From: Spirochaetales bacterium
Lineage (GTDB): Bacteria > Spirochaetota > Spirochaetia > UBA9216
DNA length: 64,000 bases
NCBI GenBank assembly: GCA_016839055.1
Contig: JAEKNX010000004.1
Coordinates: 62,001 to 126,000 of the forward strand
Reading direction: 5' to 3'
Shown here: positions 1 through 64,000 of the stretch, in pieces
Layout: each line of letters begins with the position of its first letter
How positions within the stretch are numbered: the stretch's first letter is position 1
Made by a program: the position numbers and the translations under genes
The notes under the pieces: generated by a model
The model's database searches: none
What the model was told of the DNA's origin: nothing
What the model saw: only the letters and a program-made list of their open reading frames with translations

Positions 1-2
1 AT

Positions 3-845
3 CTTGAGGTGCTTAAAGAGGATCTCGAGCGTTCGAAGGCAGATTTTGATTTCAACAAGCATAACGCATATGCCAATGTCATGCGGCTCTCCGAGGAGCT
101 TACAAAGTATCTGCCCGCCAGAAAAGAAGCGTACAAGCTTATAGCCTCGAATATAAAAGACGCGGTATCCTACGGCGAGATAATATATGAGATGGCGCAG
201 CTGCCCTCCGAGGAATACCAGGCGAGGATATTTCTTGCAACCGAGGAACAGCGGGTAATGCCGCTCAGCCGGTATATTCCGGTGTTTACCGACATGGTTT
301 ATCCAGTCATGGTAACAGGGCTTGATAACGACGGCCGCGGCTTCAGGATAACCGACGGTTTTATGGAAAAACGTGAGGACCCCCTGGGGTCGGGAGGGGT
401 GGCGCCCCACTTTGCCGTTGATATTATTAATGTGAGCAATATAGATTTTATTTCTTATGCGGGAGAAATTATCCGTGAAGGCATGCCCGATGGTGATGTC
501 TCGGCTGCGCATGATGGAGTTGTTAAGTCGGTAGTCCAGGATGATCCGAGATACGGCTGTCTCATCGAGATCGAGCATCCGCTAACCGAAGAAGTCAAAA
601 AGATGTACCCTGATGCGGACTCCTGGTCTACGGCATACGCTCACCTGAAGGTTGATCCCTTTGTGGAAGTCGGTCAGTGGGTTAATGCCTCCGACCCCAT
701 CGGTCTCATAGGCAATACCGGCCACTCGACAGGGCCTCACCTGCATTTTGAGGTGAGAATCTACCGCGATGGCGGTGACTATGCTGACGAAATTGGTACC
801 CGCTATGAAAAGATAAATCCCTTTCCCCCCGAAAAGAAAAAATAA
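3..845 (+). CDS. M23-family peptidase (LytM-like), 5' end outside window
   Basis: The reading frame is open through the left edge, so the N-terminus (probably signal sequence plus coiled coil) is missing. A GTG at position 9 is unlikely to be the true start. The visible part begins with a charged helical segment and ends in an M23 zinc metallopeptidase domain. HFAVD (His-x3-Asp) supplies the first two zinc ligands and HLHFEV (His-x-His) the catalytic and third-ligand histidines, preceded by the family's GNTGHSTGPH turn. M23 enzymes cut peptide crosslinks in peptidoglycan, or act as inactive cell-division activators. Here all the metal residues are present, so an active envelope enzyme is expected. 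A long insertion separates the two motifs. Which subfamily it belongs to cannot be judged without the N-terminus. Confidence 0.85.
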   Translation, partial: LEVLKEDLERSKADFDFNKHNAYANVMRLSEELTKYLPARKEAYKLIASNIKDAVSYGEIIYEMAQLPSEEYQARIFLATEEQRVMPLSRYIPVFTDMVYPVMVTGLDNDGRGFRITDGFMEKREDPLGSGGVAPHFAVDIINVSNIDFISYAGEIIREGMPDGDVSAAHDGVVKSVVQDDPRYGCLIEIEHPLTEEVKKMYPDADSWSTAYAHLKVDPFVEVGQWVNASDPIGLIGNTGHSTGPHLHFEVRIYRDGGDYADEIGTRYEKINPFPPEKKK

Positions 846-910
846 TTTAGCTGCCGATAGTTAGGGTACAAATCCTTGGAAGAACCTTTTATTTTTATAT
901 CCGAGTCAAT

Positions 911-945
911 AAAAAAAGGGACATTTGATATTCATCAAATGTCCC
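911..945 (-). terminator. Intrinsic terminator of the acyl-CoA synthetase gene
   Basis: A perfect 12-bp inverted repeat (GGGACATTTGAT / ATCAAATGTCCC, 4-nt loop) lies at 918-945. On the minus strand the stem is followed directly by seven T residues (911-917 read as complement), about 20 nt past the stop codon at 966. On the plus strand there is only a short T tract, so the minus-strand gene is the main client. Confidence 0.85.
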
Positions 946-965
946 CGCTACTTTTAAGATGTAAT

Positions 966-2579
966 TTACATATACAAAAAGCGTTTTACCTTCAGTGAAG
1001 GAGTCAGTTTGAATGGAATTTCCTGTTCAACAATGTGACTTATTTTTGAAAAATTGCTGAGCCTTTTATTCATTGTTTTTCTGATGTCTTCGAGCGTGTT
1101 TTCTTTCCAGATAGGGAAATTATTCACATTATGTTTAAGTTCTTCAAACTGCAGCTTCAGTTTCTCCTGGTCAAGAAACACTCTCGCAACCAGTCCTATA
1201 TCATCGTTTAGTACAAGGCATTCTGAAACAAGGGGATTAGCCTTCAGTTCATTCTCGATTTCTTCAGGATAAATATTTTCACCCGAGGGTCCGAGAATCA
1301 GATTTTTTAGTCTACCCTTTATATATAGATTACCTTTCGTGTCAATACTGCCGAGATCGCCGGTTTTAAACCAACCGTCTTCGGTGAAGACCTCGGCGGT
1401 TTTCTCTTCATCCTTATAGTAACCACTCATTATAGTGTCACCAGAGGCTTGAATCTCTCCTTCGTCTGATACCCGCAGTTTTACATGTTTGAATTCTGGG
1501 CCTATACCTTTGAATATCGTCTCAAATGGAGCTGATCCTGCAAGACATGGGGCCGTTTCGGTGAGACCGTAGCCAACCGCATATGGAAATGCCGCCTCTC
1601 TTAGAAACCGTTCAACCGTTTCAGAAAGCGGAGCTCCGCCTATTCCAAAAAATTTCAGTCTTCCGCCGAAGGTCTTGAGGAGTTTCTTCCCTATTACGAA
1701 CTTGTTCAACAATTTGCGAAGCGGAGGTATCCGGTAGATGATGCCTAGCGCCTTGCTCTTTGAAACAGGTCCAAGTACTGAAGTCTTGTATATCTTTTCG
1801 ATAAGAAGCGGAACGCTGAGCATGAAATGTGGTCTGACGTTTTTCAGGGCCTTCATCATCAGGGTCGGTGATGGTTTCTGCCCAAGATAGGTGATGTTGG
1901 CTCCTTCAATCATAGGGGTCATAAACCCTTGAGTGAACTCATACATATGAGCCAGGGGCAGTACGGAGAGCATGGCGTCGCCGGGTTGGAAGTCGCCTAC
2001 GAAGGTAGAGTCCCACGCGTTAGTCATTATATTCTTGTGTGAGAGAAGAACTCCCTTCGAGATACCTGTAGTGCCGGATGTGTAGATTAGCGCGGCGGTA
2101 TCATCGGGGTCATTTATGTCTATGTACTGAATCTCGGAAAACTCCTTATCATCAGAGGCCGAAAATGCCGGATCTGCATCAATAAGACAGTAGTTGCCGG
2201 ATTCTACAATATTTGATTCTGAGATTTTCCCGAACATTTTTTCTGATACATAAACAAAGCGCGCTTCTGAATGTTCTAGTATATTCAGCATTTGTTCAGA
2301 TGAGAAATCAGTCATAACAGGAACTGCGACACATCCCATTGTTGTTATTCCCAGCCAGCAGAGTCCCCATTCGGCTCTGTTTTCACTGATTAAGGCTATT
2401 TTCTCACCTTTTTTTAATTGTTGATTTGAAAGGAATGCGGAGATTCTGCTGATAGCTACGGCAGCTTCCGCGTAGCTGTAGCCGTTACTGTTTATAGAGG
2501 CGGTGAAGGGCAGTTCGCTGTATTTTTCACTGCTCAACTTCCAGGCATTTCCAATCGTCAGTTTTTCGTGGAATATCAT
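966..2579 (-). CDS. Long-chain acyl-CoA synthetase (AMP-forming)
   Basis: This 537-aa ANL-superfamily enzyme activates a carboxylate (probably a fatty acid) to acyl-AMP and then acyl-CoA. Visible motifs are the P-loop YTSGTTG (residues 166-172), GYGLTET (336-342), GWFKTGD (402-408) and the C-terminal lysine region TPSLKVKR. There is no signal peptide or clear membrane span, so it is cytoplasmic or peripheral. It is monocistronic, with its own terminator downstream. The region upstream of the ATG has no SD sequence but has TATATT (2586-2591 on the minus strand) six bases before the start, so leaderless translation is possible. Substrate chain length cannot be read from sequence. It is shorter than FadD-type LACS and resembles the compact bacterial FAA1-like forms. 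Confidence 0.88.
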   Translation of the reverse strand: MIFHEKLTIGNAWKLSSEKYSELPFTASINSNGYSYAEAAVAISRISAFLSNQQLKKGEKIALISENRAEWGLCWLGITTMGCVAVPVMTDFSSEQMLNILEHSEARFVYVSEKMFGKISESNIVESGNYCLIDADPAFSASDDKEFSEIQYIDINDPDDTAALIYTSGTTGISKGVLLSHKNIMTNAWDSTFVGDFQPGDAMLSVLPLAHMYEFTQGFMTPMIEGANITYLGQKPSPTLMMKALKNVRPHFMLSVPLLIEKIYKTSVLGPVSKSKALGIIYRIPPLRKLLNKFVIGKKLLKTFGGRLKFFGIGGAPLSETVERFLREAAFPYAVGYGLTETAPCLAGSAPFETIFKGIGPEFKHVKLRVSDEGEIQASGDTIMSGYYKDEEKTAEVFTEDGWFKTGDLGSIDTKGNLYIKGRLKNLILGPSGENIYPEEIENELKANPLVSECLVLNDDIGLVARVFLDQEKLKLQFEELKHNVNNFPIWKENTLEDIRKTMNKRLSNFSKISHIVEQEIPFKLTPSLKVKRFLYM

Positions 2580-2680
2580 CGAATAAATATAAAGGGTATT
2601 AGTGAATAAATCAAATTATTATTTCCTAAATCAATAATTATTATGGAGAATAAGCTATTCAGTGAAGCTGTCTTTTTAGG

Positions 2681-2686
2681 TATAAT
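2681..2686 (+). promoter_or_regulatory. -10 box of lplA (leaderless arrangement)
   Basis: A perfect TATAAT ends five bases before the ATG at 2692. No SD sequence is present, and transcription would begin at or next to the start codon. The -35 region (TTCAGT at 2658-2663, 17-bp spacer) is weak. Confidence 0.55.
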
Positions 2687-2691
2687 CATGT

Positions 2692-3726
2692 ATGAATTCT
2701 AATAATCTTAAAACCAGAGTTCTGCACTCTGAAACCCTTGATCCCTGGCTCAACCTCGCTACTGAAGACTGGATTTTCCGGGATATGGAGCCTGACGGGC
2801 ATATACTCTATCTTTGGCAAAACTCCGAGACAGTCGTTATCGGGCGATATCAGAACCCCTGGATTGAATGCCGTCTGGATTTGATGAGGGAAGAGGGCGT
2901 TAAGCTCGCCCGCCGTCAGAGCGGTGGCGGTGCCGTTTATCATGACAGGGGTAACCTTAATTTCACCTTCATGTCAGGAATCGACGATTACAACAAAGAA
3001 CGGAATTTTGAGATAATTCTTACCGCTCTCTCCGGCTTCGGAATAGAGGCTGAGGTTTCCGGGCGGAACGATATACTAGCAGAGGGACGGAAGATTTCCG
3101 GTTCCGCCTTTAAACTTACCAGAGACAGGGCCTTTCATCACGGAACCCTCCTTGTCGATGTCGATCTCGGCAGACTGACCTCTTACCTGAATCCTGATCA
3201 GAGAAAGCTAAGCTCGAAAGGAATTAAATCTGTTAAATCGAGGGTCGCAAACCTGACTGAATTTAATCCACAGCTCGAGACCGGCATTCTTTCAGAGGGT
3301 ATAACCGAGGCCTTCTTCAGCCGTCTCGGCAGGGGAGCTGAAGAGACTATGGATCTCCTCTCGCTTGATAAAATACCTAGGCTTGTAGATTATTATCAGC
3401 TGATGAAGAGTGAACATTGGCTCTACCAGAAGAGCCCCGATTTTACCCACCGGATTGAACGGAGATTTATCTGGGGTGGAATTGAGATTAATATTGACGT
3501 CCACCACGCTGAGATTGCTGATATTGTGATTTTTACCGACAGCCTCTTTCCTGAAATGATAAAGATTCTTACCGTGCAACTTAAAGGTGAGCCTTATTCC
3601 CGCAGCTCGGTAGATGCCGCGGCGGATTATCTGCGAAAACGAAATCCCGATTGGACCGACTGTGTCGATGATATCAGTGCAGTCTTAATCGAGGAGATAA
3701 GGGGAGCCGGGCCCGTGCCGGCCTAG
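2692..3726 (+). CDS. lplA: Lipoate-protein ligase A
   Basis: This 344-aa protein attaches lipoate to E2 or GcvH lipoyl domains through lipoyl-AMP. It carries the signature RRQSGGGAVYHD (residues 74-85), GNLNFTF, and the catalytic-lysine motif KISGSA (134-139), followed by the small C-terminal accessory domain typical of full-length LplA. The start at 2692 matches the E. coli LplA N-terminus (DPWLNLATEDWIF). A downstream start would lose the core fold. The gene shares the palindromic CTAG at 3723-3726 with the convergent gpgS gene, so the same four bases supply both stop codons. No lipoyl-dependent dehydrogenase genes are in the window. Confidence 0.93.
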   Translation: MNSNNLKTRVLHSETLDPWLNLATEDWIFRDMEPDGHILYLWQNSETVVIGRYQNPWIECRLDLMREEGVKLARRQSGGGAVYHDRGNLNFTFMSGIDDYNKERNFEIILTALSGFGIEAEVSGRNDILAEGRKISGSAFKLTRDRAFHHGTLLVDVDLGRLTSYLNPDQRKLSSKGIKSVKSRVANLTEFNPQLETGILSEGITEAFFSRLGRGAEETMDLLSLDKIPRLVDYYQLMKSEHWLYQKSPDFTHRIERRFIWGGIEINIDVHHAEIADIVIFTDSLFPEMIKILTVQLKGEPYSRSSVDAAADYLRKRNPDWTDCVDDISAVLIEEIRGAGPVPA

Positions 3727-4745
3727 GCTTTTGTCTTGTTTTCGCTTTTTCCCGCATCGGCCTTGATCTTTGCTATTTCTTTAAGCCTCAGCTTGTATTC
3801 CGGAATCTCGATCATCGGCGGGCGCTCGAACTCGACTATCTTGTACTCCATAACATCAAAATCACTATCATGAGCAATAAACTGCCTCAGCACGTTATTC
3901 TCCTCAGGCAGCTTCATTATTGTACCCGCTTGTTTTAGCCGTTTGAGAAAAGCCTGAAGAATGCCGAATGACATCTTTCCAAGATCTCTTGTGGCCTGGT
4001 TGCGGTGAACCCTCTGGTCCAGATCTGTCTGGGCAAAGGCTTCTAATCCCCATTTAGTAAAAACATCGATGAGATGTGAGGTTTCAACCCCGTATCCTAT
4101 GGGGAAGGGGATTGCCTCTAGAACCTCGCGTCTTACAGCATATTCTCCCGAGAGAGGCTGGATGATTCCTGAGAGTTCCGGGAAGAAGAGGGAAAACAGC
4201 GGACGGACAAGAATTTCGGTTACTCGTCCGCCTCCTGACGGCCTTATGCCCTCCGAAAAGGCGAGCGGCCGGTCATAGAAGGCTTTAACGTATTTAATTT
4301 CATCGTTATAGATTAGGGGGGCAACAAGACCGTAGACAAAACGCGGATGGATGTTTTTAATGTCGGCGTCTATATAAATGATGATGTCTCCGGTGAGCTG
4401 ATAGATTGCCTTCCAGAGGTTTTCACCCTTTCCATTTCGCGGCTCAATACCCGGCAGTATATCCTCGGCAAGATAGACATCGGCACCGAAAGACCTGGCA
4501 ATCTCAACAGTACGGTCTTTGGAACCTGAATCTATAATCGCAATCTCATCGACAAGCTGGTGCCGGGACATGAGTTCCGAGCGGAATATTACGACTTCCT
4601 TTCCGATTGTTTTTTCTTCATTCAGGGTCGGAATACAAAGGGATATTCTGAGGTTTTTTTCTTTTTTTTTCTTCACAAGCTGTTCGAGGTCTTCAAACTC
4701 AGAGTGATGGAAGGTGTTTTCCTTAATCCATGTTTCAAGTTTCAT
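3723..4745 (-). CDS. gpgS: Glucosyl-3-phosphoglycerate synthase (GT81)
   Basis: This GT-A-fold enzyme transfers glucose from a nucleotide sugar to 3-phosphoglycerate, the first step to glucosylglycerate, an osmolyte and a precursor of methylglucose lipopolysaccharides. Family hallmarks are visible: PTLNEEKTIG, IDSGSKDRT, the IDADI (DxD-like) metal site, RPSGGGRVTE, and GEYAVRREV with GYGVETSHLIDV and RVHRNQ near the C-terminus. The ATG at 4745 is chosen over an in-frame TTG at 4763 because AGGGG lies 7 nt upstream. The start overlaps the end of the upstream M20-like gene by 11 bp, so the two are co-translated. The matching phosphatase (GpgP) is not nearby. The osmolyte role is inferred from the family. 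Confidence 0.88.
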   Translation of the reverse strand: MKLETWIKENTFHHSEFEDLEQLVKKKKEKNLRISLCIPTLNEEKTIGKEVVIFRSELMSRHQLVDEIAIIDSGSKDRTVEIARSFGADVYLAEDILPGIEPRNGKGENLWKAIYQLTGDIIIYIDADIKNIHPRFVYGLVAPLIYNDEIKYVKAFYDRPLAFSEGIRPSGGGRVTEILVRPLFSLFFPELSGIIQPLSGEYAVRREVLEAIPFPIGYGVETSHLIDVFTKWGLEAFAQTDLDQRVHRNQATRDLGKMSFGILQAFLKRLKQAGTIMKLPEENNVLRQFIAHDSDFDVMEYKIVEFERPPMIEIPEYKLRLKEIAKIKADAGKSENKTKA

Positions 4746-5901
4746 CTGAGTACCCCTGGTCAATCGTCTGTATAAGCCCTATCAGCTGGGTCAGCCCGGT
4801 GTATATGGGTGATATTTCGATACTCTCTTCGAGTGTGTTCATATTATCTCCGGTAGTCAGCCCGATTGTCAGGGCCGGTATGTTCTTGGCAATGAAGGCC
4901 GCAAGTTCCGATGTGCTCGGAGATATTCTCGGCTTGATATTCATATGGGTCATTATCTGTCTTGCCGCCGAAGCGAGAGGATGGGCGAAATCGATTCCTC
5001 CCGGATGCCTTCTGGCCAGAACGTCAAGGCTTATTTCCTCTCCGGTGTGGCTGGAGACTTCCGAGGCAATATTAGTTATCTGTTTATAGACCTTTGATAC
5101 CATCTCTCCCGATTCGCTGCGTATCTCGAATCTCAGGATGGCCTTCGATGCAAGAGCGTTGAAAGATTTTCCGCCCTCAATTGATCCGAAGGCAATATTA
5201 CATCTTGGACGTTTGGGCAGGGGAATCTCGAGAATTCGGTTAATGACTTCATTGATTGTTATTATGGAACCAACGGCACCGAAACGTGTCCAGTCATAGA
5301 GTTCGGGAACCTCACATGTCAGCTCGCATCTTATCATCCCGATTGATGAATAACTGAGCCGGCCCAGTTTAACTCCTTCAACACAGATTCCGGCAGAAAT
5401 AGGCAGTTTGGAGTTCTCGAGGAAGAACCTGAGCCCTTCGATATCTCCCCGGCCGAGACTTCTTGATGAGCCCATCAGAACAATATTTGACTGAAGTTTA
5501 AGATCTAGATGTTCAATTATTGACGGAAGACTCGCAAGCGCGGCAACCCCCAGGGCGTTGTCCCCGATTCCCGGTCCGCTTAGGTACTGCGGCTGTACGC
5601 ATATTGTATGGTCGATTTTTTCGTCGAAGATATTGTCGGTATGGGCTACAATCAGGATATTCCGATCACCTCGTTCTCCCGGAATAATTCCCAGTGCGTT
5701 ACCCTTTTCGTCGGTAGAACAGTTCAGAATCCGACTGTCGGAAAATCTTTCTATCAGGAATCTCACACGTGCTTCTTCATTGAAGGTCGGAGACGGGATT
5801 TCGCCCAGCATAACAATGTTCGCGAGAATCATCTCGCTTAGTTCGTTCAATTTTAACTCGTAGTCGCTTAATCTGCTTAATACTTCTGTAATTACCGGCA
5901 T
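4735..5901 (-). CDS. M20-family peptidase homologue with substituted metal-site residues
   Basis: The 388-aa fold is recognisable as M20/PepT-like: AHTDN (first metal His and Asp), SGPGIGDNALG (bridging Asp), and a central dimerisation domain containing IEGGKSFNALASKA. Other key positions differ. The Glu-Glu pair is replaced in GSSRSLGRGD, the usual Asp-Gly is CVEG, and the last metal histidine is Asn in GDNMNT. The lid-domain His is also not seen (DWTRFG). It is therefore probably a pseudo-enzyme or uses altered metal chemistry. The start ATG has AGAGGT about 7 nt upstream. The 11-bp overlap with gpgS implies a joint role in glucosylglycerate metabolism or regulation, which is inference. An ancestral hydrolase activity cannot be excluded. 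Confidence 0.75.
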   Translation of the reverse strand: MPVITEVLSRLSDYELKLNELSEMILANIVMLGEIPSPTFNEEARVRFLIERFSDSRILNCSTDEKGNALGIIPGERGDRNILIVAHTDNIFDEKIDHTICVQPQYLSGPGIGDNALGVAALASLPSIIEHLDLKLQSNIVLMGSSRSLGRGDIEGLRFFLENSKLPISAGICVEGVKLGRLSYSSIGMIRCELTCEVPELYDWTRFGAVGSIITINEVINRILEIPLPKRPRCNIAFGSIEGGKSFNALASKAILRFEIRSESGEMVSKVYKQITNIASEVSSHTGEEISLDVLARRHPGGIDFAHPLASAARQIMTHMNIKPRISPSTSELAAFIAKNIPALTIGLTTGDNMNTLEESIEISPIYTGLTQLIGLIQTIDQGYSDET

Positions 5902-6012
5902 TTATTACCTCTTATTAAGTTTATGAAATGATCATTGCTTTTACAACAACAATATTTTAGCTTTACGTTTTTTAGTGGAAATTTAATGTATTTATATGAT
6001 ATCTTTTATGGT

Positions 6013-6387
6013 ATGAAGGATTTATTGAAAAAAACAATAACAGTATTGTTTTTCACTCTGGCGCTTTTTTCGTGCACATACAGCATTCCGTATATCAGTC
6101 TTGGTTTAAAACAGATCTATACTCAACCCGATATTATTGTGAACTATTCCTATGTCTGTGAAAGCAGAGATCAGCGCTGTGTTTACAAGCTATATAATAA
6201 GGCTGAACCTTCCGAAATTATCTATAGTGAAGACGCCGTATTGCCGCATACTGGAGTTCTGACCTTCAGCGGCCTGGAAGAGGGAGATTACATCCTGTTT
6301 TTTTCGGTTTATTCTGAAAAAGATGGAGAGTACAGTCTGCTGAGCTTTCTTGATAAAGAATATGAATTCACCATAGATATTCCATAG
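6013..6387 (+). CDS. Small lipoprotein
   Basis: This is a ~124-aa protein with a classic lipoprotein signal: MKDLLKK, a hydrophobic stretch, then the lipobox LALFSC. I chose ATG 6013 because it gives a normal n-region. ATG 5986 is an alternative (GTGGA upstream) that would lengthen the n-region by nine residues. The mature part is a single compact domain of alternating beta-like segments (LEEGDYILFFSVYSEKDGEYSL), reminiscent of a small beta-sandwich. It heads a run of three same-strand lipoprotein genes (gaps of 10 and 2 bp). No function can be assigned from sequence. Confidence 0.7.
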   Translation: MKDLLKKTITVLFFTLALFSCTYSIPYISLGLKQIYTQPDIIVNYSYVCESRDQRCVYKLYNKAEPSEIIYSEDAVLPHTGVLTFSGLEEGDYILFFSVYSEKDGEYSLLSFLDKEYEFTIDIP

Positions 6388-6397
6388 GGGTGTGTTG

Positions 6398-7570
6398 ATG
6401 AGAAGAAAGATAGCTATTTTACTGACTACGGTTTTATTCGGTTTGCTCACGGCCTCCTGCACCGAAGGAATCTTTAACTTCAGCGCAGAGACGGGAAATA
6501 TTTCATTTTCATTCAGCAGGGGCTCCACCCTGGGTGAAGACATCGGAAAGGTTGCATTCAATTTCACAAACAGTGACAATGGCGAACGTATAAGACGCGA
6601 ACTATTTCTTTCTGACGGCTCTGCAGACTGCTATATAGCCAGGGCCGATGCCGGTAACTGGAATGTTAGTACGACAGTATACCTATCAGATGGTACGGTA
6701 GCCGCCGATCGCTCCGATTCATTTGTACTGGACCTCGGTGAGACGGCTATTGCAGAACTCAGTTACTGGTCTGATTCGGCAGGCAGCGGTATAGATATTT
6801 TATGGGAAAAGACTGCCGGCAGCACAATACAGCCTGTGATCAGTATTGATAAGCTGAATACTTTAATATCAGCCTATCATAGAATGGGTTCCGATACGGT
6901 GATGCATACCTCCCTGATGTGTGCAGGCAGCGGATTTGATGATTATCTCAATGGAATACGGCTGACTTTCCCCGATTCAGCCTACTTTGAATACACAGGC
7001 GGATGGGCAAGGGCAGTATCGGATGTTACCGTTGAAACAGCTGCCTTTTATCTGTTGATCAATATTGGAGACTACAGCAGCAGAGGTAATTATTCTCTCA
7101 CTCTGACAGACCTGAATGATGTGGAAATAAGCGAAACGGACAACTGCAGCTTTGTTTTCGATCCTTTAAGCGGCACCGCTAAGATCAATTCATGGGTCGG
7201 CGGACTAACGCTTCTTGATAGTGAATATGACAAGAATGATTCAGTTCAGGCAGGTACCTATCTATTTTATGTAGTAGATAAAAGCGACGGGACCCAAGTG
7301 AATATGGTTGCGGCCATTCCTACTGCGCCGGTTGTTTACACCGTGACGACAGCTGGAGACCTCGATTTGCCCGCCGGTACAACTGTTCCGGGCGCAGGAT
7401 TCAGGAATCTAGTACTGATTACAGTTGATGCCGAATTGACTCAGGCAGAAATTAACAATGCCTTTGTTCCAAACACAACAAACCTGAATCCGAATAATAT
7501 TGTTCCATGGCTGTATACTAATTTCGGAGACAGGATAAACTTCGTCGGCATTTCAGCTGCTGAGAACTAA
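6398..7570 (+). CDS. Lipoprotein, paralogue A
   Basis: The signal and lipobox (LLTASC) are followed by EGIFNFSAETGNISFSF. Almost the same motif follows the lipobox of the next gene, so the two are tandem paralogues. The start ATG 6398 has AGGGGTG 5 nt upstream. In-frame GTG and TTG codons just before it are less likely. The ~390-aa mature chain is rich in Asp, Ser and Gly with repeated beta-strand patterns, consistent with two or more Ig-like or beta-sandwich modules on the periplasmic or outer surface. It is not recognised as a named family. Co-transcription with its neighbours is likely from spacing. Confidence 0.7.
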   Translation: MRRKIAILLTTVLFGLLTASCTEGIFNFSAETGNISFSFSRGSTLGEDIGKVAFNFTNSDNGERIRRELFLSDGSADCYIARADAGNWNVSTTVYLSDGTVAADRSDSFVLDLGETAIAELSYWSDSAGSGIDILWEKTAGSTIQPVISIDKLNTLISAYHRMGSDTVMHTSLMCAGSGFDDYLNGIRLTFPDSAYFEYTGGWARAVSDVTVETAAFYLLINIGDYSSRGNYSLTLTDLNDVEISETDNCSFVFDPLSGTAKINSWVGGLTLLDSEYDKNDSVQAGTYLFYVVDKSDGTQVNMVAAIPTAPVVYTVTTAGDLDLPAGTTVPGAGFRNLVLITVDAELTQAEINNAFVPNTTNLNPNNIVPWLYTNFGDRINFVGISAAEN

Positions 7571-7572
7571 AC

Positions 7573-8787
7573 ATGAGAAAACGCGTGAAAAAAGTTGTTT
7601 TTTTAACAATAATATTAACTATCACTCTTTTGTCTTTTTCCTGCAGTTACGGTCTCTTTAATTTCTCTACCGAGAAAGGGGATCTTCAGCTTGAGTTTGA
7701 AATAAAGGGTGACAACGGATTGTCGGTCGATAATGTTACATTTGAGCTCACTCCCCCGGACGGAAGTATGGGATTGACTGTCAGTCTGCCGGTTAATAAT
7801 AACAGTACCGATTATAGGAAGGTTGATAGTATGACTGCCGGCCTGTGGACAATGAAGCTGACCCTTACGGCCTCAGGTGCCGAAGTTCAGGTTTATGAGG
7901 ACAGTTTTGAAATTTATCCAAGCGGCGGCAGCCGAATACGGGCCGAAGCAGGCTATGACGGCAGCACTTACACAATAAATTTTTCCTCGGGAAGGACGGA
8001 TGTCACTGCCTCGTCGACAGATATCACCGCGTTTGTCCTCGATAAAGTAGTTGTTATGCCGGAAATAAGGCATTTTTATCGTGCAGACATCAGCAGCTAT
8101 GCTGTGACGGCCAACCTTGAGGGATCCGGGTTTCTTGGGGGGCTTTATAATCTCGAGTTAATCTATCCGGACGGCGCTGTCTTCAGTTATGGAGAATATT
8201 ATCCCCGTGGTATTCTGTTTTCAAATAATGTTGACGATACGATCATTACAATTACGAGGGCTCTGCAGCTTGAGAGTGAAAACATAAATGGTAATTACAT
8301 CCTGAACCTGAGAGACAGTAACCTTAATGTCTTAAGGAAGGCGGTCAGCGTCAGCATTGTTCCGCTCGATTTAAAAATACCGAAAATACTCGGACATGAT
8401 AACAATGATACCGTACCAGAGTATATAATGAACTCAGTTCCTCATACATTTCAATGGGAGCTTCCCGATTTCAGCCTTGCCGGTACAATACTGCTTTTTG
8501 TAGTTGGTAATTTAGGTAATATTTATCCGACAACAGACGCCCTTCTTGTTCAATCGGGTACATCCGGAGAGTTACTCATCCCGTCGATGGCAATTTCTGA
8601 TGGAGATTATGAGCTTGTTATTGCCGCAGTTGAGAATATATTTACAACTCCAATAGCGGATGCGATTGTCAATGGATTGATTCTGGACATGCGGCCGGAG
8701 GGTTTTGCTGCGGGCATCAGAAGCCTCTACGGCTCGGATACAGGGCTGATAACCTTTTCCTCAGTCAGTTTCACTTACGGACCTTAG
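7573..8787 (+). CDS. Lipoprotein, paralogue B
   Basis: This 404-aa predicted lipoprotein has an N-terminal KKVVFLTIILTITLLSFSC signal and lipobox, then SYGLFNFSTEKGDLQLEFEI, matching the post-Cys segment of the preceding gene. It starts two bases after the upstream stop codon and probably depends on translational coupling, because no good SD sequence is visible. The body looks all-beta, with an ADISSYAVTANLEGSGFLGG segment that parallels the VMHTSLMCAGSGFDDY segment of paralogue A. The stop codon (TAG) abuts the stop of the convergent coiled-coil gene, leaving no intergenic base. The function is unknown; a surface or periplasmic location is inferred. Confidence 0.7.
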   Translation: MRKRVKKVVFLTIILTITLLSFSCSYGLFNFSTEKGDLQLEFEIKGDNGLSVDNVTFELTPPDGSMGLTVSLPVNNNSTDYRKVDSMTAGLWTMKLTLTASGAEVQVYEDSFEIYPSGGSRIRAEAGYDGSTYTINFSSGRTDVTASSTDITAFVLDKVVVMPEIRHFYRADISSYAVTANLEGSGFLGGLYNLELIYPDGAVFSYGEYYPRGILFSNNVDDTIITITRALQLESENINGNYILNLRDSNLNVLRKAVSVSIVPLDLKIPKILGHDNNDTVPEYIMNSVPHTFQWELPDFSLAGTILLFVVGNLGNIYPTTDALLVQSGTSGELLIPSMAISDGDYELVIAAVENIFTTPIADAIVNGLILDMRPEGFAAGIRSLYGSDTGLITFSSVSFTYGP

Positions 8788-11070
8788 CTAAGGGTTTATT
8801 ATTATATATACCAGGTCGAGGCTCCGCGAGGCTTCTCCGGAGGATTCGGGGTCTATCTCAGCTTCAATCCGGTCGGATGAAGCTGCGGTTATTACTCCGG
8901 AGGAGATGTAGCGTTCAACCTTTCCCCGTTCCTTTCTCTTGATTATTATCTCTGTTCCAGGGTCAATTATCAGATCGGTCAGCGGTTCAATAATAATCTT
9001 ATTTCCGGAAGCGTATGAGATGGATCCTATCAGGATGCTCTGCTTGAGCATTATTGTATCGACACCGGAATTCTCGATTCCCTCTGCGGCTATTCGGGAT
9101 ATCTCCTGAACAGCCTGACCGTAGATGCTTTCACTCTCGGCCAGCTCGGTTATCCGGCTGCCTGCTTCAGAGGAAGTCATAGATGAGCCGCCAATATAGG
9201 ATGTGAAGTACAGAATGTCCTCGAGGGCCGTATATCGTCCTTTTTTATAGCCGCTGATGTAACCAGTCTCACCGGCCTGTGAAAGCCTTTCGGTTTCAGT
9301 ATCCTTTAATTGCCTGTAGCGGTTCTCTGATTCCTCAAGGCCGTCCTGGAGCTCGATGAGCCTGCTTTCAGCATCCTGCAGTAAGGTGAGTTTTTCTTCA
9401 AGTTCGGCATTTATTCTGAGATTTTCCTGGTCACGCTCGCCTATCATTCTTGAGAGTCTGTCAATTTCACCATTCATTGTAGTCTCAAGGTTTGAATACT
9501 TTTCCGAAGTATCGGAGAGGAGGTTTTCGTATTCTGTTTTCAGTTTTGCAATTTCCTCTTTAAACTCCGCGTCGGTTGAAATTTTACTTTGCTGATATTT
9601 TTTCTCCGCCTGTGACAGTTCTGCGATCTGCGATTCTCTCTGAATTTCAGCTGAAGAGGTCAGGCCTGTAACAGCACTCCGGAGGAGATCGGGGTTTTTT
9701 GCATCGGCCGCCATCGCGGCCGATGCAAACATCTCTGCGGCTCCGCTATAGTCCCCCGCCTCGGAAAGACTGATGCCGCTGCTAAGCAAGGCTGTTATCC
9801 GGCTTTTCTCCGACTCGGCCGATATTGACTGGAGATCTTCCCATGCCTTCCTTATAGCCGGAATCTTCTGAAGGGATCTTTTATAGTATTCTTCGGCCTC
9901 AACGGTTTTGCCGGAAGCGTAGGACGCCGCACCGAGTTCGGCTATCTCCTGGGCTGACAACAGCAGGTCGGCTGCGGCGGCAAGACTTCGTGAGTCGCTG
10001 CCCAGCTTGTAAGTCTGCTCTTCAATCTTTTCTCTGAGGACTTCAAGCATGTTCTTGTCTGTTGAGCTTCTGGCCTTTACAGCCTTAAGCACCGCGACTG
10101 ATGGATCTTCTATAAGATTTTTCAAACTGGAAATTGCTGAGAGGGCTTCGTCGAATAAACCTTTATCGATCAGATTAAACACGTTCGCATAGGAGCCGTT
10201 TATCTGATCGATCATCAGCGACTGCTGAGCCTGATTTTTTGTGAGCATGGAAAGCTGTGCCTCGGCTTCAGCTGCCTCTTCGACGAGGGTGGCTTTTTCA
10301 GCCTCATATTGGGCCGTCAGCTCGGTTTCACGCTTTCTTGTCTCTCTTTCGATACGGTTTTTCTCAGAATTGACCTCGACAAGCAGTTCTTCATTAAGTT
10401 GTTTGGCTCTTGTCAGTTCTTTTTCTTTTTCGGCTATTGCCGCTTCGGTTTCATTCTTGAATGCGGCAAGTTCGGCATCATATTCAGTGGTCCGCTGCTG
10501 TTCGAGTTTTCGCAGCTCTTCTTCAATGTCCGCCTCCGTGCGGCCCTGACTCTGTAGCTTTTGTCTTTCAATCGTGAGTTCTTCCTCGAGAGCCTGCCTG
10601 AGCGTGGCCTCACGGTCCTGAATTTGTTGTTCCATTGAATCAGCTAGTTCCCGGCTCTGCCGGTCAAGTTCGGCTAGCTCATCCTGAATTGCGCCTATTT
10701 CCTGATCTTTTTTGTTAAGTTTTTCTTCTGATTCTCTCTTGAGTTCTGCAAGAAGTTTTCCTTCCGCTGACTGATATGATGCATTCTCGAGACTGAGATT
10801 TTCCTGTTTTTGCTCGAACATGCGGTTCGAGAAGTAAATTGTCGCAAGAACGGCGGTAATTGCGAAGATGTTTATAAGCAGCGGGAAGGTTAGGCCTTGT
10901 TTCTGAGGTTTGAGTTTTTTCATGTCGCCTGAGATAGGTAGTCGGTTGGTTTTTACAACTTTATCAATCTCTTCAAGGATTTCCACCTTTTCCTGTTCTT
11001 CAAGGTTGTCATGTTCGAGATTTCTTTCCATATCTAATGGTCGCTGCTCTCCCAATTTATTCTCCCGCAT
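8788..11070 (-). CDS. Single-pass membrane protein with long coiled coil
   Basis: This 760-aa protein has a ~60-aa acidic/basic cytoplasmic N-terminus, one transmembrane span (LTFPLLINIFAITAVLATIYF, about residues 59-79), then ~200 residues of Glu/Lys/Gln-rich heptads. A helical TPR-like middle (residues ~290-480) and a second coiled coil follow. The C-terminal domain ends in a beta-rich segment (GTEIIIKRKERGKVERYISSG). It is not a named family to me. The design (membrane anchor, coiled coil, repeats) suggests an envelope or cytoskeletal scaffold. It is divergent from the adenylate cyclase. The ATG at 11070 has no SD sequence but has TAATAT five bases upstream. ATG 11031 is an alternative start. 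Confidence 0.7.
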   Translation of the reverse strand: MRENKLGEQRPLDMERNLEHDNLEEQEKVEILEEIDKVVKTNRLPISGDMKKLKPQKQGLTFPLLINIFAITAVLATIYFSNRMFEQKQENLSLENASYQSAEGKLLAELKRESEEKLNKKDQEIGAIQDELAELDRQSRELADSMEQQIQDREATLRQALEEELTIERQKLQSQGRTEADIEEELRKLEQQRTTEYDAELAAFKNETEAAIAEKEKELTRAKQLNEELLVEVNSEKNRIERETRKRETELTAQYEAEKATLVEEAAEAEAQLSMLTKNQAQQSLMIDQINGSYANVFNLIDKGLFDEALSAISSLKNLIEDPSVAVLKAVKARSSTDKNMLEVLREKIEEQTYKLGSDSRSLAAAADLLLSAQEIAELGAASYASGKTVEAEEYYKRSLQKIPAIRKAWEDLQSISAESEKSRITALLSSGISLSEAGDYSGAAEMFASAAMAADAKNPDLLRSAVTGLTSSAEIQRESQIAELSQAEKKYQQSKISTDAEFKEEIAKLKTEYENLLSDTSEKYSNLETTMNGEIDRLSRMIGERDQENLRINAELEEKLTLLQDAESRLIELQDGLEESENRYRQLKDTETERLSQAGETGYISGYKKGRYTALEDILYFTSYIGGSSMTSSEAGSRITELAESESIYGQAVQEISRIAAEGIENSGVDTIMLKQSILIGSISYASGNKIIIEPLTDLIIDPGTEIIIKRKERGKVERYISSGVITAASSDRIEAEIDPESSGEASRSLDLVYIIINP

Positions 11071-11075
11071 AAAAG

Positions 11076-11081
11076 ATATTA
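11076..11081 (-). promoter_or_regulatory. -10 box of the coiled-coil gene (leaderless arrangement)
   Basis: TAATAT on the minus strand lies five bases before the ATG at 11070. No SD sequence is present and no good -35 hexamer is seen. It lies back to back with the promoter of the adenylate cyclase. Confidence 0.4.
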
Positions 11082-11118
11082 CTGCTTTGTTCTTTTATCG
11101 GCTATGGGTGCTTTATTT

Positions 11119-11147
11119 TTGAGCAATACTATCCGATTCTCTAATAA
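11119..11147 (+). promoter_or_regulatory. Promoter of adenylate cyclase gene (leaderless arrangement)
   Basis: TTGAGC (11119-11124), a 17-bp spacer and TAATAA (11142-11147) are followed by only five bases before the ATG at 11153. Transcription would start at the start codon, and no SD sequence exists. Confidence 0.55.
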
Positions 11148-11152
11148 GACCT

Positions 11153-12811
11153 ATGAAAATACGCGCACGACTGATTTTAATAGTATTACCGCTTCTTGTA
11201 GCCTCTGTCCTAATAACGGGAATATTTGCCTCATACTCCGCCCGGAGCGGTATGACGAGGCTTGCAATGTCTTCCCTCGGGTTTAAGTCCGAAGAGATGG
11301 AAAAGTATATGAACAATCAGTGGACCCTGCTTGTTGATAACGGCTTTGGCGATAAACCTGAGTATGTTGAGGTAGCAAAAAGCGCTGTGCTCTCCTATGC
11401 CTTCACCCTCATCAGATCGGATAGCGAACTGGTCTTCGCCGTAGATAAAACCGGAGAGGTTGTAATGAAGACCTCTGACTTCGAAATATCAGCGGAGGAG
11501 ACAGAGGCCCTTGTTGAGTACCTCAGTCCCGACGAAGTCGGATGGGTATCCTTCGTCCTGAGTGACGCTGACAGGGTAGGGCAGCTTTTTTATTTTCCCG
11601 CCTTCGAATGGTGGGTTTTCCTTACCGAGGACAGCTCGAATTTTTATCGTGAAGTCACTGAAATGCTGAATCAGAATTATATCATTCTCGGTGCTTCAAT
11701 TGCAGTATCCCTGATTCTTCTTTTAGTTCTCGCTTCCTATGTAACGGGCCCGCTTACCCGTGTATCCTCAGCCATGCAGGGAATTATAAAAGATAATGAT
11801 CTCTCCAGGCAGGTCGTTGTCGAATACCGCGATGAGATCGGTCATTTGGCAAATACGTTCAATATCATGATAGCCGAGCTTAACAGGGCCTATCTTCAGA
11901 TAAAGGAATTCGCCTTCAAGGCGGTTTTGGCCGAGAGAAGTGAGCGTAAAATAAGAAGTATCTTTCAGAAATATGTTCCCAAAGATGTCATAGACTCTGT
12001 CTTCATGAATCCCGAGGCTATGCTCGTCGGACAGAACCGCATACTTTCTATTCTTTTTTCAGACATTAGAAGTTTTACGACAATTTCGGAAGGATACTCA
12101 CCGGACGAACTCGTTGTTGATCTGAACAAGTACTTTGAAAAAATGGTTGATATCATCATCAGCCGCGGCGGAGTAATTGATAAATATATAGGAGACGCCA
12201 TCATGGCGTTCTTTGGAGCTCCGGTTAAACATGTCGATGACGCTTATCAATCTGTAATGGCCGCCCTCGAGATGCAGGAAACTCTCATGGTATTCAATGC
12301 GGAGAGGGTAAGTGAAGGTAAGCCGGAGTTCAAGACGGGAATAGGAATCAACTATGGAGTCGTAACCGTCGGAAACATAGGCTCCGAGAAAAAGATGGAT
12401 TATACAATTATCGGAGACATGGTAAACCTCGGCTCCAGGCTGGAGGGGCTCACTAAGCAGTATAAGCAGGGAGTGATTATCTCTGAAAGCGTCTATCGTA
12501 AGGTTAGAAGTAAAGTTCCGTGCAGGATGGTTGATAAGGTTCAGGTTAAGGGAAAGACTCAGGGTGAGAGTATCTATACCGTAAGCATGAATCTCTCAGA
12601 CCAGGACAAGAAGGGCTGGGCTTATCACAACGCGGGAACTAAACTTTTCTATAATTCTGAGTTCAGCAAGGCACTAGAATTCTTTAAGGCCGTCAGGAAA
12701 ATAATTCCTGACGATTATCTCTCTGATGTGTTTATTGAACGCAGCCTCCGTTATATTGAGATGCCGCCGTCGGCTGGCTGGAACGGTATTGAAGTTATGA
12801 CCTCAAAATAG
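11153..12811 (+). CDS. Membrane class III adenylate cyclase with HAMP domain
   Basis: This 552-aa protein makes cAMP in response to an extracytoplasmic signal. In order it has TM1 (residues ~8-28), a ~145-aa periplasmic sensor, TM2 (~176-197), a HAMP domain (~198-250) and a class III cyclase domain (~290-460). Metal aspartates are D304 (FSDIRSF) and D348 (IGDAIMAFFG). K344 and T418 are the pair typical of class IIIb adenylate cyclases. N425 and R429 (GDMVNLGSRLE) are the transition-state residues. A ~90-aa helical tail follows. All catalytic residues are intact. It shares its promoter region with the coiled-coil gene and overlaps the convergent downstream gene by 9 bp. Confidence 0.92.
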   Translation: MKIRARLILIVLPLLVASVLITGIFASYSARSGMTRLAMSSLGFKSEEMEKYMNNQWTLLVDNGFGDKPEYVEVAKSAVLSYAFTLIRSDSELVFAVDKTGEVVMKTSDFEISAEETEALVEYLSPDEVGWVSFVLSDADRVGQLFYFPAFEWWVFLTEDSSNFYREVTEMLNQNYIILGASIAVSLILLLVLASYVTGPLTRVSSAMQGIIKDNDLSRQVVVEYRDEIGHLANTFNIMIAELNRAYLQIKEFAFKAVLAERSERKIRSIFQKYVPKDVIDSVFMNPEAMLVGQNRILSILFSDIRSFTTISEGYSPDELVVDLNKYFEKMVDIIISRGGVIDKYIGDAIMAFFGAPVKHVDDAYQSVMAALEMQETLMVFNAERVSEGKPEFKTGIGINYGVVTVGNIGSEKKMDYTIIGDMVNLGSRLEGLTKQYKQGVIISESVYRKVRSKVPCRMVDKVQVKGKTQGESIYTVSMNLSDQDKKGWAYHNAGTKLFYNSEFSKALEFFKAVRKIIPDDYLSDVFIERSLRYIEMPPSAGWNGIEVMTSK

Positions 12812-13414
12812 CAGGGCTAATATTCCGGAACTCACCGCCGCGGCTGCGGTACTCCAGCCGCTGATGACCGATGCCGTTCTGCATGTTTCCCACCAGAAAA
12901 GATAGAAGGCCGCCTGATCGGTGTTTTCTGTAGCAGTAAATTTCGAGTAAAAGTCCTCATATATCAGCGAGCTTCCGAGGAAGATCATTCCTGAAACTAT
13001 TGTGGTCCCCAGTGCAGCAGCGGTTAGGGCGCTGCCTGAGTTTTCAATCTCGTTCTTCGCCAGACGGCGCTGTTCATCAGTCAGGATTTTTTCGAGAATT
13101 GACTCGGCGCCGGATGATCGGCGGCCGTCCTCTAATTTCGTACTTACCACAAAGTCAAGCATATCCAGTCTGCTCAGCAGATCGCGGCGGTTAGCCTTTT
13201 CGGCTTCTGTCTTTAGTTTCCGGATTTCATATAGTTCCTGTTCAAGGTCTATTTCATCAAGAAGAACTCTGTTTTCTAGTTCAATATATTGAACGAACAT
13301 GACGTCAATATAGACCACCGGCTCGGTTTCTTCTGTTTCCTGGGCCGAGAGGGTTATTGGAAGAAATAATAATGAGGACAGCAGAATGACGGCTGCTTTT
13401 TTTGATATAATCAT
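12803..13414 (-). CDS. Secreted/envelope protein of unknown function
   Basis: This ~203-aa protein has a cleavable signal peptide (MIISKKAAVILLSSLLFLPITLSAQ), a central charged helix (residues ~40-100, QELYEIRKLKTEAEKANRR) and a C-terminal hydrophobic hairpin (TAAALGTTIVSGMIFLGSSLIY plus a final Ala/Ser-rich span). ATG 13414 is preferred over upstream ATG 13456 because it starts a proper signal peptide and lies one base after the stop of the upstream gene, in operon with the PEGA/TPR gene. No family is recognised. Co-operonic placement suggests a shared envelope role (inference). Confidence 0.65.
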   Translation of the reverse strand: MIISKKAAVILLSSLLFLPITLSAQETEETEPVVYIDVMFVQYIELENRVLLDEIDLEQELYEIRKLKTEAEKANRRDLLSRLDMLDFVVSTKLEDGRRSSGAESILEKILTDEQRRLAKNEIENSGSALTAAALGTTIVSGMIFLGSSLIYEDFYSKFTATENTDQAAFYLFWWETCRTASVISGWSTAAAAVSSGILALLF

Positions 13415-13415
13415 C

Positions 13416-14516
13416 TCAATCCGCCTGTCTTTCAGGGTTTCTTGCCCAGTTTTCAATTACATCTTCTATGCCGAAGGCTTCAATGCTCTCACGGGTGTCT
13501 GAGAAAAGAGGATCAAAATAAACCATTTTCTCAACGGATTTTCTGCTCTCGTCAAGCTGTCCGTTATTATAATAAAGCAGGGCGAGGGTCTGACATGCTT
13601 TGTCATATATCCCTGCGGCGGGAAAATTCTCAATGATGATGTTAAGTTCAGAGACGGCAAGGTTCGTGTCGCCTGAGATTATATGAATTTTCGCTATTTT
13701 ATAAAGGGATTCAGGAAATCTTGCCGAATCAGGAAATTCGCTTACCAGGCGGCTGAATTCGGCCAGAGATTCCTCGAGGTTGCCTACCGACAATGAACGC
13801 TGGGCCTTCTGGTAAAGTGATTCTGCCTCAGATTCAAGTTTGGATAGATCAACCCCGTATACTCGGTAGTTTTCAATGTAGTTCGTTTTATCATACAGCA
13901 GGGCAATCTCGGTGATGCCGAGCACCACTGTCGCTACCTCAGCAACCGATAGCAGACGCGAGTGAGGTAGGTTTATTTCTCCGTATTCGGCCGCCTCGAT
14001 GATTGTCGCGGCAATGGTGAGAATGGTGGAAACCAGGAGGAAGGAGCTGTTTATTGTGAATAATCCTTCGTTCGGATAAACCGGTTCGATGTAGTATTTA
14101 TTATTTCCGGCTCTGAAGTTGAACTCTCCCTCGGGCAGTCTGAATGCCGGCGGGAGAAGGCTTTCACCATCTGTTTTGAGATAAACAGATTCTGCTCCCG
14201 GCAGACTTATTATCATCGAACCCTGTGATAATTCCGCGCTGAAAACCTTAGTGCCGCCGGGGATGAGGGTTATTTCGCTGTCGAAGGGGTCGAATCCTTC
14301 TTTTCTGATACTGATCTGGTGAAGACCTGCGCTGAGATTCGATGCAAGCGCAGGGGTCCTTTGAAGAAGGGGTTCTCCGTCTATAAGAATAACCGCATTC
14401 AGCGGTGATGAGCTAATAAACAGATTCGCATTATCATCAGAAGTCTCGGCGAATCCGTAAAACGGAATTGTAGTCAGAAAAAAGAATAACCCTAATATTT
14501 TAACTTGCGTCCACAT
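13416..14516 (-). CDS. PEGA-domain and TPR protein, exported
   Basis: The protein has a signal peptide (KILGLFFFLTTIPFYGFAE) followed by a PEGA-type beta domain (ANLFISSSPLNAVILIDGEP ... GLHQISIRKEGFDPF, residues ~30-95). Then come a short second beta region, a hydrophobic stretch (FLLVSTILTIAATIIEAA), and three to four TPR-like repeats (~225-355, YQKAQRSLSVGNLEESLAEFSRL). The repeats resemble BamD/YbgF-like lipoprotein TPRs. It is probably an envelope scaffold. ATG 14516 is preferred to the TTG at 14534. A -35/-10 pair ends five bases before it and there is no SD sequence, so it may be leaderless. It is co-transcribed with the signal-peptide protein immediately downstream. Confidence 0.75.
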   Translation of the reverse strand: MWTQVKILGLFFFLTTIPFYGFAETSDDNANLFISSSPLNAVILIDGEPLLQRTPALASNLSAGLHQISIRKEGFDPFDSEITLIPGGTKVFSAELSQGSMIISLPGAESVYLKTDGESLLPPAFRLPEGEFNFRAGNNKYYIEPVYPNEGLFTINSSFLLVSTILTIAATIIEAAEYGEINLPHSRLLSVAEVATVVLGITEIALLYDKTNYIENYRVYGVDLSKLESEAESLYQKAQRSLSVGNLEESLAEFSRLVSEFPDSARFPESLYKIAKIHIISGDTNLAVSELNIIIENFPAAGIYDKACQTLALLYYNNGQLDESRKSVEKMVYFDPLFSDTRESIEAFGIEDVIENWARNPERQAD

Positions 14517-14521
14517 AATGA

Positions 14522-14551
14522 ATAATAATATCAAAGGCGTTGTTTTTGCAA
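14522..14551 (-). promoter_or_regulatory. Promoter of the PEGA/TPR operon (leaderless arrangement)
   Basis: On the minus strand TTGCAA (14551-14546), an 18-bp spacer and TATTAT (14527-14522) are followed by TCATT and then the ATG at 14516. It is back to back with the plus-strand promoter at 14559. Confidence 0.5.
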
Positions 14552-14558
14552 GAACAAC

Positions 14559-14587
14559 TTGACAAAAAAGGGAAAGGCCGATAATTT
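14559..14587 (+). promoter_or_regulatory. Promoter of the aminotransferase leader
   Basis: A perfect TTGACA (14559-14564), a 17-bp spacer and TAATTT (14582-14587) predict a transcript start near 14594, giving a ~225-nt leader before the aminotransferase start codon. Confidence 0.65.
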
Positions 14588-14646
14588 TGTTATATGCTCA
14601 ATACGACAAATTGGATAATTATTAACATCGCGGCAGCAGCTATAGA

Positions 14647-14689
14647 GACTGCGGCCTGACATTTGTCTGTATAAAATCAAGCCGCAGTC
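14647..14689 (+). ncRNA. Structured leader hairpin upstream of aminotransferase
   Basis: GACTGCGGC (14647-14655) pairs perfectly with GCCGCAGTC (14681-14689). The 25-nt loop contains a further GACA/TGTC mini-stem. It lies between the promoter and the leader terminator and is followed by an AAAATT/AATTTT arm pair (14707-14722). This looks like an aptamer plus expression platform, or a small RNA. I could not match it to a riboswitch class I remember. Confidence 0.45.
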
Positions 14690-14724
14690 AATTCCTGGCT
14701 CGTGGCAAAATTAAACAATTTTCA

Positions 14725-14758
14725 ACCGGCGGGTCCTCTGGCACTTCGCCGGTTTTTT
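14725..14758 (+). terminator. Intrinsic terminator inside the aminotransferase leader
   Basis: ACCGGCG (14725-14731) and CGCCGGT (14747-14753) form a stem ending in a run of six T. It sits 60 nt upstream of the aminotransferase ATG, so expression needs readthrough or antitermination, or the short transcript is itself the product. Confidence 0.75.
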
Positions 14759-14818
14759 CATCTTTAGAGAAAAGACCGGCGCAGCAGGAATAGTACTGTA
14801 GCATTTCAGGAGGAAAAA

Positions 14819-16114
14819 ATGAGAAGAGCAATTGTTCATCTAGGCGCAAAGCAGCTAACCTATGAGATTCGTCAGATAGTATCGGTCGCCGATGAGATAT
14901 CAAGTCTTGGAAAGGATATTATCTGGGAAAATATCGGGGATCCGGTAGAAAAAGGTGCGGAAATAGAACCCTGGATGAAGGAAATCATCATGAGGCTGAC
15001 TGCCGAAAACGGAAGCTATCGCTACACCGCGAGTCAGGGGGATCTTGAGACAAGGAAGTTTCTTTCTCGCCGGCTTGAAGGAAGGGAAGGCTCTGATGCG
15101 AGCCCTGATGATATAATTTTCTTTAACGGTCTCGGAGACGCTGTTGCCAAAATTTTCGGCTTTCTGAAGCGGGAAGCGAGGATCATAGGGCCTTCTCCGG
15201 CTTATTCCACGCATTCATCGGCAGAAGCAGCCCACTCGGGGTATGAGCATCTTACCTATAAGTTGGATCCGGAAAACGCCTGGCTTCCTGATATTGAGGA
15301 CCTTCGAAATAAAGTCAAGTATAATGACTCGATTGCCGGAATCCTCTTGATCAATCCTGACAACCCTACAGGTGTTGTCTATTCGAGAGAGCTTCTTCAG
15401 CAGATTGTAGATATCGCCTCTGAGCATGATCTTTTCATAATAGCTGATGAAACTTACTGCAACCTTGTTTTTCCAGATGTGGAATATACCTATATAAATG
15501 AGATAATCGGAGACGTTCCGGCTATTTCAATGAAGAGTATAAGCAAGGAGTACCCATGGCCAGGCGCCCGATGTGGATGGCTTGAAGTATATAACAGACA
15601 TACCGATGAAGAGTTTGACAATTACATCCTCAGCCTGATAAACGCTAAACGCCTAGAAGTCTGCTCTACGACCCTTCCTCAGCTGTCTATTCCTCTGATT
15701 ATGGGAGACCCTCGCTATCCTGATCATCTTTTACGTCAATCCCGGACTCTGTCAGCTCGTGCCGATGAGGCGTTCGATGCTCTTAAAGATATTAAGGGTA
15801 TTAAGGTTATAAAGCCTCAGGCGGCTCTTTACTTTACCGTCCTTTTTGAAGAGGGTATTCTCAATGACAGGCAGTCACTGAAAATTGATGAACCGGAAAT
15901 CCGGGCCTATATAGAGAGGGTGACGGCCGGCATGCCCCTGGATAAGCGGTTTGTCTATTATCTCCTCGGTGCTGAAGGAATCTGTGTTGTTCCGCTTACG
16001 GGATTCTGCTCAGAGCTCAAGGGATTCAGGTTTACCCTGCTGGAAACTGACGATGAAAAAAGAGAGAAAATCTACAGGGCTATCAGGTCCCGGGTAGAAG
16101 AGTTTATTTCCTGA
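14819..16114 (+). CDS. Class I/II PLP-dependent aminotransferase
   Basis: This 431-aa fold-type I aminotransferase of the AspC/AlaT-like type transfers an amino group between an amino acid and a 2-oxoacid. Motifs are GSYRYTASQGDLETRKFLS near the N-terminus, LINPDNPTGVVYS, the PLP-pyridine-binding Asp in IIADETYCNLVF, the Schiff-base lysine in SISKEYPWPGARCGW, and a C-terminal arginine region (FRFTLLE). The start ATG has AGGAGG 6 nt upstream. It is alone behind a ~225-nt leader carrying an internal terminator, so expression is probably conditional. The exact donor and acceptor cannot be assigned; alanine or aspartate aminotransferase is most likely by family. Confidence 0.85.
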   Translation: MRRAIVHLGAKQLTYEIRQIVSVADEISSLGKDIIWENIGDPVEKGAEIEPWMKEIIMRLTAENGSYRYTASQGDLETRKFLSRRLEGREGSDASPDDIIFFNGLGDAVAKIFGFLKREARIIGPSPAYSTHSSAEAAHSGYEHLTYKLDPENAWLPDIEDLRNKVKYNDSIAGILLINPDNPTGVVYSRELLQQIVDIASEHDLFIIADETYCNLVFPDVEYTYINEIIGDVPAISMKSISKEYPWPGARCGWLEVYNRHTDEEFDNYILSLINAKRLEVCSTTLPQLSIPLIMGDPRYPDHLLRQSRTLSARADEAFDALKDIKGIKVIKPQAALYFTVLFEEGILNDRQSLKIDEPEIRAYIERVTAGMPLDKRFVYYLLGAEGICVVPLTGFCSELKGFRFTLLETDDEKREKIYRAIRSRVEEFIS

Positions 16115-16191
16115 AAACTTCGGAAGTGTGCCTGCGGGCGCGCTTCCGAGGCTACACTGAATTTTGAATTTCCACGCCCTTGCTTATCTGC

Positions 16192-16220
16192 TTGAAATTG
16201 CCCGTCAAACTCTTTACTAT
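16192..16220 (+). promoter_or_regulatory. Promoter of phosphofructokinase gene
   Basis: TTGAAA (16192-16197), a 17-bp spacer and TACTAT (16215-16220) are followed by GGAG and the ATG at 16251. A TCGGAAG/CTTCCGA inverted repeat just upstream (around 16120-16150) may end the preceding aminotransferase transcript, though no T-run follows it. Confidence 0.6.
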
Positions 16221-16250
16221 TAGATCAATATACATACTCGGGAGTTATGA

Positions 16251-17576
16251 ATGACAAAGAAATATGATTTTCAGGTTCCTTCCCTCGGGGAGGCGAAAAT
16301 ACCGTCACCGATTCAGTTGTCAAAAACTTATGGTGACAAAATAGTAAATTACGTACGTGAGAATGAGTTTATTCTCTATGATGTAGAAGTTGAGAACGGA
16401 GAGGTTCTTCCTGAATGTGATTCATCCTTTTGTCTTCAGAAATCCGGACCAAGAGATAAGATCTACTTTAATCCCGGTCATGTTCACGCTGGAATAGTAA
16501 CCTGCGGCGGACTATGCCCCGGGCTTAATAATGTCATACGCTCGATTGTACGAACTCTCTGGTATCAGTATAGTGTGAAACGTATAACTGGAATCAGAAA
16601 CGGATACAGGGGGTTTCTTTCAGCGTATAATCTCCCTATCATGGAGCTCAATCCTGATGTCGTTGATGATATTCACAATATGGGAGGAACTATTCTCGGA
16701 TCATCGAGGGGAGGAGCCGACATTTCCGAAGTTGTTGATGCCATTGAACGGCTGAACATGAATATGCTTTTTACGATTGGAGGTGACGGAACCACAAAGG
16801 GTGCGATCGCCATAGCCGAGGAGATTGAAAAGAGGAATCTCAAGGTTTCAGTAATAGGAATACCGAAAACAATTGATAATGATCTCAGTTTTATTCAACG
16901 ATCATTCGGATTCGAGACAGCCGTATCCAAAGCCGTTGAATCTGTAGCCGCAGCCCATGTTGAGGCAAAGGATGCGTATAACGGTATCGGCCTCGTTAAG
17001 CTGATGGGCAGGGAGAGCGGATTTATTGCCGCGCATACGGCCCTCGCGATGAGCGTAGTTAATTTTGTACTAATCCCTGAGATTCCGTTTGATTTAGAAG
17101 GGGCGAACGGTCTTCTTGCAAACCTTAAGAAGAGAATTGCGGATAAGCACAGGGCTGTAATAATAATTGCCGAAGGCGCCGGGCAGGAGCATCTTGACGC
17201 GGTGAACGAAACTGATCAGTCAGGCAATAAAAAGATGGCGAATATCGGCAGGTATCTTAATGACGTCATAGCCGAATATTTTGAAAAAGAGGGAACTGAG
17301 GTCCATGTGAAATACATCGATCCGAGTTATCTGATAAGAAGCACTCCGGCAGATCCTAACGATTCAATCTACTGCCTCAGGCTTGGGAATCATGCTGTTC
17401 ATGCTGCAATGGCTGGTAAGACCAAGGCCCTGATTAGCATGGTTAACGACAGGTTTGTCCTTGTACCCATGGAACTTGCAGTATCCAAGAGGAACTTTGT
17501 CGACCCCGAAGGCAGCATATGGCGTGACGTTCTTCAGACAACAAGGATGCCACTGACTATGAAGAATTACGATTGA
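16251..17576 (+). CDS. pfkA: 6-phosphofructokinase, long type (probably ATP-dependent)
   Basis: This 441-aa glycolytic enzyme phosphorylates fructose 6-phosphate. It has GGLCPGLNNVIR (nucleotide loop), GGDGTTKGA (residues 177-185) and PKTIDND (205-211, catalytic Asp). At the two diagnostic sites it has Gly after GGD and Lys before TIDND. GGDD plus PKTIDND is the usual PPi-dependent pattern, and Gly/Lys is the combination known from trypanosomatid and plant-type ATP-PFKs. I therefore predict ATP use, but this needs an assay. It is longer than the 320-aa E. coli type because of an N-terminal extension. It has its own promoter and may be co-transcribed with the downstream phosphatase (18-bp gap). 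Confidence 0.9.
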   Translation: MTKKYDFQVPSLGEAKIPSPIQLSKTYGDKIVNYVRENEFILYDVEVENGEVLPECDSSFCLQKSGPRDKIYFNPGHVHAGIVTCGGLCPGLNNVIRSIVRTLWYQYSVKRITGIRNGYRGFLSAYNLPIMELNPDVVDDIHNMGGTILGSSRGGADISEVVDAIERLNMNMLFTIGGDGTTKGAIAIAEEIEKRNLKVSVIGIPKTIDNDLSFIQRSFGFETAVSKAVESVAAAHVEAKDAYNGIGLVKLMGRESGFIAAHTALAMSVVNFVLIPEIPFDLEGANGLLANLKKRIADKHRAVIIIAEGAGQEHLDAVNETDQSGNKKMANIGRYLNDVIAEYFEKEGTEVHVKYIDPSYLIRSTPADPNDSIYCLRLGNHAVHAAMAGKTKALISMVNDRFVLVPMELAVSKRNFVDPEGSIWRDVLQTTRMPLTMKNYD

Positions 17577-17594
17577 ATTTCCGGAGCAGCCTTA

Positions 17595-18404
17595 GTGATT
17601 ATCTTTATAGGAGACCTTCATGGGAATGTTGATGCTCTCAATCAGCTTGCCTGTGGACTTAAGTTAACCGACAGCCTGCTCTCGTGGTCGGCTGTCGACA
17701 CCATCCTTGTAATTACCGGCGATGTATGTGACCGAGGACGAGACTCCGCGTCAATCTACCGAAAGATTATGGACTGGCAGACGGCCTCCCCTGCATTCGG
17801 CTCCGAGGTAATCTTCCTAGTCGGGAATCACGAGATCATGAACATCAGCGGTTACTATTATTACAATACACCTGCCGAGACGGCATCCTATGCTTTCTCC
17901 GGGGGAGAAAGTGGTGAGAAGGCGAAACGAAAGGCCTTTGCCCCCGGCGGCTGGCTGTTTGAATGGCTGGCCCGGCAGCGTTTTATAGTCAGAACCGGTC
18001 CTTTTATTGCCGCTCACGCCGATTTTCCGGCGGAATTCAAATATTTATCAATTGATGAGATAGAAGAGAACAGCCGCCGGCTTTTTTATGAATCTGCAGG
18101 CGGCCTGACTGAGACGGATAGCCTGCTGTGGTGCAGGGACGCCCGGATAGGGCCTCCCGGATATGAGGCCAAGCTCGGCAGATTTCTTGAGTCAAACGGC
18201 GCCAGTCACTGGGTCTGCGGTCATACTCCGTCTTTAGATGGGAAAATCCGGAGCGGCTATACCGGAAAGTATATCTGCGTAGATACGGCAATGAGTTTTA
18301 GGCCGGGAAATACTTCCGCCCTGGTTTATGACTGCGGTAAAATATTAGCCGCCTATCCTGACGGAAACGGCGGCTTAAGATATGAGGCTCCTGTTGAATT
18401 ATGA
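17595..18404 (+). CDS. Calcineurin-like metallophosphoesterase (Shewanella-like phosphatase type)
   Basis: This 269-aa PPP-superfamily phosphatase shows the metal-site signature GDLHGN, GDVCDRG, GNHEIM, a mid-chain WCRDARIG, and the late histidine in VCGHTPS. This is the pattern of bacterial Shewanella-like Ser/Thr or Tyr phosphatases. It uses a GTG start with GGAG 8 nt upstream. The gene follows the phosphofructokinase by 18 bp on the same strand and ends 12 bp from the convergent EEP gene. No signal peptide is present, so it is cytoplasmic. The substrate is unknown; a phosphoprotein is inferred from the family. Confidence 0.82.
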   Translation: MIIFIGDLHGNVDALNQLACGLKLTDSLLSWSAVDTILVITGDVCDRGRDSASIYRKIMDWQTASPAFGSEVIFLVGNHEIMNISGYYYYNTPAETASYAFSGGESGEKAKRKAFAPGGWLFEWLARQRFIVRTGPFIAAHADFPAEFKYLSIDEIEENSRRLFYESAGGLTETDSLLWCRDARIGPPGYEAKLGRFLESNGASHWVCGHTPSLDGKIRSGYTGKYICVDTAMSFRPGNTSALVYDCGKILAAYPDGNGGLRYEAPVEL

Positions 18405-18416
18405 CGGCGCGGATTT

Positions 18417-19484
18417 TCAGTCTCTAATGCTCACCGTAATTGTTGTTGGATTATGGTCTGAGCTCTTAAATTTAAGATTATAGGCTTTTACATCCCTTAC
18501 CTTTAGATTTGGTGACACAAGAAAACCGTCTATTAGAGTTGTGAAATTCTCGCCTTCTTTAAAGGGCTGCTCCAGAGATCTGGAAGTTGGAACATTATTG
18601 TCGTAGCACCACTGCCAATTCGACGGAGTCCAATTTTCCGGGATTTTTTGTACCCAGAAAAGGTACTCTTCCGGGGTTGTGTAATCTCCGAAATCATCCA
18701 TTGTGACCCCTGGAAACATTGAGTTCCAATCTCCGCCTATTACAACATAGTGACCCTCATTATAACGCTCTGTCATGAAGGTTCTGAGGTATTCAAGCTG
18801 CTGCGCTCTCATGCTTCCGTTGCCATAGGCAGAGAGATGTATATTTATCAGGTACCAGAATTTCCCGCTTACCGCTGACGGCAGAATACTTACAACAGCG
18901 CAACGCTTTAAATGAAAGACTTTTACCGGCCAGCTGTAGCTCCCGGGAAGGCTATGGCGGGAAGACTCATTTATTGAAAACCTGCTCATCGTCAATATTC
19001 CGGATTCAACCTTGCCTATAGGAGCCTGGATAGGCATCGGAACAAAGGCGCAACTATAATTCTTGCCGTAATACTGTTCATAATCACCAAAGGAGGAGGC
19101 GAGAACATAAGACTGATCTATCTTGTAGGATCTGTGCGATTTTGTATCGACTTCCTGCAGGAAACAGATATCCGGCTCCTGTTTGCTGATGAAACCGATT
19201 ATATCATCCAGCGCTTCTCTGTGAGCGTCAATGCTGTTTCTGCCTTTCTGACTTCCGCCTTCCATGAAGAAGTCTGTTTCCGAGTCGAGACCGCAGTAGC
19301 CGAGGTTCCATGAAAGCAGGTTCAGCCCTCCAGGGGCACTGCTCTCGGCCCGGATTCCATTCCTCGGGATTAACTCAGTTATCTCATCCGGTCTGTACTC
19401 TGTTAGGGTGAAAAAGGACAGAAAAAGTATAAATGCTGCGACTACTGAAGCAATAATCGTGATAATGATTTTGATAGTTTTCAT
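18417..19484 (-). CDS. Membrane-anchored endonuclease/exonuclease/phosphatase (EEP) family protein
   Basis: This 355-aa protein has an N-terminal hydrophobic anchor (IKIIITIIASVVAAFILFLSF) and then an EEP hydrolase domain. Visible motifs are LLSWNLGYCG, ICFLQEVD (metal Glu), LINIHLSAYG, GGDWNS (Asp/Asn), a late IDGFLVSPN and SDHNP (catalytic Asp-His). All active-site elements are intact. Families in this fold include phospholipases, inositol phosphatases and nucleases. The membrane anchor and outward domain favour a lipid or phosphodiester substrate in the envelope, which is inference. Its start codon is three bases after a small cationic ORF, so translation may be coupled to it. Confidence 0.82.
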   Translation of the reverse strand: MKTIKIIITIIASVVAAFILFLSFFTLTEYRPDEITELIPRNGIRAESSAPGGLNLLSWNLGYCGLDSETDFFMEGGSQKGRNSIDAHREALDDIIGFISKQEPDICFLQEVDTKSHRSYKIDQSYVLASSFGDYEQYYGKNYSCAFVPMPIQAPIGKVESGILTMSRFSINESSRHSLPGSYSWPVKVFHLKRCAVVSILPSAVSGKFWYLINIHLSAYGNGSMRAQQLEYLRTFMTERYNEGHYVVIGGDWNSMFPGVTMDDFGDYTTPEEYLFWVQKIPENWTPSNWQWCYDNNVPTSRSLEQPFKEGENFTTLIDGFLVSPNLKVRDVKAYNLKFKSSDHNPTTITVSIRD

Positions 19485-19487
19485 GTG

Positions 19488-19583
19488 TTATCCTGATTTT
19501 GAAGAAAAGTATTTTTTTTGTATATCTTGTAACCTTTGCCTGGCTATGTTGTTCCTTATTATGAAGCGTGGAGTTTTTTTCAT
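19488..19583 (-). CDS. Small cationic ORF (31 codons) preceding the EEP gene
   Basis: A 31-codon ORF starts at an ATG with a near-perfect SD (AAAAAGGAGGTCA) and ends three bases before the EEP start codon. The peptide begins MKKTPRFIIRNN and has about nine Lys/Arg in 31 residues with no transmembrane span. Strong initiation signals and tight spacing argue for translation, either as a leader peptide coupling or attenuating the EEP gene or as a small basic protein. It is not homologous to anything I recognise. On the same strand further upstream (about 19711-19667) another 14-codon ORF (MFKRVRRLIKKGCV) also has AAAAAAGGAG before its ATG. Confidence 0.5.
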   Translation of the reverse strand: MKKTPRFIIRNNIARQRLQDIQKKYFSSKSG

Positions 19584-19603
19584 TGACCTCCTTTTTAGAT
19601 CTT

Positions 19604-19650
19604 CCCCTCAGGGTTTTATTACCTCCTTTCCCCTGAGGGGCTTTTTTTTT
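19604..19650 (+). terminator. Strong hairpin with T9 tract in EEP leader region
   Basis: CCCCTCAGGG (19604-19613) pairs perfectly with CCCTGAGGGG (19631-19640), followed by nine T residues (19642-19650), which is a strong plus-strand terminator. No plus-strand gene is seen ending here. On the minus strand, the EEP mRNA leader, the same hairpin presents an AAAGGAGG sequence in its loop, so its role may be in that RNA. Confidence 0.6.
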
Positions 19651-19675
19651 AAATCTCCTCTTGGCCTAAACGCAA

Positions 19676-19729
19676 CCTTTTTTAATCAACCTCCGGACGC
19701 GTTTAAACATCTCCTTTTTTAATCAACCT
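19676..19729. repeat. 17-bp direct repeat in EEP leader region
   Basis: CCTTTTTTAATCAACCT occurs at 19676-19692 and again, perfectly, at 19713-19729 (37-bp period). Read on the minus strand both copies are AGGTTGATTAAAAAAGG. The upstream copy runs directly into GAGATG, the start of a 14-codon ORF. Confidence 0.7.
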
Positions 19730-19971
19730 GAGAAATAAACTGTAGTTGTAATTAACCTCAAAGAATTGTTTCCTTATTTAGAATGATTATTTATTCTAAA
19801 CCAGAATTGTGAAAATGCAAGAAAAAACTTAATAGAACCTAAAAAAATCAGAGACAATGGAGTAATAATCTATTATGAAATATAATTGAACCCTAAGGCG
19901 TGAAGCCTGCGTCGAACGGAAGAGGATGGTAATAGCTGCAAAGTAAGGGCTGTAACTCGGCAAACGTTTCT
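19730..19971. other. AT-rich non-coding region with one inverted repeat
   Basis: No convincing gene is visible here. TTTAGAAT (19777-19784) and ATTCTAAA (19793-19800) form an 8-bp inverted repeat around an 8-bp AT-rich centre, operator-like in size and placed upstream of the EEP/small-ORF leader. The rest up to the TetR stop codon holds no ORF with start signals. Confidence 0.4.
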
Positions 19972-20643
19972 TTAGCCTGAAATGCCATGTCGTACAAAAT
20001 CCATGATTCCCGAAATTAGTTGATCTTCATTCTCGATGTCCGAACCGGTGTATATTTTCAGCCTCTCCATGTAGTAGTCACTTGCATAGGCGAACTGCAT
20101 CATCATTACAAGGTTATCAAGGCAGAACGAGATTATCCCCGGGTGAATGTCGGGTCTGAGAACTCCCTGTTCTTTCCCTTCGGTCAGGAGTTCGTGATAG
20201 ATCTTCGCGGTTATTCCTTCCATTTTGAGGGATATACGCTTCGAGAGAGAACTAAGCCCTTCGGTTGAAACATCGAGATAGATTTGGTTTATCTCCCTGT
20301 AGTTTCGCGCGTACTCCACGCTGATGTAAAGCATTGCCTCCATTCTGTCGAAGAGATCTCCGTTTCCACTGAGAACTTTTGACAGGGCCTCTTCCAGCAG
20401 GGTATATCCCCGGTCGAGTACCGACATGAATAGCGCTTCCTTTGACTTGAAGTAGCGGTACATGCCGCCGATGCTTATCCCCGAGTCTCGTGCTATCGTA
20501 TTGATGCTTGCCGCGTTATATCCCTTCGAGGAAAATTCATGTATGGCAATATTCAGGATTCGTTCCCGTTTTTCCTGCGTAATCTTGTCAAATGCTTTTT
20601 TATGATAGATTTCCGGTTGTTCATTCATTTTATTTTCAATCAT
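19972..20643 (-). CDS. TetR/AcrR-family transcriptional regulator (divergent operon repressor)
   Basis: This 224-aa regulator starts at ATG 20643, which has AGAGAGG about 5 nt upstream; a longer in-frame ORF reaches 20775 without start signals. The HTH is typical TetR: RILNIAIHEFSSKGYNAASINTIARDSGISIGGMYRYFKSKEALF. The helical ligand domain that follows is divergent. It is divergent from the seven-gene SCP2/transketolase operon, with a palindromic operator between them. It is therefore the likely repressor of that operon, probably released by a lipid-like or pathway metabolite (inference). TetR regulators placed this way normally control the neighbouring divergent genes. Confidence 0.88.
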   Translation of the reverse strand: MIENKMNEQPEIYHKKAFDKITQEKRERILNIAIHEFSSKGYNAASINTIARDSGISIGGMYRYFKSKEALFMSVLDRGYTLLEEALSKVLSGNGDLFDRMEAMLYISVEYARNYREINQIYLDVSTEGLSSLSKRISLKMEGITAKIYHELLTEGKEQGVLRPDIHPGIISFCLDNLVMMMQFAYASDYYMERLKIYTGSDIENEDQLISGIMDFVRHGISG

Positions 20644-20719
20644 CAGGACCTCTCTACTTCTAATTTTCTCAGATTCCGACTCAAATTTCCAGTGCCGGAG
20701 TGCACTAAATAAAATTTCC

Positions 20720-20748
20720 TTGCGCAGCGGAAAGATGGGGTGTACAAT
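20720..20748 (+). promoter_or_regulatory. Promoter of the SCP2/transketolase operon
   Basis: TTGCGC (20720-20725), a 17-bp spacer and TACAAT (20743-20748) predict transcription from about 20755. The TetR operator at 20758-20777 then covers the start of the transcript, a standard repressing position. Confidence 0.5.
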
Positions 20749-20757
20749 CATATCATA

Positions 20758-20777
20758 GAGAGCGAGCGCTCGCACTC
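20758..20777. promoter_or_regulatory. TetR-type palindromic operator
   Basis: GAGAGCGAGCGCTCGCACTC is palindromic except for one A/A pair. Its 12-bp core GCGAGCGCTCGC is perfect and is centred between 20767 and 20768. Size and symmetry match operators of TetR-family regulators. It stands between the divergent TetR gene and the operon, just downstream of the predicted operon start. Confidence 0.75.
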
Positions 20778-20819
20778 ATAAAGTTGATTAATTACATTTT
20801 TTTTCAAAGGGAGGTCTTG

Positions 20820-21575
20820 ATGCCTGATTCAAGTGTGAAGGCGAGGTGTAATCTTTTTGCGGTTCTGAGGGGGATTGAATATCTTCTTGATAATGACGCG
20901 GAGTGTAAAAAGCTGGTAGAGGGAACTGATCTGGCGATTCAGTTCAATATTAAGGACGGGCCGAAGGGGAATTTATCGATTCGGGACGGAAAGGCATTAA
21001 TGAAGAGCGGGAAGCATAAAAGCAGTATGATTCTGTATTTTACTTCTCCCGAACACTTCAACAAGATGATAGACGGAAATGCAAATCCCATACCGCTTAC
21101 GGGGTTTCATAAAATCGGATTCTTGACCGGTCCGTTCATGAAGCTTGCCGACAAGCTCAACTATTATCTCCGGCCTGAGGGCGACCTGCTCTCCGACCCT
21201 GATTACTTCAGGATGAATACCGAGATAACCGCCTATACGGCCTTCTTCGCGCTGGCGGAAATTGGAAATCATGACCGCATGGGACGGCTCAGCAGCGCCG
21301 CCATGCCGGACGGCATCCTGCAGGTTCAGATAGAAGACGGAATTGGTATTTTTATTAATGTAGAAAAGGGCAGGCTAACCTGCAATAAAGGTATCCATGA
21401 TAAGCCCCGGGCAATTCTGTCTTTCAGGAATCTCGACGCGGCACACCGGGTACTTAATGGAAAACTCGATACATATACCGGGCTCGGCAACGGCGAGATG
21501 AGTATGAGGGGTTTTATCCCGATGCTGGATAATATGAACCCGATACTGGACCTTGTGCCGGTCTATTTAAGTTAG
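20820..21575 (+). CDS. SCP2-like (sterol carrier domain) protein, operon gene 1
   Basis: This is a 251-aa soluble protein. Two successive segments look like SCP2 lipid-binding folds: residues ~45-125 (LSIRDGKALMKSGKHKSSMI ... EHFNKMIDGNANPIPL) and ~165-245 (LQVQIEDGIGIFINVEKGRL ... DAAHRVLNGKLDTYTGL). SCP2 domains carry sterols, fatty acyl chains or other hydrophobic molecules. ATG 20820 is chosen because AGGGAGG lies 5 nt upstream; an earlier in-frame ATG (20784) has no SD and overlaps the promoter region. It is paralogous to the fifth gene of the operon. A carrier or substrate-presenting role for the pathway is inference. The fold assignment rests on pattern, not a search. Confidence 0.65.
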   Translation: MPDSSVKARCNLFAVLRGIEYLLDNDAECKKLVEGTDLAIQFNIKDGPKGNLSIRDGKALMKSGKHKSSMILYFTSPEHFNKMIDGNANPIPLTGFHKIGFLTGPFMKLADKLNYYLRPEGDLLSDPDYFRMNTEITAYTAFFALAEIGNHDRMGRLSSAAMPDGILQVQIEDGIGIFINVEKGRLTCNKGIHDKPRAILSFRNLDAAHRVLNGKLDTYTGLGNGEMSMRGFIPMLDNMNPILDLVPVYLS

Positions 21576-21584
21576 GAGGAAGTT

Positions 21585-22853
21585 ATGATAGATACAGTCT
21601 ATACCCATACGAAATCAATGGAAGTTTTCGAAAGAGCCCTCAAGGTTCAGCCGGCAGGTATTCCGGGACATCTGGGCCCCGTGCAGTCCCAGTTCATCCC
21701 GACATCCGCCTATCCGCTCTATGCTGATCGGGCAAAGGATTCCTACTTCTGGGATCTCGACGGCAACCGTTATATCGATTACATGTGTGCATACGGTCCC
21801 AATGTGCTTGGCTACAATAATGAGCTTGTCGATAATGCCGCGAGAGCGCAGTACGAGAAGGGCAACTGTATGCCGCTGCCCGGCAGGGTACAGGTAGATC
21901 TTGCCGAACTTCTGTGCGACACAATTAAAATTGCTGACTGGGCGTTTTTTATGAAGAACGGCGGAGACGCAACCGGCTTTGCCAAAATGATCGCTCATAC
22001 GGCTACCGGACGTGATAAGGTTGTGATGGTTGAGGGCGGTTATCATGGTGTTGCACCCTGGACCCAGGCTGTTACTCACGCCGGAGTCACCGAAGATGAT
22101 GTTAAAAATAATCTGAAGGTAAAATGGAATGATGCGGAAGCCTTCGAGCGTCTTGTTAATGAGTACCCGGGCCAGATTGCCGCCTTCATCAGCACCCCCT
22201 ATGATCACAGGGTCTTTACCGACAATGTGCTTCCTGCAAAAGGATACTGGCAGAAAATACGCAGAATCTGTGATGCAAATGGAATTGTTCTGATAATCGA
22301 TGATGTTAGATGTGGATTCAGGCTCGACCTTGCAGGCTCAGCTGAATATTTCGGTTTTCAGCCTGACCTAGCCTGCTACTGCAAGGCTCTCGCAAATGGC
22401 TACAACATCTCCTCCGTAGTCGGTCGGGATTCGTTGAAGGATGCGGCGGCCAAGGTCTTCTACACCGGAAGTTATTGGTCAAGCGCGGCTCCCATGGCGG
22501 CAGCTGTTGCATGCATCAGTGAACTCCGCCGGATAGATGGAGCCAGGCTTATGATTGAAAAGGGAGAGACGCTCTCCGCCGGTCTTGTAACTGCTGCTGC
22601 CAATGAGGGCCTCGATCTTAAAATCAGCGGCGTTCCATCAATGTTCTACATGAGACTTACAAATGATGACTCGCTGATGATGCAGCAGGAGTTCTGTGCC
22701 GAATGCGCCAGGCGGGGAATTTTCTTTGTCAGCCATCATAATCACTTTATCAATTGTTCGCTGACTGATGATGACATCAGGCAGACCCTGGAAATTGCTT
22801 CTGAGGCATTCAGAATTACGGCCCGGAATAATCCGGATAAAGTTAATAATTAG
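21585..22853 (+). CDS. Class III PLP-dependent aminotransferase (GSAM-like), operon gene 2
   Basis: This 422-aa fold-type I enzyme resembles glutamate-1-semialdehyde aminomutase. It has FWDLDGNRYIDYMCAYGPNVLGY, an NGGDATGFAKMIA phosphate-binding segment, GYHGVAPW, LIIDDVRCGFR (pyridine-N Asp), and the PLP lysine in CYCKALANGYNISSVVGR. A true hemL is unlikely, because it usually shows DEVMTGFR at the Asp motif and would not sit in this context. It is probably a ketone or omega-aminotransferase. AGGAGG lies 5 nt before the start. The 9-bp gap to gene 1 and 17-bp gap to the transketolase subunit show one transcript. It should act on the carbonyl made by the neighbouring transketolase (inference). 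Confidence 0.85.
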   Translation: MIDTVYTHTKSMEVFERALKVQPAGIPGHLGPVQSQFIPTSAYPLYADRAKDSYFWDLDGNRYIDYMCAYGPNVLGYNNELVDNAARAQYEKGNCMPLPGRVQVDLAELLCDTIKIADWAFFMKNGGDATGFAKMIAHTATGRDKVVMVEGGYHGVAPWTQAVTHAGVTEDDVKNNLKVKWNDAEAFERLVNEYPGQIAAFISTPYDHRVFTDNVLPAKGYWQKIRRICDANGIVLIIDDVRCGFRLDLAGSAEYFGFQPDLACYCKALANGYNISSVVGRDSLKDAAAKVFYTGSYWSSAAPMAAAVACISELRRIDGARLMIEKGETLSAGLVTAAANEGLDLKISGVPSMFYMRLTNDDSLMMQQEFCAECARRGIFFVSHHNHFINCSLTDDDIRQTLEIASEAFRITARNNPDKVNN

Positions 22854-22870
22854 AAATAGGAGAATGGAAA

Positions 22871-23722
22871 ATGGGACTGGAAAGAGAAGAATATCTGAGG
22901 CTCGATAATAAGGCCCGGGAACTCAGAAAACTGATCATCGATACGGTTGTCTGGGCCGGCTCCGGCCATGTGGGCGGGGCTCTCAGCTCGATCGATATAT
23001 TGACCCTCCTTTATTATAAATACATGAATATCGACGTGGATAATCCAGGATGGGAGGACCGTGACCGGTTTATCCTGAGCAAGGGACACATAGGCGTAGG
23101 CCTTGCGCCGGTTCTCGCCGATAAGGGCTTTTTCTCGAAGGAGCTGCTCGAGACCTATAATCACACGGGATCCAGCCTCGGAATGCACCTCGATAAGAAC
23201 AAGGTAGTAGGCCTGGATGCATCGACAGGTTCACTCGGCCACGGCCTTCCCCTATCACTGGGCCTCGGACTGTCGGCAAGGCTGAAGGGGCAGAGTTTCA
23301 AGACATACTGCCTGATGGGTGACGGCGAATGTGATGAGGGCTCGGTATGGGAGGCCGCCATGGCTATCTCCCATTATAAACTGACCTCTGTTATTCCGAT
23401 TGTCGACCGCAACCGCTGTATGATAGACGGACGCACGTCCGATGTAATGACCCTCGAACCCTTTGCCGACAAATGGCGCAGTTTCGGCTTCGAGGTGCTT
23501 GAGGTGGACGGTCATGATCTTCACAGCCTCAGTGATGCAATAGAGACTGCCCGGATGGCAAGCGTTAAACCGGCTGTCATAATTGCAAACACCAAGAAGG
23601 GCTGTGGAGTCGAGTTTATGACCGATGACTACCGCTATCATTACGCAGGTTTTGATGTCGATAAGGCTGAAGAATGTCGTGTTGAGATTGACCGCTATCA
23701 TGAAATGCGGATAAACGGATAG
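22871..23722 (+). CDS. Transketolase, N-terminal (TPP-binding) subunit, operon gene 3
   Basis: This 283-aa protein equals the first third of a classical transketolase. It shows the SGHVGGALSSIDILTLLYY motif, a conserved GHIGVGLAPVL, and the TPP/Mg motif GDGECDEGSVWEAA followed ~25 residues later by VDRNRCMIDG. It must pair with the next gene product to form the active site. Split transketolases are common in bacteria and archaea. Here the setting (aminotransferase, lipid-binding proteins, flavoprotein) is not that of the pentose phosphate pathway, so a specialised acceptor aldehyde is possible. The SD region AGGAGAATGGAAA precedes the ATG. Confidence 0.88.
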   Translation: MGLEREEYLRLDNKARELRKLIIDTVVWAGSGHVGGALSSIDILTLLYYKYMNIDVDNPGWEDRDRFILSKGHIGVGLAPVLADKGFFSKELLETYNHTGSSLGMHLDKNKVVGLDASTGSLGHGLPLSLGLGLSARLKGQSFKTYCLMGDGECDEGSVWEAAMAISHYKLTSVIPIVDRNRCMIDGRTSDVMTLEPFADKWRSFGFEVLEVDGHDLHSLSDAIETARMASVKPAVIIANTKKGCGVEFMTDDYRYHYAGFDVDKAEECRVEIDRYHEMRING

Positions 23723-23732
23723 GAGGAAGAAA

Positions 23733-24740
23733 ATGGGCGGATTAAATTATACTATGCTTGATACGGCGAAATTATCTACGGCGGAGCTTTATGGGAAAAC
23801 CCTGACAGATCTGGCCGAAGATCATCCCGAAATAGTCGGCCTCACTGCCGATCTTGCAAAATCAACGAAGATTGGAGTTCTCGGAGAGAAATTTCCCGAG
23901 CGTCTCTTTAACCTGGGAATAGCCGAGCAGAATCTCTTCGGAACGGCTGCCGGAATGGCGCTTAACGGCCTCGTACCCTTTGTCTCGACCTTCGCAATTT
24001 TTACGACAATGAGGGCCCTCGATCAGGTTCACACCGATATCTGTTATCAGAATCTCAACGTCAAAATGATTGCCACCCACGCCGGGCTCTCCTTCGGGCA
24101 GGCAGGATCTACTCACCACTGCACCGAAGATCTCAGCATAATGCGGGCAATGGCAAACTGCAAGGTAATAGCGCCTGCCGACGGCATGGAGACTGCGCTT
24201 GCGGTCAGGGCCGCATACGAGACTCCGGGTCCGGTCTACATCAGGATCAACCGCGGCTTCGATCAGAAGGTCTATGACAATATGGACTATGGTTTTGAGA
24301 TAGGAAAGGCTGTTGAACTTCACGAAGGTACCGATCTGACGATTATCGCCTGTGGTTCGGCTGTCTGGAGTGCCCGTGAGGCTGCAAACGTTCTTGAACA
24401 GGTTGACGGCATAAGAGCCCGTGTTCTTGATATGCATACTATCAAGCCCCTTGACAAGGAAGCAGTTCTGTCAGCGGTTCATGACACGAGGAGAATTATC
24501 ACGGTCGAGGATCATAACATTGTCGGCGGACTCGGAAGCGCAGTAGCCGAGGTAATGGCCGAGAGCGGAAAGGCCTGTGCCTTCAAGCGGCTCGGAGTTC
24601 CCGATACCTTTTCAATCATCGGTCTGCACGAGGATCTGATGGCTCATTACGGCTATGACATAAACGGTATTCTGAAAACCGCGAGAGAACTGATGGGCGC
24701 AGATTTTGAAGAAGATAATGACTGGGATGATGAGATTTAA
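23733..24740 (+). CDS. Transketolase, C-terminal subunit, operon gene 4
   Basis: This 335-aa protein covers the pyrimidine-binding and C-terminal domains of transketolase. The TPP-activating Glu lies in NLGIAEQNLFGTAAGMA, and the acceptor-site region is VSTFAIFTTMRALDQVHTDICYQNLNVKMIATHAG. The motif SFGQAGSTHHCTEDL and the transketolase C-terminal domain (VRVLD-like RARVLDMHTIKPLD) follow. The start ATG has GGAGGAAG 4 nt upstream, and the gene lies 10 bp after the N-terminal subunit. It is the natural partner of gene 3. The two together should transfer a two-carbon ketol unit between a donor ketose and an acceptor aldehyde. Confidence 0.88.
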   Translation: MGGLNYTMLDTAKLSTAELYGKTLTDLAEDHPEIVGLTADLAKSTKIGVLGEKFPERLFNLGIAEQNLFGTAAGMALNGLVPFVSTFAIFTTMRALDQVHTDICYQNLNVKMIATHAGLSFGQAGSTHHCTEDLSIMRAMANCKVIAPADGMETALAVRAAYETPGPVYIRINRGFDQKVYDNMDYGFEIGKAVELHEGTDLTIIACGSAVWSAREAANVLEQVDGIRARVLDMHTIKPLDKEAVLSAVHDTRRIITVEDHNIVGGLGSAVAEVMAESGKACAFKRLGVPDTFSIIGLHEDLMAHYGYDINGILKTARELMGADFEEDNDWDDEI

Positions 24741-24743
24741 GCC

Positions 24744-25541
24744 ATGAGTGAAAGTTATGATGAAGTATATTATACGAACAGGATCTTCCTCGATTCGGTA
24801 CTGCCGGTCATAAAACCGGTTGTGGAAGGAAAGGCTTCCCTGCAAAAAGTATGGGAAGGAAGGACGGGCGTCTGTCAGATAAGCTGCCGGACCGAAGACG
24901 GAGCCGATGGAACTCATTTTCTGATAGAAGACGGCCTCTGGAGCGTTAAACGCGGCCTATATGACGGCAAGGTTGATGTGGAGCTGGTTTTTAAGTCCAG
25001 AGAGCATCTAAATAATTTCTTTAAGGGGAAACAGATCCCGCTTCCGGCCATGAAGGGGATAATAGGAGGCAGGGGAATGTTTCTGCCGTTTATGAAGTCT
25101 CTTCTTGCGATGGGCGGCCTGCTTGCCGCAAAAAAGCCGCCTGAGGCCGAAGAGGACAGCCGCCTTCTTGTAAAGTGCATGTTTTGTCTATTGTCTTCGG
25201 GAATAAGCACCCTCAATAAGTTGAAGCATCCGAAGATTTATCCCTGGACATTGTCGAGTCCGGACAGGGTCTATGCCTGGGCTGTAGGCGATGATGAGGA
25301 GCTTGCGGCCTACATTAGAATAAAGGCCGGAAAGAGCAAGGCGTCACGCGGTAAGTATGAGAGGAGCAAGCCGTTTTTTACTATGCGGTTTGACTCGGTG
25401 CCGAGTGCCCTGGGCATCCTCTTGAGTATTGATGACATGATTGAGTCTACTGTAAACGGTAAACTTACGATGGAAGGCGGACCGGAATACGGCGCACAGC
25501 TCGGTGATCACATGCTGCTTATCGGCAGTCTGATTCAGTAA
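24744..25541 (+). CDS. SCP2-like protein paralogue, operon gene 5
   Basis: This 265-aa protein is similar in layout to operon gene 1. Two SCP2-like halves surround a hydrophobic hinge: residues ~35-115 (THFLIEDGLWSVKRGLYDGKVDVELVFKSREHLNNFFKGK) and ~165-262 (ELAAYIRIKAGKSKASRGKY ... LLSIDDMIESTVNGKLTMEGG). The hinge contains FLPFMKSLLAMGGLLAAKK and SCMFCLLSSG-type Cys/hydrophobic stretches, so it may be membrane-associated. It starts three bases after the transketolase stop without a clear SD, which implies translational coupling. Two different lipid-binding-like proteins flanking the catalytic genes suggest hydrophobic intermediates (inference). Fold recognition is by eye and moderate. Confidence 0.6.
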   Translation: MSESYDEVYYTNRIFLDSVLPVIKPVVEGKASLQKVWEGRTGVCQISCRTEDGADGTHFLIEDGLWSVKRGLYDGKVDVELVFKSREHLNNFFKGKQIPLPAMKGIIGGRGMFLPFMKSLLAMGGLLAAKKPPEAEEDSRLLVKCMFCLLSSGISTLNKLKHPKIYPWTLSSPDRVYAWAVGDDEELAAYIRIKAGKSKASRGKYERSKPFFTMRFDSVPSALGILLSIDDMIESTVNGKLTMEGGPEYGAQLGDHMLLIGSLIQ

Positions 25542-25559
25542 GTGCTAAAAGGAGCAAAT

Positions 25560-26090
25560 ATGAAGGTTAGATCCCTCTGTCATGCGGGCGTCACCGTGCG
25601 AAATCTTGAGGAGGCGGCAAGATGGTATTGGGAGGTCTTTCGCCTCCCCCTTGTTGCCGCCGGAGAAATGAACCGCGGCGACCTTGAGCGAATGAAGGCC
25701 CTGTACCGCCTCGAGGACTGCTCGTTGAAATTTGGAATGCTGCTCTGCCCGAAAGGTGGGACTATTGAGATTTTCGAGTTCTCAAAGACCGAAGTGGCAG
25801 AGCATCGCTGGAACAGCCCGGGGGTTACCCATTTCACCTTCGATGTGAAGGGGATTTTTCGCTGGCATGAAAAACTGACTGCCCGCGGCGACGTGGAAGT
25901 GCTTACTCCGGTGCAGAATACCGACGGCAACCAGTGGTTCTTCTTCAGAGATCCTGATGGAAACCTCGTGGAGCTGATGGATTTGAAGTTTAACTACATT
26001 CTTCTGAGATATCTCAGCAGGATTGCCGGATTTTTTATGCGTAAATTTCAATTTAGTTCTATCTATAAGGTGCCGGTTGTGAATGACTGA
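25560..26090 (+). CDS. VOC (glyoxalase/dioxygenase superfamily) protein, operon gene 6
   Basis: This 176-aa protein has the two betaalphabetabetabeta modules of the vicinal oxygen chelate fold. Candidate metal ligands are His in LCHAGVTV, Glu in GGTIEIFEF, His in GVTHFTFD and Glu in DPDGNLVELMD, all present, so a metal-dependent lyase, isomerase or epimerase is possible. The C-terminus adds a basic amphipathic tail (ILLRYLSRIAGFFMRKF) unusual for the family, perhaps a membrane contact. ATG 25560 has AAAGGAG 6 nt upstream and is preferred over the in-frame ORF start at 25542. It overlaps the next gene by 8 bp. Confidence 0.78.
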   Translation: MKVRSLCHAGVTVRNLEEAARWYWEVFRLPLVAAGEMNRGDLERMKALYRLEDCSLKFGMLLCPKGGTIEIFEFSKTEVAEHRWNSPGVTHFTFDVKGIFRWHEKLTARGDVEVLTPVQNTDGNQWFFFRDPDGNLVELMDLKFNYILLRYLSRIAGFFMRKFQFSSIYKVPVVND

Positions 26091-28140
26091 TAATAATATT
26101 CTGTTCACTCCGTTTTCGATCGGCAGCATGGAAATTAAAAACCGCATTGTTCAGACTTCGGTTGAGGTCGGAATGGCGGGCTTTGACGGTTCTCCGACTG
26201 ACCTCCTGACTGATTATTACATCAAGAGGGTGCGCGGCGGGGTGGGGCTTATCTGTACCGGCATATGCAGGATTAACAGCATGCACGGGGTTACCTCCCC
26301 GCGGCAGCTGTCTCTTGCGACAAACCGGAATGTTCCGGCTTTTAAAAAGATGACCGATCACATTCATGAGGAGGGCGGCAAAATTGTTGTTCAGCTTCAT
26401 CACCCGGGCCGGCAGACGTACTCTGCTATGGTAGGAAACTGGCCGATGGTGGAAGCCTTCTCGAGGCTCATTCCGAATTTCGAGAAGTTTTTTCCGGCCC
26501 TTGTTAAGATGAGCAGCGGCATGCAGGAGAGGCTCTGGGCGCCGCCGGTTGTCTCGGCATCGGCCCTGCCCTGCGGTCATGTCAGGCAGAAGACGCGGGC
26601 GCTCAGGACTTCCGAGGTGAGAACTCTTGTGACGCAGTTTGTACAGGGGGCTGTGCGGGCGAAGACTGCTGGTTTCGACGGCGTCGAGCTTCATGCCGCC
26701 CACGGCTACCTTATTCAGCAGTTCCTGAGTCCTGCAACGAACCTGCGGACAGACTGTTACGGCGGGAGCTTTGAAAACCGGTTTCGCTTTATTTCCGAAA
26801 TTATCGAAGGAATAAGGGGCTCCTGTGGAGAGGAGTTTCCGCTTATAGTAAGGCTCACGGTTGATGAGTACAGGCCCGACGGCAGCGGAATCAAATTATC
26901 AGAAGGAGTTAAGATTGCCGAAGCCCTTGAAGCTTGCGGCGTTGATGCGCTGGATATATCATCGGGCTCCTATGAGCAGATGAATAAATGGCTTGAGACG
27001 GTCAACTACGCCCCCGGCTGGCGGAAGCATCTTGCCGCGGAGGTCCGCAAGGTTGTGAAGATACCTGTAATAGCTGCTAACCTTATTCGGAGCGCTCATC
27101 AGGCGGCTTCGCAGATTAGCGGAGGTGTTCAGGACTTCATCGGTCTCGGACGACCGCTTCTGGCCGACCCGGAGCTTCCTAACAAGATTAAGGAAGGCCG
27201 GGAGGATGAAATTCGCCGATGCATAGTCTGCTGCCAGTGTTTCGAGTCTCTGAATATTAATGCCTGGGACGGCCTGCCTCTCCGCTGTTCGGTTAATCCG
27301 GAGCTTGCCGAGGCTGCATGTGAACCGCTTCCGGCCAGAGGAAAGGCCGTCATCATAGGAGGAGGCCCCGCGGGGCTTCAGGCCGCGCTCAGCCTTGCCG
27401 GAAGGGGAGTTAAGGTTGTTCTCTTTGATGATAACAGTGAAACAGGCGGGCAGCTCAGGCTGGCCGAAAAACCTCCGGAAAAGGAAAAGACGGGCTGGTT
27501 CGCCGATGACCTGACTGCCGCCGCTCTGCGCCTCGGAGTTGAGATACGGTCCGGAAGAGCTGCCGATGCACAGACGATTATGGCTGAGAAGCCCGACGGA
27601 ATAATTCTGGCAACAGGAGCCCGCCCAAGTCTCCCCCCTGTCACAGGGGCGGAGTTGCCTCATGTCTATGATTATCAGCAGATCCTCTCAGGGGACTGCT
27701 TTCCGGACTCAGCAGATACGGTCGCGGTAATAGGCTCGGGGATGACAGGGCTTGAGACCGCCGAGTACCTGGCGGCAAGGGGGAAGAAGGTGGCTGTTAT
27801 CGAGATGGCGGATGTCATCGGCCCCGGAGCTTATTTTCAACATCTTGATGAGGCAACTCTCTTTCTTGAGAGCCGCGGCGCCCGGTTTATAGCCGGTCAT
27901 CGTCTGGTTGAGATCCTTGACGGGCTTGTAACTCTAGAAAGTACTTCCACTGCCGAACGCATGAACCATGCCGCCGATGCGGTAGTGCTCGCTGTGGGAA
28001 GCAGACCCTATGATCCGCTGTCAAAAATTATAGAGGCACAGCCCGTTCCATTCAGGATTATTGGGGATGCAGGCGGTATTGGAAAGATTGCCGATGCTGT
28101 CGGGCAGGCTCATGCTGCCGCTCAGCAATGGCCGTTTTAA
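26083..28140 (+). CDS. OYE-type NADH:flavin oxidoreductase / dienoyl-CoA reductase family, operon gene 7
   Basis: This 685-aa protein is a two-part enzyme. It has an N-terminal FMN TIM barrel (residues ~1-350; FDGVELHAAHGYLIQQFLSP and GLGRPLLADP), a [4Fe-4S] cysteine cluster (CIVCCQCF ... RCSVNP, residues ~383-410), and a C-terminal FAD/NADPH module (GGGPAGLQAALSLAGRG and IGSGMTGLETAEYLAARGKK). This is the layout of 2,4-dienoyl-CoA reductase (FadH) and related ene- or dehydrogenases. The YxxP/HxxH catalytic detail should be modelled. It overlaps the VOC gene by 8 bp and ends the operon at a hairpin. It would reduce a C=C conjugated to a carbonyl or CoA ester in the pathway (inference). Confidence 0.88.
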   Translation: MTDNNILFTPFSIGSMEIKNRIVQTSVEVGMAGFDGSPTDLLTDYYIKRVRGGVGLICTGICRINSMHGVTSPRQLSLATNRNVPAFKKMTDHIHEEGGKIVVQLHHPGRQTYSAMVGNWPMVEAFSRLIPNFEKFFPALVKMSSGMQERLWAPPVVSASALPCGHVRQKTRALRTSEVRTLVTQFVQGAVRAKTAGFDGVELHAAHGYLIQQFLSPATNLRTDCYGGSFENRFRFISEIIEGIRGSCGEEFPLIVRLTVDEYRPDGSGIKLSEGVKIAEALEACGVDALDISSGSYEQMNKWLETVNYAPGWRKHLAAEVRKVVKIPVIAANLIRSAHQAASQISGGVQDFIGLGRPLLADPELPNKIKEGREDEIRRCIVCCQCFESLNINAWDGLPLRCSVNPELAEAACEPLPARGKAVIIGGGPAGLQAALSLAGRGVKVVLFDDNSETGGQLRLAEKPPEKEKTGWFADDLTAAALRLGVEIRSGRAADAQTIMAEKPDGIILATGARPSLPPVTGAELPHVYDYQQILSGDCFPDSADTVAVIGSGMTGLETAEYLAARGKKVAVIEMADVIGPGAYFQHLDEATLFLESRGARFIAGHRLVEILDGLVTLESTSTAERMNHAADAVVLAVGSRPYDPLSKIIEAQPVPFRIIGDAGGIGKIADAVGQAHAAAQQWPF

Positions 28141-28154
28141 GATTGACAGAAGAA

Positions 28155-28182
28155 ATATTCCCCAGGCCGTCCTGGGGAATAT
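28155..28182 (+). terminator. Hairpin ending the SCP2/transketolase operon
   Basis: ATATTCCCCAGG (28155-28166) pairs perfectly with CCTGGGGAATAT (28171-28182) around CCGT, 15 nt after the last stop codon. The following bases (TGGGGGTACTTTCTATT) are only mildly T-rich, so it may act as a 3'-end stabiliser as well as a terminator. Confidence 0.65.
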
Positions 28183-28342
28183 TGGGGGTACTTTCTATTC
28201 GAAATAATCGGAGCAATCAGACTAACCTATAATTCTGCTGAAAAACCAGAGGGAATTAATCAAGGCTGAACTGTTGATGATTTTTTTCTGATGTAAGTAA
28301 TTATTAACTTGTATACACGACGAATATATTTTAAGGTTAATA

Positions 28343-29440
28343 ATGCAATGGGAAAAAATGATGAAGGATCCCCTGGTACTAAAAAATTACCAGTTATTGA
28401 AAGAAACAGGGATTCTCGATTATATGGATACGCTTAGAATAGATAATCTGGGTCTTGAAAATTTACTGACCGAGGCATATGAAATATTCAGGAAAGAATC
28501 GGTAGAAGAGCTGGTCGATTTTATTATAAGCTGCCTTTCGGATAAATTTGTCCCGTCAAATCTGATTTTTATTTTAAATCAGGGGATAATGGTCAACAAG
28601 ATAAAGACAGTTGTCTATAAAAATCTGAAGATCGTAGATTCTGATCTTAAGATTGAAACTCTGGAACCTTATGAGAAATTCTTTCGAAAGTACACTGGAA
28701 CTACCAGTTATCTGATTTTTGAAAGTGAGATTGATGATCCTCAGCTGCTTACTCTTTTTTCAAATTTCAGCCCGGAAATTATCGTGCCGGTAAATGGCCT
28801 TTCCGGACTTTACGGTATTATCCTGTTCGGCCCGAAGGTCCTGGGGCAGGATTATTATGCGAACGAGATTGCCTATATTGACCGGCTTACAAGATTCACA
28901 TCGATAGGGATTCAGAATAATATTCATTATGAACATTCTGTAAGAGAACCGAAGACCGGACTTTATAATCACAATTTCTTTGTTAGGCGTGTGGATGAGG
29001 AAATAGCCAGGGCAAGGAGAACAAAAAAACCGTTTTCCGTAATAATTCTTGATATCGACAAGTTTAAATTTTTCAATGATACCTACGGTCATCTTGCCGG
29101 AGATGAAATCATTATTAATCTTGCCGGGAAAATGAAGCAGGAAATGAGAGAGGAAGACATCCTCTCCCGCTTCGGAGGAGAGGAGTTCATGGTACTTCTT
29201 CCTGATGCCGACCGCAGTGCGGCATGGATTGCCGCCGAAAGAATCCGGAAGGCTGTGGAAGATATGACTACCCTCTACATGGAAGAGAGCCTGAAGATAA
29301 CAGTAAGCCTGGGCATTGCCACCTTTGATGAAGAATATAGTGATAATGAAAACCTCTTCAGGAGCGCCGATGCTGCCCTTTACCTCTCAAAGGAAGGCGG
29401 ACGAAACCGGACTTCCTTCTCAAAGCCCCGTGTCTCCTGA
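28343..29440 (+). CDS. GAF-like/GGDEF diguanylate cyclase
   Basis: This 365-aa cytoplasmic protein makes c-di-GMP. It has an N-terminal helical segment, a GAF-like sensor (~50-190), then a GGDEF domain with active-site GGEEF at 278-282 and substrate motif LDIDKFKFFNDTYGHLAGDE. The inhibitory I-site RxxD (REED, 269-272) stands exactly five residues before GG, so product feedback is expected. AAGG lies about 8 nt before the ATG. The last ~70 bases of its coding region overlap the predicted start of the radical SAM gene. No EAL or HD-GYP gene is in the window. Confidence 0.9.
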   Translation: MQWEKMMKDPLVLKNYQLLKETGILDYMDTLRIDNLGLENLLTEAYEIFRKESVEELVDFIISCLSDKFVPSNLIFILNQGIMVNKIKTVVYKNLKIVDSDLKIETLEPYEKFFRKYTGTTSYLIFESEIDDPQLLTLFSNFSPEIIVPVNGLSGLYGIILFGPKVLGQDYYANEIAYIDRLTRFTSIGIQNNIHYEHSVREPKTGLYNHNFFVRRVDEEIARARRTKKPFSVIILDIDKFKFFNDTYGHLAGDEIIINLAGKMKQEMREEDILSRFGGEEFMVLLPDADRSAAWIAAERIRKAVEDMTTLYMEESLKITVSLGIATFDEEYSDNENLFRSADAALYLSKEGGRNRTSFSKPRVS

Positions 29441-30818
29441 GGAACCTTCCGAGAAGCCCCGGGCCCTCTTAATTTACCCCCCCGTCTATGATTTTGCTCT
29501 CTATGACCTTTTTCTAAAACCTTACGGCCTGCTTCGGCTAGGTTCGATGCTCGAGGCTGCCGGATGGAGCACCAGACTTATTAACGCGCTTGACTACTCG
29601 GATCCTGAAACCATTGCCAAAATGGGAACGCTCAGGCGGAGACCGAACGGTACAGGGAAGATACACCGAAGCCTGGCCCCGCTTCCCGAGGCACTTAACG
29701 GAATACATCGCCGTTTTGCCCGTTATGGAATTCTTCCTGAAGTTTTCAGGTCCATGATAGGAGCCGAACATCCTGATGCCGTCTTCATCTCATCGGGAAT
29801 GACCTACTGGTATAAGGGCGTCGCCGAAACGGTGGCTGCTGTAAGGGAAATATGGCCGGGAGTTCCGGTAGCCGTCGGCGGAGTCTATGCCTCCCTGATG
29901 GGGGAACATTGCATGAAGGTCTGCACTCCCGACTATATTGTACAGGGTGACGCCGGTGAGGAGCTGGGCCGCTATCTGAGGAGCCGTGGTCTTCCCGGTC
30001 TGGAGCCTGGAGCCGGCTGCCAGCCGCTTGACAAGGGCTGCTGGAATGATGCGGCCGTCATAAGACTTAATGAGGGCTGTCCACTAAACTGTGATTACTG
30101 CGCGTCTAAAAAAATAAACAACCGTTTCACAGCCGGCCGGCCGGCAGATGTTTTCGAGTGGCTTGTGGCGGTTAACCAGGCCCGCGGTACCTCAAATTTT
30201 GCCTTCTATGATGATGCCCTTCTTTATAAATCCGGGGATGTTCTGAAACCCTTTCTCGAGTCGGTAATTGATTATCAGAAGACAACCGGCAGAATCCTCA
30301 ACTTTTATACTCCCAACGCGATGCATATCCGCTACCTCGACCAGGAGTGTGCCTTTCTCATGAAGAAGGCCGGTTTTCGTGAAGTCCGACTAGGTTTCGA
30401 GAGTGAATCGGAGGATTTTCATTTGGAACATGATAATAAATACAGTAAAAGCGGATTTCATGAATCAATCAGACTGCTTACCGCCGCGGGCTTCAACCGG
30501 GAGGAGATAATCGTCTATATCCTCGCGGGACTGCCGGGGCAGAGGGCCTCGGAGGTTGAAGATACGATTAGATATGCCGCCGATCGCGGACTGACTCTGT
30601 CTGTTTCGGAATTTTCCACAGTCCCCGGCTCAGGACTGTGGAATAAATGTGTAGCGAGCTGCCGTTTTCCTATAGCCGAGGAGCCGCTGTACCACAATAA
30701 CAGCTTTTTCCCGATGGAATGGGAACATTTTACCCGGGAAGACATGCAGCGTCTGAAAAAACTGTCAAAGGAGTCTTTTTCTATTTCTTCGAAGAAGACT
30801 GCATGTTCAGATTCTTGA
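29370..30818 (+). CDS. B12-binding-domain radical SAM protein
   Basis: This ~482-aa protein has an N-terminal cobalamin-binding-like Rossmann domain (PDAVFISSGMTYWYKGVAETV ... VAVGGVYASL) followed by a radical SAM core with CPLNCDYC (CxxxCxxC, residues ~237-244). The family carries out C-methylation, C-C bond rearrangement or methylthiolation; the target here is unknown. The start is uncertain. ATG 29370 has AGGAG 6 nt upstream but overlaps the GGDEF gene by 71 bp, and GTG 29430 overlaps by 11 bp without an SD. Co-transcription with the diguanylate cyclase is likely. It ends inside the convergent gpsA gene, with a 38-bp overlap. Confidence 0.82.
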   Translation: MLPFTSQRKADETGLPSQSPVSPEEPSEKPRALLIYPPVYDFALYDLFLKPYGLLRLGSMLEAAGWSTRLINALDYSDPETIAKMGTLRRRPNGTGKIHRSLAPLPEALNGIHRRFARYGILPEVFRSMIGAEHPDAVFISSGMTYWYKGVAETVAAVREIWPGVPVAVGGVYASLMGEHCMKVCTPDYIVQGDAGEELGRYLRSRGLPGLEPGAGCQPLDKGCWNDAAVIRLNEGCPLNCDYCASKKINNRFTAGRPADVFEWLVAVNQARGTSNFAFYDDALLYKSGDVLKPFLESVIDYQKTTGRILNFYTPNAMHIRYLDQECAFLMKKAGFREVRLGFESESEDFHLEHDNKYSKSGFHESIRLLTAAGFNREEIIVYILAGLPGQRASEVEDTIRYAADRGLTLSVSEFSTVPGSGLWNKCVASCRFPIAEEPLYHNNSFFPMEWEHFTREDMQRLKKLSKESFSISSKKTACSDS

Positions 30819-31866
30819 CCATCTCCTGAACGGCCTCGAGCGGCTGCTCTTCCTTATTCAGTATTCGGTAGACGCTCTCGGCAATCGGCAGCTTCAGCTT
30901 GTGCTGCTTTATCAGCTGTTTGACAAAGCGGGTTGCAACCACGCCTTCGGGAAGATAACCTATCCGGTTTATGTTGGTTATAAGATCATCGATGTCGGAA
31001 AATTCGTCGAGTTTCCGGTCATTTACGACTTCACGTCCGAACTTCCGGTTTCTGCCGTATTTACTGCGGCAGGTTACATCGAGGTCTCCGACGCCAGCCA
31101 GACTCGTGAAGGTTTCAGGATACTCCGAACCTAGGGCTTTACCGAGAAGCTGAATTTCGTTCAGTCCGGCGGCTAGCAGCATCGATTCGGTGTTGTCCCC
31201 GAAATTTTCGGAAATTTCCATCAGCGCGTCTAGAATTCCGTAGGCAACGGCAATTACATTCTTCATGGCCCCGCAGGTCTGTACTCCGATAATATCGAAT
31301 GATGAATATACCATAAGATTCGAACCAGAAAGAAGCTCCCTGAATCTGATGGAATTCATTCCATTTCTGCTTGCGCTAATCAGTCCGGTCAGCTTACCTC
31401 TGGCAACTTCCTCGGCATGACTCGGTCCTGAAATGTAGACCAGGTTGTCCTTGTAAAAGCCGGGAAGGTAGTCTTCCATAGCCTTCGTTATCAGAGCCGG
31501 TCCGTTTTGTCCCTGAATGAATCCCTTCGTCAGGATGCCTATTGTAGGTTTTCCTTCCATGATGTCGGATACCGGTACAATCTTCTTTACAATATCAAGG
31601 ATGTATAGAGACGGAGTCGCAATTATTAAAAAATCTTTTCCTGAGACAACCTGCTGAAGGTCTTCGGACGCCCTGATATTTCCGGTGAGGCTGACTCCAA
31701 GGAGATACCGGGAATTTGAGTGCTTCGTATTTATTTCCTCGACTACATCCTTCATGAAATCCCATATTTCGACATCATGGCCGAGTCCTCCAAGTACCTT
31801 GGCGACGGCTGTCCCCCAGGCTCCGGCGTTTATTATTCCAATTTTCTTAAGGTTTATATTTTCCAT
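30781..31866 (-). CDS. gpsA: NAD(P)-dependent glycerol-3-phosphate dehydrogenase
   Basis: This 361-aa enzyme converts dihydroxyacetone phosphate to sn-glycerol 3-phosphate for phospholipid synthesis. The N-terminal Rossmann motif is IGIINAGAWGTAVA. The first Gly of the usual GAGSWGTA is Asn here, an uncommon change. The catalytic Lys lies in AMKNVIAVAYGI, with a GDLDVTCRSKYGRNRKFG motif downstream. ATG 31866 has AAGGAAGG upstream; a longer ORF to 31977 lies inside the upstream pepF gene. It is in operon with pepF (17-bp gap). The 3' end overlaps the convergent radical SAM gene. Confidence 0.92.
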   Translation of the reverse strand: MENINLKKIGIINAGAWGTAVAKVLGGLGHDVEIWDFMKDVVEEINTKHSNSRYLLGVSLTGNIRASEDLQQVVSGKDFLIIATPSLYILDIVKKIVPVSDIMEGKPTIGILTKGFIQGQNGPALITKAMEDYLPGFYKDNLVYISGPSHAEEVARGKLTGLISASRNGMNSIRFRELLSGSNLMVYSSFDIIGVQTCGAMKNVIAVAYGILDALMEISENFGDNTESMLLAAGLNEIQLLGKALGSEYPETFTSLAGVGDLDVTCRSKYGRNRKFGREVVNDRKLDEFSDIDDLITNINRIGYLPEGVVATRFVKQLIKQHKLKLPIAESVYRILNKEEQPLEAVQEMVKNLNMQSSSKK

Positions 31867-31883
31867 TTTATTCCTTCCTTTTG

Positions 31884-33671
31884 TTACCTGCACCTGCAGA
31901 GTGTTTCGAACTGATAGACCTTCTCGCTGATAAGCTGAATGCTGCTTCTCCAGAATTCCATGCTGCTGATATCGCATCCGACGCTCATTGTGACATCTTC
32001 AGCGCTCGCGCAGCCGGTTTTATAGAGTACTTCCTTGTATTTCTCTGCGAATGCCGGGCCCTCTTCCTTGTAGCGGGAATAGAGACCAAGTCCGAATAGT
32101 TTGCCGAACGCATAGGGGAAATTATAATAACCCAGCTCCGGGCTGTAGTAATGCCCCTTTACAAGCCACATGTACGGATGCATGAAATTCTCATCCATCA
32201 CATCGCCATAGGTCTCTTTCTGGGCCGAAACCATCATTTCGCAATATTCCTCCGCGCCAAGATCTCCTTCAAATCTTTTTTCAAAGACATTTTTTTCAAA
32301 AATAAAGCGTGAGAGAATATCAACAATCACTTGGGTAGATTCCATGAGCTCATGCTCAATGAGATTAAATCTCTGTTCGTCCGTACATCCGTCAAGGGCC
32401 CCCTCGAGAACGATTGTCTCACAGAAAATAGATGCTGTTTCGGCAAGCGTCATCGGATAATCACGATAAATTTCAGAAGCGTCCTTCAGGATGAAGTTGT
32501 GATAAGCGTGGCCCAGCTCATGCGCCATGGTAGTCAGCCCTGAGAAGGAGTTGTTGAAATTGCAGAGGATTCTTGATGTCCCCGAAACGTGGAAACCAGT
32601 GCAGTAGGCTCCGCCGACCTTTCCGTCTCTGGGGAGGGCGTCTATCCAGTTATTGTCAAAGGCCTTACGGGAAAACCCGCCCAGCTCGCTGCTGAACCCC
32701 TGGAACTGTTTTACTATAAAATCAGCTGCCTGGTCATAATCCCATCGCTCGTCTGTACTCGCTATCGGGGCAAAAAGGTCGTAGAAAGGCAGACGGTTTT
32801 TTCCTAGAAGACCCGCTTTTAGTTTCAGATACTTTCTGAATATTGGAAGTGATTCTCTTAGCACCGATATAAGCGTTTCGAAGGTTTGGCTGCTTATTCT
32901 TGCCTGACGTCTGGATTTATCCAGGGTGCTTACGTAGTTTCGTCTTGTGTTGACCGTATTGCTGAAACCTTTAACTCCATTAAGAGCAAAGGCTATCGGA
33001 GTTTCGATGCTTTTACAGAGAGAAATCTCTTTTTCCCATCCACGCTTTCTAATCTCAGCATTCGGACTGAAGGCAAGGGCCCGAAGTTCGGTCAGTGTCT
33101 TTGTCGCTCCGGTGTTCTCATCCCAGATGGTTCTGACTGAAGATGTCAGACTCTGCTGTAGTTTTGACCAGGATTCCGCGCCTGAAATTGAAAGCTCGGA
33201 CGCAAGATCTTCGAGTTCAACCGGCATCTGGTTTTTCTGAAATTCGAGTTCTTCACCGAAAAAATAGCTGAACTGTCTAAGATAGCTGTTGTTTTCAAGA
33301 AATTCCGGAAGATTGCCGCGGATATCGGTTAACATATTTCTGAAACCGGCCCTGAAAGTGCTGAATTTTCCAGCTATTTCTTCAAGTCTACCAAGCTCTT
33401 TCAATGCCCGATTATCGGAGGTGTCTGTTGAATATCTGCAATAGGTGTATGAAAATAATTCTTCATAAAGAGCACCGGTCTCATTATAAAGCCTGATTAT
33501 GTTTTCGAGAGCCAGCTCCGGCTTGTCGCTGCCGGATGTCAGTGCAGCGGCACTTTTGCTCAGCCCTTCAATATTATTTCTAAGTTTACTTAAACTGCCG
33601 GTAAATTCCGGATCATCAAAATCTTTATAAAACCCGGACAGGTCCCAGACAGGAATATTTTTCTCTTTCAT
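31884..33671 (-). CDS. pepF: Oligoendopeptidase F family (M3) metallopeptidase
   Basis: This 595-aa cytoplasmic zinc peptidase has the M3 active-site motif in MAHELGHAYHNF (HExxH) and a downstream Glu in TLAETASIFCETIV that completes the metal site. The long helical N-terminal domain (LNNIEGLSKS, FFGEELEFQKNQM) closes over the substrate channel, as is usual for PepF. It cleaves oligopeptides of roughly 7-17 residues. ATG 33671 has GGAAGGTGAG upstream, whereas the ORF extending to 33722 has no start signal. It is the first gene of a pepF-gpsA operon and is divergent from the PPC-protease gene. Confidence 0.92.
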   Translation of the reverse strand: MKEKNIPVWDLSGFYKDFDDPEFTGSLSKLRNNIEGLSKSAAALTSGSDKPELALENIIRLYNETGALYEELFSYTYCRYSTDTSDNRALKELGRLEEIAGKFSTFRAGFRNMLTDIRGNLPEFLENNSYLRQFSYFFGEELEFQKNQMPVELEDLASELSISGAESWSKLQQSLTSSVRTIWDENTGATKTLTELRALAFSPNAEIRKRGWEKEISLCKSIETPIAFALNGVKGFSNTVNTRRNYVSTLDKSRRQARISSQTFETLISVLRESLPIFRKYLKLKAGLLGKNRLPFYDLFAPIASTDERWDYDQAADFIVKQFQGFSSELGGFSRKAFDNNWIDALPRDGKVGGAYCTGFHVSGTSRILCNFNNSFSGLTTMAHELGHAYHNFILKDASEIYRDYPMTLAETASIFCETIVLEGALDGCTDEQRFNLIEHELMESTQVIVDILSRFIFEKNVFEKRFEGDLGAEEYCEMMVSAQKETYGDVMDENFMHPYMWLVKGHYYSPELGYYNFPYAFGKLFGLGLYSRYKEEGPAFAEKYKEVLYKTGCASAEDVTMSVGCDISSMEFWRSSIQLISEKVYQFETLCRCR

Positions 33672-33763
33672 GCTCTCACCTTCCTTAAGAGGGAGTATAA
33701 TTATCATCACAATAATAGGCAATAGAGGCCTTTTGTGCTATATTCATTTTCGAGGTACTGCAC

Positions 33764-35257
33764 GTGAAATTAAGAAATACAATTTTTATTTTCTGTTTTA
33801 TTCTGACTACTTTCATTGTATTCGCCGAGAAACCTATTAAGGCCGCAAGGGCGGATGAGCTTATCAGCGGACAACCGCGGAAATCAACTCTCGAACTGGA
33901 CGGTGGATTCGGAATTCCTTCAGATACCTTCACTTTTAAAGTTCCCAAACACGCGTACGCAGTAAGAATCAGTATTGACGGTTCAGCAGCCGATCTTGAT
34001 CTTTTTCTGAATCCCGGCTCGAGGGTCGATGACTACGCCGAAGCCGTCTATAAGTCGGAGGGGGACAGCTATAATGAGTCTATCTTCATCACCAGGCAGT
34101 CAGAGCTTCCTCTCGAGAGCGGGCTCTACTTTGTTGATGTCGCGTATCAGTACGATTTTCTTCCCGTCTCGGACGGAGAGAAAATCAGCAGTCTTGATTA
34201 CATGATAAGTATTGAAATAATCAGCGCGGAACCTGACTCGGTCCTTCTCCCGGGGCAGAGCCGAGATATAACACTCAGACCGGAGACCGGGATGTTTCAT
34301 ACCCTTGCCGTTGATATACCAAGAGGAACGGAAAGTTTCAGGATTGATGTTTATAATACCGACGCGGATATCGATATTTTCGCGGCGATGAAGGCTCCCG
34401 CGAAGAGCCGTAATGAGGCGCTGTATTCTGCTGAGAGCATGCTCGGGCGGGAAACTCTTGTGGTAGGCAGCTATTCTGGCGAGACGCTGGCCTCCGGCAG
34501 ATACTATATTTCACTAATGGACCAGCTGGCCAAGGAGCTGTCGCAGAAGCTCTCAATTATTGTTACCCTCGATAAGGAAGCTCCTGACTTCCTTTTGGAA
34601 CTTCCGGCAATTCCCAATCCGGAAGACAGTCTCGAGGCTGCTCTGTTATCGACAGTAGAGATAATATCTAGTAGTAAAGGTTCTGGATGTCTTGTCAGCA
34701 GTAAAGGTCTTCTTCTGACAAACTGGCATGTAATTGTCGGACCAGATGGAAAACCATCCAGGCAGATAAATGTAGCTGTTTCCCTGTCGAATTATCATCC
34801 TCCCCGGGAACTTTTTACTGCCGATGTTGTCGCCTGGGATGAGAAGCTTGACCTTGCTCTGCTCCGGATAACCGGCGGAATATACGGAAATAAGCTTCCA
34901 TACGGATACAGTTTTCCGTATTTCAAGATTGGAGACCCGTCCAGGCTCCGGATAGGGCAGCCTATAGGGATAATCGGATATCCCGAGGTCGGGGGAACCG
35001 GCTCACGAACCTCAATAACGTTCACCAGTGGTATTGTCAGCGGATTTGAGAACGCGGGAGACTGCAGCCTTGTAAAAACTGACGCGCTTATTAACAGCGG
35101 AAACTCAGGGGGAGCTGTAATTGACGCATATCATGAGCTGCTGGGTATTCCGGGCTACGTAATGGACATCGATAATGATAAAATGGGTTATATTTATCCT
35201 GTTTCCTGCATGCCAGCCGACTGGATTACCCGTATTACTGCAGATAATCACAGATAA
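33764..35257 (+). CDS. Secreted trypsin-like serine protease with two PPC-type domains
   Basis: This 497-aa exported protein has a signal peptide (NTIFIFCFILTTFIVFA). Two bacterial pre-peptidase C-terminal (PPC)-like beta modules follow (~50-150 and ~165-265; each has DLDLFLNPG / DIDIFAAMKAP and an SGLYFVDV / SGRYYISL strand). Then comes a trypsin-like domain with His322 (TNWHVIV), Asp363 (KLDLALLRI) and Ser448 (GNSGGAV). All three catalytic residues are intact. PPC modules usually bind or shield substrates and are normally C-terminal to the protease, so the N-terminal tandem placement is noteworthy. It starts with GTG, with GAGG 9 nt upstream. It is probably a periplasmic or secreted quality-control protease. 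Confidence 0.85.
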   Translation: MKLRNTIFIFCFILTTFIVFAEKPIKAARADELISGQPRKSTLELDGGFGIPSDTFTFKVPKHAYAVRISIDGSAADLDLFLNPGSRVDDYAEAVYKSEGDSYNESIFITRQSELPLESGLYFVDVAYQYDFLPVSDGEKISSLDYMISIEIISAEPDSVLLPGQSRDITLRPETGMFHTLAVDIPRGTESFRIDVYNTDADIDIFAAMKAPAKSRNEALYSAESMLGRETLVVGSYSGETLASGRYYISLMDQLAKELSQKLSIIVTLDKEAPDFLLELPAIPNPEDSLEAALLSTVEIISSSKGSGCLVSSKGLLLTNWHVIVGPDGKPSRQINVAVSLSNYHPPRELFTADVVAWDEKLDLALLRITGGIYGNKLPYGYSFPYFKIGDPSRLRIGQPIGIIGYPEVGGTGSRTSITFTSGIVSGFENAGDCSLVKTDALINSGNSGGAVIDAYHELLGIPGYVMDIDNDKMGYIYPVSCMPADWITRITADNHR

Positions 35258-35347
35258 TCGCTGAATGATTGTGCGCATTTGAAGGAAGTGCACAATTGTC
35301 ATAAAAATATGTTGATTTTAATGAGTTTTATAGTTAAAGTTAGACAA

Positions 35348-36310
35348 ATGAGTGAAATTACCAATTCGCATAGAAAGATATCTCTCCTAGCAAGAATAGC
35401 CTGGATGTATTATATTCAGGGACTTACCCAGGAGGAGATAGCCAGGAAGCTGGATTTCTCCCGTACCAAGGTAACAAGGCTGCTGGCACAGGCCAGGGAA
35501 GAAGGAATAGTAGAGATAAACATAAGCAGAAAATTCAGAACCTGCTTTGAGATAGAAGAGATGCTGAGAGAAAAATTCTCTCTTGAAACAGTTCGGGTAG
35601 TACCTCAGGGCGAGAGTCCCGAAGATACCAGAGAAGGTGTGGGGGTAGCCTGTGCCGGATACCTCGAACAGAATCTTGCCGACGGCGATGTAATCGGTTG
35701 CAGCTGGGGCCGTAACCTATATCATGTAGGCAGAGCACTCCGGGCGGTCCGCGACAGGGATCTGGTAGTTGTTCAGCTCTCCGGAGGAATGAATACCGGA
35801 GGAGAACTGCTGCCGCAGAAAGTCATGGAGCTGATGGTCTCACGCCTGAGTGCCCGGGGAATCTGGCTTAATACCCCCGCGGTAGTTGCCCACCTCGACA
35901 TAAAGAACGCTCTAATCCGTGACTCGAGTATCAGCGAGGCCCTCACCCTGGGAAGGGACTGTAATAAGGCCCTTGTGGGTATCGGAGACTTTACCGATGC
36001 CGCGTCTCTCGTGGTTACCGGTTCAATAACACGAGAGGAAAACCAGGAACTGAAGAATGCCGGCGCCGTTGGCGACATCCTCTGCCGTCATTACGATATC
36101 AACGGAAAGGTTGTAAGAAGCAGCATCGCCGACAGGGTCATGGCCATATCGCTGGAAGATCTCGGCAGGATACCCTTGCGAATAGGAGTTACTTCCGGCA
36201 AAGAGAAGGCCATGCCTATCCTCGGCGCCATAAATGGCGGATATATCAATGCGCTGATTACCGATGAGGAAACCGCCAACGAGCTGTTAAAGCTGAGTAA
36301 CCAGAAATAA
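35348..36310 (+). CDS. SorC-type (DeoR-like) sugar-binding transcriptional regulator
   Basis: This 320-aa regulator has an N-terminal winged HTH (ARIAWMYYIQGLTQEEIARKLDFSRTKVTRLLAQAREEGIV) and a SorC/CggR-type effector domain. Effector-domain motifs include DVIGCSWGRNLY, VVQLSGGMNTGG, ALVGIGDF and DRVMAISLEDL. This family senses phosphosugars. ATG 35348 (MSEITNSHRK) is chosen as the start because the HTH follows at normal distance. Upstream in-frame ATGs (from 35279) lie in the promoter-like region and would add an unusual basic extension. The regulated genes are not obvious: no sugar transport or kinase gene adjoins it, so the target may be elsewhere. Confidence 0.85.
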   Translation: MSEITNSHRKISLLARIAWMYYIQGLTQEEIARKLDFSRTKVTRLLAQAREEGIVEINISRKFRTCFEIEEMLREKFSLETVRVVPQGESPEDTREGVGVACAGYLEQNLADGDVIGCSWGRNLYHVGRALRAVRDRDLVVVQLSGGMNTGGELLPQKVMELMVSRLSARGIWLNTPAVVAHLDIKNALIRDSSISEALTLGRDCNKALVGIGDFTDAASLVVTGSITREENQELKNAGAVGDILCRHYDINGKVVRSSIADRVMAISLEDLGRIPLRIGVTSGKEKAMPILGAINGGYINALITDEETANELLKLSNQK

Positions 36311-36322
36311 TCGTAGTAATTC

Positions 36323-36379
36323 GAGGCTCTTTTTAAAATCGTTTATTTTTAAAAGAGCTTTTGAAGTGTTTTTGACAAC
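36323..36379 (+). repeat. ~57-bp intergenic repeat, copy 1 (before MoxR/VWA operon)
   Basis: The block from GAGGCTC to TGACAAC contains a hairpin (GCTCTTTT / AAAAGAGC) followed by TGAAGTGTTTTTGACAAC. A closely similar block lies at 41375-41432. TTGACA (36372-36377) is -35-like, but no convincing -10 box follows at 17 bp. A second small hairpin, GAAGTT / AACTTC, lies at about 36406-36424. Confidence 0.7.
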
Positions 36380-36442
36380 CAACTGTTAAAATTAATCAGT
36401 ATAGAAGTTGCCAAAAAACTTCATTTTGAAAGGAAATACCAG

Positions 36443-37282
36443 ATGTTTGACATTGTTAATAATTTCACAGGAACGGACAACTATGTCCTGGATCAAGAAC
36501 TGTCTTTAATAGTAAACATGTCCATCGCTCTCGAGATGCCCCTTCTTTTAAAGGGAGAACCGGGAACCGGAAAGACCCAGCTTGCTTATTCTATCTCATC
36601 ATCCCTTGCCATGGAGCTTATAGTCCTGAATGTCAAATCTAGTATGAAACTGATTGACGCACTATATCATTATGATACCCTCACGAGGCTTAATGATTCG
36701 CGTTTCGGTGATTCAAGCCGGAATGTCAGCAATATTGAAGACTATATAAAGATGGGAAAGATAGGGCAGGCCTTTACTTCAGAAAAAAAGGTTGTACTTC
36801 TGATTGATGAAATAGATAAGGCCGATACTGATTTCCAGGATGACATGCTCGATGTCCTCGATCAGATGGAGTTTGATATCTCCGAGATTGACAAGACGGT
36901 CAAGGCCAAAAACAGGCCGGTTATAATCATAACCTCAAACAGCAAGAAGGATCTTTCAGATCCCTTCCTGGGGCGCTGCAACTTCCACCATATCGCGTTT
37001 CCCGGCAGAGAATTGATGCATGAGATTGTAGGTGTACACTTTCCGAAACTTGACGAGAAACTCGCCGAGCAGGCCCTCGAGACCTTTTACAGTCTGCGTA
37101 AGCTTAAAGATATTGAAAAGCGGCCCGCTACGAGAGAACTGATTAACTGGATTCGCGCGCTGCGGATGGATCCGCAGTTCAATGCTTCAGAGCTCATAGA
37201 CGGCCGCGTGCCTTATCTAGGAATACTGTTCAAGAGGTCAGAGGATCTTAAAAAGGCGCAGGAAGCTTCCGGCGGCAGCTGA
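36443..37282 (+). CDS. MoxR-type AAA+ ATPase
   Basis: This 279-aa AAA+ ATPase has Walker A GEPGTGKT (~38-45), Walker B LLIDEIDK (~119-126), sensor-1 ITSNS, and an arginine-finger region in DPFLGRCNFHH. It matches the MoxR/CoxD class, which together with a VWA protein remodels or inserts cofactors into a client enzyme. The client here is not encoded nearby. The stop codon overlaps the next gene's ATG (TGATG at 37280-37284), so the two are translationally coupled. AAAGGAAAT precedes the start. Confidence 0.88.
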   Translation: MFDIVNNFTGTDNYVLDQELSLIVNMSIALEMPLLLKGEPGTGKTQLAYSISSSLAMELIVLNVKSSMKLIDALYHYDTLTRLNDSRFGDSSRNVSNIEDYIKMGKIGQAFTSEKKVVLLIDEIDKADTDFQDDMLDVLDQMEFDISEIDKTVKAKNRPVIIITSNSKKDLSDPFLGRCNFHHIAFPGRELMHEIVGVHFPKLDEKLAEQALETFYSLRKLKDIEKRPATRELINWIRALRMDPQFNASELIDGRVPYLGILFKRSEDLKKAQEASGGS

Positions 37283-38472
37283 TGTTTTCCGAATTTTTTT
37301 TAAAATTAAGAGAGGCTGGAATCCCGGTCAGCCTTAAATCATTCATGACCCTGCAGCGGGCGCTTTCACTGGGACTGATATCCACAATTTTTGAACTCTA
37401 TGTCTCGGCCCGTAGTATCCTGATTAAGAGTGAACGATATTTTGATCTCTATGATAGACTTTTTACGGTATTCTTCGAGGGAGCTGATGAGTCTCTGCTC
37501 GATGGAATTGTTCCAGATGATGACATTCTTGCCCTCCTGCAGAAATGGCTTGATGATCCTAAGGCCCTTGCCGAAGATCTTAATATTGATGAACTTCAGT
37601 TGCAGAATCTCGCGCCGGAAGAACTTCTCGAATATTTTCAGGCTAGGCTGGATGATCAGAAGGATAGGCACGATTTCGGTACAAAATGGATTGGAACTGC
37701 CGGGACATCACCGACGGGCCACTCAGGCTACCATCCTTCAGGGATGAGGGTAGGCGGAAAGTCAACAAGGCATTCAGCCCTGAAGGTCGCCGGTGACCGG
37801 CGGTATCGTGATTATACAACAAATAGTCCGCTAACCGGATCGGCCATGATGGAAGCTCTCAAGAGGCTGAAGAACATGGTCCCTCACGGCCCGCGTGACA
37901 GTGTTGATATAGATGAGACAATATATAATACAATGAGAAATGCAGGCGAGATAGAGATTGTCTTCAAGCAGCGGATGAAGGATAGGCTGAAAGTTATTCT
38001 TGCCATCGATAACGGCGGGGTTTCAATGGATCCCTATGTCGGTATCGTTAAACGGCTCTTTGACCATGCAAACAGTTTTTTCAAGGATATCAGGATCCTA
38101 TATTTTCATAACACAATCTATGATTTTCTGTGGGAAGATGCCGCAAGGTTGCGGCATCCGGTGAAGATAGAAGAGATCATGAGGCAGGATCCCGAGACTA
38201 GACTGATAATTGTCGGAGACGCGAGCATGTCACCCTATGAGTTGCTCTACCGTAACGGCATTATTCATGTCGAGGATAGGGTAAACGCCCCCGGGCTCTT
38301 TTATCTGAAACAGCTTGTTAAGTCCTTTCCTCATACTGTCTGGCTGAACCCTGTTCCGAATTATTTGTGGCAATATACCAATTCTATTAGTATAATAAGA
38401 GAAATTTTTAAAATGTATGATATATCACTCGACAGTCTGGAAAAGGCAATAATATATCTGATGTCGCGCTAA
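37282..38472 (+). CDS. CoxE-like VWA-domain protein
   Basis: This 396-aa partner of the MoxR ATPase has a helical N-terminal half (~1-130), a Gly/Ser/His-rich linker (SPTGHSGYHPSGMRVGGKS) and a VWA domain (~230-390). The metal-ion site is AIDNGGVSMDPY, the DxGGS-type variant of the usual DxSxS found in CoxE-like proteins. A second metal-region Asp follows in IIVGDASMSPYEL. MoxR/VWA pairs act as activation chaperones; the substrate is unknown. It is coupled to the ATPase by a one-base overlap. The VWA call is firm in pattern, the client unknown. Confidence 0.85.
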   Translation: MFSEFFLKLREAGIPVSLKSFMTLQRALSLGLISTIFELYVSARSILIKSERYFDLYDRLFTVFFEGADESLLDGIVPDDDILALLQKWLDDPKALAEDLNIDELQLQNLAPEELLEYFQARLDDQKDRHDFGTKWIGTAGTSPTGHSGYHPSGMRVGGKSTRHSALKVAGDRRYRDYTTNSPLTGSAMMEALKRLKNMVPHGPRDSVDIDETIYNTMRNAGEIEIVFKQRMKDRLKVILAIDNGGVSMDPYVGIVKRLFDHANSFFKDIRILYFHNTIYDFLWEDAARLRHPVKIEEIMRQDPETRLIIVGDASMSPYELLYRNGIIHVEDRVNAPGLFYLKQLVKSFPHTVWLNPVPNYLWQYTNSISIIREIFKMYDISLDSLEKAIIYLMSR

Positions 38473-38507
38473 AGTAGAGTCAGAATATTTTCTGAAGGAG
38501 AAGAAGG

Positions 38508-40112
38508 ATGCACGGTTTGTTGGACAATATCTTTTTGGGGAAATATCTTGATGGCTCACAGCAGGCATATAAACAGGCCCGGGCTATAACGCTGATTTTA
38601 ATCGGCATTGCATTAATTGGAATAGTTATGCTGTTCATTATTTCGGAAAAAGTGGTTCTGCCGTTTCTTGGGGGAATGTCGCTTATCTGTGTTATTCTGC
38701 TTCTTCTGGTACGTGCCGGCAGGCAGCAGCTCAGCGGTATTATCATGATTCCGCTTCTGTCGACATTTCTGGGTTTTATAGTAACTACAATACATTATGA
38801 GCACGGTTATGAAGTTTATTTCATTGCCTTCCTGCAGATATTCGTACTCTTTATCACATTGATAATAACGACAAAGCATCTTCATACATTTCTCGCCGTA
38901 GGCATAGGCGTCGCCTGGATTATCTATGATTATATCGGCCGGGCGCTTCCTCTGTCGCCTGCCGGAGATATTCCGGATATAGATGATTTTATAATTGCCG
39001 CTATGCTGCTAGTTTTCGCTGGCCTGATTGTTAACTCAGCCGTCAAACGTAATAACGATCTACTGCATGCCGCGGAGCAGGAAAATAGCGAAAACCGTGC
39101 AAGAGCTGAGAAGGTAACCGGTCTTTTAAACGATCTCAAGGATGATCTTAATACCGGCGACAGGCTTGTCAAATCGGCTGAGCAGGTTTCTCTTTTCGTC
39201 GGAGAGATCAAATCGGGTCTCGAAATTATCAGGAATGAGCTTCAGGGACTTTCGGATTCAACCGGACGACTCAAGAATGCAAGTTTCTCAATAAAGGAAA
39301 GTTCCGACATTATGGCTGAAGCTGCAGATACTCAGACTTCGATTATCGAGCAATCTTCAGCTGCTATTACCGAGATGGTGAGCTCGGTAGAAAGCATGTC
39401 CCGCAATGCTTCAGGAAGGAAGGATGATATCAATTCTCTCAGACAGAATTCTGAAACGGCCGCAACTGCCATGCAGGACTCCTCTGATGCAATAGTACAT
39501 CTTGAGTCTCTTGTTTCATCTCTGGAGGAAATAAATACGGTAATCGAGGGAATCTCGTCCCAGACAGGACTTCTTGCTATGAACGCGGCAATTGAAGCCG
39601 CTCATGCCGGAACCGCCGGAAAGGGTTTTGCCGTTGTCGCCGAAGAGGTTCGAAAGCTGTCCGAGAACACAGGTGAGAATGTTAAAATAATTGCCGATAC
39701 ATTGAGTTTATTCTCAAGCTCAATCAGTTCGGCAAATCAGAAGAGTGTGAACGCCTTTTCGTCATATCAGAATATCAAGGAAAATATCAGTTCGGTTTCA
39801 AGCGGGATAGACGAAATAGTTTACGGTATCGATGAAATAACCATCGGAACCAGGGAAATTAACTCAGGTACAGTAAACTCGGTAACATCAGCCGAGAAGG
39901 TGTGTGACCAAGTTGTGGATGTTAATTCCAGAATCAAGGAGATGACCGTTGAACTCTCTGTTCTTGAGCGGGGAACATCAACAATCCTTCATTCCATCGA
40001 ACATACTCTCAAACGTCTGGCTAATGTTTCGGAACAGGCCGAACAGGTTAAAGAGATAGGCATGGAGTCTGTTGGCAGCCTCCGGACGCTTGGGAAGAAA
40101 CTGGCAGAGTAG
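38508..40112 (+). CDS. Methyl-accepting chemotaxis protein with multi-TM N-terminus
   Basis: This 534-aa protein has a six-helix-like hydrophobic N-terminal domain (~20-180; [36 protein letters not shown]). A coiled-coil signalling region follows with the hairpin tip [38 protein letters not shown]. The tip motif is intact for CheA/CheW coupling. There is no periplasmic ligand domain, so sensing is within the membrane or of a membrane-linked state such as potential or redox (inference). AAGGAGAAGAAGG precedes the ATG. It is alone, with no che genes adjoining. Confidence 0.92.
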
Positions 40113-40134
40113 AGCCGGGGCCGGGCGGCTTTAA

Positions 40135-41361
40135 TCAGGCGTTTTCTATGAAATTTTCTATCATCCTGTCAACTCCGTCAGGATTTTCTGCAACACCCTG
40201 CCAGATTGGAGCCTTCCCGCCGCCCTTTCCGCCGATAAGAGGCAGGTAGTTGCTGCGAAAGCTGGCAAAATCAAATTCTTCGGCTGTGCCGCCAATGCTG
40301 TGAGCCACGGCCCAGGTCATTTTGTCATCGGTCTTATTGAAGATTAGTGCGAGAAGCGGTTCCCCCTGCGTGGAAAACTGTTTCATTAAATTATCAATGA
40401 ATCTTCTATCCCTGTCTTCTAGGATGCTCACTATCAGTTTTATTCCATTTGATGTTTTTATCGCTTCTTTTACGAGGTTTAGTGAAAAAATTTCAGTATA
40501 TTCCCGCTGCAACTTTCCATAATCAAATTTCAGTTTGTTGAAAGATTCGATGAAGGTCTCGGTCTTGGCAGGCAGTTCATGCTGCAGGGCTGAGTGGAGT
40601 ATGTTCAATCTATTTACAATTTCGGTTTTCTCCCGGTAATCGGCAAATGCCCTTCCTCCAATCTTCCAGAATGTCCGGATATTTCCTCTTATTTTTTCCT
40701 GCCGGATATATTTCACAAGTCCGATTTTACCGGTATTATTCAGATGCATTCCTCCACAGGCTACGCAGTCTACATCAGGAATTTCAATTATCCTGATATT
40801 ACTGCTATGCTTGGAGGGCCTACGCAGATTAAACCGTAATAATCCGTCGGCATCTGTCCAGTGAGCCTGAATAGGTACATTCTCCGTGATCACCCTGTTT
40901 GCCTCATCCTCAATTCTATATAGTATTTCGTCCGTAATGGCTGATTTTGATGTCTCTATTGCGGTGTACTCTTCACCCTGACGGACTGAAACTGTTTCTA
41001 TTCCGCCTGTCTTCATCATTGCCGCCGATATGACATGCTGTCCCGAATGCTGCTGCATGTAATCAAGGCGGTGAGCCTCTTCGATGCTGCATTCGGCAAT
41101 TAATCCGATGGCGGGAAACTCAGCGCCGACGGCGGGAGGTGCAACATGGTGAATGACAAGACCATCTTCTTTCCGGACATAATTAACAGTAAGACCGTTA
41201 ATGGTTCCCCTGTCGGCCGGTTGTCCCCCTCCCTCCGGGTAGAAGGCTGTGCGGTCGAGGACTATCTGTATTTCATCATTACTAATATCGGCAGACAGAA
41301 TTAAAGCTGTAAACCGGTGGATATCCGGCTGGGTATAATATAAAAGTTCAGTCATGGGCAT
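40135..41361 (-). CDS. Alanyl-tRNA editing protein (AlaX-L type, with DHHA1 domain)
   Basis: This 408-aa trans-editing hydrolase removes Ser or Gly mischarged on tRNA-Ala. It has FYPEGGGQPADRG and the zinc ligands His-x3-His in MQQHSGQHVISAA and Cys-x3-His in CVACGGMH, typical of the AlaRS/ThrRS second additional domain. The C-terminus (~280-400) adds a DHHA1-like RNA-binding domain (LIGGKGGGKAPIWQGVAEN). A catalytic aminoacylation core is absent, so it is not an alanyl-tRNA synthetase. Starts at 41361 or 41355 (both ATG) are possible. There is no SD, and TATATG ends 7 nt upstream (plus-strand 41369-41374). Confidence 0.87.
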   Translation of the reverse strand: MPMTELLYYTQPDIHRFTALILSADISNDEIQIVLDRTAFYPEGGGQPADRGTINGLTVNYVRKEDGLVIHHVAPPAVGAEFPAIGLIAECSIEEAHRLDYMQQHSGQHVISAAMMKTGGIETVSVRQGEEYTAIETSKSAITDEILYRIEDEANRVITENVPIQAHWTDADGLLRFNLRRPSKHSSNIRIIEIPDVDCVACGGMHLNNTGKIGLVKYIRQEKIRGNIRTFWKIGGRAFADYREKTEIVNRLNILHSALQHELPAKTETFIESFNKLKFDYGKLQREYTEIFSLNLVKEAIKTSNGIKLIVSILEDRDRRFIDNLMKQFSTQGEPLLALIFNKTDDKMTWAVAHSIGGTAEEFDFASFRSNYLPLIGGKGGGKAPIWQGVAENPDGVDRMIENFIENA

Positions 41362-41374
41362 ATAATAACATATA

Positions 41375-41432
41375 GAGGCTTTTTTAAGAATTGGTTATTT
41401 TGAAAAGAGCCTTTTAAAGTGTTTTTGACAAC
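41375..41432 (+). repeat. ~57-bp intergenic repeat, copy 2 (upstream of patatin gene)
   Basis: GAGGCTTTTTTAAG ... GAAAAGAGCC ... AAAGTGTTTTTGACAAC is closely similar to 36323-36379, including the hairpin and the final GTGTTTTTGACAAC. It lies between the alaX start and the patatin gene. Confidence 0.7.
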
Positions 41433-41488
41433 AATCTATATTGAAAATCCATCTGCATGTTTGGGCCGACGTATTTCTATTTGCATAA

Positions 41489-41517
41489 TTGATCACCCTA
41501 ATTCTTTCATGTACTAT
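41489..41517 (+). promoter_or_regulatory. Promoter of patatin gene (leaderless arrangement)
   Basis: TTGATC (41489-41494), a 17-bp spacer and TACTAT (41512-41517) are followed by seven bases before the ATG at 41525. No SD is present, so the message should start at or within a base or two of the start codon. Confidence 0.5.
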
Positions 41518-41524
41518 TGATGTG

Positions 41525-42835
41525 ATGAAGATGACTTTGCTGCTTGCAGTTTTGATAATATTCCTTCCCGCCGCCCCGCTTTACTCTGAACCTGGAGAGG
41601 CTGTCGCTCTGGTTCTTTCCGGGGGAGGCGCAAAAGGTGCATATGAGGTAGGTGTCTGGAAGGCTCTCATCGACCTTGAAGTTGAAATAGATGCCGTCTA
41701 CGGGGTTTCGGTGGGCGCGGTAAACGGGGCCGCAATAGCAGCCGGTGATTATCAGAAGATTCAGAATTTATGGCTCGGCATTACAAAGTCAGATGTGATG
41801 AATATAAGTGAGGCAGGACAGCGGGTACTTGAAGGCAGTTTTTCAATGCGGGATCTGGCCGATGCAGCAGGCGAGATAATCGAACACAAAGGCATCGATG
41901 TCTCCCCGCTTAGAGCTTTGCTGGAGACCTCAATCAATGAAGATGAGATACGTGCCGGGGGCAGGGATTTCGGCCTGCTTACGTTCTCCCTTACGGAGTT
42001 TGAGAACAAATATGTATATATTTCGGATATTCCTGAAGGTGAATTAATAGACTACATTCTTGCAAGCGCCAATTTCCCGCTATTTCAGCGTCAGATTATA
42101 AACGGAAAAGAGTATATTGATGGCGCTGTCTACAAGAATGTTCCGATTGAAATGGTAGATCCCGGGCGTAACCGGAGGGCGGTAGTCGTTGTTTTAGAAT
42201 ATTCTTCTCCGCGCGATATCGCAGACTTGATCTCCAATTATAATGCTTATGAGCTCGAACTCACTATTATCCGGCCGAGCGGTGATCTTGGATCAATTCT
42301 GGATTTCAATGCTGAATATTCAAGACGGATTATGGGAATGGGATATCTTGACTGCCTGCGGACTTTTAAGGCTATCGGCGGAAAGAATTATTTTTTAAGC
42401 CTGGAAGAACCTCCTATAAAGAAGATGTTCACAGCCCTGAATTCGGAAGAAAAGATAGTAGCATGTGAGCTTCTCGAGGTGGCCCCTATTCCGGAGAATG
42501 TTGAAGAGATCTTCGAAGCAGTTATAGTTCCGGAACTTGCAAAAGAAGTTGATCTTGTCTATGGGACAACCTCAGGTGAAAGGGAATTTGCTCAGACAGA
42601 TCTGATTGAAATTCTCGCGGAGAAAGCCGGAGTAGAGCGTAATGTGCTCTATACACCCGCCGGCCTTCTTGATGCGATGGTGGAGAGCTATATTGCAAGA
42701 GATGATCACAAGGTATACTATGACAGATATCTTGATTTTATAAGCTATCTACGGCTTAAAACAGAATTGCGCTTTGAGCTGCAGACTGAGCCGCAATGCA
42801 AATACAGCGAAGGGTTTAATAGTTTTAATCCCTGA
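41525..42835 (+). CDS. Patatin-like phospholipase, exported
   Basis: This 436-aa serine lipase has a signal-peptide-like N-terminus (MTLLLAVLIIFLPAAPLYSE). The oxyanion loop is GGGAKGAY (33-40), the nucleophile elbow is GVSVG (Ser62), and the catalytic Asp-Gly dyad lies in YIDGAVYKNVP. The Ser-Asp dyad is complete. Such enzymes hydrolyse phospholipids or acyl esters at or outside the membrane. ATG 41525 is favoured over 41489 because it starts a standard signal sequence. The long ~200-aa C-terminal part (VDLVYGTTSGEREFAQTD) is not recognised. Confidence 0.87.
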   Translation: MKMTLLLAVLIIFLPAAPLYSEPGEAVALVLSGGGAKGAYEVGVWKALIDLEVEIDAVYGVSVGAVNGAAIAAGDYQKIQNLWLGITKSDVMNISEAGQRVLEGSFSMRDLADAAGEIIEHKGIDVSPLRALLETSINEDEIRAGGRDFGLLTFSLTEFENKYVYISDIPEGELIDYILASANFPLFQRQIINGKEYIDGAVYKNVPIEMVDPGRNRRAVVVVLEYSSPRDIADLISNYNAYELELTIIRPSGDLGSILDFNAEYSRRIMGMGYLDCLRTFKAIGGKNYFLSLEEPPIKKMFTALNSEEKIVACELLEVAPIPENVEEIFEAVIVPELAKEVDLVYGTTSGEREFAQTDLIEILAEKAGVERNVLYTPAGLLDAMVESYIARDDHKVYYDRYLDFISYLRLKTELRFELQTEPQCKYSEGFNSFNP

Positions 42836-42846
42836 AAGGAGAAGAC

Positions 42847-43209
42847 GTGGCACTTGAAGATGTTATCAGACAGATAAAATCTAATCCGGACTATAAAAAA
42901 TGCGGGATGGTTCTCTATCACAATGGGATGGTTCGTGAAACCTCAAGAACGGGAGAACCGGTAGCGAGTCTTGAGATCCGCGTTGACCACGCTAAGCTTG
43001 AACGGCTGCTTTTCGAGCAGAAGAAACGAGAGGGTATTGTTGATGTAATTGTCGAGATCTATGAGGGGAAGATTCTCTATCCCGGTGATGATGTGATGGT
43101 TCTTGCCGTAGCCGGCGATATAAGGTCGAACGTGAAAGCTGTCCTCTCCGATACTCTTGAGGCCATAAAGACTGAATGCACTTCCAAGGAGGAAGTGCTG
43201 CAAGGCTGA
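42847..43209 (+). CDS. MoaE-like protein
   Basis: This 120-aa protein resembles the large subunit of molybdopterin synthase: CGMVLYHNGMVRETSRTGEPVASLEI, VDVIVEIYEGKILYPGDDVMVLAVAGDIR and a late IKTECTSKEE. MoaE normally works with a MoaD thiocarboxylate, and none is visible in the window, nor any other molybdenum-cofactor gene. It may be a lineage-specific homologue with a different function. The start is GTG with AAGGAG 5 nt upstream. It is translationally coupled to the next gene (TGATG, 43207-43211). Confidence in the fold is moderate. Confidence 0.55.
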   Translation: MALEDVIRQIKSNPDYKKCGMVLYHNGMVRETSRTGEPVASLEIRVDHAKLERLLFEQKKREGIVDVIVEIYEGKILYPGDDVMVLAVAGDIRSNVKAVLSDTLEAIKTECTSKEEVLQG

Positions 43210-43634
43210 TGGATTACCGCGTAGATAATATTACGAAGAAGAGAGTTAAAGATGGAGTTGCGGTGTACACGACAAAGTGGTCGGGTTTGTCTAAAGCTCA
43301 TAAATACAATATAACAAGCAAGGTTCCCGCTAGGCCGGGAATCTTTGAACTATACTATAAGACCGGGGAGAATGAATTTAAGCTTTTCTATATGGAAAGA
43401 GTCTGGTATGGAGGACTTCGGTCGGAAATAAGGAGAGCGTCTGATCCCGGAGAAGTAACTGACCGGGCGAGGCGAAAGGTTCTCTCAGAGAAAGAGTGTT
43501 ACTACCGGTATACGATTGTCGAATCAAAACAGGATATGAAGGATCTGCTCTACCGTTTTTCTATATCTCTTCTGCCGGATCGAACCCCGCCCGCGCATTC
43601 CGGCAGGTATTCGAAGATAGTAGTTACCGACTAA
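43209..43634 (+). CDS. Conserved-looking protein of unknown function
   Basis: A 142-aa basic protein starts within the stop codon of the MoaE-like gene (TGATG). No signal peptide or membrane span is present. Features are a beta-rich half (FELYYKTGENEFKLFYMERVWYGGL), a charged helix (GEVTDRARRKVLSEKECYYRY) and a Ser/Pro/Arg-rich end. Its tight coupling to the MoaE-like gene suggests a joint function (inference). It is not a family I recognise. The 3' end overlaps the convergent glutaredoxin-like gene by four bases (CTAA). Confidence 0.55.
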   Translation: MDYRVDNITKKRVKDGVAVYTTKWSGLSKAHKYNITSKVPARPGIFELYYKTGENEFKLFYMERVWYGGLRSEIRRASDPGEVTDRARRKVLSEKECYYRYTIVESKQDMKDLLYRFSISLLPDRTPPAHSGRYSKIVVTD

Positions 43635-43861
43635 CGGTGTATAGCTTTTTCTATCTGCGCCTTGTTGAAGCCTACTAGTATTTTTCCGTTTATATCAAGA
43701 ACAGGAACTCCCATCTGACCAGACTTTCTGGTCATTTCTTCGGCCTTTCGCGTATCAGAGGCGACATTATATTCCGTAAAAGGAATTTTGTTCTGTCTGA
43801 AATAATCTTTCGCGAGCCGGCAATAGCTGCAGCTTGGTGTTGAATACATAATTACTGACAT
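43631..43861 (-). CDS. Glutaredoxin-like thiol-disulfide protein
   Basis: This 76-aa single-domain thioredoxin-fold protein has active-site STPSCSYCRLAKDYF (CxxC at residues ~10-13), a cis-Pro region GVPVLDINGK and a GFNKAQIE C-terminus. It belongs to the NrdH/YruB-like small glutaredoxin group that reduces disulfides from NADPH-linked reductases. ATG 43861 follows a strong GGAGG 5 nt upstream; the in-frame TTG at 43873 lies within that SD. It is divergent from the small Cys-rich protein gene. Confidence 0.88.
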   Translation of the reverse strand: MSVIMYSTPSCSYCRLAKDYFRQNKIPFTEYNVASDTRKAEEMTRKSGQMGVPVLDINGKILVGFNKAQIEKAIHR

Positions 43862-44009
43862 TCCGTCCTCCAAATTGTGTAGTTTCTATATATAATATAA
43901 ATATCGAGCGGATCATTGTCAAGGGAAAACAATATATAGTAATAAAGATATGTTGGAAAAGGTTTGACTTTAATGAGTCTGCTTAAAATAAAACCGAAAC
44001 GGAGTATGT

Positions 44010-44228
44010 ATGTCTGATTGTGAGAATAAAACAAAGAATATGAAGTACTGCAACTGCAGTTTTTCCTGTGGCAAGAAGGGTGTCTGCTGTGAGTGTATTG
44101 CTCATCACAGAGCCCAGGGCCAGCTTCCGGCATGTTATTTCCCGGATGAGGCTGAGAGTTCGGGTGACAGGTCGATTGAGAATTTTATAAAGGTTTATAA
44201 GGAACGCGGATCAGGTTTTTTACGATGA
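44010..44228 (+). CDS. Small Cys-rich zinc-binding-type protein (DUF6485-like)
   Basis: A 72-aa protein with a dense cluster [20 protein letters not shown] and a later Cys in LPACYFP fits the small cytosolic zinc-binding family labelled DUF6485 in databases, from memory. At least seven Cys and two His could bind one or two metal ions or an Fe-S cluster. CGGAG precedes the ATG by 7 nt. It is divergent from the glutaredoxin-like gene, so a redox or metal-related context is plausible. The function is unknown. Confidence 0.75.
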
Positions 44229-44258
44229 GGAACAGTTATATCAAGTTTAGCTATTAAT

Positions 44259-44287
44259 TTGAAAAACAAGTTTGTTTTATTTATAAT
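44259..44287 (+). promoter_or_regulatory. Promoter of the sensor kinase gene
   Basis: TTGAAA (44259-44264), a 17-bp spacer and TATAAT (44282-44287) form one of the best promoters in the window. Transcription from about 44294 gives a ~116-nt leader. Confidence 0.7.
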
Positions 44288-44314
44288 ATTAATATGGCAT
44301 TGAAGACGGGCAGT

Positions 44315-44346
44315 TTCATCCAGGTGAAGCATTATGCCTGGATGAA
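44315..44346 (+). promoter_or_regulatory. Hairpin in the sensor kinase mRNA leader
   Basis: TTCATCCAGG (44315-44324) pairs perfectly with CCTGGATGAA (44337-44346) around a 12-nt loop. It ends 64 bases before the ATG, has no T tract, and may affect mRNA stability or translation. Confidence 0.5.
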
Positions 44347-44409
44347 TAATTACTGTGCACAATTTGTGAACTTTAAGACCGGAAAAACGAGGACTATGTA
44401 GGGTGAGTA

Positions 44410-46899
44410 ATGAGATGTCATGATTTATTAAAATATAAAAACTCCCTTCTTGTTTTTATTATAATATTTTTTTTTAATATCGCAGTTTTTTCCGATCAAC
44501 AATCAACCGATTTTCTTCTCGAATCGGAGAGGACCTGGTTGTTGGATAATATTGATAATATTGAATTATGGTACAATCCTGAATTCCCTCCTCTTGAATA
44601 TGCAGATTCAGAAGGTAATTTTGTCGGCATGGGGGCTGATATCTTCGCACTTATTGAAGAAAGACTAGGGGTAACATTTAATAAAAGACTAAGCAATGAC
44701 TGGAATGAGCAATTATCATCCTTGCGCGACGGCACCAGTGCTATTGCCCCGACGATAGTTGAAAACTCGGTGAGGGAAGAATATCTTAATTTTACTACAC
44801 CTTATGCTGTCGTTGAAATTGTAATAATAACTGATAATGAAGAACGACGTCATCTTGGGTTATCAGATTTAAAGGATTACCGTGTAGCAGTTGTCTCCGG
44901 TTTCGCTACTGAAGATTATATATCAGACAACATGAAATTTTTTAATGAAATTATTACTGTAAAAAACAATGAGGAAGGGCTGAGGGCTGTTTCGTTCGGG
45001 CAGGTCGATGCATTTATCGGGAATATTGCAGTTGCATCATATCATATCAACAGATTAGGGATTACAAATCTGAAGGTCGCAGGAGAACTTGATTATAACT
45101 TCAGTTTCAGTATCGGCATCAGTAAGAAATATCCTGAACTCCATACGATTATTCAGAAAGCTCTCAGCGAGATCCGAGATGAGGAGATTGATGAAATAAA
45201 GAGCAGATATATAACGCTTACTGCTCACACAGGTCTTTCGCCTGAAAATAAAAGATGGTTTATCCTGGGTACTGCGGTTGTCGGGTTTATGCTTATCTCA
45301 ATTCTTTTAATTTCTTTGGGTTTGAAAAAGCGGCTTAATAAAAATATTCAGATCTTAAATGATGAACAGCTTAAAAGTCTGCAGAATGCGGAACGATACA
45401 GAGCTTTGTTTTTTAATGCGCCTATTGCACTGCTTGAAATGCAGAAAAACGGGGAAATTGTCCAGGTGAACAAAACCTTTACTGATAAATTCGGTTATAC
45501 AATTGAAGATCTACCGCATCTTGATAATTGGTGGGAGCTGGCATATGCAGATGAGCAGATCCGAAGGAACGAGAGGGAAGCTTGGGAGATTGCACAATCA
45601 GATGGCTATATGTTGGAGTCAGCTGTTGAGTACGGTTCCTTTGAACTCCGAGGTAAGGACGGAAGTAACCGGGTGTTTATAATCAGTATAAATATGGCTG
45701 CAGAAAATTATATTTTTTCATTTATGGATATAGATGAACAGCAGAAGATGGCAGCGGAATTGAAGAAAAGTCGTGATAATTTTTATACCCTTTTTGAACT
45801 CGCTCCCTTTACGTGTGTTGTAACTGATTTTAACGGGATTATTCTCGATACAAATCAGCATTTTTGCAGACAAAATGGTAAGACAAAGGATCGGATTGTC
45901 GGAAAGACAAATAAGGATCTGGGCAGACTGTTAAATCCTGAAATCAGTCAAAAAGTCGTTGAGGATTTGAAGATCAATGGTTTCAGCCCCTTAAAGGAAA
46001 TTTCTATAAAATTCGGTGCGAAGGAGATATGGGTTCTTTTTGCCAGTCAGGTGATTGACTGGTCTCAAGGTAAAGCTATTTTGAGCGTTACAATAGATAT
46101 AACAGATAAGAAGAGCGTTGAGTTGGAGCTTCAGGAAAATAGAAATAACCTTGAAAAGATAGTTTTTGATCGAACCAGAGAGCTTGAAGAGGCGATACAG
46201 GAGCGGAAAGAGAAGGAATCACAATTAATACAGGCAGAAAAAATGGCTTCTGTTGGACTTTTAACAGCAGGAATTTCTCATGAAATTAATAATCCCTTAA
46301 ACTATCTTATGGGAGCATATGTTAATCTTGCAGATTATTTTAAATCTTCCGGTAATCAGGAGGAAGCAATAGCCTTTCTTCTGGATGGAATGAAGGAAGG
46401 TATTGATAGAGCTGCAGCGATTGTGAAAGGGCTTAATCAGCTGAGCCGGGACAGTCGGGCATATGATGAAGACTGCAACATAAATGAAATAATAGACAAT
46501 TGTCTTCTGGTATTACAGAATAAATTGAAGGATAGAATCGTTATTATACAGGATTATCAGAATGGTTCAAATCATATAGAGGGTAACATCGGAAAGCTTC
46601 ATCAGGTCTTTTTGAATATTCTCAACAATGCATGCCAGGCGATTGAAAATGAAGGTAAAATTACTATAGTTGTCGGAAAATCTGAGGCTCAAACGGAGAT
46701 AACGATTGCTGATAACGGATGTGGTATAGCGCCCGAAGAGCTGTCAAAGATCGTTGAGCCGTTTTATACTACAAGGGCGCCCGGGGATGGAATTGGACTA
46801 GGGTTATCCATATGCTATAATATAATACAGGAACATAATGGTAGGCTTGAAATAGCTTCTGAGCCTGGTATGGGTACTACTGTAAGTATACATCTATAA
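44410..46899 (+). CDS. Sensor histidine kinase with periplasmic solute-binding domain and PAS domains
   Basis: This 829-aa membrane kinase has an N-terminal hydrophobic signal, an SBP_bac_3-type periplasmic amino-acid-binding domain (~35-265; LWYNPEFPPLEYAD, IEERLGVTF), TM (~287-306), and two PAS domains (~335-450 and ~470-575). HisKA follows (His624 in GISHEINNP), then HATPase (N-box and G-boxes around DNGCGIAPEE, GDGIGLGLSICYNI). It senses a small solute and phosphorylates a receiver, probably the stand-alone one encoded nine bases downstream. All kinase boxes are intact. It has its own promoter and leader hairpin. Confidence 0.9.
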   Translation: MRCHDLLKYKNSLLVFIIIFFFNIAVFSDQQSTDFLLESERTWLLDNIDNIELWYNPEFPPLEYADSEGNFVGMGADIFALIEERLGVTFNKRLSNDWNEQLSSLRDGTSAIAPTIVENSVREEYLNFTTPYAVVEIVIITDNEERRHLGLSDLKDYRVAVVSGFATEDYISDNMKFFNEIITVKNNEEGLRAVSFGQVDAFIGNIAVASYHINRLGITNLKVAGELDYNFSFSIGISKKYPELHTIIQKALSEIRDEEIDEIKSRYITLTAHTGLSPENKRWFILGTAVVGFMLISILLISLGLKKRLNKNIQILNDEQLKSLQNAERYRALFFNAPIALLEMQKNGEIVQVNKTFTDKFGYTIEDLPHLDNWWELAYADEQIRRNEREAWEIAQSDGYMLESAVEYGSFELRGKDGSNRVFIISINMAAENYIFSFMDIDEQQKMAAELKKSRDNFYTLFELAPFTCVVTDFNGIILDTNQHFCRQNGKTKDRIVGKTNKDLGRLLNPEISQKVVEDLKINGFSPLKEISIKFGAKEIWVLFASQVIDWSQGKAILSVTIDITDKKSVELELQENRNNLEKIVFDRTRELEEAIQERKEKESQLIQAEKMASVGLLTAGISHEINNPLNYLMGAYVNLADYFKSSGNQEEAIAFLLDGMKEGIDRAAAIVKGLNQLSRDSRAYDEDCNINEIIDNCLLVLQNKLKDRIVIIQDYQNGSNHIEGNIGKLHQVFLNILNNACQAIENEGKITIVVGKSEAQTEITIADNGCGIAPEELSKIVEPFYTTRAPGDGIGLGLSICYNIIQEHNGRLEIASEPGMGTTVSIHL

Positions 46900-46908
46900 T
46901 GGGGGAGT

Positions 46909-47277
46909 ATGAATAAGAATAGAAAAATTTTATATCTTGATGATGAATTTCTGAACCTCAGACTATTTGAAATGACTTTTTCTAAAAATCACACTGTTTT
47001 AACCGCTTCAGACGGTATTGAGGGGCTCGAGGTATTGGCCGTTAATCCGGAGATAGCGATTGTCATCAGTGATATGAAGATGCCGAATATGAATGGTTAC
47101 GAATTTGTTACCCGGGCAAAAGAAAAGTATCCGAATATAATGTTTGCGATATTATCCGGCTATGAGATTACAGAAGAGCTTAGTGTCGCCATGAAGAAAG
47201 GCGTAATTTCAAAGTATTTTAATAAGCCTTTCAATGTCCGCGAAATTGAGGCATTTCTTGCAAATTCGGGTGAATGA
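46909..47277 (+). CDS. Stand-alone response regulator receiver
   Basis: This 122-aa CheY-like receiver has the acidic pair LDDE (~14-17), the phospho-acceptor Asp in VISDMKMPNMNG, Ser in ILSGYE, and the conserved Lys in YFNKPF. It has no output domain, so it works by protein contact or as a phosphorelay/phosphate-sink intermediate. It is encoded nine bases after the sensor kinase stop with GGGGGAG before the ATG, so it is co-transcribed with it. The target is unknown. Confidence 0.9.
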   Translation: MNKNRKILYLDDEFLNLRLFEMTFSKNHTVLTASDGIEGLEVLAVNPEIAIVISDMKMPNMNGYEFVTRAKEKYPNIMFAILSGYEITEELSVAMKKGVISKYFNKPFNVREIEAFLANSGE

Positions 47278-47469
47278 TTTTCTTTTTGTCCATAATATGA
47301 AGACCCCCCATTAATTAGTAGTATTTTAATTCTGATCATGCGTTTTCTAATAAGATAAATGTTTTCTTTGTTAAAACGGTCATAAACTATCATTAAACGT
47401 TCAATATGTCATCAGATGAGCTTTACATACAATCAAACCTTTGTTATTATCCCTTTAAAGGGAGAAAAG

Positions 47470-48255
47470 ATGCCTGCTAATTTGATACCTGCCGGAAGAA
47501 GATCCGGCATACTTGCGGAAATTAAGGAACGAGGTTTTGCGAGTGTTGATGAGTTATCGTCGAAATTTGAGGTTTCTGTAATAACAATTCGTCGTGATCT
47601 GGATCAGCTCGAATCTGATGGGCTAATTGAGCGCACCCACGGCGGTGCAATCTATACTCGTCATATTGCAGCTGAATCACCCTATATGGAAAAAAATCAA
47701 CAGAACAGAGAAATGAAATCTGCAATAGGAATGAGGGCCGCGAAACTGGCCGAGCAGGGAGACACTGTATTCGTTAACAGCGGTTCAACCACCTTTCAGA
47801 TAATCCGATCCCTGCTGAATATTCCTCATATCCGAATAGTAACCAATAATATAGCCGCCGTACTTGAGTCTGAACCGGGGCCGGATACTGAACTCATTCT
47901 TATAGGCGGGCGATACCGGTTTAATTCAGGCTGTACAATAGGAAATTTTGCAGAAGAGCTTATCGGACAGTTGAATGTTTCTAAAACCTTCATAGGTGCC
48001 GACGGAATAAGCCTGAAAAGCGGAATCACCTCACCCATAGCTGAGGAGGCTGCTGTTACCCGTATGATGATTGAGCGTACATCAGGGCCGGTAATCCTTG
48101 CAGCAGATAGTTCTAAGGTTGGAAGTATGTCCACCTTCTTTACAGCGGCGTTGGAACGGATAGATTATCTTGTAACCGATGATAATTTTGATGAAACCTA
48201 TAGACCTGACTTCGAAGAAGTAGGAATTACAATAATAAAAACAGGAGGGATGTAA
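47470..48255 (+). CDS. DeoR-family transcriptional regulator
   Basis: This 261-aa regulator has an N-terminal HTH (RSGILAEIKERGFASVDELSSKFEVSVITIRRDLDQLESDGLIERTHGG) and a DeoR C-terminal sugar-phosphate-sensing domain (GDTVFVNSGSTTFQI ... FIGADGIS ... VILAADSSK). ATG 47470 follows AAAGGGAGAAAAG. The gene precedes the Ldh and malic-enzyme genes on the same strand and probably regulates them or a linked sugar acid pathway. Between its stop and the Ldh start lie three hairpins and a T-run, so co-transcription is likely attenuated. Confidence 0.88.
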   Translation: MPANLIPAGRRSGILAEIKERGFASVDELSSKFEVSVITIRRDLDQLESDGLIERTHGGAIYTRHIAAESPYMEKNQQNREMKSAIGMRAAKLAEQGDTVFVNSGSTTFQIIRSLLNIPHIRIVTNNIAAVLESEPGPDTELILIGGRYRFNSGCTIGNFAEELIGQLNVSKTFIGADGISLKSGITSPIAEEAAVTRMMIERTSGPVILAADSSKVGSMSTFFTAALERIDYLVTDDNFDETYRPDFEEVGITIIKTGGM

Positions 48256-48315
48256 AAATTACGTCCGTGTAATTTTTACATTTTGAAGTTTGAAAGCGTT
48301 GCTTGTCAAACTTCA
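48253..48315 (+). ncRNA. Two-hairpin element, copy A (before Ldh gene)
   Basis: The DeoR stop codon begins the element. Hairpin 1 is AAAAATTAC / GTAATTTTT (48254-48262 with 48269-48277). Hairpin 2 is TGAAGTTTG / CAAACTTCA (48284-48292 with 48307-48315, 14-nt loop). A homologous element with different first-stem bases follows the Ldh gene (49490-49554), and stem pairing is preserved there. The function is unknown; a regulatory RNA or 3'-end element is possible. Confidence 0.6.
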
Positions 48316-48324
48316 TCACCGAAA

Positions 48325-48349
48325 CCTGCATCCTTGCAGGAATTTTTTT
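48325..48349 (+). terminator. Terminator/attenuator just before Ldh gene
   Basis: CCTGCA / TGCAGG (48325-48330 with 48335-48340) around TCCT is followed by AA and seven T (48343-48349), ending 15 nt before the Ldh start codon. It could end DeoR transcripts or act as an attenuator for the Ldh gene. Confidence 0.65.
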
Positions 48350-48364
48350 CAGAGGAGAGAAAAT

Positions 48365-49492
48365 ATGGCGTATCAGGATCAGTATAAAGAGTGTGAATGG
48401 CTGGAGTTCGAGGTTCTTGAGAATTTCATGAAGGACTGTCTTGTGAAATGCGGAGTCCCCGCAACGGACGCAAAGACTGTATCAGATGTTCTTATCGAAT
48501 CAGATAAGAGAGGTATTGACTCGCACGGAATCGGAAGACTCAAACCAATTTATATCGACCGGATGGATGCAGGAATTCTCAATCCCGAAACAAAGATCGA
48601 CCTTATAAAAGAAACAGCTACGACTGCCGTCCTCGATGGAAATAACGGAATGGGTCATGTTGTTTCAACGAAAGCCATGCAGATGGCCATTGATAAGGCA
48701 AAAGAAAACGGAATGGGTATGGTTGCCGTTAGAAACTCAACTCATTATGGTATTGCCGGTTACTATCCTCTAATGGCTATTGATGCGGGAATGATCGGTA
48801 TAACCGGAACAAACGCAAGACCTTCTATCGCGCCTACCTTTGGTGTTGAAAATATGCTCGGAACAAACCCTCTTACAATAGGTTTTCCGACTGATGAGGA
48901 ATTTCCCTTTGTTCTTGATTGTGCAACCTCTGTTTCCCAGCGAGGAAAAATTGAGATGTACAGCCGTGCAGGTAAGGAACTTCCTGAGGGCTGGGTCATC
49001 GGACGTGACGGAAAAACCCGAACTGACACCGATCAGATTCTCGTAGACCTGACTAAGGGTAAGGCTGCACTCGCACCTGTCGGCGGACTCGGAGAGACTA
49101 CCGGCGGTTATAAGGGCTTCGGTTACGCTACCGTAGTTGAGGTTCTCTCGGCAGCCCTTCAGGGTGGTTCTTTTTTGAAAGACCTGAACGGATTTGATGA
49201 AGATGGAAACAAGATTCCCTATCCACTCGGACATTTTTTCATAGCAATAAACCTCGAGGCCTTCCTCGGCGTGGATCTTTTCAAGAAGATTGCAGGTTCT
49301 ATAATGAGAGATCTCAGGGCTTCTGAGGTAGCACCGGGTGAAGAGAGAATCTACACAGCCGGAGAGAAAGAGTACCTTGCATGGACCTACCGTAAAGAGC
49401 ACGGATGTCCGGTTCCTGCGGTTCTTCAGAAGCAGATGGTAGAGCTCCGAGACAGATGGAAGCTTGACTACAGTTTCACTTGGGAGAATTAA
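48365..49492 (+). CDS. Ldh-family malate/(S)-lactate-type dehydrogenase
   Basis: This 375-aa NAD(P)-dependent oxidoreductase of the MDH2/YlbC-type family (not the classic Rossmann LDH) oxidises malate, ureidoglycolate or sulfolactate-like 2-hydroxyacids. It shows DSHGIGRL, NNGMGHVVS, VRNSTHYGIAGYY and DCATSVSQRGKIE, the usual family landmarks. ATG 48365 has GAGGAGAG 7 nt upstream. The next gene on the strand is malic enzyme, so a malate-to-pyruvate scheme is plausible. Substrate specificity cannot be assigned. The stop codon overlaps the second copy of the two-hairpin element. Confidence 0.88.
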   Translation: MAYQDQYKECEWLEFEVLENFMKDCLVKCGVPATDAKTVSDVLIESDKRGIDSHGIGRLKPIYIDRMDAGILNPETKIDLIKETATTAVLDGNNGMGHVVSTKAMQMAIDKAKENGMGMVAVRNSTHYGIAGYYPLMAIDAGMIGITGTNARPSIAPTFGVENMLGTNPLTIGFPTDEEFPFVLDCATSVSQRGKIEMYSRAGKELPEGWVIGRDGKTRTDTDQILVDLTKGKAALAPVGGLGETTGGYKGFGYATVVEVLSAALQGGSFLKDLNGFDEDGNKIPYPLGHFFIAINLEAFLGVDLFKKIAGSIMRDLRASEVAPGEERIYTAGEKEYLAWTYRKEHGCPVPAVLQKQMVELRDRWKLDYSFTWEN

Positions 49493-49554
49493 AAAAGTCC
49501 ATCCGTGTACTTTTTTAATTTTGAAGTTTGAAAAGCTATGCTTTACAAACTTCA
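49490..49554 (+). ncRNA. Two-hairpin element, copy B (before malic enzyme gene)
   Basis: The Ldh stop codon begins the element. Hairpin 1 is AAAAAAGT / ACTTTTTT (49491-49498 with 49509-49516). Hairpin 2 is TGAAGTTTG / CAAACTTCA (49522-49530 with 49546-49554). The sequence is similar to copy A, and the second stems are identical. The first-stem bases differ but remain paired, which is covariation and supports RNA function. Confidence 0.6.
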
Positions 49555-49564
49555 TTTACAATAT

Positions 49565-49602
49565 CTGCCATACCTAGGGTGCTGCTTCGCAGTCCATGGC
49601 AG
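49565..49602 (+). promoter_or_regulatory. Third hairpin before malic enzyme
   Basis: CTGCCAT (49565-49571) pairs with ATGGCAG (49596-49602). Inside lies a CTGC / GCAG mini-stem. It is followed by AATTTATAT and ends 24 nt before the ATG. It occupies the same place as the terminator-like hairpin upstream of the Ldh gene. Confidence 0.5.
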
Positions 49603-49625
49603 AATTTATATAAGGATTACTATAA

Positions 49626-50909
49626 ATGGATGAACTTAAAGAAAAAGCACTTAAATATCATTGCATGGGCGGTAAACCCGGCAAGATTGAGGTTGTGGCA
49701 ACCAAGCCCTGCGTTACGGCAGAAGATCTCTCGCTGGCGTACACCCCGGGGGTGGCAAAGCCTGTTCTCGAGATAGCCGAGAATCCGGATGATGCCTATA
49801 AATATACAAGCAAGGGTAACCTTGTAGCCGTTGTCTCGAATGGTACAGCGATCCTCGGTCTTGGCAACAGGGGAGCCCTGGCTTCCAAGCCTGTTATGGA
49901 AGGCAAGGGAGTTCTGTTTAAGAGATTTGCCGATATAGATGTCTTTGATATCGAACTCGATACCGAGGATCCGGCAAAGATAATTGATATTGTCAAAACT
50001 ATGGAGCCTACCTTCGGCGGGATAAATCTGGAAGATATAAAGGCCCCTGAATGTTTTGAGATCGAACAGAAGCTGATTGAGCTCTGTAATATTCCGGTTT
50101 TTCATGATGATCAGCATGGTACGGCAATTATCTGTACCGCAGGCCTTATCAACGCCTGTGAGGTAACGGGGAAGAAGCTCGGGGATATCAAGGTTGTTAT
50201 CAACGGAGCAGGCGCCGCCGGAATAAGCTGCGCGAGAATGTTTATTACAGCAGGCGTTAAGAAAGAGAATCTTCTGATGTGTGACAGCAGGGGCGTTATC
50301 TATACTGGCCGGGATGCGAAGATGAATGCTCAGAAGGCCGAGTTTGCCAGAGACACTGATATGCGGACCCTCGCTGATGCCATGAAGGGCTCGGATGTTT
50401 TTGCGGGTCTGTCGGTTGCCGACTGCGTGAGCCCTGAGATGCTTCTTTCCATGGCCTCTGATCCGGTTGTTTTCGCTATGGCAAATCCCAATTCCGAGAT
50501 TGAGTATGGGCTGGCAGTTTCAACCCGCTCGGACCTGATAATGGCTACAGGGCGATCAGACTTTCCTAATCAGATAAACAATGTCCTGGGGTTTCCTTTT
50601 ATCTTCAGAGGCGCGCTGGATGTTAAATCCAGGAAGATTTCCGAGGGAATGAAGATGGCTGCAGCAAAAGCACTGTCCGCTCTGGCCAAGGAGCCGGTAC
50701 CTGATGAGGTCCGAAAGGCTTACGGACGTGATTTCACCTTCGGCAGGGAGTATATCGTTCCCAAACCCTTTGACCCGAGGGTGATTGAATGGGAAGCCAT
50801 GGCTGTTGCAAAGGCAGCCTGTGATGAAGGGCTTGCCGCCTCGCCTATTACCGATTGGGATGCGTACCGGGAGCAGCTCCGGAGCCGAATGGCAAAATAC
50901 TGGAAGTAG
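49626..50909 (+). CDS. NAD(P)-dependent malic enzyme
   Basis: This 427-aa oxidoreductase decarboxylates malate to pyruvate. It contains [14 protein letters not shown] (malate site), [27 protein letters not shown], the metal/acid motif [17 protein letters not shown], and the nucleotide fold [16 protein letters not shown]. The catalytic Tyr and Lys are in these blocks and appear intact. The compact ~430-aa length matches the bacterial short form without a phosphotransacetylase domain. It is separated from the Ldh gene by a three-hairpin leader, so it may be separately controlled. Confidence 0.93.
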
Positions 50910-51020
50910 TTGCTTGAATTGCCGACTTACAAGAAGAAAATAATGCTTATTGGAATTCTCTACGGTTCGGCAATAGTGCTGAATCTGATTGGAAGATTCG
51001 GGTTCGGCTGGATTTATTAA
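50910..51020 (+). CDS. Possible small membrane protein
   Basis: An ORF follows the malic enzyme stop codon directly (TTG start at 50910, 36 codons), or starts at ATG 50943 (25 codons). The peptide has a lysine cluster (YKKK) just before a single hydrophobic span (LIGILYGSAIVLNLIGRFG), the positive-inside layout of a one-span small membrane protein. GGAAG lies about 3 nt before the TTG. It ends just before a long hairpin. This is short and unproven; it could be chance. Confidence 0.35.
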   Translation: MLELPTYKKKIMLIGILYGSAIVLNLIGRFGFGWIY

Positions 51021-51022
51021 GA

Positions 51023-51066
51023 AGGTTGAGTCCGACAGTAAATTCTAAAGCTGTCGGCCTCAACTT
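51023..51066. terminator. Bidirectional hairpin between malic enzyme region and TetR gene
   Basis: AGGTTGAG plus CCGACAG pair with CTGTCGG plus CTCAACTT (two stacked stems, one wobble), around a loop of about 12 nt. There is no strong T tract on either strand. It separates the plus-strand unit from the convergent TetR gene, whose stop is at 51068. Confidence 0.6.
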
Positions 51067-51067
51067 A

Positions 51068-51676
51068 CTAATACTTTCCGGGATCCGGCATGTTCAATAT
51101 TAAACTTATCTGATTATTAAGGGCCTTGAGCAGCCCCGGGTAATCAGGCGGATATCTGCGGTTTGAGTAAAAAAGCATTAGCCCGGTTATATTGTATCTG
51201 AAGACCTCGCCGAGGTCTTTTGCCCTCTCCGGAGTGATGATTCCGTTATTTTCCAGATCACGCATCCCTTCGGTTATTGCCGGCTTTATTGAGTTTACTA
51301 TGAATTCGGCCGTGCCCTGCTTATGCCCGATGTCTCCCATTCTTTCCAGAAAGAAGAGTTCGAATATTCCCGGATACTGGACGAAGTAATTAACCCAGGC
51401 TGTCAATCCTGCTTTTATTCTGTCCCTTCCCGGCGCCGCGACTGCTGTTGCGGATGATATCTGGATCTCAATTTCCTTCTGAAAATCCTGTACGCACTCA
51501 AAGACCAGGCTGTTGATGTCTTTGAAGTAGTTATAGAGGGTTGCGTAGGAGTATCCGGCCTGGGCAGCTATGTTCCGGGCACTTACTACCTTCAGGCCTT
51601 CTCCCCTCAGAATCTCCTTTGTTGCGTCAATAAAGTATCCACGCATTCTCTGCTGCTGCTTGTCGTTTGCTGACAT
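51068..51676 (-). CDS. TetR/AcrR-family regulator
   Basis: This 202-aa regulator has an N-terminal HTH (FIDATKEILRGEGLKVVSARNIAAQAGYSYATLYNYFKDINSLVF) of TetR type and a helical effector domain. The ATG at 51676 has GAGGAAAAG upstream. It is transcribed from a strong promoter (TTGACA, 17 bp, TATATT on the minus strand) overlain by three 18-bp-spaced half-sites, so autoregulation is very likely. The neighbouring gene on the same strand downstream is none; the gene upstream (51823) is also minus. Its targets beyond itself are unknown. Confidence 0.88.
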   Translation of the reverse strand: MSANDKQQQRMRGYFIDATKEILRGEGLKVVSARNIAAQAGYSYATLYNYFKDINSLVFECVQDFQKEIEIQISSATAVAAPGRDRIKAGLTAWVNYFVQYPGIFELFFLERMGDIGHKQGTAEFIVNSIKPAITEGMRDLENNGIITPERAKDLGEVFRYNITGLMLFYSNRRYPPDYPGLLKALNNQISLILNMPDPGKY

Positions 51677-51690
51677 CTTTTCCTCGCTTC

Positions 51691-51743
51691 TATTAACAGT
51701 GTTAATATAGTTTATATTGTTAATATACTGAACAGTGTTAATA
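51691..51743. promoter_or_regulatory. Phased GTTAATA operator half-sites in TetR promoter
   Basis: GTTAATA occurs at 51701, 51719 and 51737, exactly 18 bp apart. The first forms TATTAAC-AGT-GTTAATA (51691-51707), a perfect palindrome around three bases. The sites cover the region between -35 and the transcript start. This is a plausible multi-site binding array for the adjacent TetR protein. Confidence 0.7.
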
Positions 51744-51750
51744 TTGTCAA
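51722..51750 (-). promoter_or_regulatory. Promoter of TetR gene at 51068
   Basis: On the minus strand a perfect TTGACA (51750-51745), a 17-bp spacer (51744-51728) and TATATT (51727-51722) are followed by GAGG and the ATG. Confidence 0.75.
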
Positions 51751-51822
51751 GAGAAATTTAGCGGTGGTCTCGGTAGTAGCTTAAGTATCCTTGCAAGAAT
51801 AGAAATTCAGTCGATCCAGGGC

Positions 51823-52746
51823 TTAAATTTTTAGATATTTCCGGTTTCTTAGATTCTCTCTGTTATAAAGAAGATTTAACAGCCTGCCGGCGAGAATGTC
51901 TGCTCCGTTTGTATGAAAATGATAATGGCCGTTAGTCTCAATTCGCCACATTTGATCCTCAGCTTTCCTCTCATAGGCGAAGAATCTGGCGGGGATGTTC
52001 AGATAGCGGCACTCATAGAAGAGGTTGTATCCGGCGCTGCCTACTACAAAGTCTACGGCCGGAAGGTAGTCAATCAGAGGAAAAAGTGAGTTCTCTCCGC
52101 CCCCTTTGTTTGTAGCTGTTATCAGCGTGCAGTCAAAAGGGCAGAGTGCTTTGCTTTTTTCAATGATATCCCTGTATTCATCCTCGGGTCCGTTATCAGC
52201 TGCAATACACAATTTCTCTCCGGCTATAAGCCCGAGCTTTGCCCGGGATGCTTCGGGGGACGGAAGCTCGTCTCTGTTTTTAAGAATGAGGGGCGGCAGG
52301 GGCGCGAAGCCATGCGGCTGGAAGCCGGGTTCGATTGAAAAGGCTGCGCTGTAATCGGCAAAGTTAACATCAATTGAATCTTCAGGCGCTGTTTTCATAA
52401 TCAGCCACTTCTGGGGGCACTGTCTAATCAGTAGAACTTTCGGGCAGGAAAATCCCTCCAGAAGCGGCATTATCGGCATCCACATCATGAAGACAATTAT
52501 GAGGTCGGGATTGACGGACTTTAGTGCCCGGTAAAGTTCGGTGTTCAGATCATCGGTAAACAGTTTTTCCGGTTCGCCTTTTATCTGGATGATGTTAAAC
52601 CATTTACTGAAAATGGGAGTAAACTCTGAATCAGTGATTGCGGTGAATTCCGTCTGTTCCCCGATTCTGACAAGAGCATTGAAAATTGAGGCTCCGATCA
52701 TCAGGTTTCCTGAGCCGGAGCCCAGGCAGAAATAGGCTATTCTCAT
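51823..52746 (-). CDS. MurG/GT28-like glycosyltransferase
   Basis: This 307-aa protein has an N-terminal Rossmann-type glycine motif (FCLGSGSGNLMIGASIFNALV) and a C-terminal DFVVGSAGYNLFYECRYLNIPARF loop that resembles the nucleotide-sugar-binding segment of GT-B enzymes such as MurG or UDP-glucuronosyl-like transferases. Substrates are unknown. The ATG at 52746 overlaps the stop codon of the upstream lipoprotein gene (TGATG on the minus strand), so the genes are translationally coupled. It probably modifies an envelope or surface molecule together with the lipoprotein (inference). Confidence 0.68.
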   Translation of the reverse strand: MRIAYFCLGSGSGNLMIGASIFNALVRIGEQTEFTAITDSEFTPIFSKWFNIIQIKGEPEKLFTDDLNTELYRALKSVNPDLIIVFMMWMPIMPLLEGFSCPKVLLIRQCPQKWLIMKTAPEDSIDVNFADYSAAFSIEPGFQPHGFAPLPPLILKNRDELPSPEASRAKLGLIAGEKLCIAADNGPEDEYRDIIEKSKALCPFDCTLITATNKGGGENSLFPLIDYLPAVDFVVGSAGYNLFYECRYLNIPARFFAYERKAEDQMWRIETNGHYHFHTNGADILAGRLLNLLYNRENLRNRKYLKI

Positions 52747-54200
52747 CAACAGGCGTTGTAGAAGTACTCAAACCCGAAGCTTTCGTCTATGTCGGCAGTT
52801 CCTGCGTTATTTTCAGGTTTATAGGCTGAGTAGCCGGAAGCGGTGCCGCTACCGGTCCAGTCAATTCTGATAAGACGGCTGTTTGCGGCATCCTGAATAT
52901 AGAGGCGGTTGTCAGGAAGGACAGCAAGCAGAACCGGCTCGTTGAATTGCGCCGTACCGCTGCCTTCGGAACCATAGTTTGTCCTGTCAAGGTTTGCCGC
53001 CGTTGAACTAAGGTTAAAGCGGGCAATCCTGTCCATTTCAGTACCTTCCTGATGCCAATTAGAGTTATAGACATCTCCGGTGTAGAGCCATCTGCCGTCA
53101 AGATCGACAAGAAGCCTGAATGCGAGGGCAAAGTAATCGACATCTCCCGGGGAGGGTGATGAATTAGTCATAAAATCTGAAGTGTCTGTATCTGCGAAAT
53201 TGTCGAGAACAAGGAATTCTTCATTTGCACCACCGATGCTGTCATGAAGAAGCAGTAGCTTACCATTAGGCAGGACTGTTAATCCTGGGGCCAGCGATGT
53301 CGGAAGGTTATTTGCTGTGTCCGCCGCGGCTTCAGTGACGGTTATGGTTCCTGTGGACATTCCGCTGAGTTTATGGAGCTCCACGCTGCTGTATGTATTG
53401 CCGCTAATCGTCAGAAGTTCATCGACTCCGGTTATCACCGCCTGGTGAATCGCGGTTAGAGAGGGTGCTGCCGCTCTTGATTTGAAGCTGATGTATAGCG
53501 GACCGAATATTTTAACGTCGGCTGCTGCAAGTGTATCTGATGTCGAGGTAGGGAAATCAGTGAGACGAATGAGAAAGGCAGCATTAGATGGTCCTGCAGC
53601 ATTCCCGGAACTCTCGACATCGAAGATGTATATTATTCCGTTATCATAGTCTACGTTTATGGCCGTAGGGGCGTCGAGTTTTCCCAATTTTGCTTCAATC
53701 TCATTATTTTCTGCAATACTGTCGATATATCCCGGGATTTCCGACAGGTCAACGCGGTTCGTACCGCTCATGTCGTCTATTGCTACAATGCGGCCGACGC
53801 CGAGGTTTCCCATCATGTCCGGGATGAAGATTCGCGGCGCAATCTCGATGTCTTCGGCCAGAGTACTGCTTTCCGTGTAATCGCTTAATGTAAAGGTTGT
53901 ACTTGATGTCACAAAGAACTTCTTTGAGGCGGTGATTGTTACTGTCTCCGGCAATGTTCCTTCGGTATATTCGGCAGGATCGAATGTTAGGACCAGACTT
54001 CCGGCGGAGTTTGTCTGTATGCTTATCCCTTCGTAGGTAAGGTTTACGCCACCGATCGGACGTCCATTGGTCACGGTGTTTACCGTGAATGTAACAGCCT
54101 GAGGTGGCTCTCCGGTATCCCCGGGCTCTTCCGGGGCGCATGAAATAAGGATTATTATGCTGATGGACAGCATGACTGTTAAGATTATTGATTTTTTCAT
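52746..54200 (-). CDS. Large lipoprotein with carboxypeptidase-regulatory-like and propeller-like regions
   Basis: This 484-aa exported lipoprotein has a signal with lipobox LISC (residues ~18-21). An N-terminal beta domain (VTFTVNTVTNGRPIGGVNLTYEG ... GSLVLTFDPAEYTEG) resembling CarboxypepD_reg modules comes next. Then a long body of repeating beta segments (GVDELLTISGNTYSSVELHKLSG, GRWLYTGDVYNSNWHQEGTEMDRIARFNLS, DNRLYIQDAANSRLIRIDWTGSG) looks like NHL or propeller blades. It is probably a surface or periplasmic binding protein. It is coupled to the GT28-like gene downstream (TGATG). No function can be assigned. Confidence 0.7.
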   Translation of the reverse strand: MKKSIILTVMLSISIIILISCAPEEPGDTGEPPQAVTFTVNTVTNGRPIGGVNLTYEGISIQTNSAGSLVLTFDPAEYTEGTLPETVTITASKKFFVTSSTTFTLSDYTESSTLAEDIEIAPRIFIPDMMGNLGVGRIVAIDDMSGTNRVDLSEIPGYIDSIAENNEIEAKLGKLDAPTAINVDYDNGIIYIFDVESSGNAAGPSNAAFLIRLTDFPTSTSDTLAAADVKIFGPLYISFKSRAAAPSLTAIHQAVITGVDELLTISGNTYSSVELHKLSGMSTGTITVTEAAADTANNLPTSLAPGLTVLPNGKLLLLHDSIGGANEEFLVLDNFADTDTSDFMTNSSPSPGDVDYFALAFRLLVDLDGRWLYTGDVYNSNWHQEGTEMDRIARFNLSSTAANLDRTNYGSEGSGTAQFNEPVLLAVLPDNRLYIQDAANSRLIRIDWTGSGTASGYSAYKPENNAGTADIDESFGFEYFYNAC

Positions 54201-54383
54201 TCTCTTCTCTCCATCATGATTTTACAGGGGACTGAAGGATGAGCCTTATTATAGTAATTGTATCATCTTTCCTTTCGTCTTTCCATTAATAATCCCTTTC
54301 TCTTATCATCTCTTTATCTTGACTACTGGTGGTTAAACGTGTTATTTTTGTCCAAATCTATTAATTAAGAGGAAGGTTTGTTA

Positions 54384-54722
54384 ATGAACGTTTTAGCGGG
54401 TAATTTACCCTTAATGCAGCTTTTTGGCGGCGGCGGCGGCCAGATGTCCACAACTTTTATAACTTTTGCTCTCGTAATTCTGATCTTTTATTTTCTTATA
54501 ATAAGACCTCAGAACAAGAAGCAGAAGAAGACAAAGAATATGCTTGCTGCGCTTAAAAAAGGTGATAAAGTTCAGTCAATCGGTGGTATTCGCGGTGTTG
54601 TGCACAACGTAAGCGATGATTCTGTTGTTGTGAAGGTCGATGATAACACTAAGCTGGAATTTGCTAAGAGTGCCATCGGCGAAGTCGTTGAAGTTAGCGA
54701 AGAAAGTTTAAAAAAAGATTAA
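54384..54722 (+). CDS. yajC: Sec translocon accessory protein YajC
   Basis: This 112-aa small membrane protein has one N-terminal span (STTFITFALVILIFYFLIIRPQNKKQKK) and a cytoplasmic SH3-like domain (LKKGDKVQSIGGIRGVVHNV), the YajC signature. It joins SecDF in the accessory translocon. A GAGGAAGG SD lies 8 nt before ATG 54384; an in-frame TTG at 54378 is less likely. It is 51 bp upstream of secD and on the same strand, the usual yajC-secD-secF order. Confidence 0.95.
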   Translation: MNVLAGNLPLMQLFGGGGGQMSTTFITFALVILIFYFLIIRPQNKKQKKTKNMLAALKKGDKVQSIGGIRGVVHNVSDDSVVVKVDDNTKLEFAKSAIGEVVEVSEESLKKD

Positions 54723-54773
54723 CCGGTCGAACAAAATTCGATACACAAAATATTCCATATTCGGAGATATCCA

Positions 54774-56501
54774 ATGAGCAAACGTGGCAGATTGTTGATC
54801 GTTCTTCTGGTTGTGGTTGTTTGCGGAGTCTTTCTATGGCCTACTTATAATTGGTACTTCAATGTGCCACAGGATATGAAAGACCTCTCTGCAGCATCCA
54901 GGGAACAAATTAGGGAGTATTCGGTTACTATGGCAGAAAATGATTTGGAAAACCTCCAGTCACTTGCTGTCAAGGATTCTGAATCGATTATTCCTGAAAA
55001 ATATGATTTTTTAGTTGAATACGCCGAAGAGCAGTATAAAATTGAGGATAAAGGTTTTCCTTCATCCTGGACTGTTAAAGATGTTCTTGGAACATTCAAC
55101 AACAGGGACAAGGCTCTCAGAACAATAGAGAACTATTATGCTGATCTTCTTCTAGGTTATAAAGACAAGAGGAACAACGTTCTTCAGCTTGGACTCGATC
55201 TGTCAGGTGGTATGAGTATCTTGCTCGAAGCGGATATGGAAAGCCTCGAAAAGAGACTTCAGCATCCTCCGACAGCTGATGAGCAGTCTGCGGCAGTCAA
55301 TCAGGCAATAGAAATTCTAAATAATCGAATTGATAAATTTGGTGTAACCGAACCTCAGATTAGAAAGCAGGGCGATACCGAGATTGCGATTGAAATTCCC
55401 GGCGCGGCCGACCCCGACAGAGTTAATACTTTTCTGCAGGGAAAGGGCAGCCTGAACTTTCACATTGTTAATGATGAAGGTACTGCAGCCTGGAATGCTC
55501 ATAAAGCTTCCAAGGCAGGTAAACTGCTGGATGATGACGGTAGACCGCTTGATGAGTCAGTTCTTGATGTAGGTCTTATCGTACGGGGATTCTATTCCAA
55601 AGATTCCTATGGTGTCGACCAGTATCTTCGTGATCTTGTTATCTATGAAGAGCCGGGGCTTGACGGTGTACACATTGTTAATGCGCAGGTTGGCTCTGAT
55701 TCAGTTACAGGACGTCCTGTCATCAACTTTACCCTCGACAAGGAAGGCGGAGAGATGTTCTATCAGCTGACTTCGTCACATGTCGGTCAAACGCTTGCCA
55801 TTGTTCTTGATGACAAGGTTAAAGCCGGGGCCAGGATATCGGAAGGTATCAGAGAGAGTGTCAGAATGTCCGGTTTTGAGAGACAGGAAGCAAATGATCT
55901 TGCACTTGTGCTCAGAACAGCAGCGATGCCGGTTGACCTCAGGGTTGTTAATCAGCAGTCGGTAGGCGCATCTCTCGGTGAAGACTCCATTCAGGAAGGA
56001 CTGAAGGCCATTACCTACGGCTTTTTACTTGTAATAGCCTTCATGCTCATCTACTATAAGGGTGCCGGGCTTGTTGCCGATATTGCGCTTCTCCTGAATC
56101 TGTTCTTTATAATCGCTATTCTGTCGGCATTCAACCTGACTCTTACTTTAACAAGTATTGCAGGTCTTATTCTTACCGTCGGTATGGCAGTTGATGCGAA
56201 CGTAATTATTTTTGAGAGAATAAAGGAAGAATACAGGCTGGGTAAGTCTGTTGAAGCCTCCATTAAAGCCGGTTTTGCGAAAGCTTTCTGGACTGTTATG
56301 GATGCCAACCTTACAACTCTCATTGCGGCACTTTTCCTTTCTCAGATTGGAAGCGGCCCTGTTCAGGGTTTTGCCTACACTTTGGCTGTCGGTATTGTTT
56401 CATCAATGTTTACCGCTCTCTTCGTTTCAAGACTGCTGTTTGATTTCAGCACTCAGAAGCTCCACATCAAAAAGTTGAGCATCGGTTGGAGGGTAAAATA
56501 A
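54774..56501 (+). CDS. secD: Protein translocase subunit SecD
   Basis: This 575-aa RND-type translocase subunit uses proton or sodium motive force to drive late export. Motifs are LQLGLDLSGGMSILLEAD (D1), ILNNRIDKFGVTEPQIRKQG with the P1 periplasmic head following, RMSGFE-type linker, and the TM4-6 block with TVGMAVDANVIIFERIKEEYRLG. The stop codon overlaps the secF ATG (TAATG). Whether the coupling ion is H+ or Na+ cannot be read here. The nearby NhaC antiporter makes sodium coupling an interesting possibility (inference). Confidence 0.95.
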   Translation: MSKRGRLLIVLLVVVVCGVFLWPTYNWYFNVPQDMKDLSAASREQIREYSVTMAENDLENLQSLAVKDSESIIPEKYDFLVEYAEEQYKIEDKGFPSSWTVKDVLGTFNNRDKALRTIENYYADLLLGYKDKRNNVLQLGLDLSGGMSILLEADMESLEKRLQHPPTADEQSAAVNQAIEILNNRIDKFGVTEPQIRKQGDTEIAIEIPGAADPDRVNTFLQGKGSLNFHIVNDEGTAAWNAHKASKAGKLLDDDGRPLDESVLDVGLIVRGFYSKDSYGVDQYLRDLVIYEEPGLDGVHIVNAQVGSDSVTGRPVINFTLDKEGGEMFYQLTSSHVGQTLAIVLDDKVKAGARISEGIRESVRMSGFERQEANDLALVLRTAAMPVDLRVVNQQSVGASLGEDSIQEGLKAITYGFLLVIAFMLIYYKGAGLVADIALLLNLFFIIAILSAFNLTLTLTSIAGLILTVGMAVDANVIIFERIKEEYRLGKSVEASIKAGFAKAFWTVMDANLTTLIAALFLSQIGSGPVQGFAYTLAVGIVSSMFTALFVSRLLFDFSTQKLHIKKLSIGWRVK

Positions 56502-57841
56502 TGAAAAGAGTTATTAACTTTACCAAATTGAGATTTATAATGTTCGCTGTTTCCGCGGTTATTATTCTTGCGGGAATAGGCGGGACAATAGGGCAGGGCG
56601 GACTCAACCTGGGAATCGACTTTCAGTCAGGTTTAAGCCAGAGAGTTCAGATAGCTCCCGTAGCGATGGAAGTTTCATATCTCGGAGACGAGGAAGTCAG
56701 ATTTAATATTCTGAATGGTCTGGTCTCTATTGATGTATTCACCGAAAATGGAAAGACTGAATCATGGGATTATCCTCTTGCTGATTATGCAACGGCCGCT
56801 GACCTCATGAAGGCAATGATGGAAGTTCCATCATTAACGGTTAATCTGGTTGATGCCGGTGTTCCGGCTGAAAAACTGCTGTCACTTGCGTATCTCGTTG
56901 ACCTGAGTGAAGGGACAGCGATTGTGAACTTCACAAATGCAGGTGCATCATCTTATATCGTAATTGATGAAATCAGAGCTGTTCTTTCTTCTATTGGAGA
57001 TCCACAGATTCAGGTTGTCGGCGATGATGATGCCCAGGAGTTTCTAATCAGGCTCCAGGATGACGGTACGAATAATTTCAGCAAGACTGCTGCCGATAAA
57101 ATGCTTAGTCTTCTTGAATCTGAATACGGTTCGGGCACTGTGATTGTAAAACAGTCCGATTATGTAGGACCGAGATTCTCGGCCGACCTCGGACAGTCTG
57201 TCATCGTGCTTGTAGGACTTGCTCTCGCGCTTATTCTGCTGTATATATGGTTCAGATTCGAGCTTGCGTTCGCCGTTTCGGCAATCATCGCCCTTGCGCA
57301 TGACGTTGCCATCCTGATCGGCTTCATCGGTTTAACCCGGATGGAAGTCAGTACTGCAATAGTTGCCGCTATTCTTACGATTATTGGTTACTCACTCAAT
57401 GATACCATCGTTGTGTTTGACCGAATTAGAGAAAACAGAGGCCTTATGAGAGACGCGGACATAAAGACTGTGATAAACACCAGTATTACTCAGTCTCTCA
57501 GCAGGACGCTGATAACATCAGTTACAACCCTGCTCGCAGTCACAGCCATCTATGTCTTTGCTTCAGGCCAGATTAAAGATTTCGCCCTTGCAATGATTGT
57601 CGGTGTTGTCGTAGGTACTTATTCGTCTATCTTTATCGCGTCTCCTGTCCTTCTTGGGTGGATCAACTCAAGGCGGAAAAATAAACTTGAGAGAGATAAC
57701 ATAAAGTATGGCACTCCCGCTGCGGCTAAAAAATCTATAGATGTAGATTCGGTAGAAGGTAAGTCAGAAGTTGGCAGCCTGAAGGCCGTGGAAATACCAT
57801 CAGCTGAAAGAAAGCTGAAAAAGAAAAAGAAAAAGAATTAG
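56501..57841 (+). CDS. secF: Protein translocase subunit SecF
   Basis: This 446-aa subunit (normally ~320 aa) partners SecD. It shows GLNLGIDFQSGLSQRVQIA near the N-terminus, PRFSADLGQSVIVLVGLALALILLYIWFRFELAFAVSAIIALAHDV and GYSLNDTIVVFDRIREN. The extra length is in the periplasmic loop and a C-terminal lysine-rich tail (KLKKKKKKN). ATG 56501 overlaps the secD stop; the in-frame ORF start at 56486 lies inside secD. A terminator follows at 57865. Confidence 0.95.
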   Translation: MKRVINFTKLRFIMFAVSAVIILAGIGGTIGQGGLNLGIDFQSGLSQRVQIAPVAMEVSYLGDEEVRFNILNGLVSIDVFTENGKTESWDYPLADYATAADLMKAMMEVPSLTVNLVDAGVPAEKLLSLAYLVDLSEGTAIVNFTNAGASSYIVIDEIRAVLSSIGDPQIQVVGDDDAQEFLIRLQDDGTNNFSKTAADKMLSLLESEYGSGTVIVKQSDYVGPRFSADLGQSVIVLVGLALALILLYIWFRFELAFAVSAIIALAHDVAILIGFIGLTRMEVSTAIVAAILTIIGYSLNDTIVVFDRIRENRGLMRDADIKTVINTSITQSLSRTLITSVTTLLAVTAIYVFASGQIKDFALAMIVGVVVGTYSSIFIASPVLLGWINSRRKNKLERDNIKYGTPAAAKKSIDVDSVEGKSEVGSLKAVEIPSAERKLKKKKKKN

Positions 57842-57864
57842 TAAGTAATTTATCAGTAATTAAT

Positions 57865-57901
57865 AAAAAGCCCGTCGTGAGTTTCTCCTGCGGGTTTTTT
57901 T
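57865..57901 (+). terminator. Terminator of yajC-secD-secF operon
   Basis: AAAAAGCCCG (57865-57874) pairs with CGGGTTTTTT (57891-57900) with one G-T wobble, giving a stem with a T-tract, 24 nt after the secF stop codon. Confidence 0.8.
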
Positions 57902-57908
57902 ATGCTCT

Positions 57909-57935
57909 ATGTTACGGTAACATCTAAGATGTTAC
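57909..57935 (+). promoter_or_regulatory. Triple ATGTTAC / GTAACAT element upstream of nhaC
   Basis: ATGTTAC (57909-57915), GTAACAT (57917-57923) and ATGTTAC (57929-57935) form two mutually exclusive hairpins sharing a middle arm, or an operator with two overlapping palindromes. It lies 60 bases before the nhaC start codon. Confidence 0.55.
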
Positions 57936-57995
57936 TCACTCTGAAACTTACAACAGGCTATTCTTATAAAAATACTATGTTTCAAGGAGAGTTGA

Positions 57996-59480
57996 ATGAG
58001 TGTAGACACAAAGGAAAGGAGCGGCCAGGGCATCGGGAAAAGATTATTAATCGGATTCTCGCTTGTAGCCGTTATCGTATTAGCATTAGTTGTCTTGATG
58101 CCTGAATCGCAGGAAGGTAATTACGGGATAATCTCCGTTATTCCGGCCGTGTTTCTATTGATCTATATTTTCTGGACAAAGAGAATTCTTGAATCTCTGA
58201 TTCTTGCTACTGTTTTAGGGCTTGTTATTGTACATCAGGGCGGGTTTTTCAGCGCTTTCATGGACAGTCTTCTAGGTGTCGGTATGGAAGAAGATACTGT
58301 GTGGCTCTTTGTTGTATGCGGATTGATGGGCAGTATTATTGCACTCATTGAAGTTTCAGGCGGAGCACATGCATTCGGAACTTGGGTTTCAAAACGTGCA
58401 AAAACACGGAAGTCTACACTGATGTGGACATGGCTGCTTGGAGTTGTTATTTTCATCGATGATTACCTGAATTCTCTTACCGTAGGCTCCTGTATGGCAC
58501 CTGTAACGGATAAACATAAGGTTTCGAGGGAGTTCCTTTCCTACATCGTAGATAGTACGGCAGCTCCTGCATGTGTCATTGTTCCGATTACGACATGGGC
58601 TGTATTTGCAGGCGGTCTGCTTGAGATTAACGGATGGGCACCTGATGGAGAGGGCTTATCTTATTTTATTAAAACCATTCCGTTCAATTTTTACGGATGG
58701 ATTGCTTTGATTATTGTTCCTCTAGTGATACTGGGAGTAATTCCAATTTTTGGACCTATGAAAAAAGCCGAGAAAAGGGCGCAGGAGACTGGTGTTCTGG
58801 CCCCTGAAGGTTCAGAAAAAATTGATATCTCTTCAGGTATTGAAGATGTTAAAATTACCGGAAATGCAAGAATTATAAATTTCTTTCTGCCGATCATAGT
58901 TCTTCTGGTAGCTACCATAGCAACCGGAACTGATATGATGATGGGTGTAGTTATCACCCTTGCATTCATGGCTCTTCTTTATATCCCGCAAAAACTGATG
59001 AGTGCTGAAGTATTCTCTAATGAAGCTGTACGTGGATTCAAGAATATGCTTTATCCGCTTTTTCTGATGTATCTTGCGTTCATGTTTGCTGATATGAATA
59101 CTCAGATTGGATTCACAAGATTTATGATTGAAACTGGAACTCCCCTAATGTCCCCGAAGACTTTACCGCTAATTCTTTTTATTCTTCTTGCTATTCAGCA
59201 GTTTATTACAGGCACGAATTGGGGGATGTACATAATTGCACTACCTATTGTTATTCCTCTGGCTATGAACGTTGGTGCCAACATGCCTCTTTCAATTGGT
59301 GCAGTTCTTTCGGCAGGTGTATTCGGCAGTCATATCTGTTTTTATTCCGATGCTACGGTTCTTACTTCTGCAGCCTGCGGTTGTGACAACTTCAGACATG
59401 CTATGACTCAGATGCCCTTTGGTCTTTTAGCAGCTGGTATTTCCGCCGTTGCCTTCGGTATCGCGGGATTTGTATTCTAG
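57996..59480 (+). CDS. nhaC: NhaC-family Na+/H+ antiporter
   Basis: This 494-aa polytopic membrane protein has at least eleven hydrophobic spans. It contains ALIEVSGGAHAFGTW, the conserved VIFIDDYLNSLTVGSCMAPVTDKHKVSREFL block with acidic residues in a membrane region, and FITGTNWGMYIIALPIVIPLAM near the C-terminus, all typical of NhaC. It exchanges Na+ for H+, giving pH and sodium homeostasis and sometimes malate/Na+-lactate exchange. ATG 57996 follows CAAGGAGAG. It is convergent with the winged-helix/TPR gene, 24 bp apart. Confidence 0.92.
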   Translation: MSVDTKERSGQGIGKRLLIGFSLVAVIVLALVVLMPESQEGNYGIISVIPAVFLLIYIFWTKRILESLILATVLGLVIVHQGGFFSAFMDSLLGVGMEEDTVWLFVVCGLMGSIIALIEVSGGAHAFGTWVSKRAKTRKSTLMWTWLLGVVIFIDDYLNSLTVGSCMAPVTDKHKVSREFLSYIVDSTAAPACVIVPITTWAVFAGGLLEINGWAPDGEGLSYFIKTIPFNFYGWIALIIVPLVILGVIPIFGPMKKAEKRAQETGVLAPEGSEKIDISSGIEDVKITGNARIINFFLPIIVLLVATIATGTDMMMGVVITLAFMALLYIPQKLMSAEVFSNEAVRGFKNMLYPLFLMYLAFMFADMNTQIGFTRFMIETGTPLMSPKTLPLILFILLAIQQFITGTNWGMYIIALPIVIPLAMNVGANMPLSIGAVLSAGVFGSHICFYSDATVLTSAACGCDNFRHAMTQMPFGLLAAGISAVAFGIAGFVF

Positions 59481-59497
59481 ATATAATGATTTTATAT

Positions 59498-59525
59498 ACC
59501 GCCTTCATTTTATCGGAGGCGGTTT
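59498..59525 (+). terminator. Convergent hairpin between nhaC and regulator gene
   Basis: ACCGCC (59498-59503) pairs with GGCGGT (59518-59523), followed by TTCTGTTT. It overlaps the end of the minus-strand ORF (stop at 59505). It probably stops nhaC transcripts, weakly on the other strand. Confidence 0.55.
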
Positions 59526-61043
59526 CTGTTTAACTGCAGTAAGCCCCGACAGGATAAGCTCTAACAATTGAGTTTCTTTAACATAGTTGGATAAAAAATT
59601 ACGTACACCCTTTTTGAATGCCGGACATTGTCTAAGTAATTCTTCCCAGTATGCCTTGCCTTCAATGATATTACCCAATAAACCGAGGGCTGCCGCCGTG
59701 TAGATGTAATACCATAGAACATCCCCTTCCGTGAAACGTCCGGCCTTACTTATTACAATTTCGTAATCCATCTGTCTAAGGTGATATTGGCAGGTCAGAT
59801 GATGAAACCACCCGGGATAGGACGGAATTAGCGGGAGGGTGTTCTCGAGAATGGTTATGCCGGTTTCCCATCCGCCCGAAAGAGAGTAGAGAAGGGCTCC
59901 TGTGGCCATCGACAGGGCGGAAACATCATTGGAACGGAAAAGTCTTTCGGTAAGTGCTCTGAGGGTTTCAATATCCTCTTCATGAAATGCGCTTCGGATA
60001 CCGCTTACAAGGGTATCCTCGCCCTCAGGATCCAGCTCCTTGGCTTTCGCTGCAAGTTTTAAGGCTTTTTCCCTATAGAATGCGAAGGAATCGTCATGAT
60101 TTACCGTTGCGTTCCAGTCTACATCCATGCAGAAGTCCCAGTACATCTGGGAAAGAAAGGCTCTGAGGTCTCCTCTGTTTTCGTGTTTGTTTATAAGCCT
60201 TTCCAGAGCAATTCGCAGTCTGCCTGCAATTCCCGGTTCCATAAGTTTTTTATGAAGAACAAAGAGAATTCTGATACCGAGAATATCCTCCGGTATTTCT
60301 TCGGTGTTTTGCATCTGTTCACCAAGAAGATCGTAGAGAACACCGCCTCTTCCTGCGACAACAGCTGCCACCTGGGCAGCTACTGCCTCCGCCATTCTAA
60401 GGGGAAAGCGACCCGGATTCTTCAGCGGGAAGCTCTCAGTCCATACAATTGTGCCGGAATCGGATCTGAGAAGATCACAGTATAGGATGAAACTGCTCCT
60501 GCGTTTGTATAATTTCCCGGTGATTTGAAAATCCGAATTTATATCGGAATCTCCGAGTAGGGCGAAGTCGTCTGATTTTCCGACTGCTTTCTTCATTTCC
60601 TGATAGAGCAGTTCAGTGATAAGAGCCGGCTCCTTGGTAGATTGTGATTCAAAGGGTTTTACCGATAGAGTCGGCGGCTTTAGTTTTATTTCACCGCCGG
60701 GCAGGCGGGATGCGTGAAACCGGAACCGGGGAACATATCCGCCCTTGGGAATAGAAATCTCTACTCCTTCCTCTTTCTTTGTCAGGTAGTATTGATCAAG
60801 TTTTTTTCTTAATCTTCCGGCGTCGATTCGTACTGAAGGATCGGCCTGCGGAAGAAAATCGTTTCCTTTTTGAAAGACCTCAATTCCTATTGTATATTCT
60901 TTAAGCCTGTTGTCACGGCCCGATAGTGTTTCCTCTACGATATACTTTAAAAAAGCACTGGCTCGGTTGGCTCCCTGGAAATGGCGGTCGCCTAAGATTC
61001 TGTCAAGTTCTTCCCTTATCAGAGAGGGTGAGGGTTTGTTCAT
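59505..61043 (-). CDS. Winged-helix/TPR regulator (CadC-ToxR-like N-terminus)
   Basis: This 512-aa protein has an N-terminal DNA-binding-like domain of the type found in large CadC-like or TPR-linked regulators (IREELDRILGDRHFQGANRASAFLKYIVEETLSGRDNRLKEYTIGIEVF ... DPSVRIDAGRLRKKLDQYY ... GVEISIPKGGYVPRF). A TolB-like segment (TLSVKPFESQSTKEPALITELLY) follows, then TPR-like helices (~250-490). No transmembrane segment is seen. It starts 7 bp after the stop codon of the APC permease with an AGGAAG SD, so the two form an operon. It is probably a transcription regulator of the permease or related genes (inference). Confidence 0.7.
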   Translation of the reverse strand: MNKPSPSLIREELDRILGDRHFQGANRASAFLKYIVEETLSGRDNRLKEYTIGIEVFQKGNDFLPQADPSVRIDAGRLRKKLDQYYLTKKEEGVEISIPKGGYVPRFRFHASRLPGGEIKLKPPTLSVKPFESQSTKEPALITELLYQEMKKAVGKSDDFALLGDSDINSDFQITGKLYKRRSSFILYCDLLRSDSGTIVWTESFPLKNPGRFPLRMAEAVAAQVAAVVAGRGGVLYDLLGEQMQNTEEIPEDILGIRILFVLHKKLMEPGIAGRLRIALERLINKHENRGDLRAFLSQMYWDFCMDVDWNATVNHDDSFAFYREKALKLAAKAKELDPEGEDTLVSGIRSAFHEEDIETLRALTERLFRSNDVSALSMATGALLYSLSGGWETGITILENTLPLIPSYPGWFHHLTCQYHLRQMDYEIVISKAGRFTEGDVLWYYIYTAAALGLLGNIIEGKAYWEELLRQCPAFKKGVRNFLSNYVKETQLLELILSGLTAVKQKPPPIK

Positions 61044-61050
61044 CAGCTTC

Positions 61051-62655
61051 CTACTCCGGTGGCATTTCGTTGAATGTTTTACTCAGGTCAAAGCCCCTGC
61101 GGGACTGAACTTTTTTCCAGATAAGATACCATAATCCTCCCGAAATCCAGACAGCAATGTTAATAATAACCCACCAGAGGTGGAGCTCTTCAAATTCGTC
61201 GTTTATAAAAAAGCCTATAAGCAGAAGTCCTGTCAGAAGAAGTGACAGCGCGCCGGCTATCGTAACGACGGGTATTTTCCCCAGAGTCCAGAAGCGGTAA
61301 GGTGAGAGATTCCAGATAGGTCTGACCTTCCGGCTGTATGGAAGAATAATTGCGGCTACTGCTGTAAAGGAGAATACAGATAGAAGCTGCATAACACCTA
61401 CCGAAAAAGAGTGCAGAATTCCTGAGTACATACTGAAGAAGAGGAGCGCAAGCTGGCTTATGGCCAACATTGTTAGTAGGAGATAGACGGGCTGTCCGCT
61501 GCCGCTTGGGTTCATTATAAACCACTTCGGGCCGACACCGTCTTTTCCCCAAGCCATTGCCGCACGACTCCAGGCTATATAAGAGAATACAATCCATAGC
61601 CAGTTAGATGCCAGAAATGCTGATCCCAGAAGAATGCCGAATCCGCGTCTGAAACCGCTGAGGAAGGCGGCTATATTCAGATAGTGAAGACTGAAGGGCA
61701 GATCCAGGCCTTCGCCTCCCTTTTCAGCGAGCCATGCAACAGCGTGCATCCCCTCCCAGCCGAGCATTCTTGAGTATTCCAGTATTATCCATACCATGAA
61801 GAAGCCTGAAATTAGAGTAGTCAGGATTTGAGATTGAAGAATGTTGACCCTTGGTTTTTTTATCTCGCCGGCTATGAATATGACCACATATCCGTAGATC
61901 ATTCCCCAGCTTACGGGCAGCATCAGGCCGAGGGTGTTTTTCCAGTTCCAGCTCTCAGGGATTCCTCCCATTTGGGCTGCGGCAAGATTTATCATTTCGT
62001 TGAACCTCAGGCCTGAAGTTCCTGATACTAGCCCGTTCCAGAGGCTGATAAAGTCCTGATGGCTGGTTCGGGAAAACAGGATTCCTACTGATGTAATTGC
62101 AATTAGTGAAATTACAATCAGAACCCTCTGGATTTTAAAGTAGGTTTTCATCCCTTTTAGAGCAACCATAAAGGCTGAGACATTTACAAGAGTCGTTCCA
62201 AAGTATAATCCCCAGCCGGTGTTTAAGAAAGAAAGAGTATGTCCTCCTGTTCCTGTGATTCCAGACAGCAGCGGGAATCCGACCTGCCAAAACCAGGGAG
62301 CCAGAACACAGATCCAGGCGAGCATGATGAATGCTCCGTTCCAGAAGCTGATAATCATTGCCAGCATTGGATGGAAAATTCTTGAATTATAGACGTATGA
62401 TCCTCCGCTTCTCGGCATTGTACCGCCGAGAATTCCCCAAACCAGGGCATAGCCGAATAAAACAAGGATGAAGGTTAGTATGCAGGCCGCAAGGAGGTTT
62501 CCCCCGGGAAACCAGGCAAAGCCGGATAAGGTCATCCATATAGATACGGGCAGCGCGTTATTCATCAGTCCGAAAAAGGTTGCATCAAGGAGTCCGCCGG
62601 TACGCTGCAGGACAGGTCCTTTTGGGGTGAAGTTTTCCAGATTCGATAATCCCAT
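61051..62655 (-). CDS. APC-superfamily amino-acid/polyamine permease
   Basis: This 534-aa polytopic protein has about 12 spans. The N-terminus has GGTMPRSGGSYVYNSRIFHPMLAMIISFW, a consensus of APC permeases (glycine-rich TM1-TM3 loop), followed by AWSRAAMAWGKDGVGPKWFI at the C-terminal half. The substrate is not identifiable, probably an amino acid. ATG 62655 has GGAGAGCGG upstream. It is first in the operon with the winged-helix/TPR regulator. Confidence 0.85.
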   Translation of the reverse strand: MGLSNLENFTPKGPVLQRTGGLLDATFFGLMNNALPVSIWMTLSGFAWFPGGNLLAACILTFILVLFGYALVWGILGGTMPRSGGSYVYNSRIFHPMLAMIISFWNGAFIMLAWICVLAPWFWQVGFPLLSGITGTGGHTLSFLNTGWGLYFGTTLVNVSAFMVALKGMKTYFKIQRVLIVISLIAITSVGILFSRTSHQDFISLWNGLVSGTSGLRFNEMINLAAAQMGGIPESWNWKNTLGLMLPVSWGMIYGYVVIFIAGEIKKPRVNILQSQILTTLISGFFMVWIILEYSRMLGWEGMHAVAWLAEKGGEGLDLPFSLHYLNIAAFLSGFRRGFGILLGSAFLASNWLWIVFSYIAWSRAAMAWGKDGVGPKWFIMNPSGSGQPVYLLLTMLAISQLALLFFSMYSGILHSFSVGVMQLLSVFSFTAVAAIILPYSRKVRPIWNLSPYRFWTLGKIPVVTIAGALSLLLTGLLLIGFFINDEFEELHLWWVIINIAVWISGGLWYLIWKKVQSRRGFDLSKTFNEMPPE

Positions 62656-62982
62656 CCGCTCTCCTTTTTTCCATCATACTTTTATAATTATCACCTTTGA
62701 CTGAATCGGAAAGGATAAGCTCTATTGTAATAGATTCGCGTCTGTAATAATGAGAAGAGCGACGCCCTGTATGCAGGTGTCATCCCGATAAAAGAGAAAT
62801 AATAACATACAAGGTAACCGAAGGGAAGAAGTACTTGTTCCCTTCGGGATGAATGTGAGGTCGAAATGTGCTTTGGAAGACCCTCAGTTGTACGTGTCGT
62901 CGAAAGCAAGGCTGCCCGTAAACAGGGGGAAAATGAAAAAGGACACCTCTCGGCGCCCTTTTGGTGAAAAAAATATTAGCTT
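62656..62982. other. 327-bp intergenic region with hairpins
   Basis: The region holds no supported gene. CCGAAGGGAA (62818-62827) pairs perfectly with TTCCCTTCGG (62838-62847), with a palindromic AAGTACTT in the loop. No recognisable ncRNA family is seen. The remaining sequence has no good SD-ATG combinations. Confidence 0.5.
62936..62962 (-). terminator. Terminator of lipoprotein gene
   Basis: AAAAGG and CCTTTT (62937-62942 with 62957-62962) form a stem with a T-run on the minus strand, about 20 nt after the stop codon of the lipoprotein gene that ends at 62983. Confidence 0.55.
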
Positions 62983-63726
62983 CTATTCAAACTTTATCGA
63001 ATATTCAATCGGTTTGTCGAGAAGCAGCAGTCGTATAAGCGGGGTCTCGAAGGTAACTGAGTTTTTACCGCTGACCCTGCCTCCGGTCTGGGAAATAAGC
63101 TTGCCGTCGATGTTAATGATTGTTGTTATCATCGATTCCTTTATAAGCTTTCCTCCGCCGTCACCGAGCGCGTATTCCATCATCTCGAGATAATCATCTT
63201 CGGCAAGTCCCTGATTTTCAAGAGGGCCGAAGGTCATAAACAGCGGTTCTTCAACCATGGGGAAAAGAGGGGCAATGTCGAGGAAATTATCGATATCGAT
63301 ATATATCCTAATCTCTTTTGAAGCCTCGCTTTTTTTAAAAGAAATGATCTTCTCATTACCGAGGTTCTCTTCCGACTGGAGGATGAGCGCTTCAATATCA
63401 TCGAACTCGACAACAGCCGTTATCAGTTTGTCAGCGTCATTCTTAATGGCTTTAACCCTCAGGCCGGGGTTATCTTCAATGCCTTTACGAATATCATCGA
63501 CATTGAAAAGTACACCGTCAGCAGGCGCGTCGCCTGTAAGTTCGGCAAGGCTTGACAGGTAGGTAACGAGCATCTCATCTATTTTAGCCGTCATCGAGGC
63601 TGATCCCGAGCCGTCTGCTCCGAGGGTGATCTCGTTTTTTACTGAACAGGACGATAAAACCACCAAAGAGCTTATGAGAAGCACTCCGATGAAAAGTTTT
63701 CCAAATTTATTAGTATTGTTTTTCAT
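62983..63726 (-). CDS. Lipoprotein of unknown function
   Basis: This 247-aa exported lipoprotein has a signal ([18 protein letters not shown]) and the lipobox at Cys27, then a compact domain beginning [22 protein letters not shown]. The latter is a polar strand followed by a helix ([12 protein letters not shown]), similar to small spirochaete periplasmic lipoproteins of unknown role. The region around TMAEYLAE-type acidic segments is only moderately conserved by eye. No named family is recognised. It is monocistronic with a terminator downstream and lies divergent to argF. Confidence 0.7.
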
Positions 63727-63764
63727 ACGCCAAGACTAATACTTTTAATTTCAGAGGTCAAGGC

Positions 63765-63794
63765 TTGAAACCCGAATGTAAATATACATATAAT
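63765..63794 (+). promoter_or_regulatory. Promoter of argF
   Basis: TTGAAA (63765-63770), an 18-bp spacer and TATAAT (63789-63794), followed by GGAGG at 63810 and the GTG start at 63822. Confidence 0.65.
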
Positions 63795-63821
63795 CAGGTA
63801 TCAAACAACGGAGGATTTTTT

Positions 63822-64000
63822 GTGGCAGTAAACATTAAAGGACGATCATTTTTAACATTAAAGGATTTCAGCAGAGATGAGATAAACTATCTACTCGATT
63901 TATCTCTCGATCTGAAGCGAAAGAAGAGAGCCGGCATTAGGGGTGAACTTCTTGAGCGGAAGAATATATGTCTGATTTTCGAGAAGGCTTCCACAAGAAC
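63822..64000 (+). CDS. argF: Ornithine carbamoyltransferase, 3' end outside window
   Basis: The reading frame starts with GTG (63822), preceded by GGAGG 7 nt upstream, and runs to the right edge. The peptide [26 protein letters not shown], and FEKASTRT at the end, is the N-terminal carbamoyl phosphate-binding half of ornithine carbamoyltransferase (the S-T-R-T motif). The rest is missing. It makes citrulline from ornithine in arginine synthesis or, as a catabolic form, in the deiminase pathway, which cannot be distinguished here. Confidence 0.9.

What the first reader, a model, noticed from the sequence alone, without database searches (positions are those of the whole stretch)
19972..28140. 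TetR-controlled seven-gene operon: SCP2-like, aminotransferase, split transketolase, SCP2-like, VOC, OYE
Gene order and spacing (gaps of -8 to 18 bp) show one transcription unit of seven genes divergent from a TetR gene. A carboligase, a class III aminotransferase, an ene-reductase-type flavoprotein, a VOC protein and two paralogous lipid-binding-like proteins together are not a pathway I know. The two SCP2-like proteins flanking the catalytic genes point to a hydrophobic intermediate. This is the most likely undescribed system in the window.
Basis: partly seen in the sequence, partly recalled or inferred. Interest (0 to 1): 0.85.

Follow-up and report, generated by a model that had tools for sequence, protein, structure and literature searches.

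The report
Transketolase–aminotransferase cassette for sphingoid-type lipids
A five-gene set, always in the same order in unrelated anaerobic bacteria including many gut Clostridia, pairs two lipid-carrier proteins with an aminotransferase and a remodelled two-part transketolase, and looks like an undescribed route that takes apart (or builds) the backbone of sphingolipids.

Summary
A TetR gene (19972-20643, minus) faces a seven-gene unit (20820-28140), but only five genes are the conserved system: scpA-amt-tkN-tkC-scpB. They keep one order and strand in 71 of 71 complete loci from Spirochaetota, Vallitalea, Oceanirhabdus and gut Clostridia, and their sequences co-vary (r 0.87-0.94). VOC and TetR are added in one branch, OYE in fewer. 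In two Spirochaetota families the cassette is split into scpA-amt and tkN-tkC-scpB, so each SCP2 protein travels with its own enzyme. Both are confirmed as paralogous tandem SCP2 folds. The aminotransferase is nearest to FumI, which deaminates a sphingoid-base analogue (hydrolysed fumonisin). Every cassette transketolase keeps its catalytic residues but has lost both halves of the D469-R91 acceptor-site salt bridge, plus R358; changes at D469 and R358 let engineered E. coli transketolase take bulky aldehydes. Best explanation: SCP2-delivered sphingoid bases are deaminated to 3-hydroxy-2-ketones, and the transketolase moves C1-C2 to a sugar acceptor, leaving a fatty aldehyde, bypassing serine palmitoyltransferase and S1P lyase. 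Breakdown is favoured over synthesis. Substrate and direction are inferred; no activity has been shown.

The parts
19972..20643 (-). TetR-family repressor gene (divergent, best start ATG 20643)
   Evidence: PF00440 E 4e-13; orthologues beside the core in other families, 42-53% identity
20720..20748 (+). Promoter-like TTGCGC-17-TACAAT upstream of scpA
   Evidence: Sequence; same layout in L067; too weak for the automatic scan
20760..20775 (.). Probable TetR operator, palindrome GAGCGAGCGCTCGCAC
   Evidence: equivalent palindromes in L066, L067, L069, L037, L009, L040, L042
20820..21575 (+). scpA: tandem SCP2 protein paired with the aminotransferase (251 aa)
   Evidence: PF02036 22.4 bits; AF2 pLDDT 92.6; SCP2 Z up to 12.4; N/C halves homologous
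21585..22853 (+). amt: FumI-type class III aminotransferase
   Evidence: Closest solved relative FumI 6hbs, E 4e-88; 82 of 109 core-conserved columns shared with FumI
22871..23722 (+). tkN: N-terminal subunit of split transketolase; Arg91 (E. coli numbering) replaced by Asn
23733..24740 (+). tkC: C-terminal subunit of split transketolase; D469A and R358A (E. coli numbering)
24744..25541 (+). scpB: tandem SCP2 protein paired with the transketolase (265 aa)
   Evidence: AF2 pLDDT 91.0; SCP2 Z up to 11.3; homologous to scpA
25560..26090 (+). voc: accessory VOC metalloenzyme (invariant H14, H97, E76/E79, E144, counted from the GTG at 25542)
   Evidence: PF00903 E 1e-14; conserved in 17 loci
26083..28140 (+). 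oye: accessory FadH-type ene-reductase with FMN, FAD and Cys-cluster regions
   Evidence: PF00724 E 9e-76; closest solved 2,4-dienoyl-CoA reductase 1ps9
28154..28183 (.). 13-bp perfect hairpin just after oye, possible end of the unit (no T-run on the + strand)

Best explanation
The five-gene core acts on the backbone of sphingolipid-type long-chain bases; most likely it breaks them down without kinase or lyase. ScpA carries a free long-chain base (2-amino-1,3-diol or a 1-deoxy form) to the aminotransferase, which moves the amino group to pyruvate, giving alanine and a 3-hydroxy-2-ketone. ScpB presents this ketol to the split transketolase, which cuts C2-C3 and hands the two-carbon unit to an aldose phosphate, releasing a fatty aldehyde. 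The aldehyde is then oxidised (an aldehyde:ferredoxin oxidoreductase lies beside the transketolase genes in one family). In the window's branch OYE would reduce the 2-enal expected from 4-unsaturated bases, and VOC could epimerise C3, since transketolases handle 3S centres and common sphingoid bases are 3R (general knowledge). Shown: gene set, folds, family placement, active-site changes, co-inheritance. Inferred: substrate, order, direction, roles of VOC and OYE.
For: Aminotransferase closest to FumI, which deaminates the sphingoid analogue hydrolysed fumonisin B1 with pyruvate (PMC2933618). Alanine dehydrogenase 33 bp upstream of scpA in L069. All 89 tkC have Ala at D469 and Ala/Ser at R358, all 90 tkN have Asn at R91, with tested catalytic residues invariant; in E. 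coli D469 and R91 form a salt bridge, and changes at D469 and R358 open the site to bulky aldehydes (PMC5073344, PMC7661550). Tandem SCP2 folds. Split modules tie scpA to amt and scpB to tk. Aldehyde:ferredoxin oxidoreductase next to tkN-tkC-scpB in f42. Neutral ceramidase in 11 of 28 cassette genomes against 29 of 268 others; f10 has two ceramidases and no clear SPT; the Vallitalea genome has a 564-bit ceramidase. Direction: TetR/operator layout and patchy spread, coexistence with SPT-like genes in f23 and f42.
Against: No biochemistry. The window genome has neither ceramidase of this family nor SPT. FumI is only 37% identical and acts on a 1-deoxy analogue. Ordinary transketolase stereochemistry gives 3S, common sphingoid bases are 3R, and gut Clostridia lack VOC. 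Co-occurrence p-values are not corrected for relatedness. No uptake gene or acyl-CoA gene is in the core. Some paralogous transketolases also lack D469.
Confidence: 0.47

Rival explanations
1. Same enzymes, opposite direction: synthesis of a sphingoid-type base without serine palmitoyltransferase. The transketolase adds a two-carbon ketol (or, from pyruvate, an acetyl unit) to a fatty aldehyde, and the aminotransferase aminates the 3-hydroxy-2-ketone using alanine.
For: All chemistry evidence above is direction-neutral. SPT is absent from the window genome (only glycine C-acetyltransferase) and from the gut Clostridia tested. The Oscillospiraceae relative Flavonifractor plautii is reported to biosynthesise phytosphingosine with no gene named (PMC11914097); whether it has the cassette was not tested. 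Loss of the phosphate-binding R358 would suit hydroxypyruvate or pyruvate as donor.
Against: f23 and f42 have SPT-like genes beside the cassette. Ceramidase association, TetR control and patchy spread suit catabolism better. No dedicated aldehyde-forming reductase or N-acyltransferase in the core.
Confidence: 0.25
2. The cassette acts on another hydrophobic aldehyde/ketol/amine, for example a polyketide-like, isoprenoid or ether-lipid intermediate, making or remodelling an unknown aminolipid.
For: SCP2 fold shows only that some lipid is likely bound; FumI's own natural substrate is a polyketide-derived amino-polyol; UbiJ shows SCP2 serving an isoprenoid pathway.
Against: Ceramidase and SPT co-occurrence; no other lipid-class gene is consistently linked to the core in 71 loci.
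Confidence: 0.19
3. Detoxification: the cassette inactivates antibacterial sphingoid bases or fumonisin-type mycotoxins met in guts and feed, rather than feeding on them.
For: FumI detoxifies fumonisin (PMC2933618); sphingoid bases are antibacterial and P. aeruginosa sphBC metabolise sphingosine to a non-toxic product (PMC11893366); many carriers live in herbivore guts; TetR layout fits an inducible system.
Against: A transketolase step is not needed after deamination. Sediment and seep organisms carry it too. It is a purpose rather than a different chemistry.
Confidence: 0.06
4. The genes are merely co-located and do not share a pathway.
For: Split into two loci in f42 and f8.
Against: 71 of 71 loci with identical order, co-varying sequences, co-occurrence even when split.
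Confidence: 0.03

Closest known systems
FumI, aminopentol aminotransferase of fumonisin catabolism (PDB 6hbs/6hbv)
   Same: Class III fold, FumI-lineage residues (82 of 109 core-conserved columns), likely pyruvate/alanine couple and long-chain 2-amino/2-keto substrate
   Different: 37% identity; FumI works without SCP2 partners or a transketolase and comes from fumonisin-degrading Sphingopyxis
Split transketolase of Carboxydothermus hydrogenoformans (PDB 6yaj/6yak)
   Same: Two subunits, same ThDP and catalytic residues
   Different: Cassette enzyme has D469A, R358A/S and R91N in every copy; the C. hydrogenoformans enzyme keeps D, R and R
SCP2 family, including UbiJ of the Ubi metabolon
   Same: SCP2 fold; UbiJ is a precedent for an SCP2 protein proposed to serve soluble enzymes with a lipid intermediate
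   Different: Tandem domains, two paralogues, each tied to one enzyme
Sphingoid-base metabolism by serine palmitoyltransferase and by kinase plus S1P lyase
   Same: Proposed same backbone bond region and fatty-aldehyde product (lyase)
   Different: No alpha-oxoamine synthase, kinase or lyase in the cassette; transamination and ketol transfer instead
Prodigiosin MAP module PigD-PigE
   Same: Precedent for a ThDP carboligase followed by a class III aminotransferase on an alkyl aldehyde (general knowledge; weak PigE hit)
   Different: Different ThDP family, different bond, pyrrole product, no SCP2

Membership tests
FumI-type aminotransferase | Class III PLP aminotransferase with catalytic Lys | tested here: met
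   PF00202 E 4e-37; Lys in CKALANGY aligned with FumI and GSAM Lys
FumI-type aminotransferase | FumI-lineage rather than GSAM-lineage residues | tested here: met
   82 of 109 core-conserved columns shared with FumI, 43 with both GSAM references
FumI-type aminotransferase | Activity on a long-chain 2-amino-3-hydroxy compound with pyruvate | not testable with these tools
   Needs enzyme assay
Transketolase (sugar phosphate) | ThDP binding and catalytic residues | tested here: met
   H26, H66, H100, D155, N185, H261 equivalents invariant in 90 tkN; E411, S385, H461, H473, R520 equivalents invariant in 89 tkC
Transketolase (sugar phosphate) | Acceptor-site D469-R91 pair and R358 | tested here: not met
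   D469A 89/89, R358A/S 89/89, R91N 90/90
SCP2 family | SCP2 fold | tested here: met
   scpA Z up to 12.4, scpB up to 11.3; scpB N-half also matched 2cx7 (Z 9.1); scpA N-half by homology to its C-half
SCP2 family | Pfam PF02036 recognition | tested here: inconclusive
   23 of 34 scpA but 2 of 33 scpB at E 0.01
SCP2 family | Lipid binding | not testable with these tools
   Needs ligand binding assay
SPT-dependent sphingolipid synthesis | Serine palmitoyltransferase in the genome | tested here: not met
   Window genome's one strong hit is glycine C-acetyltransferase, 633 bits over cut-off 460; SPT-like only in f23 and f42 among cassette Spirochaetota
Kinase plus S1P-lyase breakdown | Sphingoid kinase and S1P lyase | not tested
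   None in the cassette; genomes were not searched for them
Bacillus FadR (TetR family) | NCBIfam equivalog cut-off | tested here: not met
   46.7 of 200 bits; only the TetR superfamily is assigned
BaiCD / mycofactocin OYE | NCBIfam equivalog cut-offs | tested here: not met
   406.7 of 825 and 407.6 of 793 bits; only the FadH/OYE superfamily is assigned

The most novel reading that the evidence does not exclude
A widespread, undescribed anaerobic pathway interconverts sphingoid bases with fatty aldehyde plus a two-carbon sugar unit through a FumI-type aminotransferase and a fatty-aldehyde transketolase, each served by its own tandem SCP2 lipid carrier. It would be a third chemistry for the sphingoid backbone beside serine palmitoyltransferase and S1P lyase, present in gut Clostridia that meet host and dietary sphingolipids.
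Probability: 0.6. Interest if true: 0.92.

Novelty: categorically new. Interest (0 to 1): 0.77.

Why it matters
If right, it gives gut and sediment anaerobes a kinase- and lyase-free way to use (or make) sphingolipid backbones, makes microbial control of gut sphingolipids directly testable, and offers a transketolase that naturally takes long-chain aldehydes, useful for chiral amino-diols. It would also show SCP2 proteins as paired, enzyme-specific substrate presenters for soluble enzymes. Even if the substrate is different, a conserved five-gene cassette spanning Spirochaetota and Clostridia without any assigned function is worth an assay.

Tried and rejected
GSAM/haem-type role for the aminotransferase: rejected, the FumI lineage fits far better. 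Housekeeping transketolase: rejected by the acceptor-site changes; other transketolase-family genes exist in the same genomes. Simple replacement of SPT: weakened, because families f23 and f42 have both. OYE as core gene: rejected, present beside voc in few loci. A sequence-profile search of scpA against solved structures found nothing meaningful; only fold comparison showed SCP2. A group search centred on a locus id was not accepted and was run on the genome handle instead. Literature searches for transketolase with sphingoid base, SCP2 or spirochaetes returned nothing relevant. Neighbouring class II aldolase, second aminotransferase, M24 peptidase and FGGY kinase in some Clostridia occur in one subgroup and were not judged part of the system. 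A check of the B. subtilis FadR operator found no paper with the motif, so that likeness rests on memory.
Full report
WHAT IS THERE. TetR (19972-20643, minus) faces a seven-gene unit: scpA 20820-21575, amt 21585-22853, tkN 22871-23722, tkC 23733-24740, scpB 24744-25541, voc 25560-26090, oye 26083-28140. A sigma-70-like promoter (TTGCGC 20720-20725, 17 bp, TACAAT 20743-20748) is followed by a palindrome GAGCGAGCGCTCGCAC (20760-20775). The palindrome recurs upstream of scpA in L066, L067 and L069, and as TGAGTGA-type inverted repeats in L037, L009, L042 and L040, as expected of a TetR operator. Its likeness to the B. subtilis FadR operator is from memory and unverified.

THE CONSERVED UNIT IS FIVE GENES. 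Searching 296 Spirochaetota genomes with scpA and scpB and a one-genome-per-species collection with an scpB profile (294 loci, 80 kept) showed the same core, scpA-amt-tkN-tkC-scpB, in Spirochaetota, Vallitalea MAGs, the isolates Oceanirhabdus seepicola and O. sp. W0125-5, and many gut and rumen Clostridia. In the 71 loci where all five were called once, order and strand are identical in all 71, and pairwise distances of the five proteins correlate at 0.87-0.94, so the cassette is inherited as one piece. VOC and TetR join in the Spirochaetota/Vallitalea/Oceanirhabdus branch, OYE-like genes in L066, L067, L073, L074 and L100. In gut Clostridia the flanks vary and the core usually stands alone. 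It is patchy there: 21 of 80 genomes of one family, 3 of 197 of its order.

TWO MODULES. In Spirochaetota family f42 the core is broken into scpA-amt at one place and tkN-tkC-scpB at another, and both are kept in six of eight genomes. Family f8 also has scpA-amt and scpB on different contigs. G071 and G162 show only tkN-tkC-scpB; in G178 and G219 the contig ends inside or right after the core's first half. ScpA is thus tied to the aminotransferase and ScpB to the transketolase.

THE SCP2 PROTEINS. Pfam sees SCP2 only in the C-terminal half of scpA and hardly in scpB. AlphaFold models made from cassette alignments are confident (pLDDT 92.6 and 91.0). Foldseek and VIA place them with SCP2, including fatty-acid-bound 1pz4 and UbiJ (Z up to 12.4 and 11.3). 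N and C halves of scpA are homologous (hhalign probability 95.9), and scpA and scpB are homologous over 221 columns (97.8). Both are therefore tandem SCP2 proteins. Lipid binding is inferred from the fold.

THE AMINOTRANSFERASE. Its closest solved relative is FumI, E 4e-88, against 2e-50 for the best GSAM. Of 109 columns conserved in the core, FumI shares 82 and both GSAM references share 43. FumI transfers the 2-amino group of hydrolysed fumonisin B1 to pyruvate (PMC2933618); that compound is a sphingoid-base analogue (established knowledge). In L069 an alanine dehydrogenase lies 33 bp upstream of scpA, fitting an alanine/pyruvate couple.

THE TRANSKETOLASE. The two subunits match the split transketolase of C. 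hydrogenoformans. In 89 tkC and 90 tkN sequences the tested ThDP and catalytic residues are invariant, while the position of E. coli D469 is always Ala, R358 is Ala (87) or Ser (2), and R91, on the other subunit, is always Asn. D469 and R91 form a salt bridge in E. coli transketolase (PMC5073344). Changes at R358, S385, D469 and R520 improve activity on bulky aromatic aldehydes (PMC7661550), and D469 variants were a step in walking the enzyme from phosphorylated to non-polar aldehydes (PMC5073344). Here three linked changes, in two genes, are present in every copy seen. The canonical split enzyme keeps all three residues; some other paralogues in these genomes vary at single positions.

SPHINGOLIPID CONTEXT. 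Among 296 Spirochaetota genomes, neutral ceramidase (PF04734) is in 11 of 28 cassette genomes against 29 of 268 others (p 3e-4); SPT-like genes (about 440 bits or more on NF047600, below its cut-off of 640) in 13 against 32 (p 3e-5); either in 19 against 59 (p 1e-6). These p-values ignore relatedness: the SPT signal comes from two families (f23, f42), the ceramidase signal from five of the nine cassette families. The f42 enzyme's best solved match is SPT 3a2b (2e-125). f10 has two ceramidases and no clear SPT; the Vallitalea genome has a 564-bit ceramidase. The window genome has neither. In f42 an aldehyde:ferredoxin oxidoreductase neighbours the transketolase module.

MECHANISM. Putting these together: base on ScpA; transamination to a 3-hydroxy-2-ketone; hand-over to ScpB; transketolase cleavage between C2 and C3 with the two carbons passed to an aldose phosphate; fatty aldehyde released and oxidised. 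OYE would reduce the 2-enal arising from 4-unsaturated bases. VOC, with invariant His and Glu residues suited to bind metal, could epimerise C3; transketolases handle 3S centres while common sphingoid bases are 3R (general knowledge). I favour breakdown (0.47) over synthesis (0.25) because of the inducible TetR layout, the ceramidase association, coexistence with SPT and the patchy spread. Everything after fold, family placement and residue changes is inference.

NOVELTY. No paper in the held library links these elements. The parts are known families, but the cassette belongs to no known pathway, and membership tests against sugar-phosphate transketolase and the SPT route failed. Hence 'categorically new' for the system, with the caveats that most subscription papers were not searched and that no activity has been shown.

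Noticed in passing
L110:2902-5676 and similar loci (L082, L089, L094, L106, L117, L118, L120, L122, L127, L130): In one Clostridia subgroup a class II aldolase and a second, GSAM-like aminotransferase are divergent from scpA, and an M24 peptidase and FGGY kinase lie downstream; relation to the core unknown.
   Followed up: partly
L059, L060, L061, L062, L064: An aldehyde:ferredoxin oxidoreductase-type gene lies next to tkN-tkC-scpB in family f42.
   Followed up: partly
G071, G162 (L058, L055, L056): Two f42 genomes carry tkN-tkC-scpB without scpA-amt, so the transketolase module may work alone or with another aminotransferase.
   Followed up: no
G000:C10:268856-269791 (L154): The window genome has a second split-transketolase C subunit, 46% identical, that keeps R358 but has Gly at the D469 position: another possible specialised transketolase.
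   Followed up: no
Spirochaetota genomes: SPT-like alpha-oxoamine synthases of about 440-608 bits on the SPT model occur in about 45 of 296 Spirochaetota genomes, suggesting that sphingolipid synthesis may be common in this phylum.
   Followed up: partly
window 28343-30818: Downstream of the unit lie a GGDEF diguanylate cyclase gene (Pfam) and an ORF with a CxxxCxxC radical-SAM-like motif (seen by eye).
   Followed up: no

Follow-up and report, generated by a model that had tools for sequence, protein, structure and literature searches.

Paired hairpin elements in a spirochaete malate-metabolism cluster are probably copies of a dispersed TD-2-group repeat at operon junctions

The 64,000-nt stretch of spirochaete DNA analysed here (the window) carries two similar hairpin elements before the genes for a malate/L-lactate dehydrogenase and a malic enzyme, and the question they raise is whether a common regulatory RNA serves both genes. 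The same three-hairpin element of about 100 nt fills both gaps of the DeoR-Ldh_2-malic enzyme cluster, at 48250-48364 (E1) and 49487-49625 (E2), and among the copies of this genome only these two fall inside the window. Their parts, with the Shine-Dalgarno (SD)-like sequences and the flanking genes, are the following.

47416-48255, forward strand: gene for a DeoR-family regulator (Pfam)
48250-48281, forward strand: hairpin 1 (HP1) of E1, a 13-bp A+T-rich stem with loop GTCCGT, containing the TAA stop of the DeoR-type gene
48284-48315, forward strand: hairpin 2 (HP2) of E1, stem TGAAGTTTG/CAAACTTCA
48325-48340, forward strand: hairpin 3 (HP3) of E1, CCTGCATCCTTGCAGG and then a T run, terminator-like at E1 only
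48351-48359, forward strand: SD-like AGAGGAGAG between E1 and the Ldh start codon, read from the sequence
48365-49492, forward strand: gene for malate/L-lactate dehydrogenase (Ldh_2, Pfam)
49487-49520, forward strand: HP1 of E2, loop region CATCCGTG, containing the TAA stop of the Ldh gene
49522-49554, forward strand: HP2 of E2, stem TGAAGTTTG/CAAACTTCA
49565-49602, forward strand: HP3 of E2, of the extended-loop subtype, CTGCCAT...ATGGCAG with an inner GCTGCTTCGCAG hairpin
49612-49616, forward strand: SD-like AAGGA of the malic enzyme gene; an identical AAGGA stands at the empty junctions of relatives
49626-50909, forward strand: gene for malic enzyme (Pfam)

Read in the sense of the genes, the element opens with the A+T-rich HP1 (12-13 bp), continues with HP2 (GAAGTTTG.../...CAAACTTC) and closes with the more G+C-rich HP3, 3' of which follow the SD sequence and the ATG of the next gene. 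Both TAA stops (48253-48255 and 49490-49492) lie within the 5' arm of HP1, and pairing begins 3 nt before each of them. Folding of HP1 and HP2 against dinucleotide shuffles gave z = -7.7 and -7.6, with 0 of 200 shuffles as good, which bears out the hairpins placed here by the initial annotation. Its comparison of the two copies also holds: the second stem, GAAGTTTG/CAAACTTC, is common to E1 and E2, while the bases of HP1 differ and the pairing is retained, so that the covariation is real and the copies are homologous. A third hairpin does follow each, as had been described, but it is terminator-like at E1 only (CCTGCATCCTTGCAGG + AATTTTTTT); HP3 of E2 has a longer stem and an inner hairpin without a T run, and a shared attenuation signal at HP3 is thus not general. 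The HP3 subtype with the extra inner hairpin (GGTGCTGCTTCGCAG-like), seen in the window at 49565-49602, recurs at loci L019, L021, L030, L128 and L036, which indicates that the repeat family has sub-lineages.

The pattern GAAGTTTG-N5-30-CAAACTTC has 15 matches in the genome against 0 for a reversed control pattern, and the likeness of E1 to E2 is therefore far above chance. The element layout is common to 14 of these matches; the fifteenth (L001) does not share it and was rejected as an element. A covariance model (R1) built from seven copies detected, at E <= 3.1e-5, 50 places in this genome of 5.0 Mb, and 19, 30, 23 and 74 matches in the genomes of four other species in its genus (Ca. Thalassospirochaeta group, Spirochaetota). 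Further out it gave a single match in one genome of the same family and seven in the class relative G029, and none in the other 24 relatives searched. In a scan of named genomes, the pattern matched in Spirochaeta sp. UBA9216, Spirochaetales SZUA-414 and Ca. Thalassospirochaeta sargassi JB008. The R1 scores obtained in these three are identical to scores in G004, G001 and G003; they are therefore probably the same genomes, which would put the host in the Ca. Thalassospirochaeta group. Copies cluster locally: 7 neighbour pairs are no more than 2.5 kb apart, where 1.07 would be expected. They also form tandem arrays that repeat about every 100 nt and have one SD-like sequence per unit. At L131 2056-2370 (G000:C3:120055-120369) three near-identical head-to-tail units of about 100 nt, each starting CAGGAGAATTA, precede a dehydrogenase-complex-type gene.

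The genes 3' of the copies, named by eye from the sequence, include rpoC, ybaB, flgG and argG, those for a sucA-like dehydrogenase, an ACT-domain protein and a 3-hydroxyacyl-CoA dehydrogenase (HADH), and exbB-like, dhaK-like and CooC-like genes. Because they are unrelated, nothing in the repeat family is malate-specific, and because one copy sits between rpoB and rpoC, strong termination is implausible. The initial annotation had proposed a covariance search and had allowed that the copies might be a mobile repeat unrelated to these genes, which is largely what the 50 copies genome-wide, before unrelated genes, turned out to be.

The repeat has a relative in Rfam. A gathering-level Rfam scan of the window gave no match; with an E-value threshold the TD-2 model (RF03162, clan CL00124) surfaced on the opposite strand, at 44.0 bits for E1 and 47.1 bits for E2 (gathering cut-off 48.7), spanning model positions 1-98 of 98 in both, with the three hairpins in TD-2 order. 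Six other copies of this genome score above the gathering cut-off, so that the TD-2 family is present in the genome and E1 and E2, just below the cut-off, are close relatives of it. Across a sample of the phylum, TD-2 matches occur in 30 of 296 genomes, mostly of one family (f24), which we take to be Treponemataceae.

The position of the copies is strict. In the genome studied, 41 of the 45 copies or arrays lie between two co-directional genes, all in one orientation, mostly with the upstream stop at one edge of the element and the downstream start at the other. Matches to the TD-2 model that are absent from the R1 list have the same sense as the R1 copies, and as these independent matches agree, the orientation bias is not an artefact of the SD-like flanks in R1. 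The copies of the Treponema family show no preferred orientation relative to the flanking genes (++16, --11, +-8, -+8), and among the 13 TD-2 matches of G190 (2,843,201 bp) no replication-strand bias was obvious by eye, assuming dnaA at position 1. At L124 1501-1540 and L039 1501-1540 the 5' arm of HP1, which includes the stop, is at the same time the last part of the upstream gene, and where relatives lack the element at these junctions their C-terminal codons are different; the element thus rewrites protein ends.

The corresponding junctions of relatives were retrieved with two chimeric protein queries, and all 12 of the 12 junctions with a usable comparison are empty in at least one relative. 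The malic enzyme junction is occupied in our genome, in G004 and, decayed, in G002, and empty in G003 and G006, where the stop is followed by AAGGA; the Ldh junction is occupied in our genome and G004 and empty in G003; and the rpoC junction is occupied in our genome and G001 and empty in G003 and G006. The flgG, ybaB, argG, amidohydrolase, sucA-like, CooC-like, ACT, exbB-like and dhaK-like junctions are at least partly occupied in our genome and each empty in at least one relative. At a thirteenth junction (GFO) no cleanly empty relative was found, and no relative comparable at the HADH junction was retrieved. Modules can be lost: our flgG copy is without HP2, our argG copy without HP1, and the dhaK-like copy of G004 consists of HP3 only. 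As a separate observation, the element at the rpoB-rpoC junction (L023, L048) occurs in two species with stems that have diverged and still pair, and a third species has a tight TTCTAAGGAG junction.

Gain at pre-existing tight stop/SD junctions would be the simplest reading of these comparisons, although loss may account for some junctions. At flgG of G004 the motif TATAGGGG stands on both sides of the element, which suggests a target duplication; across the copies, flank similarity exceeds permutation only weakly (72 of 5000). In the Treponema-family genome G304, a TD-2 copy in a ++ setting (L102, about 1480-1650) lies between near-identical flanks of about 20 nt (CTAACGCGGGGTTTTAGGAGG, SD included), which look like a target duplication or a tandem unit.

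The stems bear on the kind of molecule that the pairing serves. Among 62 distinct copies, in an alignment fitted to the model, 95.6% of the cells pair, 25 of the 27 pairs have changed on both sides, and covariation scores 0.550, compared with 0.147 after shuffling and at most 0.087 after sliding. Between orthologous copies, 58 pairs of HP1 are unchanged, 21 are changed on both sides, one is changed on one side and three are broken (some HP2 and HP3 stems are poorly aligned in this comparison); the two-sided changes imply that pairing was maintained after insertion, or that copies were replaced by others. RNA helices tolerate G-U far better than A-C. An alignment-free count, made with a stem finder that scores Watson-Crick pairs only, put GU:AC at 16:23 for the genus and at 16:21 for Treponema. 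The corresponding figure for 35 tRNAs encoded in the genome studied is 55:3 (Fisher's test, p about 4e-9 for the genus and 2e-8 for Treponema), so that in this count the preference required of RNA helices is not seen in the element. A mild G-U excess (42:22) appears in the model-fitted alignment, which is biased towards G-U. Because A-C is as frequent as G-U, unlike in tRNA, complementarity is probably kept equally on both strands, and the stems would accordingly seem to be no ordinary RNA helix but a palindrome that is maintained at the DNA level or in which one arm corrects the other. Strong covariation alone can mislead, and the misreading of repeats as regulatory RNAs is a known pitfall; counting G-U against A-C, with tRNAs of the same genome for comparison, tells an RNA helix and a strand-symmetric palindrome apart.

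We conclude that E1 and E2 are likely copies of a dispersed, non-coding repeat of about 100 nt and three palindromes, belonging to the TD-2 group, probably mobile DNA at operon junctions and not malate-specific. Copy number, position, orientation, presence or absence at orthologous junctions and strict complementarity of the stems are matters of observation. In this genus the repeat occupies the short gap from a stop codon to the SD sequence of the next gene, with a single orientation. It probably spreads as DNA, whether in the manner of a miniature mobile element or through template switching at SD-like repeats, and its palindromes are probably kept as DNA, either because they are needed for the spread or because one arm templates the other. 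Once in an operon mRNA, the hairpins may incidentally affect how the flanking genes are processed, how stable their mRNA is or how their translation is coupled; a mild local effect of E1 and E2 on mRNA processing or stability is possible, and if Ldh or malic enzyme were affected, this would be incidental. Several points count against a mobile repeat: a search for a mobilising enzyme of the Y1/RAYT type found none in our genome or in most carriers, the flanks support a target duplication weakly, the model-fitted alignment has its mild G-U excess, and loss may account for some junctions. The fixed orientation in the genus and the long retention of some copies, E1 and E2 both persisting in G004, would also fit a function at the mRNA level.

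Such a function would make the repeat an intercistronic mRNA element of this genus, kept by selection as a barrier in processing or stability or as a means of decoupling translation. The single fixed orientation at operon junctions, with the stop codon in HP1 and the SD just 3' of HP3, is what one would expect of it, yet the orientation is mixed in Treponema and the orthologous junctions work without the element. Likewise, pairing is preserved between orthologues and the model-fitted alignment has its mild excess of G-U, but in the alignment-free count the stems reject G-U as much as A-C, unlike tRNA, and whole modules are freely lost, as in the flgG, argG and G004 dhaK-like copies. On balance we regard selection for an mRNA element as unlikely.

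Still less probable is a role for the other strand, although the resemblance that prompts it is striking. In the sense of the genes the loops of HP1 and HP3 read CNTCCNTG, which is CANGGANG when read along the TD-2 strand; in both lineages the two N positions are free. CANGGANG is the hexaloop of CsrA/RsmE (PMC4894983), the TwoAYGGAY motif has been named in this context (PMC2864571), and GTACAAGGATGTAC, which many Treponema copies contain on the TD-2 strand, fits the CsrA consensus RUACARGGAUGU (PMC8668096). The genome itself encodes CsrA, and Rfam models the TD-2 strand as a small RNA (sRNA); if the antisense strand were transcribed, it might titrate CsrA through the loops of HP1 and HP3. In this genus, though, the TD-2 strand is antisense to nearly all of the flanking operons, and the strand-symmetric wobble favours an RNA on neither strand, so that we treat the hexaloop as a lead and the titration of CsrA as very improbable.

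The malate-specific regulatory RNA of the initial annotation, a malate, pyruvate or lactate riboswitch or attenuator common to both genes, is scarcely credible, since the presence of two copies in a single DeoR-Ldh-malic cluster, retained together in G004, and the terminator-like HP3 of E1 have to be set against about 50 copies before unrelated genes (rpoB-rpoC included), sister species in which the same junctions are empty (both genes in G003, the malic enzyme gene in G006), the lack of a terminator at E2 and the absence of a conserved unpaired core of the aptamer kind, conservation outside the stems being confined to short hairpin loops. General rho-independent attenuation was rejected as well, the G+C-rich hairpin with a T run being present at E1 and not at E2 and one copy lying between rpoB and rpoC. 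So were a leader peptide from AGGAGGAATG before HP1, whose frames, by eye, vary in length and sequence between copies and are missing from several, and an origin of the HP1 arm by copying from the beginning of the gene that follows, for which no match was seen by eye. Directly upstream of the cluster, at 44410-47277 of the window, Pfam identifies a sensor kinase, whose sensing domain is SBP_bac_3 and which also has PAS domains, and then a single-domain response regulator, and this pair is a more conventional candidate regulator of the cluster.

Among known families, TD-2 matches the dispersed repeat in hairpin order, in spacing (on opposite-strand reading) and in loop motif. It is entered in Rfam as an sRNA gene, whereas the element described here is antisense to the TD-2 model relative to the genes, has SD-like sequences on its flanks and keeps to one orientation. 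The range of TD-2 is hereby widened to a second group of spirochaetes, orientation-locked there at operon junctions, and a family catalogued as sRNA shifts towards a reading as mobile DNA. We would tentatively extend that reading, as a possibility, to all TD-2-type 'RNAs': they may be trios of DNA palindromes that target the SD between operon genes without a Y1 transposase, through template switching or a hypothetical hairpin-recognising enzyme, with arms matched as DNA and CsrA hexaloops on the other strand. The hairpins bound by CsrA/RsmE are alike in that the antisense loops of HP1 and HP3 fit their consensus at all fixed positions, and unlike in that, within this genus, GGA stands on the strand antisense to the genes.

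REP and REPIN sequences, which occur with RAYT (Y1) transposases, are likewise dispersed DNA palindromes outside genes (PMC3116915, PMC3733652), but our element has three different palindromes per unit and most of its carriers have no Y1 transposase. A search for Y1_Tnp found no gene in our genome, in G001, G002 and G004 or in the five f24 genomes tested, and one containing stops in G003; identity with REP/RAYT was rejected because the transposase is missing from our genome. Closer at hand are the small interspersed repeats and MITEs, such as BOX, RUP and SPRITE of pneumococcus, ERIC and the Correia elements, of which BOX, RUP, ERIC and Correia are co-transcribed with operons and can influence expression (PMC3049150). 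The TD-2-group repeat differs from them in its strict position between stop codon and SD, in its single orientation and in having apparently no terminal inverted repeats around the whole unit and no parent IS or, in the search for Y1_Tnp, transposase. It shares with them a short, dispersed, strongly base-paired and modular make-up, an intergenic position, co-transcription with operons and variable presence, and the dispersed copies with presence or absence at orthologous sites expected of a MITE were found here (50 copies, 12 junctions). Small interspersed repeats such as BOX, RUP, ERIC and the Correia elements are its closest functional analogues.
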